Source: a virus
DNA length: 25,591 nucleotides
Strand: one strand, 5' to 3'
IMG/VR virus record: IMGVR_UViG_3300032309_001433
Location: 1 to 25,591 of that record
In this document: piece after piece, positions 1 to 25,591 of the stretch
Layout: the number at the start of each line of letters is the position of its first letter
Numbering within the stretch: the stretch's first letter is position 1
Made by a program: the position numbers and the translations under genes
Notes under the pieces: generated by a model
Database searches by the model: none
Told to the model about the DNA's origin: nothing
The model's input: the letters and a program-made list of their open reading frames with translations, nothing else

Positions 1-214
1 TACAAAGCTCTGAATCTCTAGCATCTTCATCCGCATTTCGCACCGCACCTACAACCAATTGTAAAACTTTGGCACTTACTAGATTAACAGTAGGGTCTAG
101 CATTTCAGCATGAGCCATATCTGTTTGAATACCCCAATCTTGTGGAAATAATTCTAACTCATTTTTAATTTTACTTACATCTAAACCAGTTTGTATGACA
201 CGAATGTTATCCAA
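1..214 (-). CDS. Unrecognised protein, N-terminal part (runs off window start)
   Basis: The frame is open from a TTG codon at 214 to the window edge, about 71 residues, beginning LDNIRVIQTGLDVSKIKNEL and including QDWGIQTD and VLQLVVGAVRNADED. There is no in-frame ATG before the middle of the fragment. The frame upstream of the TTG closes at a TAG about 30 bases away. I chose TTG because GGAGAG lies five bases upstream, inside the 3' end of the preceding GIY-YIG gene, whose stop codon overlaps this start. I do not recognise the family from this fragment. The start and its ribosome binding site sit inside the 207..227 copy of the direct repeat, so this gene may once have followed DNA polymerase directly. 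The reading frame is fairly sure; the function is unknown. Confidence 0.5.
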   Translation of the reverse strand, partial: MDNIRVIQTGLDVSKIKNELELFPQDWGIQTDMAHAEMLDPTVNLVSAKVLQLVVGAVRNADEDARDSELC

Positions 215-227
215 AGAAACTCTCCAA
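207..227 (-). repeat. Direct repeat copy B (3' end of GIY-YIG gene)
   Basis: These 21 bases match the end of the DNA polymerase gene at 809..829 with one mismatch. They encode LESFFG plus stop, and also carry GGAGAG and the TTG start of the next gene. The two copies are 602 bases apart and bracket the GIY-YIG gene. Confidence 0.8.
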
Positions 228-800
228 ACTTGGTGTTTCTTCTTCTATTTTTTCAAATCTTTTTTCTTTCATATTTTCTTCATGTTTTTTATTAGAAATA
301 AAAACTCTATTTTTTTTATCAGAAAAAGGCAACAATAAAGATTTACCTTGTGTGTCCCATTTCATAGTTCTAAAAGGAATAGTTAATCTTGATGCCTTTT
401 CATAGCTATCATAAATTTGAGCAACATGCCAATCATAAAAATAACAACGAGGATGTGTGGATATATCAAAAGTTATTTCTTCACCCCATAAGGTATTTCT
501 AACCAATGGTTTTCTTTTTGATTTGATTTTAAAAATGGTTTCTTCAGTAAAAAAGTTTTGAAATAATTTTTCATCATATTTAAACCATTCGCCACGCACA
601 TGTAAATGATGAAATTTATCATGGCAATATTTTTCTAAATTAAACGCATTTTCAACCGACTCACATTTAATATAATGTAAAACAATCAATTGATTAGGAT
701 TACCAGTTTGCAAACCAGATATCCTTTCATCTATATCGTTTGCTTTCCCAATTTTTATTGCACCAGATGTGTTATCTAATATAAAATAAACATAACTCAT
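207..800 (-). CDS. GIY-YIG nuclease-like protein (T5orf172/MUG113 type) with clamp-binding-like tail
   Basis: This 197-residue protein has a GIY-YIG superfamily domain of the T5orf172 kind at about residues 1-80. It shows YVYF at 3-6, IKIGKA at 15-20, candidate catalytic Arg26, the QTGNP stretch near 31-35, LEKYCHDKF with candidate metal-binding Glu56, and GEWF at 70-73. Family members are putative endonucleases, some of them mobile. The region from about 85 to 185 is unrecognised and lysine-rich. The last seven residues, SLESFFG, are identical to the tail of DNA polymerase next door, which in T4 gp43 (SLDFLFG) binds the gp45 clamp. I chose ATG 800, nine bases after the polymerase stop; a longer frame from a TTG at 863 would overlap the polymerase gene. 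Clamp recruitment and homing activity are inference. Confidence 0.72.
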   Translation of the reverse strand: MSYVYFILDNTSGAIKIGKANDIDERISGLQTGNPNQLIVLHYIKCESVENAFNLEKYCHDKFHHLHVRGEWFKYDEKLFQNFFTEETIFKIKSKRKPLVRNTLWGEEITFDISTHPRCYFYDWHVAQIYDSYEKASRLTIPFRTMKWDTQGKSLLLPFSDKKNRVFISNKKHEENMKEKRFEKIEEETPSLESFFG

Positions 801-808
801 AATATATT

Positions 809-829
809 TTATCCAAAAAAACTCTCCAA
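809..829 (-). repeat. Direct repeat copy A (3' end of DNA polymerase gene)
   Basis: This is the 21-base partner of 207..227, differing at one base (TTT versus TTC in the first Phe codon). It encodes the polymerase C-terminal LESFFG and stop. The preceding serine codons differ (TCG here, AGT in the other copy), so protein identity extends one residue beyond the DNA identity. Confidence 0.8.
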
Positions 830-3352
830 CGAATTCTGTTTCTCTGTTTTCCAACCCATACAATCTAACACAATACGAATTGGTTCAACAAAGGCCTTGT
901 CAAACTGTGTATCATAATCAATAAACTGTTGTATCTCAAACTCTTTTGGCAATCTTTGTGGAAAACTAATAACTGTATCTTTAATGGGATTAGGCATTTT
1001 AAGATAGATGAATTTCAGTTTCTCGCCTTCTTGTATAAGTGGATATTGTTTTTCTAGGCCAAGTTTTTTCAAATGAAAGTTATAAAGTATGGCACCTTTG
1101 ACATGAATTGGTGTGCCTTTCTTATACAAAGTAGCCGAATCGGAGTATTGAGAAATGCCATTACAACCTCTAGGTGAGGATATTTCTTCAACAGGCAGAT
1201 TCATAAATTCTATTTTGAAATCTTCAATAAATTTATGAACATCTTCTTCTGTGCCACGCATCATCAAATCTAAAACTTCTTTCATCTTCATACGAATCAC
1301 ACTAGGCGTAGATGACTTGACCATTTCTAGACCCATCACTTTAAGCTTTGGTTCTTTGTATGCAACGCCTTCATTGTTATATACATTCAATGCGTAACGC
1401 TTCTTGGCAGTCCATAAACCTTTGTCTGCCAACGCTTCACGCTTCATAATCATTTTTTGAGCATGAGCCCTAACATAGTTCGCCAAATCCAAATACGCTC
1501 TGTCAATAAACGGTTGAATCTTAGCCTCACAGACCTTGTCCATGAAGGCGATGATTTTTTGATTATCTCTACCCTCTTTCTCATACACCGAATTGACCAA
1601 TTCTCCAAGACGGAGATAAATGGAGTCAGTATCACTCGCAATAACATAATCGTTTCCTTCTGTTTTTAGAATATTGTTCATGTATTCATTCAGTTTGTTT
1701 TCAATCCAACGAATACTTAATTGACCGGCTTGTGTGACTGCCAATGCCTGTCGTAAATCATAGAAACGGAAGTATTGCGAACCTAAAGCGCCGTAAGCGG
1801 AGTTTAGAGAAACTTTTTTCGCAAGTTGTAGATTATTATATCGTGCTATTAATTTTTCTAATTCATATTTCTTAGTTTTATCCGTTTCAAGTTGATACTC
1901 TTGTTGTGCCTTAATCATTAAGTTCTTAAACTTTTTTCGGTCCTCATACATTTCTTCCATCATCTTAGGCAAAAAGCCTTGCCGTTCTGTGGTAAAAAAC
2001 TGGCCGTTTGGTGTCAAAGTAACACCACTAAGCTTAGAAGTATCAATTTTTTGATACAACATTTTTTCAACTGTTACACCTTCAGAGATAATGTCACGCA
2101 TCTCTTGTGTGTAGTTAGATGGTTCAATAATTGTTTCTGGTGAAATATTATATTGAATCAATAAGTGTGGGTATAGGCTGTTGAGGTCAAATGATGCAAC
2201 CCAATCATGCTTGCCAACTTGTGGTTCTTTTACATATGCACCTTCAAATGCCGATTCTTTAATTCTGTTCTCTTTTGGTGGAACAATAATCTTTTTGTCC
2301 ATCAAATAAGAATTGATTAGAGCATCCCACATTCTTGTTTGTGCAAATACATCTTCAAAGTTTGTTTTTGTATCGTATGCCAAAGTGGCAGCCAATTCAA
2401 TCAACTTTAACTTTTCTTCTAGTTCAACGATAATTTCAACATCTCTAATGTTGTATTCAATGAACTTTTGATAATTGTGTTTGTAGAGCTGATGTAAATT
2501 ATCATACTCAGAGTAATCTACTTTATTGGTGCCTAGCTCAACAGAACTAATGTGGTCTAGTTTATAGGACTCTTGTGATTTACCGCCTGGTGCATACCAA
2601 CGATACAACTCAATGTAATCTAAACAAGAAACACCAAAAATATCATATGCCACTTGTTTCTGGCCTTTGATAATCTTCTCTCGTTCAACAACTGAATTCC
2701 AAGGCGAAAGCTTTCTGGTCATATCAGGACCAAGAATCTTTTGCATACGATTGTGTAGATATGGAATATCAAAGAACTTAACATTCCAACCAGAAACAAT
2801 ATCTGGTGTGTTTTTCTCCCAATCGGTTAGAAAGGATTTGAGTAGTGTATATTCATCCTTACACTCAATATAGTCAACATCATCACGGGTATTGTTGAAT
2901 TTACCACATCCGTAAACGCTAAACCGCTTATTTAGTTTTTTTATAGCTATGGCGGTTACCGGTTCGCTGGCGGTGGCTGGGTCTGGGAAACCGTTTTCTG
3001 AACCCACCTCAATGTCAATGATAGCTATGTCTAGGTCATTGATGTCCCAATCCACAACACCCTTTTGGTTGTCGGCTATGAAAGCATACTCCAGACGAGT
3101 GTTGCCAAACATCTTAAAGTTTTGAACTTCTTCGTATCGGCGAATGAACTCTTTTGCTTCTTTGATTGAACCAAACATTTTAGGTTCTAATACATCGCCT
3201 TGCAGAGAACGCCATTCTGTTTTTTTGTTCGTAGGAAAATACAAAATCGGAGAGTATTCAATCTTTTGCTTGACTCTCCGACCGTTATTAATGCCTCGGT
3301 AAAGAATGTAATTACCAAAGCATAGAACATGTGTGTAGTATTTTTTATTCAT
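809..3352 (-). CDS. 43: Family B DNA polymerase, T4 gp43-like
   Basis: Replicative polymerase with 3'-5' exonuclease, 847 residues (T4 gp43 has 898). Exonuclease motifs are visible: Exo I IIDIEVGSE, Exo II NVKFFDIPYLHNR and Exo III YNIRDVEII. Polymerase motifs follow: SFDLNSLYPHL (motif A), KVSLNSAYGALGS (motif B), ASDTDSIYL (motif C, with the two catalytic aspartates) and TAKKRYALNVY. The C-terminus NSLESFFG aligns with the gp45-clamp-binding tail of T4 gp43 (ASLDFLFG). The only in-frame ATG that keeps the N-terminus is at 3352. No clear Shine-Dalgarno sequence precedes it; upstream is AT-rich and contains TGATATAAT. This fits RegA-type or weak translational control, but that is inference. 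Confidence 0.97.
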   Translation of the reverse strand: MNKKYYTHVLCFGNYILYRGINNGRRVKQKIEYSPILYFPTNKKTEWRSLQGDVLEPKMFGSIKEAKEFIRRYEEVQNFKMFGNTRLEYAFIADNQKGVVDWDINDLDIAIIDIEVGSENGFPDPATASEPVTAIAIKKLNKRFSVYGCGKFNNTRDDVDYIECKDEYTLLKSFLTDWEKNTPDIVSGWNVKFFDIPYLHNRMQKILGPDMTRKLSPWNSVVEREKIIKGQKQVAYDIFGVSCLDYIELYRWYAPGGKSQESYKLDHISSVELGTNKVDYSEYDNLHQLYKHNYQKFIEYNIRDVEIIVELEEKLKLIELAATLAYDTKTNFEDVFAQTRMWDALINSYLMDKKIIVPPKENRIKESAFEGAYVKEPQVGKHDWVASFDLNSLYPHLLIQYNISPETIIEPSNYTQEMRDIISEGVTVEKMLYQKIDTSKLSGVTLTPNGQFFTTERQGFLPKMMEEMYEDRKKFKNLMIKAQQEYQLETDKTKKYELEKLIARYNNLQLAKKVSLNSAYGALGSQYFRFYDLRQALAVTQAGQLSIRWIENKLNEYMNNILKTEGNDYVIASDTDSIYLRLGELVNSVYEKEGRDNQKIIAFMDKVCEAKIQPFIDRAYLDLANYVRAHAQKMIMKREALADKGLWTAKKRYALNVYNNEGVAYKEPKLKVMGLEMVKSSTPSVIRMKMKEVLDLMMRGTEEDVHKFIEDFKIEFMNLPVEEISSPRGCNGISQYSDSATLYKKGTPIHVKGAILYNFHLKKLGLEKQYPLIQEGEKLKFIYLKMPNPIKDTVISFPQRLPKEFEIQQFIDYDTQFDKAFVEPIRIVLDCMGWKTEKQNSLESFFG

Positions 3353-3358
3353 TCATAC

Positions 3359-3367
3359 ATTATATCA
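3359..3367 (-). promoter_or_regulatory. Possible extended -10 promoter element before gp43
   Basis: TGATATAAT is the same extended -10 word used by the strong promoters elsewhere in this window. Here no TTGACA-like -35 is present at 17 bp (CCTCAT instead). A start about seven bases downstream would fall at the polymerase ATG, implying a leaderless message. The element overlaps the stop codon of the upstream gene. Confidence 0.3.
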
Positions 3368-3697
3368 TACTTTTGGAATAAATGAGGCAATTTCAATATT
3401 ACTGCCAAAAACCTTGTTATATTGATTTTCTAGCTCACGGCTCGGTGTAGTTACACATAGAATATCTGCTTTAGATATTTCAATGCCTGTGTTGAATTCT
3501 TCGGCATAATCTAAGAAAGGAGCAAAGCCCATCATTGGTCCCTCTTTCGTTGGTTGAACAATTACTTGAACTGGCTTTTTCAATGTAACTATCGTTGCTG
3601 CTTTATCAGCCGTAGTTACGGGGCCGTCAGGCCATTCATTGTCAACATCTGCCATAACAGTTTGACTGGTTTTAAATGTAATTAATTTAACTGTCAT
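3365..3697 (-). CDS. Small phage protein, possibly Sm-like fold
   Basis: This 110-residue protein starts MTVKLITFKTSQTVMADV and has a central strand-rich stretch (TIVTLKKPVQVIVQP, then GPMMGFAPFLDY). It ends with ADILCVTTPSRELENQYNKVFG. The order of short beta strands with a KxPVQVI...GFAPF core recalls Sm/Lsm-like phage proteins that sit near replication genes, but I cannot confirm this. Residues 21-30 (EWPDGPVTTA) are encoded by a GC-rich stretch almost identical in DNA to part of the MoxR-like ATPase gene 8 kb away. It overlaps the upstream gene by ATGA and lies just before DNA polymerase. Confidence 0.6.
   Translation of the reverse strand: MTVKLITFKTSQTVMADVDNEWPDGPVTTADKAATIVTLKKPVQVIVQPTKEGPMMGFAPFLDYAEEFNTGIEISKADILCVTTPSRELENQYNKVFGSNIEIASFIPKV
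3607..3637 (-). repeat. 31-bp GC-rich repeat, copy 1
   Basis: On the plus strand the copy begins CAGCCGTAGTTACGGGGCCG. It matches 11567..11597 at 30 of 31 bases, and both copies are read in the same frame (EW-P/R-DGPVTTA). It contains the small palindrome CCGTA-AC-TACGG and is far more GC-rich than its surroundings. Confidence 0.85.
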
Positions 3698-3918
3698 AGT
3701 TTCACCTGTGTTTCTGCTGGCAATACACCAATTGTAACCCAGCGTTTTGGAAATAACATCTCACGGCCTTGGAAGTCCTTCATGTCGTGAGTTGGGTCTT
3801 GCATCCAACCAACAACTTCCACCATGTTATCAAAGTCCCGTAAAAACAAATCATATTTTTCGGCTCTTGGGAGTTTATGCTCTATTGCCAATTTCTTAGC
3901 GAGTTCACGAAAATTCAT
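3694..3918 (-). CDS. Uncharacterised 74-residue protein
   Basis: The protein begins MNFRELAKKLAIEHKLPRAE. Its N-terminal half is predicted helical and charged; the second half is GWMQDPTHDMKDFQGREMLFPKRW. No known domain, signal peptide or membrane segment is visible. Its ATG overlaps the stop of the 216-residue gene before it, and its stop overlaps the next start by ATGA. It therefore sits in the same transcript as the genes leading into DNA polymerase, and translational coupling is likely. Function unknown. Confidence 0.6.
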   Translation of the reverse strand: MNFRELAKKLAIEHKLPRAEKYDLFLRDFDNMVEVVGWMQDPTHDMKDFQGREMLFPKRWVTIGVLPAETQVKL

Positions 3919-4565
3919 TCTTTTCTTTCCTTAAAATCGTAGAAGAAATCATTATTATTCCTTACAGAATGTTTATTGTATTTCTCTACTGAATACAGCT
4001 TTGTTGCTATTTTAAAATCTGGCATTTTGAATTCAGGTACTGTCAGAGAAGCATCATAGAATAATGTTTTATTATTTGGTTGGGCAGCAAACTGTCCATT
4101 GTCCAACTTAATAAAATTATAACTCTTATGTTCTTCTACTGTTTCAGAAAATCCTGTATTCAAATAGCCAGGGTCGTTTTGGCAAAAATCCACGGTGAAC
4201 ATATACTCACCAAAATGCCACTTCCTATCTTTGTCTAAGAACTTGCATTTCAACATTCGCAAATTATCTTTTTCAATGACAGTAATATTATAACTCAAAG
4301 CGTCCCAAATTTGCAAGTAATCCAAAGGCAAGATTGCATCATTTAGTAATTCTTGCCTTGACACAAAGGCATGTAAAGGTAATTTATCATACAAGGCACC
4401 ATAATTAGGTAATAGTGCCTCAATACGAAACGCTTGTCCTTTAATACATTTGATTGTCATCCATATGCATGGTTCATATTCACCAAAACCTTTTTCAAAG
4501 TCATAGAGAAATTCTTTCTTAACAAAGCATTGGACTGGAGGTAAATTATGGACAAGAAACGCCAT
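3915..4565 (-). CDS. Uncharacterised 216-residue phage protein
   Basis: The protein is rich in aromatic and beta-strand-like segments (PCIWMTIKCIKGQAFRIEAL, then HFGEYMFTVDF and YNFIKLDNGQFAAQP). It has no signal peptide, membrane span or catalytic motif that I recognise. It starts at ATG 4565, whose first base is shared with the last base of the rubrerythrin stop codon (TAATG), so it is probably translationally coupled to that gene. The composition looks like a single globular beta-rich domain. It may be a phage-specific accessory replication or structural protein, but nothing in the sequence settles this. Confidence 0.62.
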   Translation of the reverse strand: MAFLVHNLPPVQCFVKKEFLYDFEKGFGEYEPCIWMTIKCIKGQAFRIEALLPNYGALYDKLPLHAFVSRQELLNDAILPLDYLQIWDALSYNITVIEKDNLRMLKCKFLDKDRKWHFGEYMFTVDFCQNDPGYLNTGFSETVEEHKSYNFIKLDNGQFAAQPNNKTLFYDASLTVPEFKMPDFKIATKLYSVEKYNKHSVRNNNDFFYDFKERKE

Positions 4566-5005
4566 TAGTTTTGTTCTGCTTTATGAGCCTCTAATGTTTT
4601 GCGGAACTTATTAGCATGTGAGCGCTCTGCTTTGGCCAATGTTTCAAACCAATCAGCAATCTCATCAAAGCCTTCATCTCGTGCCGTTTTGGCCATACCA
4701 GGATACATGTCGCTGTATTCGTGGGTTTCACCGTGAATAGCGGACTCTAATGCTTCTGCTACTGTAGCAGCTGATAGACCAGTACCTGGATCTCCTGCAC
4801 CACCAGTCAATAGATATTCCATGTGACCATGTGCGTGACCTGTTTCACCTTCAGCGGTGGAACGGAACACAGCGGCTACATCTGGTGCACCTGCTACATC
4901 AGCCATGTTTGCGAAATACAAATAACGGCGATTAGCCTGTGATTCACCTGCAAATGCTTCTTTCAATGCTGCTTCGGTACGAGTACCTTTTACTGTTTTT
5001 GCCAT
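4565..5005 (-). CDS. Rubrerythrin-like diiron protein
   Basis: This 146-residue ferritin-like four-helix protein has all expected diiron ligands: Glu21 (GES), Glu54-x-x-His57, Glu93-x-x-Glu96 and Glu127-x-x-His130. Rubrerythrins reduce hydrogen peroxide to water. The usual C-terminal rubredoxin domain is missing from this chain but is encoded separately, directly upstream at 5007..5153. The ribosome binding site AAGGAG lies inside the end of that rubredoxin gene. The gene is visibly richer in G and C (many GCT, GCA, GGT and GAT codons) than its neighbours, which suggests later acquisition from a cellular source. It is likely an auxiliary gene protecting host enzymes from oxidative stress during infection; that role is inference. 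Confidence 0.93.
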
Positions 5006-5006
5006 A

Positions 5007-5153
5007 CTATTTCTCCTTAGTTACTGAATAATATTCTTCTTTAAAACAACCACATTCTGGACACATAAACAAGTCCGATAATTCTTCAAACTTGCCTTCT
5101 GTTGCCTCATCGTGAACATGGCCACAAACGGTACAAATATACTGCAATTCCAT
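5007..5153 (-). CDS. Rubredoxin-like small iron protein
   Basis: This 48-residue protein starts MELQYICTVCGHVHDEA and has two metal knuckles, C7-T-V-C10-G and C31-P-E-C34-G. That spacing and the KFEELSDLFMCPECG core match the rubredoxin fold, which binds one iron through four cysteines and passes electrons. The start is clear: AAAGGAG sits just before ATG 5153. The stop (TAG at 5007) is one base from the rubrerythrin ATG. The pair therefore looks like a rubrerythrin split into two genes, with rubredoxin as electron donor to the diiron protein. The usual WVCP before the second knuckle is FMCP here. Confidence 0.88.
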   Translation of the reverse strand: MELQYICTVCGHVHDEATEGKFEELSDLFMCPECGCFKEEYYSVTKEK

Positions 5154-5198
5154 ATTATCTCCTTTAATAGTTAAAAACTAATAATAATATGTATTCAT

Positions 5199-5227
5199 AG
5201 TTTAACTCAATTATGTGGTTTTGTCTA
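5199..5227 (-). promoter_or_regulatory. Possible promoter upstream of rubredoxin-rubrerythrin
   Basis: In the 114-base gap after the DUF4422-like gene, TAGACA and TAAACT are spaced 17 bp apart on the minus strand, followed by very AT-rich DNA up to AAAGGAG and the rubredoxin ATG. The match to the sigma70 consensus is weaker than at the other promoters in this window, so this is only a candidate. Confidence 0.3.
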
Positions 5228-5267
5228 ATGATATTTTTTTATCTCTATAATTTATTTTTTCAATACT

Positions 5268-6098
5268 CTAACCTAAAAATACTAAAGGCACTTCTGTTTT
5301 TTGCAATGAATTAGCAAAGATAAAGAACGGAACAAACCTCTCATTGAGAAAGCCAGGATATCTCCAAGGCAATGGCTCAGAAGTTGTCTGTATTGTTGGA
5401 TATACTTTTGAACAATGGTACCAAATGTATTCCATGATTTGAAAATACTCTCTTACTAAATTTTGATACAGGTCTTTACGCATGATGTAAACACCCTCAT
5501 AACTAATTGTATTATGACCAGGCGTTGTAAACCACGACATGTGTTTTTCATACAATGGATTCACTTGAACGATTGCTTGCTTAAATAAATTCCAATATTC
5601 TGGTGGTTGAGATTGAAGATACTGTTCTTCAATAGAAATATTAATGGTTCTAGCACGATTAATAATTACATCGGATGTTTCTAAGAGTTTAAGAGCCGCT
5701 TCTTTTTGTTCATCTGATGTGAGGTACTTAACCGATTCTTCATTTGCTGGCATTACAACTTTTTCATGTGGATTGTTTTCTGCATCCAAAATATAAAGAT
5801 AACGGCGATAAGAACCAACACCAACATACTGAGGCATCTCAAAGCTAAGATTTGCCACATACGAATCGGTTACTTGTTGACCAATTGCACGGAGAAATTC
5901 TTCTTCGGTCGCTTTAGAATAGTAATGTTTATATTTTAATATTTCACTATCAACTGTAACATTAATAAACGGGCCCTTTTCTGAAGGCGGATGCCATTCA
6001 TAAGCACCTGTGCCGCCAGCATAACACGCCTTTACCCAAGATGATTCAAAATTAAAAGGAAAATCTTTATGGAAATGAGTGTAAAAACGAATAGACAT
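5268..6098 (-). CDS. DUF4422-like glycosyltransferase
   Basis: This 276-residue protein has the arrangement of the DUF4422 family of exopolysaccharide/LPS glycosyltransferases: an N-terminal helical part, YVGVGSYRRYLYI at 91-103 (family form Y-x-G-x-x-x-YRRY), YEGVYIMRKDLY in the second half (family form N/G-x-x-IM-x-x-x-x-F), and YPGFLNERF near the C-terminus (family GFxxERL). No signal peptide or membrane span is seen. The ATG at 6098 overlaps the stop of the 58-residue gene (TAATG). With the second glycosyltransferase at 9602 and the sugar operon at the right end, it suggests phage modification of DNA, virion or host surface glycans. The family call is by pattern only. Confidence 0.5.
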   Translation of the reverse strand: MSIRFYTHFHKDFPFNFESSWVKACYAGGTGAYEWHPPSEKGPFINVTVDSEILKYKHYYSKATEEEFLRAIGQQVTDSYVANLSFEMPQYVGVGSYRRYLYILDAENNPHEKVVMPANEESVKYLTSDEQKEAALKLLETSDVIINRARTINISIEEQYLQSQPPEYWNLFKQAIVQVNPLYEKHMSWFTTPGHNTISYEGVYIMRKDLYQNLVREYFQIMEYIWYHCSKVYPTIQTTSEPLPWRYPGFLNERFVPFFIFANSLQKTEVPLVFLG

Positions 6099-6274
6099 TA
6101 TTCCACCTTTTGTGTTTCTTTTTTATTCTTTTCTGGTCTGAATGGAATTGAAGCTGAAAGTTCGGCTTCAATCATAGAGTTTTTGAAATGACCTCGTTTA
6201 AGTGGGTCAATGATTGTAGCAAGTTGCCTTTTGGACTCTTTGCTGAGTTTGAAATTTTTATCACGCTTTACCAT
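6098..6274 (-). CDS. Uncharacterised 58-residue basic protein
   Basis: Translation from ATG 6274 gives 58 residues beginning MVKRDKNFKLSKESKRQLAT and ending KNKKETQKVE. It is lysine-rich with a short central helix (KNSMIEAELSASI). There is no membrane span or known domain. It fills the gap between RegA and the DUF4422-like gene and its stop overlaps the next ATG (TAATG), which supports a real coupled gene. Confidence 0.6.
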   Translation of the reverse strand: MVKRDKNFKLSKESKRQLATIIDPLKRGHFKNSMIEAELSASIPFRPEKNKKETQKVE

Positions 6275-6295
6275 AATATATCTTTATAATGTTAG

Positions 6296-6700
6296 TTAAT
6301 ATTCATTAGGTTTTTTACCTATATTGTATTTTGCAATTAAATCCCACTCATCTTTTTCCTTAAAAGAAATAATCTTTATTTGATGTAGTGGTGCAATATT
6401 ATCTTCAATCAATTTGTAGTTTAATATTTTTACCAGACCCCATTCTTCTAGTAAATTTGCAATAGCATTTCTACGCTGTATATCGTTCTCAGAAATATTA
6501 GATGGTTTGCCATCTAATGCAAATAGTTCCTTAAAATGAACGATGTAATACTTGCCTTGTTTATGTAAAATGTGGCAAGATTGGTATAATACTTTTTCTT
6601 TGCGTGAAGAAACGCCAATGCGAGTTAAGGTTTCACGCACCTTTAAAAAATCGTCTTGTTCATTAAGGCTAACCTCAATGAACTGAGTCAAGTCAACCAT
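6296..6700 (-). CDS. regA: RegA translational repressor
   Basis: This 134-residue protein (T4 RegA has 122) aligns along its length with T4 RegA: DDFLKVRETLTRIG, KVLYQSCHILHKQGKYYIVH, a conserved LLEEWGLV segment and a C-terminal IISFKEKDEWDLIAKYNIG. RegA binds AU-rich translation start regions of early phage mRNAs and blocks ribosomes. It follows gp62 after a single base, with AAGGAAG of the gp62 end serving as ribosome binding site, the same 45-44-62-regA order as in T4. Several starts in this window, notably gp43, lack strong ribosome binding sites and could be targets; that is inference. Confidence 0.97.
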   Translation of the reverse strand: MVDLTQFIEVSLNEQDDFLKVRETLTRIGVSSRKEKVLYQSCHILHKQGKYYIVHFKELFALDGKPSNISENDIQRRNAIANLLEEWGLVKILNYKLIEDNIAPLHQIKIISFKEKDEWDLIAKYNIGKKPNEY

Positions 6701-6701
6701 C

Positions 6702-7085
6702 TCACTTCCTTAATCCACCGGTATCGGTTTGTTCTTTTAATTTTTGGATTTGTTCTTTGCTTAATAAGCGGAGAGCCTCACGGGCTTTAGAATCTGAGAA
6801 ACCATAGATTGTCTTTATACATTCTAAATCATCATTTTTTTCAGATTTTATCCACTTCGCAAAAGGTCGTTTCTGTGACCTCACCGTATTTAGTAAAAAG
6901 TCATTTTGAAGCTTTTTATCTAAGTGGTGGCGGCGATTGACTTCGTTAGCAAAAAACACACAGTCCTGATGGTAAGAAAGGCTGCGGTTTACGATAAAAG
7001 GTACATATTCCTTCTCAGTTAATTCATCAACAATAAGTTGCTTCTTGCCTTGTAGTATTTCTTTTACATAATCAAATGGGCTCAT
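6702..7085 (-). CDS. 62: Clamp loader small subunit gp62
   Basis: This 127-residue protein begins MSPFDYVKEILQGKKQLIVD and continues with YVPFIVNRSLSYHQDCVFFANEVNR split across its centre, a pattern typical of T4 gp62 (NRSLSYH and the following helix). It is shorter than T4 gp62 (187 residues), as in marine T4-like phages. With gp44 it loads the gp45 clamp onto primer-template DNA. The position between gp44 and regA supports the call. Its start overlaps the stop of the small membrane protein gene by ATGA. Confidence 0.9.
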   Translation of the reverse strand: MSPFDYVKEILQGKKQLIVDELTEKEYVPFIVNRSLSYHQDCVFFANEVNRRHHLDKKLQNDFLLNTVRSQKRPFAKWIKSEKNDDLECIKTIYGFSDSKAREALRLLSKEQIQKLKEQTDTGGLRK

Positions 7086-7369
7086 GTCAACATCCTAATC
7101 AGTCCGACTGTATCAATGGTGACGAGAAGCAAATAATTAGCAAGCATACCAAATGATTTACGAGTATAGGAAGCCCAACCATACATAGCGCAACCGGCAA
7201 TCCAAATAGGGTATAAGATAAGAAGTGGGGGGTTGGGAACGGTGAGAGCCATAGTGATACTGCAACCAATGCTAATAGCCCAAGCAACGAGTTCAACCAC
7301 AAACCGTATTCTATTACTTTTCCAGTCATCTTTTATCCATTCAAATAGATTATAGAATAAATCATTCAT
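7082..7369 (-). CDS. Small multi-span membrane protein
   Basis: This 95-residue protein starts at ATG 7369; a TTG one codon earlier is possible but lies inside the gp44 end. A charged N-terminus (FEWIKDDWKSNRIR) is followed by three hydrophobic stretches at about residues 22-44, 46-66 and 72-92, with a short positive segment (YTRKS) between the last two. It has no signal peptidase site or known domain. It lies between gp44 and gp62 with TGATG and ATGA overlaps, so it is co-translated with the clamp loader genes. It may anchor replication or alter the inner membrane; nothing shows which. Confidence 0.7.
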   Translation of the reverse strand: MNDLFYNLFEWIKDDWKSNRIRFVVELVAWAISIGCSITMALTVPNPPLLILYPIWIAGCAMYGWASYTRKSFGMLANYLLLVTIDTVGLIRMLT

Positions 7370-8301
7370 CAATTGAACTCACAGTTGACCATGATTTCTG
7401 TTAGGCAAGCTACAGTATTTATTTCTTGGTCGGCCACAAAGGCTGCCTTATACTGATAGTCAGCTAGAATTACAACCGCCTGTGGAACAGATGAGGGTTT
7501 TAAAGTATCACTTAATGTATCATATAGTTTACGAAACAGCGTGGTATTGTCTATTTCGTGTGACGCTACCCACTTACGAATGGCACCAAAATCTTTAGCA
7601 ACAATATGCTTAGACAGTTCATCTACTGAGATGTCAGCAATTTGAACAAGAATACCTGTGTCAATTTTACCAAACTGTGAGTAACGCTGAAGTTCATTTA
7701 ATACACGGCGAAAATCTGGAAAATGTTTCTTAATTAATTCTGCCAAAACCTTCTCATCAGCATCAATTTTTTCACTTTGCAAAATAGATTGAATTCGTTT
7801 AAAGAACGCAGAGGCCATCTTAGCCTTCTCACCATTCTTTAAACCAAAATCAATAACTGCACACCGTGAATGGAGTGGTTCAATGATACGATTCTTATAG
7901 TTACATGTAAAGATGAACGAGCAGTTGCTAGCGAATTCTTCAATCGCATTACGCAAGGCAGGTTGAGTTGAGTTTGGGTTTAGATAATCTGCTTCATCAA
8001 TAATGATGACCTTGCGGCCGCCAGATAACGACATAGATGAAGCATAGTTTTTAATTTTGGTTCTAAAAGTATCAATACCACTTTCATCTGAACCATTGAT
8101 GACCATGAAATCACAACCAATTTCATTACACATGGCTTTGGCAATGGTGGTCTTTCCTACACCAGCACCACCAGCCAAAAGTAAATTAGGAATTTGTTTT
8201 TGATTTACATATTCCTGAAATGGTTGTTTCAGGCGGTCAGGTAAAATACAATCGTCAACAGTTTGAGGCCGATACTTCTCTGTCCATAGAAGGTGTTCCA
8301 T
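7369..8301 (-). CDS. 44: Clamp loader large subunit gp44 (AAA+ ATPase)
   Basis: This 310-residue AAA+ protein of the RFC/T4 gp44 type (T4 319 residues) starts with LWTEKYRPQTVDD. It has Walker A GGAGVGKT at 44-51, Walker B IIIDEAD ending at 105, and the SRC arginine-finger motif at 145-147. The C-terminal half is the helical collar. Four gp44 with one gp62 open and close the gp45 ring using ATP. The downstream membrane gene starts at its stop codon. Confidence 0.97.
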   Translation of the reverse strand: MEHLLWTEKYRPQTVDDCILPDRLKQPFQEYVNQKQIPNLLLAGGAGVGKTTIAKAMCNEIGCDFMVINGSDESGIDTFRTKIKNYASSMSLSGGRKVIIIDEADYLNPNSTQPALRNAIEEFASNCSFIFTCNYKNRIIEPLHSRCAVIDFGLKNGEKAKMASAFFKRIQSILQSEKIDADEKVLAELIKKHFPDFRRVLNELQRYSQFGKIDTGILVQIADISVDELSKHIVAKDFGAIRKWVASHEIDNTTLFRKLYDTLSDTLKPSSVPQAVVILADYQYKAAFVADQEINTVACLTEIMVNCEFN

Positions 8302-8339
8302 AATATAATTCTTTCACAATATACTTCATAATAAAATAC

Positions 8340-8564
8340 TTAGTCACGCTCATTCAAACGAGCAACTACTGTCAAGTAATCTTCTTTTACTTCCCAAGAA
8401 CCTACAGGACCAGCAAATAGAATAGTAACTTTCTTTTCTTTATTTCCTTCAGCAGTTGCTACTGTGGTAACTCTTTCAAATACATTAATGATTTGGTCTG
8501 GATTAATTGCAATTGATTCATCAACATGTCCTTCAACTGCATTTGTAAACATTTTAAATGGCAT
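8340..8564 (-). CDS. Uncharacterised 73-residue protein between gp45 and gp44
   Basis: The protein begins MPFKMFTNAVEGHVDESIAI and ends VVARLNERD. I chose ATG 8564, one base after the gp45 stop, because a longer frame upstream would run through the gp45 coding sequence. The sequence looks beta-rich (KKVTILFAGPVGSWEVKEDY). No known domain is visible. Its position inside the clamp/clamp-loader cluster suggests a replisome-related role, which is inference. Confidence 0.65.
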   Translation of the reverse strand: MPFKMFTNAVEGHVDESIAINPDQIINVFERVTTVATAEGNKEKKVTILFAGPVGSWEVKEDYLTVVARLNERD

Positions 8565-8565
8565 A

Positions 8566-9252
8566 TTAGTTACCCTTTTCAAATTTAGAGCCTGCCTCAG
8601 TTGTAACCCAATATTGAAGCGGAACAGTTTTGTTTTTAAAGTGTGAAATACCTTTTGATGAGATAAAGACATCATAAGAACCAGGCATTAGTTTTGTGAT
8701 GTTCTCTGTTTTGAAAACCATTTTAAACTTATTGCCATTACCAGCTGAAATCTCTAGAGCATCGGTGTGTGCTGAATCATTTTGTAAATCAAGTGTAACA
8801 ATACTTACTTTTTTACCATCAGATTCAATTGCAACTTGTGGTGAAGAAAGAACACTAGCAGCTCGCATGACCCATTCAAAATCTTCAGCAGTAAGTTCAA
8901 ACTTAATTTCTGCATCAGGCATTGTCAACTGTTTCTCAGGTGGAGTAACAATCATATTAGATGGAGTAAAGCGATATTTAATTTTGCTACGACCTTTGTT
9001 GCCAACGATTGTAACTTGTTTCTCATCAAACTCAAATGACGGATCATCTTTGTGTAAAGAGATGACCGATAGAAAATTGTTTAGGTCATAGATGCCAAAC
9101 TCAGCAGGAATATCTTCTTTGATAGATACTTCAGCTAGAATGTTTTTATGGCTAGACACCGTTTTAAGTGTTTTGCCTGGTTTAAAAAGAATACCTTGGT
9201 TGATTGCACCAAAGTTTTTTAAGATTGCTACGGTTTCATTAGATAATTTCAT
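8566..9252 (-). CDS. 45: Sliding clamp gp45
   Basis: This 228-residue protein is the same length as T4 gp45 and similar throughout (begins MKLSNETVAILKNFGAINQG; internal EFGIYDLNNFLSVISL; C-terminal KGISHFKNKTVPLQYWV). It forms a trimeric ring that tethers gp43 and, with gp55 and its partner, activates late transcription. The start at 9252 follows GGAGTGATGT. A near-perfect sigma70 promoter lies 40 to 68 bases upstream, so the clamp can be made independently of upstream genes. The hydrophobic-acidic tails of gp43 and probably of the GIY-YIG protein would dock on it. Confidence 0.97.
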   Translation of the reverse strand: MKLSNETVAILKNFGAINQGILFKPGKTLKTVSSHKNILAEVSIKEDIPAEFGIYDLNNFLSVISLHKDDPSFEFDEKQVTIVGNKGRSKIKYRFTPSNMIVTPPEKQLTMPDAEIKFELTAEDFEWVMRAASVLSSPQVAIESDGKKVSIVTLDLQNDSAHTDALEISAGNGNKFKMVFKTENITKLMPGSYDVFISSKGISHFKNKTVPLQYWVTTEAGSKFEKGN

Positions 9253-9266
9253 ACATCACTCCATAA

Positions 9267-9605
9267 TTAAGATTTATCATCAACAGAATACATTATATCA
9301 TGTTCATATAAGAATGTCAAGCAACAAAGAGCATGTGCTAAATGGTGTTTGCCAGATTCAGGATCAATTTGTTCGCCTTCTTTCCATGCCCACAAATGCC
9401 TTTGGGCTGCATCAAAGTACCTGCGTTTGGAATCTGGTACATGTTTCCAATTATCAGGTTCATACTTCTCAGCACCAAAGGTCAATACATCAACAACAGC
9501 TTTAAGTGCAAGTGGTGGTAATAAACCATATTGTAGTTTACCACCATCAAACTTGCGACCACCAGTTGTGGCTGTTTGTGAATCTTTTACAACTTTACTT
9601 GTCAT
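9267..9605 (-). CDS. DUF5664 / dATP-dGTP diphosphohydrolase N-terminal-like protein
   Basis: This 112-residue protein contains RKFDGGKLQYGLLPPLALKA, DVLTFGAEKYEPDNW, FDAAQRHLWAWKEGE, DPESGKHHLAHALCCLTFL. These blocks match the phage DUF5664 family, annotated as dATP/dGTP diphosphohydrolase N-terminal domain and thought to resemble all-helical MazG-like nucleotide pyrophosphatases; the acidic and histidine residues would bind metal. I use ATG 9605, which overlaps the stop of the glycosyltransferase gene (ATGA), rather than a longer frame. A nucleotide-pool role next to the clamp gene is reasonable but unproven. Its 3' end contains the gp45 promoter. Confidence 0.7.
   Translation of the reverse strand: MTSKVVKDSQTATTGGRKFDGGKLQYGLLPPLALKAVVDVLTFGAEKYEPDNWKHVPDSKRRYFDAAQRHLWAWKEGEQIDPESGKHHLAHALCCLTFLYEHDIMYSVDDKS
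9292..9320 (-). promoter_or_regulatory. Sigma70 promoter for gp45
   Basis: TTGACA (9320-9315) and TATAAT (9297-9292) are 17 bp apart, with TGA directly before the -10 (extended -10). All twelve consensus bases match. Predicted start is near 9285, about 33 bases before the gp45 ATG. It sits inside the end of the DUF5664 gene. Confidence 0.85.
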
Positions 9606-10417
9606 AGACGACCTGTGTATTGTGCTACAGCAGGCATGTTGCCAGTAAACGCATAGGTACCAATGTGCTGAGTTTTCATCCAAGGACATAAATGAATTGT
9701 TCCACCCATTTTACGCCACATCTGACAGAACATATAATCTTCACTTAGATACCGGTCAGAACCACCATCAGTAATTGATCCTTTACTATCAATCACAGTA
9801 TCAAAGTATGCATGAATATACCTAGAACCATCAAAGTTTGCTTGACCTACATGGTCTGGCTTATAACGAATCATTGGATATTGTTTTTCCATTTTGTGGA
9901 AAACTTCACGCTTCACCATCATATAACCTGTACCAATTTCTAGCACTTCTAATGGGTCTGTAACCTGAAACTGTTTTGTTCCAGAAACCACATTAAAGAC
10001 ATATTCACCAACTAAGGTTTCAAGTTCTTTTGGTTCTAAGTTAGGGTGATTTCTTGCCGCTTGGGCCACATTACTCCAATTAATTGACTTCTTTGGATAG
10101 GGGCCACCAATAACATCTTTATCTAAGGCTAACATAGCAATTACATCTTGTGGATTGTAATGAATGTCGCTATCAATAAACAATAGGTGAGTAAAATCGG
10201 AACGAAGAAACTCATCTACAAGATAATTACGAGCTCTTGTGATAAGAGATTCGTTGAATAAAAAAGAGAATTTAGTTTCAACACCATATTTGGACATGGT
10301 GGTTTGTAAATCTAGGCACGACTTAATATAGAGTCCGTGTGCCATACCGCCATACATTGGCGTGGCCACAAACAATTTATTTTTTTTCAAATCTTCAAGT
10401 TTGACTTGGATTTCCAT
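9602..10417 (-). CDS. GT-A-type glycosyltransferase
   Basis: This 271-residue protein has a GT-A-like N-terminal half: LFVATPMYGGMAHGLY at 15-30, SLITRARNYLVDEFL at 57-71 and HLLFIDSDIHYNPQDV at 77-92 with a DSD metal/nucleotide-sugar motif at 82-84. Later comes VIGGPYPKKSINW, then a C-terminal YLSEDYMFCQMWRKMGG that resembles the acceptor-side ED motif. It lacks membrane segments, so it is cytoplasmic. T4-like phages use such enzymes on modified bases or surface glycans; which substrate applies here is not visible. A terminator hairpin lies just upstream, separating it from the small HTH gene. Confidence 0.75.
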   Translation of the reverse strand: MEIQVKLEDLKKNKLFVATPMYGGMAHGLYIKSCLDLQTTMSKYGVETKFSFLFNESLITRARNYLVDEFLRSDFTHLLFIDSDIHYNPQDVIAMLALDKDVIGGPYPKKSINWSNVAQAARNHPNLEPKELETLVGEYVFNVVSGTKQFQVTDPLEVLEIGTGYMMVKREVFHKMEKQYPMIRYKPDHVGQANFDGSRYIHAYFDTVIDSKGSITDGGSDRYLSEDYMFCQMWRKMGGTIHLCPWMKTQHIGTYAFTGNMPAVAQYTGRL

Positions 10418-10430
10418 AATAACTCCATAA

Positions 10431-10473
10431 ATAAAAAAGAGGAAGTAACACCTATATGTATAACTTCCTCTTT
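10431..10473 (-). terminator. Intrinsic terminator after the small HTH gene
   Basis: Plus-strand AAAGAGGAAGT (10436-10446) pairs with ACTTCCTCTTT (10463-10473), an 11-bp stem with a 16-base loop. In the minus-strand transcript it is followed by a U-rich run ending UUUUUUAUUU. It ends transcription from the HTH gene before the glycosyltransferase gene. Confidence 0.75.
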
Positions 10474-10490
10474 ACTTTTCCTAAACTATT

Positions 10491-10766
10491 TTAGGCAAAA
10501 GCACGCTCACCTTGTGAACGAATAGCAGCAATGCCTGCAGCAACCATACGCTTGGTTGGAGAACCAAGACGATAGAAGGAAACTTTATCGCCATTTGCGT
10601 TGATGCGTGAGTTCAGGTAAATTGCATGACCTTCGTTACGCAACTCATTGATAGTAGCGGAAGGATTAGCAACACCAAAAACAGATTGCATTTTTTGTGG
10701 TGTGAGAGTGTTATATTCGCTATCTTTGGACAAATAGGCGAGAACACGAGCTTTAGTTGATTTCAT
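10491..10766 (-). CDS. Small winged-helix-like DNA-binding protein
   Basis: This 91-residue protein begins MKSTKARVLAYLSKDSEYNT. It has helices that fit a winged-helix arrangement: TPQKMQSVFGVANPSATINELRN as the turn and recognition helix, then HAIYLNSRINANGDKVSFYRLG as a beta wing. I chose ATG 10766, preceded by GGAG at nine bases; the longer frame above it would cross the promoter leader. It is monocistronic, with its own sigma70 promoter upstream and a terminator downstream. Its leader can fold into a pseudoknot, which suggests translational control. It could regulate the adjacent promoters, though no evidence here shows the target. Confidence 0.7.
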   Translation of the reverse strand: MKSTKARVLAYLSKDSEYNTLTPQKMQSVFGVANPSATINELRNEGHAIYLNSRINANGDKVSFYRLGSPTKRMVAAGIAAIRSQGERAFA

Positions 10767-10786
10767 TACAAATAACTCCATAAATT

Positions 10787-10830
10787 GGTCGCAAATTAAA
10801 AAGCATTTGAGAGGCGACCGTTCTCTCAAA
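10787..10830 (-). promoter_or_regulatory. Leader RNA with H-type pseudoknot potential
   Basis: In the minus-strand RNA, TTTGAGAG (10830-10823) pairs with CTCTCAAA (10813-10806), eight perfect base pairs. Its loop contains GGTCGC (10819-10814), which is perfectly complementary to GCGACC (10792-10787) just downstream. Loop 1 is 3 bases and loop 3 is 13 bases and U-rich. The element ends about eight bases before the GGAG ribosome binding site of the HTH gene. T4 gene 32 uses a leader pseudoknot for autoregulation, an analogy only. Confidence 0.65.
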
Positions 10831-10839
10831 TATGATACA

Positions 10840-10868
10840 AGTATATCAGATTATGAACCTGCTGTCAA
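10840..10868 (-). promoter_or_regulatory. Sigma70 promoter for the HTH gene
   Basis: TTGACA (10868-10863), 17-bp spacer ending in TGA, then TATACT (10845-10840). Predicted start near 10833 places the pseudoknot element at the very 5' end of the message. Confidence 0.82.
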
Positions 10869-10888
10869 CCATTATACAGGTATAAGTG

Positions 10889-10914
10889 AAAAAAGACCCG
10901 GCTATTGCCGGGTC
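10889..10914 (-). terminator. Intrinsic terminator after the MoxR-like ATPase gene
   Basis: GACCCGGC-AATA-GCCGGGTC, an eight-pair GC-rich stem with a four-base loop, followed by six T residues on the minus strand. It lies 20 bases after the ATPase stop codon. This is the strongest terminator in the window. Confidence 0.92.
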
Positions 10915-10934
10915 AAGTGCCGAACAACTTACTA

Positions 10935-12128
10935 TTAGAAAGGTTGATTTTCTTCAGCCTCAGGATTTTCATTTACCGGAACTTCTGGTTCAGGTTGTGG
11001 TGCCAGAATTTCTTCGGCAGAAGCACCAGCGTCAACTTTGGTATATAAGTCAACAAAACTTGCCTTGGTATCATCGTCAAAGCGGTTCAAACACAAGGTA
11101 ATTGCCTTCATTTTATCGCCAAAGATACCATAGGTTTCTACAATATGGACTAAACGGCGAGTGGAAATCACTTCATCACAACCACCATCCATAAATGTTT
11201 TACGAATTACATCAGCCCATGTAACAAGCTTCTCGGCGAATTCACTATCAGCACGACCAACGGAAGATAATTCTTTATCAACAATCTTACGCTCAATCTT
11301 AACAGGAGGAAATTCCTGTTCCATTGTAGTGCGGAATCTTTCTAAGAAGGCTTCGTTAAGCACATTGGTAAACATGTAACGACCATCATCAGAGCCTTTA
11401 CCTTTAGTATTAGCAGTAGCAAACACCGTAAAACCAGGTGCAGGTACAATCATCTCGCCTTTTTTCTTCAGCATAAATGGTTTGCCTTCAAGCACACGCT
11501 GTAATGAGGAAAGATTTTGAGCACCGTAATCAATCTCATCAATACAAAGCACAGCACCTTGACGAGCAGCCGTAGTTACGGGGCCGTCACGCCATTCCAT
11601 ATTACCATCAATCAACACATAGTTACCAAGTAAATCACTTTCATCGGTTTCAGGTGTCATTGAAATACAAACGAATTTGCGTTTGGCTTTGGCACAGGCC
11701 TGTTCAATAGACATGGTCTTACCATTACCAGAATGGCCTGAAATGAAAACAGGAAAGAACCGCATTGAAGTTACAATTGAAAGCACATCGTCAAAGTTGC
11801 CAAACGGCACATAATTTTTATATGATTTAGGAACCAAATCAGTAGTATCCAAATCGGTTTGGACATTTTGAATTTTGTTCTCAGATTTTTGAATTGGTTT
11901 TGCCATTGGAATCACTTGGGCTTGTAAATCAATTGTCGTAGCACCAGCAGTAGGTACTCGGTATTTACCACGACCAACACGATTAGCTTCATCTTTAGTA
12001 AAAAATTGAGTTGAAGCAATACCCAATTCACCAGCAATAACTTTAATTTCTGCTTTGCTGATGGTTTGTTTACCTGTAGCAACTAAAGCATCCATAAATT
12101 TTTGTTTGATTTCGGCACGACTTGTCAT
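10935..12128 (-). CDS. MoxR/CobS-like AAA+ ATPase
   Basis: This 397-residue protein has an N-terminal helical/wing-like region (1-60, ending GRGKYRVP), a linker, and a MoxR-family AAA+ core: Walker A GHSGNGKT at 131-138, ESDLLG at 163-168, EWRDGPVTTAARQG at 178-191, Walker B LCIDEID at 194-200, sensor 1 ATAN at 237-240 and FLERF at 261-265. An acidic, proline-rich tail follows. Marine T4-like phages carry a homologue named CobS, after the cobaltochelatase subunit. MoxR proteins typically work with a vWA partner, and such a gene lies directly upstream. I chose ATG 12128, ten bases after GGGAG; a start at 12149 would leave almost no leader after the promoter. Real cobalt insertion is doubtful, since no chelatase CobN is seen here; protein remodelling is likelier. 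Confidence 0.9.
   Translation of the reverse strand: MTSRAEIKQKFMDALVATGKQTISKAEIKVIAGELGIASTQFFTKDEANRVGRGKYRVPTAGATTIDLQAQVIPMAKPIQKSENKIQNVQTDLDTTDLVPKSYKNYVPFGNFDDVLSIVTSMRFFPVFISGHSGNGKTMSIEQACAKAKRKFVCISMTPETDESDLLGNYVLIDGNMEWRDGPVTTAARQGAVLCIDEIDYGAQNLSSLQRVLEGKPFMLKKKGEMIVPAPGFTVFATANTKGKGSDDGRYMFTNVLNEAFLERFRTTMEQEFPPVKIERKIVDKELSSVGRADSEFAEKLVTWADVIRKTFMDGGCDEVISTRRLVHIVETYGIFGDKMKAITLCLNRFDDDTKASFVDLYTKVDAGASAEEILAPQPEPEVPVNENPEAEENQPF
11567..11597 (-). repeat. 31-bp GC-rich repeat, copy 2
   Basis: Identical to 3607..3637 except for one base (C for G at position 24 on the plus strand, changing Pro to Arg). It encodes the EWRDGPVTTA part of the ATPase. The GPxTxA segment is common in MoxR proteins, so this copy is probably the original context. 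Confidence 0.85.
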
Positions 12129-12164
12129 TATATAATAACTCCCATTCACAGTTTTAATACTACC

Positions 12165-12193
12165 ATTCTATCATAACAGATGCACTTTGTCAA
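12165..12193 (-). promoter_or_regulatory. Sigma70 promoter for the MoxR-like ATPase
   Basis: TTGACA (12193-12188), 17-bp spacer ending in TGA, TAGAAT (12170-12165), then GGTAGTAT downstream. Predicted start near 12158. It closely resembles the promoter of the CobT-like gene at 14665..14693, including the downstream GGTAGTAT and the palindrome upstream of the -35. Confidence 0.82.
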
Positions 12194-12199
12194 GAGCAT

Positions 12200-12227
12200 C
12201 TGTTGCCTAAAAACAACAGCTTAGGCA
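12200..12227. repeat. Palindrome upstream of the ATPase promoter (operator or alternative hairpins)
   Basis: CTGTTG and CAACAG are separated by eight bases, just upstream of the -35. An overlapping pair, TGCCTAA (12204-12210) and TTAGGCA (12221-12227), includes the stop codon of the CobT-like gene. The two stems exclude each other in RNA. A related element lies at 14699..14720. There is no U-run, so it is not a typical terminator. Confidence 0.6.
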
Positions 12228-14629
12228 GCAATGCCTTCAATGAACTTGGAAACCAGCACACGATTTACTGTTTTCTTTTTGTTCATTTTGGCAAAAGCTG
12301 ATGCCAATTTTTTAGTGGTAAATTTACCTTCAATTTCAATTTCATCTTGCTCGGTTTTCAAATCACTTCCACCAGAAATAAGGAAGAATGAATTATAACC
12401 ATCGTTTTTTGAAATCAAAAACTTTTCAGTTTTAAATTGTTTTACCAACTCTTTTTGTTTGTTGAACCATTGGTAATAATCTTTATTGTGTAAATCAGCC
12501 AATGTTTGATTTTCGCCAATAGAATATCTATTGTTAATTGCTTGACGAGTATGACCTGCACTTTGATTTGAAATAATAAAGAAACCAAATATCTTAGAGT
12601 TGGTCACTTTAGCAAACCATTTAAATACAGCGATGTTGACCGATTGGCGGCCACCGTCAAGTTTCATTTGGAATTTATTTTCACGGTCAACAAGATAAAC
12701 ATTTTTACCATGAAAGTCCATTCTTTCGGTGCTATGTTTAACGATTGTTTCGCCATTTTGTACCACATCATAAGTGACATAGAATCTGTTAATCCAATCA
12801 GCATCACCATCGTGGACAATAATCAAACTTGTTAAGTCAAGATTGTTCTTTTGTTTAAACTCTTTCATAATTTCAGCAGTTGCAACCAAAGCTTGTGTCA
12901 ACGGAGTATTTGAAAGGTACTCAGAGTCAGGCAATGGAACATCTGAACGATAAAGACGGGTTACTTCAAATGCTTTTTTGAGCAATAACATATTCTTTAA
13001 TGCACCAGTAAATTCAGCATTTGACATTTGCGAATTGATATACTCACGCAAAAATACCGTGCCTAATTCAACTGAACCAAGTTCTCTGGTAAATTCAGCA
13101 CGATTTGTTTTGACATATTCTTTCCGTTGTTCAACAGTCATATTCAAATCACATATGCGAGCTTCTTCACTATCACCAAAACCATACACAGCAAAAGGAA
13201 TATTCACTTTGCGACAGAACATGGCAAGCACCAAAATCTGCTCAATTGAACCAGACATATTGTTTGACATAGAACCAGATTTATCTAGCAACAAAATCAA
13301 ACCATGGCTTTTGCCTTTTGGTGTCAACATCACTTTACGGAAAATGTTGTCATCAAATTTGTATGATGAAAGCTTATTGATATCAATGTCACCAGTATCG
13401 GCAAGCTTTGATTTACTAAATGCTTTGGCTGCCTTACGCATTTCAAATTCTTTGGCAAGTAAACCAATGTATCTTTCATTTTTGCGTTTGAAATCGTTTA
13501 CCAGTTCCATGGCTAAACCAGGTTGAATATATTGTTTAGTAACACAATCACCATAAAACTTGGTTAGATTTGCTTGAACCGTTTTAGCAGGTGTAACAAT
13601 GTTTTTCAGAATTGGTTTTGCCATATTTACATAGCAGAACTCTTTACATTTTTCATCCAACAACATAGTTTCATTATTACGGAAAGATTCATCCGTAGAA
13701 CATGATGGAGAAAACTGGTCTTGCCATGATGATGCTGATTCTTTCCAACGATTATATGAATCGCCATCTTCATCGCTATCGGTTTCTTCACCTGAATCGT
13801 TTTCACCAGATTTTTGGCCTTTATTGTCATCAGATTTATTGTTGGATTCTTTATCGGTCTTTTCACCGTTGCCGTCACCTTCATTTTCTTCGTCTGATTC
13901 TCCACTTTGGCCTTTTTCGTTTTTTTGGCCTTCAGTAGTTTCAGCGGAGTTTTCTTCATCATCAAACTCCTCAAAATCATAATCGCTGTCAATCTCATTA
14001 TTGAAATCATCACTTTCAGCGGCTTCTAATTCTTCAAAGTATTGAAGCTTCATTTCCATTTGTTCATCTTTGGAATAAGCATACACTTCATCGGTAACAC
14101 GAATTACATCGTCCCAAGATTCACAAGCTTGGACTTTTTTAACTAAGAGCTCTTCTTTAGCAGAAAATTCAATCTTAGTATTTGTCCATTGAGATTTGCT
14201 GTAAAGATTCAGGCGGTCAATGAAGCTAAGCTCATTAACATCAGTACCTTTAATACCAAAAAAATCACGATTGATTAATTCTTGGTAACCATTACGGAAA
14301 GAATTGTTGAGGCCAGGATACTTACGCTTGACCTTCTTTTCAATTCTAGCATCTTCAACAACATTAAGGAAGTTTTTATAGAATTTTCCTTTTGATTTGT
14401 CAGAGGCAGTATTATGCCAACCATCAGCAGGAGTATAGAGAGCATGGCCAACTTCGTGACCACAGAGCAGGTCGTAAATAGCGCCTGTCATATTTTGCCA
14501 AATTGGAAGATATAAAACCCTATTCTTAGGGTCAAATTTGGCAGTTTGGATTTTTTGGTGTTGAACCGTGAGATTCTCGGTTGCCATTAATCTGGCTAAT
14601 TGAGATTTTTGTTCGGCTGTAAATGTCAT
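12221..14629 (-). CDS. CobT-like protein: HExxH metallopeptidase-like domain plus vWA domain
   Basis: This 802-residue protein has, in order: an N-terminal domain with the zinc-binding motif HEVGH at 58-62 (within CGHEVGHAL) and VVEDARIEKK at 90-99 as probable further ligands; a helical part; a very acidic, low-complexity Glu/Asp/Ser/Gly/Asn linker at about 203-295; another helical segment; and a vWA domain with the MIDAS motif DKSGSMS at 449-455. CobT of cobaltochelatase has the same acidic linker plus vWA layout, but a putative protease module is not part of the usual chelatase. It is immediately upstream of the MoxR-like ATPase and both have near-identical promoters, so they probably act together. 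The ATPase would bind through the vWA MIDAS. The substrate is unknown. Confidence 0.88.
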   Translation of the reverse strand: MTFTAEQKSQLARLMATENLTVQHQKIQTAKFDPKNRVLYLPIWQNMTGAIYDLLCGHEVGHALYTPADGWHNTASDKSKGKFYKNFLNVVEDARIEKKVKRKYPGLNNSFRNGYQELINRDFFGIKGTDVNELSFIDRLNLYSKSQWTNTKIEFSAKEELLVKKVQACESWDDVIRVTDEVYAYSKDEQMEMKLQYFEELEAAESDDFNNEIDSDYDFEEFDDEENSAETTEGQKNEKGQSGESDEENEGDGNGEKTDKESNNKSDDNKGQKSGENDSGEETDSDEDGDSYNRWKESASSWQDQFSPSCSTDESFRNNETMLLDEKCKEFCYVNMAKPILKNIVTPAKTVQANLTKFYGDCVTKQYIQPGLAMELVNDFKRKNERYIGLLAKEFEMRKAAKAFSKSKLADTGDIDINKLSSYKFDDNIFRKVMLTPKGKSHGLILLLDKSGSMSNNMSGSIEQILVLAMFCRKVNIPFAVYGFGDSEEARICDLNMTVEQRKEYVKTNRAEFTRELGSVELGTVFLREYINSQMSNAEFTGALKNMLLLKKAFEVTRLYRSDVPLPDSEYLSNTPLTQALVATAEIMKEFKQKNNLDLTSLIIVHDGDADWINRFYVTYDVVQNGETIVKHSTERMDFHGKNVYLVDRENKFQMKLDGGRQSVNIAVFKWFAKVTNSKIFGFFIISNQSAGHTRQAINNRYSIGENQTLADLHNKDYYQWFNKQKELVKQFKTEKFLISKNDGYNSFFLISGGSDLKTEQDEIEIEGKFTTKKLASAFAKMNKKKTVNRVLVSKFIEGIAA

Positions 14630-14664
14630 TGTAGTATAGTCCTATTTAACTAATTTATACTACC

Positions 14665-14693
14665 ATTATATCAGTATTCAGTTGGATTGTCAA
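14665..14693 (-). promoter_or_regulatory. Sigma70 promoter for the CobT-like gene
   Basis: TTGACA (14693-14688), 17-bp spacer ending in TGA, TATAAT (14670-14665), all consensus bases matched, followed by GGTAGTAT. Predicted start near 14658, about 30 bases before the ATG at 14629. Confidence 0.88.
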
Positions 14694-14698
14694 GACCA

Positions 14699-14720
14699 CC
14701 TGTTGCATAGAAACAACAGG
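14699..14720. repeat. Palindrome upstream of the CobT-like promoter
   Basis: CCTGTTG and CAACAGG form a perfect 7-bp inverted repeat with an eight-base centre, placed five bases before the -35. It matches the 12200..12219 element in sequence, spacing and position. Confidence 0.65.
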
Positions 14721-14746
14721 CTAAGCTACTGATTCCTAAAGAGATT

Positions 14747-14917
14747 TTACTTAGTAATACTTTCCCAGAGGTCTTTATACGCCAGAACAAGATTTGTCCA
14801 TAAAGCAATAACCGCTTTAATTGGATGTTCAATAAAAGTGGCAAAAGCAATCAATGATGCTGGTACGGCCACCAATAGCGTTATAATAAGTCCAAGTATG
14901 CCTAAAAATGTAATCAT
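14747..14917 (-). CDS. Small single-span membrane protein (56 residues)
   Basis: Translation from ATG 14917 gives a hydrophobic segment at about residues 3-28 (LGILGLIITLLVAVPASLIA within it), then IEHPIKAVIALWTNLVLAYK and a polar tail WESITK. The ribosome binding site is AAAGAGA just before the ATG. The start is 12 bases after the T-run of the structured RNA, so it is probably expressed by read-through of that element. It resembles small phage membrane peptides in form only. Function unknown. Confidence 0.55.
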   Translation of the reverse strand: MITFLGILGLIITLLVAVPASLIAFATFIEHPIKAVIALWTNLVLAYKDLWESITK

Positions 14918-14928
14918 AATCTCTTTAT

Positions 14929-15004
14929 AAAAAAATGGAGCGGTGTTCTGCTTTGCTCAGATAATTTAAGAGGGTGTCTTAAATCGTGCTATCACCCACC
15001 GCAT
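14929..15004 (-). ncRNA. Structured small RNA or attenuator leader with its own promoter and terminator
   Basis: From a predicted start at 15004 the minus-strand RNA runs about 76 bases to a seven-U tract (14935-14929). The outer stem is GCGGTG (15002-14997) with CACCGC (14945-14940). Inside, GTG-ATAG-CAC, then ATTTAAGA-CACCC-TCTTAAAT (eight pairs), then TCTG-AGCAAAG-CAGA can form three hairpins, giving a cloverleaf-like outline followed by TCCA. It lacks a T-loop TTC and a U33 anticodon loop, so it is not a normal tRNA. It may be a stable phage RNA, a degenerate tRNA, or an attenuator for the small membrane gene starting at 14917. Confidence 0.55.
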
Positions 15005-15010
15005 AAGGAC

Positions 15011-15039
15011 ATAATACACTAATACTTTAACTTTGTCAA
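15011..15039 (-). promoter_or_regulatory. Sigma70 promoter for the structured RNA
   Basis: TTGACA (15039-15034), 17-bp spacer, TATTAT (15016-15011). It begins five bases after the stop codon of the DUF4338-like gene. Eleven of twelve consensus bases match. Confidence 0.82.
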
Positions 15040-15044
15040 GCGTT

Positions 15045-16325
15045 TTAACGACCAACTTGGCAAAGATACTTCTCTTTTGCCGATTGCCATGGCAAAACTG
15101 TAAGGTCGTCATAGAAAAGGGTATCACTATTGTTACGCTCTTTTTTGACCAGTTGTTTAATACGAGGCTTGGCATGTTTTGTTTTCCAAATCTCTGTAAG
15201 TGCTTCAATGCTGGTATCAAATGATTTTACCAACTTCTCATCACCAATTCGTTTGTTAAGATAATCAATTGAGTTATCATACAAAGGCGACCAATAAATT
15301 CCACGAGCATGGTCGGTACGAATAATTTCCTTTGGTATATTTAGTTTGCTATATGTAAACTGTAATGAACGATTCTTGTGGTCACGCTTATGTGGTTGAC
15401 CGCTTGGTTTCTTCGCAACATACCACTCAAAGTATTTTCTTGTATGATTAACTTTCAACCAATCACGAATCATATACCGAGTTTTCTTTTCAGGTTCAAA
15501 CGATACAGAACCTGCCGTGAAGCCCATCTTTTGCCAATGGTCTAAGTTATCATACTGAGATAGACCATCAGCCTTGGTTCTGCCATACAATGATGTAGTT
15601 GTTACTGAAACAAGTGTATCACCATACAATTTCTTCCATAATTCTTGCACAGGGTCAGCAAGGCATAATAGCGCCAACAATTTACCACCAACATAATTGA
15701 AACCAAGTGGTTGCAATGGCACAATTGTAGAACCAATGGCTGTGTGATTAATCATACCGCCTTGTGTTTTCAATTCTCTTGGCCAACCAATGTGATTATC
15801 TCTTGGTGTTAGGTCTAAGAAGTCAGATGAAATACAAATAACACCAAGATATTTCTGTGTTACCTTATCACGAATAACAAAATTAAGATTGCGACCAATG
15901 TTAGAATTGTTTTTCATTGTAGATGAAAAGGTACGAATACAATTCCATAACTCAGGCAGGTCTTTCTCTTTATTGGTATACAACATCTCTGGTTGTAATG
16001 CCAAATAATCTTCAGGTGTTTTAGGCACCCAAAAGTTTGATTTGATTTCTTCAATGGCTCTGCGTTGACCTTCATCTGCAAGAACTCGTTTCTCGCCTTC
16101 CCACAAATCGTTTACAGTAACAGTAGGATACTTTTCTTGCACCTCACACCATTTTTGGTAGAGTGTATATTCTTTTACATCCATCTGTGAAACATATTTC
16201 AGGTCGTTAATTATCTGCTCACGCAACCCATCTTCGGTAAATTCTAATGTAGGAAGTGGAGTTTGTTCTTGCCACTTTTGCCATTGGGCTTCTACATCAT
16301 CTTTTGGATCAAAACTATATGCCAT
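15045..16325 (-). CDS. DUF4338 (DruA-like) family protein, distant
   Basis: This 426-residue protein has a central region at about 158-270 reading QKYLGVICISSD, RDNHIGW, HTAIGSTIVPLQ, YVGGKLLALLCLADPVQELW, LYGDTLVSVTTTSLYG and later WQKMGFTAGS. The order YLG...RD-x-x-IGW...P...LL...W...YG...ET/TTSLYG...GxTxG fits the DUF4338 family, which includes DruA of the Druantia defence system and many stand-alone phage and transposon-linked proteins. The N-terminal 150 residues are helical and unassigned; the C-terminus is basic. Its ATG overlaps the peptide deformylase stop (TAATG), placing it in the gp47-gp46 operon. Biochemical activity is not known for the family. Confidence 0.5.
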   Translation of the reverse strand: MAYSFDPKDDVEAQWQKWQEQTPLPTLEFTEDGLREQIINDLKYVSQMDVKEYTLYQKWCEVQEKYPTVTVNDLWEGEKRVLADEGQRRAIEEIKSNFWVPKTPEDYLALQPEMLYTNKEKDLPELWNCIRTFSSTMKNNSNIGRNLNFVIRDKVTQKYLGVICISSDFLDLTPRDNHIGWPRELKTQGGMINHTAIGSTIVPLQPLGFNYVGGKLLALLCLADPVQELWKKLYGDTLVSVTTTSLYGRTKADGLSQYDNLDHWQKMGFTAGSVSFEPEKKTRYMIRDWLKVNHTRKYFEWYVAKKPSGQPHKRDHKNRSLQFTYSKLNIPKEIIRTDHARGIYWSPLYDNSIDYLNKRIGDEKLVKSFDTSIEALTEIWKTKHAKPRIKQLVKKERNNSDTLFYDDLTVLPWQSAKEKYLCQVGR

Positions 16326-16900
16326 TATTTTTTCTTTTGGTTGCGAATTGCCTGTTTCATTATCTTTTGTTGTTTCTTTCTTGCCATCTGTAAAGCAATT
16401 GGTTTGATGTTATCAATAAAACGAATGCCATTCATATGGTCTAACTCGTGTTGAAAACATCTAGCTGTTAATCCTTCTAAACGCATTTGAACCAATTTGC
16501 CTGTATCATCTGTAAACTCTACTTCAACCCACTCAGGTCGGTCTAGTTTAACATAAAGACCAGGAAAAGTCAAGCAACCTTCATCACTTTTATTCATTTC
16601 TGCCGATGAACGGAGAATTCTAGGGTTGATACAACTGATTTGAAACTGGTCGGTACCAATAACAAACACTCGTTCAAATACACCACATTGATTGGCAGAA
16701 AGACCAATGGCACCATACAATTTCAAAGTCATCTTTAAACGACCGACCAAATTAGAAATCAACGGACTTGGTATTGGTCCCTTATGCTCAGGAATTCTTT
16801 GTCTAAGCATTGGATGGTTTTCATCATACACAGGTAAAGGTGTAATGTCTGGTGTTTTAGGTAAACTAGCACCAGTATCAATGGTTAAAATTTCACTCAT
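16325..16900 (-). CDS. def: Peptide deformylase
   Basis: This 191-residue enzyme removes the formyl group from new N-terminal methionines. All three motifs are present: GAIGLSANQ at 63-71, EGCLT at 107-111 with metal ligand Cys109, and HELDH at 151-155 with ligands His151 and His155 and catalytic Glu152. There is an N-terminal extension before the first conserved block and a basic C-terminal tail (KKQQK ... NQKKK). Phage deformylases are known in marine T4-like viruses, where they may favour fast turnover of host or phage proteins. It overlaps the 61-residue gene by eight bases and the DUF4338-like gene by one. Confidence 0.95.
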   Translation of the reverse strand: MSEILTIDTGASLPKTPDITPLPVYDENHPMLRQRIPEHKGPIPSPLISNLVGRLKMTLKLYGAIGLSANQCGVFERVFVIGTDQFQISCINPRILRSSAEMNKSDEGCLTFPGLYVKLDRPEWVEVEFTDDTGKLVQMRLEGLTARCFQHELDHMNGIRFIDNIKPIALQMARKKQQKIMKQAIRNQKKK

Positions 16901-17078
16901 TTTTTAATACCCAATCTTCAGCATACATTTCTGCATCTTCTTCTGATGAAAAATTTGCTCTAAAAGAAGTACCAAATTCATTTGTCATTGAAACATAATA
17001 TTTACCATCAATCTGTTCTCTGAAAACTGTGGCTTTTCTTTTCTCATCATCACTTATATAAGAACTTAATGTTATCAT
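16893..17078 (-). CDS. Uncharacterised 61-residue acidic protein
   Basis: The protein begins MITLSSYISDDEKRKATVFR, then KYYVSMTNEFGTSFRANFSSEEDAEMYAEDW in two blocks. The strand-strand-helix layout (KYYV...TSFRANFSSEEDAEMYAEDW) looks like a compact small domain. Its start overlaps the gp46 stop by ATGA, and its end overlaps the deformylase start, so it is part of the gp47-gp46 operon. Function unknown. Confidence 0.65.
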   Translation of the reverse strand: MITLSSYISDDEKRKATVFREQIDGKYYVSMTNEFGTSFRANFSSEEDAEMYAEDWVLKNE

Positions 17079-18787
17079 TTTACTATCCTTGAAAAGTTTT
17101 TCTCTTTCTTAAATCTAATTACATTGGCAAATTTATCTTGTAGTATATCTCCTTTATGCGAGATAACAAATAAATTTACACCTTCTAGCAGGTGAAGAAT
17201 TTTCATTAGTTCTTCTGTGCCATTGGCATCAAGGCTAGAATCAAATGTTTCATCTAAAATTAATAGATTTGTATTTGATGAATTCTTTAACTTCGCAACA
17301 GCTCGCCAAGTTAACATCAATGCCATATCAATTCGTTGTTTCTCACCTTCAGAAAAAGAAGCGTAAGTAAACTCATCACGGTGCCTAGATTTAATTGTTT
17401 CTTTGAACGATTCATCTAGGTTAAAGTTTACAAAGAAATCTAAGGATGCCAAATACTTATTGACCAATTTGTTAATGACTGGTAGATATTGGCGAACAAT
17501 CTTTGTTTTAATACCAGAATCTTTTAATAGATTACCTGCGGTTTCTAGGTAAGTTTTCTCATCTATAAGGTTACATAAATGTTGCTTTAACTCTTTTAAT
17601 GTAACATTTATGTTATTTAATTCTTGTTCTTCTAAATCAGTTACCGACTTAGATTCTTTTAACTCGTTGGCCAATTTGGTCAAACGAGCAATCATTTTAT
17701 TTGTTTCAGTAATCGTTGTGTTAAGTGTGGCAATTTGAACTTGCTTTTCATTCAATTGCTTTTGTTTGTTGGCAATATCATTTAACTTTTCTTGTTCTGC
17801 ATTTAGTTTTTCTTCTAGCTGTTGGAGGCCGTGTTCGCATTCCGTAACTCTAGTGGAAAGATTGCCAAGTTCTTCTTCTTTAAATTCCATGGCAATGGTT
17901 TGCCTGCATGTTGGACAATCGTTATGCGATTGAAAGAAGCTGATATCCTTACGAAATTTGGATAAGTTGCTTTCAATTTGCGATTCAATCTTTGTAATCT
18001 TCTTGACCTTAGCTTCAGTTTCAATTTTAGCTTCCACAATGGCATGGAGCGATTGAACTTCGGTTGCAAGAACTTCAACATTTGATGATAAGGTGGATAT
18101 GGTTTCGCAATGACTTTGAATCTCACTCTCATATTCTTTTACCTTACCTTCATTGTTTTGTTTAAGTTCTTCAATATGTTTTTTCTGCAAATCATATTTC
18201 TGTTGTATCAAATCAATGTTGTGTTTTTTGTCTGAGATGAAATCTTTGTTGCTAGATAACTTCTCTTTTAATATTGTATTCATGGTAGAAAAGATTTGAA
18301 TGTCTAACAAATCTTCAATGATGGCTCTGCGGTCAGATGCCGATAACTGCATGAATGGTGTAAATGATGCCGAACCAAGAATGACAATCTGCGTAAATGA
18401 TTTATAGTTTAGCTTTAGAATAAACTTCTCTAAGAACTCCTGATAATCTCTACTTGCCGCTTCTTGGTTTATTAACTCGTTGTTACAATAGATTTCAAAG
18501 ATGTTGGGTTTGATGCCACGAACAATGCGATATGCTTTATTGTTTGTGTCAAAGGTGACCTCAACAACACAATCTTTATTGTTGATACTGTTTACAAGTT
18601 GTGGTTTATTAATTGACCTGAATGGTTTGCCAAACAAGGCAAAACACAACGCATCAAGCATTGTGCTTTTACCTGAACCATTCTCACCAACAACCAGCGT
18701 ATTGCTGTTATTAGACAGATTTACTTCTGTATAATAATTGCCAGTGCTTAGTAAGTTTTTCCATTTTAAATTACGAAATATTATCAT
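17075..18787 (-). CDS. 46: Recombination endonuclease subunit gp46 (Rad50/SbcC-like ATPase)
   Basis: This 570-residue SMC-like ATPase (T4 gp46 560) has Walker A VGENGSGKST at 33-42, coiled coils from about 165 to 285 and 310 to 410, a zinc hook C291-P-T-C294 between them, the ABC signature FSEGEKQR, and Walker B LLILDETFDSSLD near the C-terminus. With gp47 it processes double-strand ends for recombination-dependent replication and host DNA breakdown. It overlaps gp47 by ATGA. The basic final residues (FKKEKNFSRIVK) are ordinary for the family. Confidence 0.97.
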   Translation of the reverse strand: MIIFRNLKWKNLLSTGNYYTEVNLSNNSNTLVVGENGSGKSTMLDALCFALFGKPFRSINKPQLVNSINNKDCVVEVTFDTNNKAYRIVRGIKPNIFEIYCNNELINQEAASRDYQEFLEKFILKLNYKSFTQIVILGSASFTPFMQLSASDRRAIIEDLLDIQIFSTMNTILKEKLSSNKDFISDKKHNIDLIQQKYDLQKKHIEELKQNNEGKVKEYESEIQSHCETISTLSSNVEVLATEVQSLHAIVEAKIETEAKVKKITKIESQIESNLSKFRKDISFFQSHNDCPTCRQTIAMEFKEEELGNLSTRVTECEHGLQQLEEKLNAEQEKLNDIANKQKQLNEKQVQIATLNTTITETNKMIARLTKLANELKESKSVTDLEEQELNNINVTLKELKQHLCNLIDEKTYLETAGNLLKDSGIKTKIVRQYLPVINKLVNKYLASLDFFVNFNLDESFKETIKSRHRDEFTYASFSEGEKQRIDMALMLTWRAVAKLKNSSNTNLLILDETFDSSLDANGTEELMKILHLLEGVNLFVISHKGDILQDKFANVIRFKKEKNFSRIVK

Positions 18788-19854
18788 TCAGCCACTTCAG
18801 TATTAATTGCTTCAATGTATAGTTCACGCATGATTGATTTTAGTTTTTCTGGTTCAACATCCAGAGGCAAGTTGTCTATGTATTTTGAAAGTATCGTCAT
18901 CGTATCTTCAGCTTGGTCAATCAACTCTTGGTCATCATTAATTAAAACATCACTAAAGTCCTCTACGATAGCTAAGTCAGCAACACCTGCCTTATAAAAA
19001 TTATCAATCACATGGTCAAACAAATATGGATTTTGTTTGTTTAATACCACAACTTTGATGTAGGTATCTTTTAAAGACCCAAAATCATATTGTTTCCAAG
19101 ATTCAAAATCAGATTGGCCATCATCATATGATATCTTATGAAACATTGAAAATGGGTTTTTTACAAATTCTAATTCTCGTGTGTCTGTGTCAAAGATATG
19201 AAAACCTTTGGTGTCATTAAAATCAGCCCATGTCATTTCATAGGGTGTTCCAACATAAGTGATGTTGCCATCATTTGACTTATGATGAAAGTGTCCTGTT
19301 AAAACAATATCATACTTGGATAAAGCTTGTTTGTCAATACCTACCTCACAAACATTGCCTTTGTCCATCTCAAATCCTGAAATCTCAAAGTGACCAAAAC
19401 AAATTTGTGCCTTGCTATCTTTTATCTTTGCAAAAATATTGGCTTCGTTTTCATCACAAATCCAAGGCACAACATCAACTTTAATGCCATCAAAATCTAC
19501 TGTTTCAAATTCATCATAGATTTTAATGTTATCGTATCCCTTTAAAAGTAAATTGGGAGAGTTGACTTCAAGTGTGTTTTTATAAGCAACATCATGGTTA
19601 CCAACCAAAGCATACAAGGTTATGTCATGTTGTTTGAGCTTATCAAAAAAATACTTTCGTGCTAGGTAAAGTGAGTTGAAGTTGATAAACTTTCGCCTAT
19701 CAAACAAGTCACCCATTTGAAATACTACCTTGATATTGTTTTCAACCAAATAAGGAAAAAATATCTGGTCGTAAAATTTTTCAAAGTAATTATGGAAATC
19801 AATTGAATCGCCTCTGGCCCCTAAATGGGTATCACCAAGAATACATATCTTCAT
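18784..19854 (-). CDS. 47: Recombination endonuclease subunit gp47 (Mre11/SbcD-like)
   Basis: This 356-residue calcineurin-like phosphoesterase (T4 gp47 339) shows the metal-binding motifs in order: GDTHLG at 7-12, GDLFDRR near 48, GNHDV near 100, and CFGHFE followed by LTGHFHH. It is the nuclease partner of gp46. Its ATG overlaps the stop of the DUF465 gene. Position upstream of gp46 and downstream of gp55 matches many T4-like genomes. Confidence 0.97.
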   Translation of the reverse strand: MKICILGDTHLGARGDSIDFHNYFEKFYDQIFFPYLVENNIKVVFQMGDLFDRRKFINFNSLYLARKYFFDKLKQHDITLYALVGNHDVAYKNTLEVNSPNLLLKGYDNIKIYDEFETVDFDGIKVDVVPWICDENEANIFAKIKDSKAQICFGHFEISGFEMDKGNVCEVGIDKQALSKYDIVLTGHFHHKSNDGNITYVGTPYEMTWADFNDTKGFHIFDTDTRELEFVKNPFSMFHKISYDDGQSDFESWKQYDFGSLKDTYIKVVVLNKQNPYLFDHVIDNFYKAGVADLAIVEDFSDVLINDDQELIDQAEDTMTILSKYIDNLPLDVEPEKLKSIMRELYIEAINTEVAE

Positions 19855-20030
19855 ACTATTTGTTTTTTGAAACCTTCTATTTCATCTTTCAATTTTAGCT
19901 TGTTCTTTTTCAGAACACTAATAACGGCACAGTTGCCATGATGAGCTTCTTCTTCTTGTATCTGTTTGTCTAAATTGTCATGCTGTTTTTGTAGGTGTTT
20001 TATATGATGCTCAATTTTTAATTTATCCAT
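19851..20030 (-). CDS. DUF465 (YdcH-like) small coiled-coil protein
   Basis: This 59-residue protein begins MDKLKIEHHIKHLQKQHDNL. It matches the DUF465 pattern: an N-terminal helix with L-x-x-x-HDxLDxxI, then a turn, then VLKKNKLKLKDEIEGF (family LKKxKLxLKDEI). DUF465 proteins are short helical hairpins of unknown function in bacteria. AGGAG lies four bases before ATG 20030, and the stop overlaps the gp47 ATG, so it is probably translated together with gp47. Confidence 0.72.
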   Translation of the reverse strand: MDKLKIEHHIKHLQKQHDNLDKQIQEEEAHHGNCAVISVLKKNKLKLKDEIEGFKKQIV

Positions 20031-20057
20031 TATAACTCCTATTTTTGATTATGTCAA
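20029..20057 (-). promoter_or_regulatory. Sigma70-like promoter overlapping the DUF465 start
   Basis: TTGACA (20057-20052) and TATAAT (20034-20029) are exactly 17 bp apart. However, the -10 overlaps the DUF465 ATG, so a transcript from here would miss that start and serve gp47/gp46. Part of the match could be by chance, because AGGAG plus ATG makes up the spacer and -10. Confidence 0.42.
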
Positions 20058-20608
20058 GCAGAATCAGGCAATTCTTCATCTAAAAACTTCTCTAAGCCTT
20101 TGGTCTTGCCTTCTTTTTTCTTGCGTTTGTTTTCTTCAAAATTAAAAATAAACTCGGAGATGTTATCATACAGTTCAAATTGCCGTGAATGACCTTCAGA
20201 ATCTTCAAGCATTTCAAATTCATCTAGTATACCAATTTGTTCTGTTGCCTTGTATTTGACATAGAGTTGTTTCTTCTCTTTCATAATACGGCGTAAAAAG
20301 GCATAGTAAATAATCTGTGTAAAGTAAGCAAATGGGTTCTTTGATTTGTCAGGATCAAAGTTACGGAAATACATTAGGCAGTTTTCAATACCATCTGCAA
20401 TCATCTCATCACGAAAAGAATAAGAGATAAAGTTTGGCTTACGAGATAGATGGTCAGCAATCTTTAGAAAACATTCACCAATATAGTTTGGTATTTGTGG
20501 GTCAGGCTTCTTTTTCTTTTTAGCCTCATCACACAATCGTTTATACTCTACCAACGCAGCCAGAAAATCGGCATTGTTTACATAGTGTTTTGGTTTCTTA
20601 GTGCTCAT
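20054..20608 (-). CDS. 55: Late-transcription sigma factor gp55
   Basis: This 184-residue protein is almost the same length as T4 gp55 (185). It has a sigma region 2-like core: YSFRDEMIADGIENCLMYFR, then FDPDKSKNPFAYFTQIIYYAFLRRI in two blocks, which bind RNA polymerase and the late promoter -10. The charged tail ends KGLEKFLDEELPDSA; LEKFL may be the clamp-contact element, as gp55 works with gp45, but that assignment is tentative. No clear T4-type late promoter (TATAAATA) is seen in this window, consistent with a block of early and middle genes. Confidence 0.94.
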   Translation of the reverse strand: MSTKKPKHYVNNADFLAALVEYKRLCDEAKKKKKPDPQIPNYIGECFLKIADHLSRKPNFISYSFRDEMIADGIENCLMYFRNFDPDKSKNPFAYFTQIIYYAFLRRIMKEKKQLYVKYKATEQIGILDEFEMLEDSEGHSRQFELYDNISEFIFNFEENKRKKKEGKTKGLEKFLDEELPDSA

Positions 20609-20636
20609 ATTTGCCTTCTTTTTCGCTTGACATGTG

Positions 20637-21047
20637 TTATTCTCTTGGTGTTCCGTTTGAATGTAAATTACTCCTAACAGTAGCTAGAAGCTTCAATACT
20701 CTTTTTCTGTAATCAAATCCCAACATAGATGCTTTCTTTCCTTGTTCATAAGGAGGTGTTCTACCTGTTGAGTAGTATTGGTCAGCAGTAATATCAATCA
20801 GTTCTCCTTCTTTAGTTACTGCCCACCAATGCCAAATGTCCTCATCATCCAAAGCTCTATACAGTTTAATGTTTTGACTACCAAATAGTTTCTGTAAGCA
20901 TGCTGATGCGGTATGACAATGGCCAAACATAGGGTTAGTTTTATTTCTTTCTATCCATTTTTTAGGTAACAGGTCAGATGATAAACTATTCTTAATAGTT
21001 TGGCAAGCTTGTTTTACATTATCACCGTTATAATCAAACATTTCCAT
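20637..21047 (-). CDS. Uncharacterised protein with Cys/His/Asp pattern
   Basis: This 136-residue protein has FGHCHTASACLQKLF at 41-55, IWHWWAVTKEGELIDITADQY at 71-91 (given here in its key residues: His73, Asp85), then a Tyr/Pro-rich stretch and a basic C-terminus. A Cys followed by His and Asp in this order recalls transglutaminase/papain-like folds, with Cys44, His73 and Asp85 as a possible triad. That is a pattern match only. The start at 21047 overlaps the end of the epimerase gene by 14 bases; ATG 21041 is an alternative. Function unknown. Confidence 0.55.
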   Translation of the reverse strand: MEMFDYNGDNVKQACQTIKNSLSSDLLPKKWIERNKTNPMFGHCHTASACLQKLFGSQNIKLYRALDDEDIWHWWAVTKEGELIDITADQYYSTGRTPPYEQGKKASMLGFDYRKRVLKLLATVRSNLHSNGTPRE

Positions 21048-21957
21048 ATTTTGTATTCTTAATCATTGTAAAACCTTTTAACAGTTCTTGTATTCCGTTA
21101 TTCAGGTTGTAATTAGGTTTAAATCCTTCTAGTTCAATCTTTTCATTTGATACCACATAGTTTCGCTGGTCTTTGTCTTTACCAATTTCAGCTTCAACAA
21201 TTTCAAAACGAGGCACATATGTTTTAATGATATCGCACAACTCACGCTTTGATACATTGGCAGAAGAAAGGCCTACATTATAGATTTGACCACGCATTGT
21301 TTCTTGAGCAATGGCCATTTTAAAGGCCTGAACCACATCACGCACATGAATATAATTGCGTTTGAAATGTGATTCAAATAATACCACAAAACCATCATAT
21401 ACGGCACGATAGGTCATATCATTTACTAACAAATCAATTCTCATTCTTGGTGACATACCAAATACTGTTGCAAGCCGTAAACTTGTGGCATTAGAATGAT
21501 TCATCAATACCTTTTCTACTTCAACTTTATCAATGGCATATCGTGAAATAGGATTCAATGGTGATTCTTCTGTGCAATTATCTCCTGTACCATAGGCACT
21601 ATTTGTTGTAGGCATAATTACAACTTGGTCTTTGTCCAAGTATTTCATCATCATAAAAATGGCATCTTTGTTTGTAGTTGTAGCACCAATTGGATCTCTA
21701 TCACAAAATGGTGCACCAACATACGCTGCCAACGGTATGATTATATCAGCATCTTTCATTAATGGCAACATGTCTGCTTCAATACGAACATCACCACGAT
21801 ACACTCTAAAGTTTGGATGATAACATACATGGTTCAAAGAAGATTGGCCAAAAATAAAATTGTCCAATACAGTAACATTATGTCCGTCTTGGAGTAACTC
21901 AGGTACTAAAACAGAACCAATATATCCTGCACCACCTGTAATTAATATATTTGCCAT
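21034..21957 (-). CDS. NAD-dependent nucleotide-sugar epimerase/dehydratase (extended SDR)
   Basis: This 307-residue extended short-chain dehydrogenase has the Rossmann motif G8-x-x-G11-x-x-G14 (TGGAGYIGS), the acid of LDNF near 31 that contacts NAD ribose, NSAYG at 119-123 and the catalytic Tyr140-x-x-x-Lys144. It likely epimerises or dehydrates an NDP-sugar. It directly follows the ColD-like gene (no spacer), so it may reduce or epimerise the ketosugar made there; in colitose synthesis the analogous enzyme is ColC. The exact substrate cannot be read from sequence. Confidence 0.9.
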   Translation of the reverse strand: MANILITGGAGYIGSVLVPELLQDGHNVTVLDNFIFGQSSLNHVCYHPNFRVYRGDVRIEADMLPLMKDADIIIPLAAYVGAPFCDRDPIGATTTNKDAIFMMMKYLDKDQVVIMPTTNSAYGTGDNCTEESPLNPISRYAIDKVEVEKVLMNHSNATSLRLATVFGMSPRMRIDLLVNDMTYRAVYDGFVVLFESHFKRNYIHVRDVVQAFKMAIAQETMRGQIYNVGLSSANVSKRELCDIIKTYVPRFEIVEAEIGKDKDQRNYVVSNEKIELEGFKPNYNLNNGIQELLKGFTMIKNTKYGNV

Positions 21958-23127
21958 TTAAGCCTCATTCAATGATTTGGTAATAAAATCAATTTCTTCT
22001 AACGACATTGATGGGAAATTACCAAGATAGAATCCATAAAAGTGAATATGTTCCGTATTTGGAAAATTCAAATGATAATTTTCAGGTAACATATTTTTTA
22101 AATATGGTTGTCTTAGTTGATTACCACCGCCAGCACTACCACGGCGAAACTCAATTTGTTCATCTTTCATCTTTGTCATTACTCTATTCAATAAATCTTG
22201 GTCTTTATCTTTCAGTATTAAATTGAAAGCATAGTTGCTGGCACCAATCAACTTAAAGCCAACATAAAACTTTCTTTGGTCTAACTTTGATAAAAACCTT
22301 TCGTGATTTCTATTTCGGAGTATAACATTATTCTCCAAATTTGGCAACTGTGATAACCCAAGTATACCGCCTAACTCATTGTTACGCATATTGTAGGCTG
22401 GGTGAGCAAAAATAAAATCTGAATTTAACTGTGGGTATAGCATAGTATAATCCAGTTTCATTTTTTCACTAGCACACTCTCTGACCATGCCGTGTGAGCG
22501 TAACATACGAACAGTATGGTAAACTTCTTCATCATTGGTACAAACCATACCGCCTTCAATCGTTGTCATATGGTGTGCATAATAGAAAGAGAAATTAGAC
22601 ATCCATCCAATACTACCGCAAAGTTCTGTTCCGTGCATTGCTCCATGTGACTCGCAAACATCTTCAATCAATGGAATCTTGTATTTGGCTAGAGTTGATA
22701 TCAAGTCATCAGTTAGTGCATCAAAGCCTTGGATATGTGATAAAAACACAGCACGGGTATTTGGTGTGATGGCTTTAATGATGGCATCAGGATTCATACC
22801 TAGAGTGTCAATATCCACATCAACAAAAACGGGTGTAAAACCACATTGTATTACCGAAGCAATATCAGATACCCATGTTAAAGGTGGTACAATAACTTCA
22901 CCGCCTTTTGGGTATTTAATTTTCAACATGGTCATTGAAAGTAGGTTAGCAGAAGCACCAGAGTTTACAAATACAGAATATTTTACGCCAAGCCATTTTG
23001 ACCAAGCTTCTTCAAACGCCTTACACTTTGGCCCATTGGTGAGAATAGGGTCATCTTGTTTTAAATGCTCAATCATGGCATCTAAATCTTGTCGTGTAAT
23101 ATTATTTCGCATCAAAGGGTATTTCAT
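21958..23127 (-). CDS. DegT-fold PLP/PMP sugar 3-dehydratase, ColD/RfbH-like (His replaces Lys)
   Basis: This 389-residue protein has DegT/DnrJ/EryC1 features: NSGASANLLSM at 55-65, VIVPPLTWVSD at 78-88, LIEDVCESHG at 153-162 (Asp binds the pyridinium) and FSFYYAHHMTTIEGG at 179-193. In ordinary sugar aminotransferases the seventh residue of that last block is the Schiff-base lysine; here it is His185. The same change defines GDP-4-keto-6-deoxymannose 3-dehydratase (ColD, 388 residues) and RfbH/E1, which remove the 3-OH using PMP. The length fits ColD rather than the longer iron-sulfur E1. A 3,6-dideoxy sugar product is therefore likely; the nucleotide carrier is unknown. Confidence 0.88.
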   Translation of the reverse strand: MKYPLMRNNITRQDLDAMIEHLKQDDPILTNGPKCKAFEEAWSKWLGVKYSVFVNSGASANLLSMTMLKIKYPKGGEVIVPPLTWVSDIASVIQCGFTPVFVDVDIDTLGMNPDAIIKAITPNTRAVFLSHIQGFDALTDDLISTLAKYKIPLIEDVCESHGAMHGTELCGSIGWMSNFSFYYAHHMTTIEGGMVCTNDEEVYHTVRMLRSHGMVRECASEKMKLDYTMLYPQLNSDFIFAHPAYNMRNNELGGILGLSQLPNLENNVILRNRNHERFLSKLDQRKFYVGFKLIGASNYAFNLILKDKDQDLLNRVMTKMKDEQIEFRRGSAGGGNQLRQPYLKNMLPENYHLNFPNTEHIHFYGFYLGNFPSMSLEEIDFITKSLNEA

Positions 23128-23134
23128 ACTTTCC

Positions 23135-24124
23135 TCACATATTGTTTAATATAACTTGTGAACCATTATTATCAAATTGAAATGGCACCCACACTTTTAT
23201 TTCTTTCATTGTCTTTTTAAAATGTTCTTGTAAGCTTGGCGGCACCAAAAACATAAAGAATCCACCGCCACCTGCACCCATTAATTTACCACCATAAGCA
23301 CCGTTTTCAATAGCAGAGTAATAGATGTTATCAATCCATTTTTGTGTAACACCATCTGCCAAATTTCGTTTAATACTCCAAGCGGTGTCTAGTAATTCTC
23401 CTATTATACTCATTTCTTTTTCTTTGGCAAGCATTGTTATAGCTTCATTGGTAGAGTTTGCCATTTCTAAAAGTAAGTTATCTATTTTACCTTCTTTAAT
23501 ATTGTCAACACTTTTCTTTGCATGGACTTCAGCGTGCCGAGAAACACCTGAGAAACCAAGCATGATATGAGATTCTAGGTATTTTTTGTATTCGTTTGAC
23601 ATTGGAAAATCTTCTGTTTTCCAACCATCACTAGACATAGAAATTAATTGTATACCGCCATGTGCCGCCATAATTTGGTCTTGTATGCCTACATTTTCAC
23701 CAATAAGGTCTTGTTCTACTGTAATGGCTTTTTGTGCTAGTTGTTCTTTTGTTAAAGATTCTTTTTGTAGATGATACAAGGCATTCAATAGACCTACTGT
23801 AAATGATGATGACGATCCAATACCTGAACGAGCAGGTAAATCTCCATCGTGACCAATGGTAATATTGCTGGTTATGTTTCTAAATTTTAAACAAGCACGA
23901 ATGGCTGGGTGGTCAATATCATCTACTGAATTAACATTCTCAATCTTTGAATATGTGATATGAATATTGTGGTCAAAAAATGGAGGCAATGGTTTCACAT
24001 GAACATAACAATGATGATTCATTGCAGCTGAAATACATTTACTTGGGTGATTATTATACCATGCTGGATAATCTGTGCCGCCACCAAATAAAGACAATCT
24101 ATATGGAGTTTTTGTTATAATCAT
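23135..24124 (-). CDS. GHMP sugar kinase, HddA-like
   Basis: This 329-residue kinase begins TPYRLSLFGGGTDYPAWY, has the glycine-rich ATP loop DLPARSGIGSSSSFTVG at 95-111, EQDLIGENVGIQDQIMAAHGG with the substrate/catalytic acids, and the GHMP C-terminal loop KLMGAGGGGFF. It resembles D-glycero-D-manno-heptose 7-phosphate kinases and related sugar-1-kinases. Its product would feed nucleotide-sugar formation. It lies between the oxygenase-like gene (ATGA overlap) and the ColD-like gene (seven-base gap). Confidence 0.9.
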   Translation of the reverse strand: MIITKTPYRLSLFGGGTDYPAWYNNHPSKCISAAMNHHCYVHVKPLPPFFDHNIHITYSKIENVNSVDDIDHPAIRACLKFRNITSNITIGHDGDLPARSGIGSSSSFTVGLLNALYHLQKESLTKEQLAQKAITVEQDLIGENVGIQDQIMAAHGGIQLISMSSDGWKTEDFPMSNEYKKYLESHIMLGFSGVSRHAEVHAKKSVDNIKEGKIDNLLLEMANSTNEAITMLAKEKEMSIIGELLDTAWSIKRNLADGVTQKWIDNIYYSAIENGAYGGKLMGAGGGGFFMFLVPPSLQEHFKKTMKEIKVWVPFQFDNNGSQVILNNM

Positions 24125-25026
24125 AATTTAACATGTTTTAATGTACCGCTTGTGTAATGACTGAACACAGTATTTTTTTCATGTGGCGGTTCAAACTCAC
24201 CTACATTACAAGCAATAAAAAGTTCTTCACCTATTTTAGGTATAGCATCCAAATACTCCGCTTTTCGGTCAGGATGAACATCATGGTCACCTGCAAAAAT
24301 TGTAGTATCAATAGACACACGGCTACCTGCACTTGGCAATCTATTCGTTTTGTGTATTAACGCATAGTCGCTTATGTTTATGTATCCTTTCTCTGGTACT
24401 ATGGTGTCATTCTCATAGTAGTCCACAGTCCATTGCATATCAGTATATTCAGCTGATGTTTCTAAAAAATTATCATTAAACTTTGATTCATCTTTAAGTT
24501 TGTAGAAATGTAAATAGTTATTATCGGCATCACCAAAAATTGGCATATGACAATTCATACCCCATGGTCCTTCAACCCATGCGTCAGAGTGTGGTAGTGC
24601 TGTGTCTAAACCACGGCCAACATTATCTTCTAGCTCTTGTGAATATTTGATACGAATGTTTGGAGTTAACCGAAACTTTTTTAGGTACTCTGGTTTATCT
24701 TCAATTAAATTGGCAACTAAATTACACCAACTACGAATAAAGAAATTGTATTCTAAAGCAAATTCTTTTTTTGGTACAACACCGCCATTTGGAGTTACAT
24801 TTAATCTATCTTGCCTACTAGCATCTAATCTTTTTATGAATTCAGCTTCGTCTGGTGTGTATTCAAAATGTAAAGCACGAGCAATATAAATTCCAATTGA
24901 TTGACATAAATCAGAGTATAATTTTTGCGGTACTTGTTTGCGAATAAACAAATCACGGACTTTTTCCATTTGCCAATTGTTGGCCATTTGGGTCATTCTA
25001 TCTTTACGATATTGTAATGAACTCAT
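24121..25026 (-). CDS. 2-oxoglutarate/Fe(II) oxygenase-like protein
   Basis: This 301-residue protein has ALPHSDAWVEGPWGMNCHMP around 144-162 with a candidate H146-x-D148 iron motif, then ALIHKTNRL with His225 as third ligand, and SRVSIDTTI with Arg236 and Ser238 as 2-oxoglutarate contacts. That order fits double-stranded beta-helix dioxygenases. The N-terminal 120 residues are helical. Its position in a sugar operon suggests hydroxylation of a sugar or small precursor rather than a protein. It overlaps both neighbours by four to six bases. The family call is by motif only. Confidence 0.55.
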   Translation of the reverse strand: MSSLQYRKDRMTQMANNWQMEKVRDLFIRKQVPQKLYSDLCQSIGIYIARALHFEYTPDEAEFIKRLDASRQDRLNVTPNGGVVPKKEFALEYNFFIRSWCNLVANLIEDKPEYLKKFRLTPNIRIKYSQELEDNVGRGLDTALPHSDAWVEGPWGMNCHMPIFGDADNNYLHFYKLKDESKFNDNFLETSAEYTDMQWTVDYYENDTIVPEKGYINISDYALIHKTNRLPSAGSRVSIDTTIFAGDHDVHPDRKAEYLDAIPKIGEELFIACNVGEFEPPHEKNTVFSHYTSGTLKHVKL

Positions 25027-25591
25027 AACAACTCTCTTATTCTCTGTATAATTTTTTCTTTTGATGGTGGTAGATTATCAACCTGTGAATAGAAACCTGC
25101 CGTCTTATTATCTAAACCCATTACATCTATATCCGCACCTGTTAATTTGTTTAAATCAAATGCTAAGCTTTTGGCAATACCATCAACATAGTCATCATCT
25201 AAAACAATACCTTTTCCTGTTTTTCGTAATGATGCCAGTTCTTCTACACTTGGTCTAAATGGTTTTATCTCCATAATATGGCACACATCAACTTGAATGC
25301 CTTCTTTCTCTAATTCTTTTGCAGCTTCCACGGCCGCAAAGCGTGTAATAGAAATAGGAAATAAAGTAATCTTTGCATTATCTTTATAGATGTTTGGCAT
25401 TTCTTCTGTATTGCCATATGCACCACGATGTTCTGAAACATAATACACTTCATCTTCAGCCATGAATTGTTTATATACGGACTCATATTCACCTGGTGTC
25501 ATTGGTGAAAATATTTTTAAACCTGGCATGCGATAGTATAATGAATGATGAGATGAACCTGCTACAGGCCCTATCGCACCTTCCATAGCAA
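25023..25591 (-). CDS. Transketolase / pyruvate dehydrogenase E1-beta-like subunit (5' end outside window)
   Basis: The frame is open to the right edge; at least 189 residues are seen, C-terminal part. The segment HSLYYRMPGLKIFSPMTPGEYESV matches, in its key residues (MPGLK, SPMTP), the transketolase pyrimidine-domain end of E1-beta/transketolase C-terminal subunits. VDVCHIMEIKPF and later GIVLDDDYVDGIAKSLAF match the C-terminal transketolase domain. The apparent ATG at 25586 is internal, as the family needs about 100 more residues before it. A separate N-terminal subunit, binding thiamine diphosphate, is expected just beyond the window. It probably makes or extends a ketose for the sugar pathway downstream. 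Confidence 0.82.
   Translation of the reverse strand, partial: AMEGAIGPVAGSSHHSLYYRMPGLKIFSPMTPGEYESVYKQFMAEDEVYYVSEHRGAYGNTEEMPNIYKDNAKITLFPISITRFAAVEAAKELEKEGIQVDVCHIMEIKPFRPSVEELASLRKTGKGIVLDDDYVDGIAKSLAFDLNKLTGADIDVMGLDNKTAGFYSQVDNLPPSKEKIIQRIRELL

What the first reader, a model, noticed from the sequence alone, without database searches (positions are those of the whole stretch)
10431..15039. Accessory island of a vWA/HExxH protein, MoxR-type ATPase, small HTH protein, membrane peptide and structured RNA, each with its own strong promoter
Between the recombination operon (gp47-gp46-def) and the glycosyltransferase/gp45 cluster, the tightly overlapping gene layout stops. Instead there are four near-consensus sigma70 promoters, two intrinsic terminators, two matched palindromes, a leader pseudoknot and a possible small RNA. 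The central pair is MoxR/CobS-like ATPase plus CobT-like vWA protein. The vWA chain carries an HEVGH metallopeptidase-like domain, so the pair could be an ATP-driven remodelling protease rather than a cobaltochelatase. Seen: motifs, promoters, terminators. Known: MoxR ATPases pair with vWA proteins. Inferred: the five pieces form one system made early in infection.
Basis: partly seen in the sequence, partly recalled or inferred. Interest (0 to 1): 0.75.

Follow-up and report, generated by a model that had tools for sequence, protein, structure and literature searches.

The report
Phage protease-chaperone module with glycine-tRNA-like RNA
This stretch of a T4-like freshwater virus of bacteria holds an already described ATP-driven chaperone/protease gene pair, and beside it an apparently undescribed small RNA gene that looks like a stripped-down glycine transfer RNA and is always found with a DruA-like viral gene.

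Summary
The pieces are real, but this is not an accessory island. gp47-gp46-def-DruA-[RNA]-vWA/HExxH-MoxR ATPase-HTH-glycosyltransferase-MazG-gp45 is a conserved gene order in freshwater relatives, and the ATPase/vWA pair also lies between gp46 and gp45 in cyanophages and pelagiphages. The pair is known (PHROGs 249/459); Iyer 2021 already proposed a MoxR + vWA-metallopeptidase machine. My tests favour that reading over 'CobST cobaltochelatase': HExxH plus a downstream Glu and the MIDAS site are invariant, CobT models fail, and CobN is absent. The other pieces do not form one fixed system: the 56-residue peptide occurs only in the nearest relatives. Two RNA elements stand out. (1) The 'structured RNA' (14936-15002, minus strand) is a 67-nt cloverleaf ending in CCA, with its own promoter and glycine-tRNA-type acceptor and NCC loop. 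Three families (A, B, C) replace one another in the slot; one relative has a true tRNA-Gly(UCC) there, and other phages carry type B in tRNA arrays. tRNA finders miss them. All 77 DruA loci with enough downstream DNA carry one; full-length DruA among phage isolates occurs only in two pelagiphages, both with an odd tRNA-Gly. (2) The HTH leader is a strongly covarying pseudoknot. A non-ribosomal glycyl-RNA partner for DruA is attractive but unproven.

The parts
15045..16325 (-). DruA-like protein (PF14236), 426 aa, just upstream of the RNA gene
   Evidence: Pfam DruA E 6e-17; alignment A7
15011..15039 (-). sigma70 promoter of the RNA gene, TTGACA-17-TATTAT; -10 ends 8 nt before the RNA 5' end
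14936..15002 (-). tRNA-Gly-like RNA, type B, 67 nt, GCGGTG...CACCGC-U-CCA cloverleaf with ACCC in the anticodon-position loop
   Evidence: CM 93.7 bits; this sequence is in the model
14747..14917 (-). 56-aa hydrophobic peptide ORF, found only in close relatives L002, L003, L004 (partial) and L006
14699..14720 (-). hairpin CCTGTTG..CAACAGG before the vWA promoter, probable terminator/punctuation of the RNA gene
   Evidence: T-tailed in relative L054
14665..14693 (-). extended -10 sigma70 promoter of the vWA gene (12/12)
12221..14629 (-). vWA protein with N-terminal HExxH zincin-like domain (H58, E59, H62, E92) and MIDAS (D449, S451, S453, T575, D607); PHROG 459
12200..12219 (-). second matched hairpin CTGTTG..CAACAG before the ATPase promoter
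12165..12193 (-). extended -10 sigma70 promoter of the ATPase gene (11/12)
10935..12149 (-). MoxR/CobS-like AAA+ ATPase (PHROG 249); GTG start 12149 or ATG 12128
10895..10914 (-). intrinsic terminator after the ATPase gene
10840..10868 (-). extended -10 sigma70 promoter of the HTH gene (11/12)
10787..10831 (-). H-type pseudoknot in the HTH leader, ATTTGAGAG-AAC-GGTCGC-CTCTCAAAT...GCGACC
   Evidence: found in all 43 distinct leaders, loop stem varies with compensation
10491..10766 (-). 91-aa winged HTH-like protein (PHROG 4973; weak PF14090)

Best explanation
The region is the conserved gp46-gp45 junction of a T4-like aquatic phage and holds separately transcribed units. (1) A MoxR AAA+ ring plus a vWA co-chaperone fused to a zincin-type metallopeptidase domain: ATP hydrolysis is inferred to move the vWA domain so that a target, probably a phage or host protein complex, is remodelled and in part cleaved. 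(2) An independent RNA gene between the DruA-like gene and the vWA gene makes a short tRNA-Gly-like RNA. Shown: promoter, cloverleaf with covariation, CCA end, NCC loop, replacement by true tRNA-Gly in one relative, and constant company of the DruA gene. Inferred: it is charged by glycyl-tRNA synthetase, is not a normal decoding tRNA (4-nt anticodon-position loop in type A, non-consensus T loops), and serves together with the DruA-like protein. (3) A small HTH protein whose mRNA leader is a conserved pseudoknot next to the ribosome-binding site, probably a translational control element.
For: Pair: adjacent in 77/80 loci, order conserved; catalytic and MIDAS residues invariant; vWA domain resembles NorD (Z 15.3) and Midasin MIDAS (Z 15.5); the best PDB rows for the N-terminal domain are zincins: ZMPSTE24 Z 7.3, ArdC 6.2, BepA 6.0, abylysin 5.8; ATPase profile hits CobS, CbbQ and NorQ structures; CobN absent from nine phage records. 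RNA: 186 occurrences/68 distinct sequences before removing duplicate contigs; type A 8 pairs changed on both sides, 41 cells against 14.8 shuffled; type B 6 pairs; true tRNA-Gly(UCC) in the same slot in L063; type B in tRNA arrays, often just upstream of tRNA-Gly(UCC); the type A model's next best hits are mostly ordinary or pelagiphage tRNA-Gly genes, at weak E 0.02-0.9; -10 ends 8-11 nt before G1 in most cases. DruA link: RNA in all 77 DruA loci with 150 nt or more downstream; DruA in 9/9 large contigs with the RNA or the tRNA-Gly; full-length DruA in isolates only in HTVC008M and Mosig, both with an odd tRNA-Gly(ACC)-like gene, in HTVC008M the only RF00005 hit in the genome. HTH leader.
Against: No expression, charging, binding or protease data. 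The zincin fold match is below Z 8 and Foldseek E is above 0.2. DruA and RNA counts come from one phage clade and are not independent. Type B in tRNA arrays is kilobases from DruA. Types A-C do not reach the tRNA model, so 'tRNA-Gly-like' rests on architecture, end sequence and the shared slot. GlyRS identity elements are from my own knowledge of E. coli.
Confidence: 0.62

Rival explanations
1. The ATPase/vWA pair is a viral CobST that helps a host CobN insert cobalt into the corrin ring (Liu 2021).
For: Published claim (PMC8651126); ATPase profile matches CobS structures at E 2e-30; weak CobT matches in several relatives, best E 1e-6.
Against: CobT Pfam finds no match in the window, TIGR01651 11.3 bits against a 759 cut-off, no CobN in nine phage records, intact zincin residues conserved throughout; Midasin and NorQ also match the ATPase.
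Confidence: 0.1
2. The pair is a virion assembly/maturation chaperone with a degenerate, non-catalytic zincin domain used for target binding.
For: NorD-like vWA architecture with a separate N-terminal domain; a viral MoxR-vWA pair without peptidase is reported to serve tail assembly (cited in PMC7824862).
Against: H58, E59, H62 and E92 are invariant in all aligned sequences, which is unlikely for a dead domain.
Confidence: 0.25
3. The RNA is a dedicated glycyl donor: host GlyRS charges it and the DruA-like protein uses the glycyl group to modify DNA or protein.
For: GlyRS-type acceptor and CC loop kept while decoding features decay; constant company of DruA; a distant cyanophage DruA-like protein is annotated as Mom by its submitters.
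Against: DruA-Mom profile comparison is not significant; no structure of DruA could be predicted here; no literature support was found in the held library.
Confidence: 0.2
4. The RNA is a working but reduced tRNA-Gly that reads GGN codons and escapes host tRNA-cleaving defences.
For: Type B in tRNA arrays; HTVC008M copy has a 7-nt TTACCAA loop and scores 49.5 bits as tRNA; phage tRNAs with altered anticodon loops are proposed to evade nucleases (PMC10264068).
Against: Type A has a covarying pair closing a 4-nt loop, which cannot present a normal anticodon; type B coexists with an ordinary tRNA-Gly(UCC).
Confidence: 0.25
5. The RNA is only a processing or punctuation signal that separates DruA and vWA mRNAs.
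For: Lies between the genes, followed by a hairpin.
Against: Own promoter placed a few bases before the 5' end; occurs in tRNA arrays away from these genes; loop bases are as conserved as stems.
Confidence: 0.1

Closest known systems
MoxR AAA+ / vWA-metallopeptidase pair of jumbo phages (Iyer et al. 2021, PMC7824862)
   Same: MoxR ATPase with a vWA protein that has an N-terminal metallopeptidase domain; role in virion assembly with peptidolysis proposed there
   Different: Here in the gp46-gp45 junction of T4-like aquatic phages; conservation of active site and MIDAS measured over 79 proteins
Cyanophage core genes cobS and 'peptidase' (PHROG 249 and 459)
   Same: Same protein families, same neighbourhood between gp46 and gp45
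   Different: 33% or less (vWA) and 41-49% (ATPase) identity; the two genes adjoin here, while several cyanophages have genes between them
NorQ/NorD
   Same: MoxR ATPase with vWA/MIDAS partner and separate N-terminal domain
   Different: NorD is described without a peptidase domain; its target is nitric oxide reductase
CobS/CobT of cobaltochelatase
   Same: Homologous ATPase, vWA partner with acidic linker
   Different: CobT family models not met, HExxH intact, no CobN
Phage tRNA-Gly and non-canonical mitochondrial tRNAs
   Same: Acceptor with CCA, three arms, NCC loop
   Different: 3-bp D arm, 4-6-nt anticodon-position loop in type A, non-consensus T loop, missed by ARAGORN and by Rfam tRNA
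DruA of Druantia type I
   Same: PF14236 domain; DruA-like cyanophage proteins reported by Phold (PMC12774648)
   Different: No other Druantia gene seen in this window, carried by a phage, associated with a tRNA-like RNA

Membership tests
MoxR AAA+/vWA co-chaperone pairs | MoxR-type AAA+ ATPase with Walker motifs | tested here: met
   PF07728 E 9e-21, CbbQ_C 1e-5; invariant GxSGNGKT and DE
MoxR AAA+/vWA co-chaperone pairs | Partner with vWA domain and intact MIDAS | tested here: met
   D449, S451, S453, T575, D607 invariant; NorD vWA Z 15.3
MoxR AAA+/vWA co-chaperone pairs | The two proteins form a complex | not testable with these tools
   Adjacency only
Zincin (gluzincin) metallopeptidase | HExxH plus downstream Glu ligand conserved | tested here: met
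   H58, E59, H62, E92 invariant
Zincin (gluzincin) metallopeptidase | Zincin fold | tested here: inconclusive
   Best PDB rows are zincins, but best Z 7.3 and Foldseek E above 0.2
Zincin (gluzincin) metallopeptidase | Zn binding and proteolysis | not testable with these tools
   Needs biochemistry
Cobaltochelatase CobNST | CobT family match at cut-off | tested here: not met
   PF06213 no match in the window; TIGR01651 11.3 of 759 bits
Cobaltochelatase CobNST | CobN subunit encoded with CobST | tested here: not met
   PF02514 absent from 9 phage records, 6 of them isolate genomes; a host CobN is not excluded
tRNA (RF00005) | Match to tRNA covariance model or ARAGORN | tested here: not met
   Types A, B, C no match even at E 0.5; only L063 and HTVC008M copies match
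tRNA (RF00005) | Cloverleaf with acceptor stem and CCA end | tested here: met
   Covariation in types A and B
tRNA (RF00005) | Seven-base anticodon loop and T-loop consensus | tested here: not met
   Type A 4-nt loop with covarying closing pair; T loops AGCAAAG, TTTAACT
tRNA-Gly identity | G1-C72, C2-G71, G3-C70, U73 and CC in the anticodon loop | tested here: met
   Present in types A and B and in the type C, HTVC008M and Mosig copies; that these are the GlyRS identity elements is own knowledge
tRNA-Gly identity | Glycylation by GlyRS | not testable with these tools
   Needs aminoacylation assay
Mom DNA modification enzymes | DruA-like protein related to Mom (PF25680) | tested here: inconclusive
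   Profile comparison not significant; Pfam gives DruA only; no DruA fold could be predicted

The most novel reading that the evidence does not exclude
A family of phages encodes a dedicated, non-ribosomal glycine-tRNA mimic that host glycyl-tRNA synthetase charges, and a DruA-like protein uses the glycyl-RNA (as donor or as guide) to modify phage or host DNA or protein. This would be a new kind of RNA-protein partnership in phages and a clue to DruA in Druantia defence.
Probability: 0.2. Interest if true: 0.88.

Novelty: new variant of a known kind. Interest (0 to 1): 0.6.

Why it matters
The ATPase/vWA pair is nearly universal in aquatic T4-like phages and is annotated in two incompatible ways (cobalamin synthesis or peptidase); the conservation data favour an active metalloprotease-chaperone. 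The RNA is missed by ARAGORN and the Rfam tRNA model, is common in lake phages, and offers a concrete partner for DruA, a defence protein for which I found no biochemical function in the papers read. It also occurs, in a form closer to an ordinary tRNA, in two cultured pelagiphages, so tests can start at once.

Tried and rejected
Rfam scan for riboswitch or other known families: none at gathering score; a preQ1-II match at E 4 is noise. blastn of type A and type B RNAs against 50,697 phage records: no hit. The H-type pairing GGGTG/CACCC inside the window's RNA was considered as the leader pseudoknot and dropped: relatives lack GGGTG while the cloverleaf persists. A link of the RNA to the vWA pair was dropped because the RNA follows DruA, not vWA. 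DruA as a Mom homologue: profile comparison not significant. CobT match by Pfam: none in the window. PDB sequence search with the vWA profile: none. A search of bacterial genomes with the RNA model was not possible from this window.
Full report
What is there. The window is a 25.6-kb IMG/VR fragment of a T4-like phage with all identified genes on the minus strand. Between def/DruA and the glycosyltransferase lie a 56-aa peptide, the 802-aa vWA protein, a MoxR ATPase and a 91-aa HTH protein. The near-consensus promoters are far above chance (nine of 11/12 or better against 0.75 in shuffles; five with TG-extended -10 against 0.08) and are kept in relatives.

Not an island. In 80 related loci the order g46-def-DruA-(RNA)-vWA-ATPase-HTH-glycosyltransferase-MazG-gp45 recurs, with lineage-specific loss of DruA, of the RNA or of the peptide. 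In HTVC008M, Mosig, syn9, S-SRM01, P-TIM68 and S-CAM1 the pair also lies between gp46 and gp45. The proteins are PHROG 459 and 249, in 462 and 536 phage records. The pair is not always linked: in the 235-kb contig G001 the two genes lie far apart, and three fragments show only the vWA gene.

The pair. HExxH is present in 79/79 full-length proteins (75 HEVGH, 3 HETGH, 1 HECAH), NxxED in 79/79 and the MIDAS DxSGS in 79/79; the same holds in a 41-sequence set reaching 26% identity. The AlphaFold model (pLDDT 77) matches the Midasin MIDAS domain (Z 15.5) and NorD (Z 15.3) in the vWA part. The N-terminal domain alone (pLDDT 85.9) gives zincin metallopeptidases as its best PDB rows (ZMPSTE24, ArdC, BepA, abylysin, BlaR1, IrrE), with modest scores (Z 7.3 at best; Foldseek E above 0.2). 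CobT models are not met and CobN is absent from nine phage records. Liu 2021 wrote that cobT is 'mistakenly annotated as a peptidase'; the invariant zincin residues argue against that. Iyer 2021 had already described MoxR plus vWA-metallopeptidase in jumbo phages and proposed a role in virion assembly with proteolysis. NorQD cryo-EM work supplies a mechanism by which ATP hydrolysis rotates the vWA domain (PMC13036017). So: mechanism inferred, family known.

The RNA. Downstream of DruA every relative with intact sequence has an element GCG(G/A)...C(C/T)CGC-U-CCA of 63-74 nt. Three families occur. Type A has a D-like arm GTC-CGA-GAC, a loop CCCN closed by a covarying pair and a T-like arm with loop TTTAACT. 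Type B, that of the window, has a 9-bp anticodon-like stem with loop (C/T)ACCC and T-like loop AGCAAAG. Type C has loop GTCCA and T-like loop TGCGAAT; the type B model finds it at E 1e-8 to 2e-5. In L063 the slot holds a true tRNA-Gly(UCC). In other phages type B stands in tRNA arrays, often directly before tRNA-Gly(UCC), one copy per record. A sigma70-type -10 ends 8-11 nt before G1 in most cases. Rfam tRNA and ARAGORN miss types A-C. Pelagiphages HTVC008M and Mosig carry unannotated 74-nt versions with loop TTACCAA; the HTVC008M copy scores 49.5 bits as tRNA and is the only tRNA hit in that genome. All share the acceptor pairs and U73 that, from my own knowledge, mark tRNA-Gly for bacterial GlyRS, and CC in the loop.

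Link to DruA. Sampling by DruA, not by vWA: 77 of the 80 best IMG/VR DruA loci have 150 nt or more downstream, and all 77 carry a type A, B or C element, in a few cases behind an inserted gene. In the vWA set, DruA adjacent and RNA present 38, DruA without RNA by the simple pattern 2, neither 13, RNA without DruA 0. Nine of nine large contigs with the RNA or the tRNA-Gly encode DruA; G010 (a fragment) lacks both. Among 50,697 phage records, full-length DruA of this type is in HTVC008M and Mosig only. These counts share one ancestry, so the association is suggestive rather than proof of function. A distant cyanophage DruA-like protein is annotated as Mom, but profile comparison does not support a Mom relationship.

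The HTH leader. All 43 distinct leaders contain an H-type pseudoknot of the form ATTTGAGAG-(short spacer)-Y-CTCTCAAAT-(linker)-Y'; Y has 15 sequences with matching Y' (GGTCGC/GCGACC, GGTCTC/GAGACC, GAATCGC/GCGATTC, GGGCCGC/GCGGCCC and others). Scores of 31-44 compare with a highest of 33 in 60 shuffles. It ends shortly before the GGAG ribosome site, so translational control, perhaps by the HTH protein itself, is the likely use; this is inference.

Verdict. The lasting result is the tRNA-Gly-like RNA and its company with DruA, plus a well-supported leader pseudoknot.

Noticed in passing
15045-16325: Phage DruA-like protein (PF14236) conserved next to the RNA gene; a second, shorter DruA-like paralogue (about 370 aa) occurs in most of the ten contigs searched.
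   Followed up: partly
10787-10831: Covarying H-type pseudoknot in the HTH mRNA leader, in all 43 distinct leaders examined.
   Followed up: partly
L082:9722-9795 and L085:11977-12050: Unannotated tRNA-Gly(ACC)-like genes in pelagiphages HTVC008M and Mosig; the HTVC008M copy is the only RF00005 hit in its genome.
   Followed up: yes
L018, L023, L024, L047, L311: Two tRNA-like elements of different types in tandem in the slot between DruA and vWA.
   Followed up: no
L025, L044, L286, L288, L302, L309, L317: An inserted sequence, homing-endonuclease-like in appearance, lies between DruA and the RNA; the RNA is kept intact behind it.
   Followed up: no
L010, L029, L030, L047, L064, L070: Insertions of about 1.5-2.2 kb between the ATPase and HTH genes.
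   Followed up: no
9292-9320: A 12/12 extended -10 promoter just upstream of gp45, inside the preceding MazG-like ORF.
   Followed up: no
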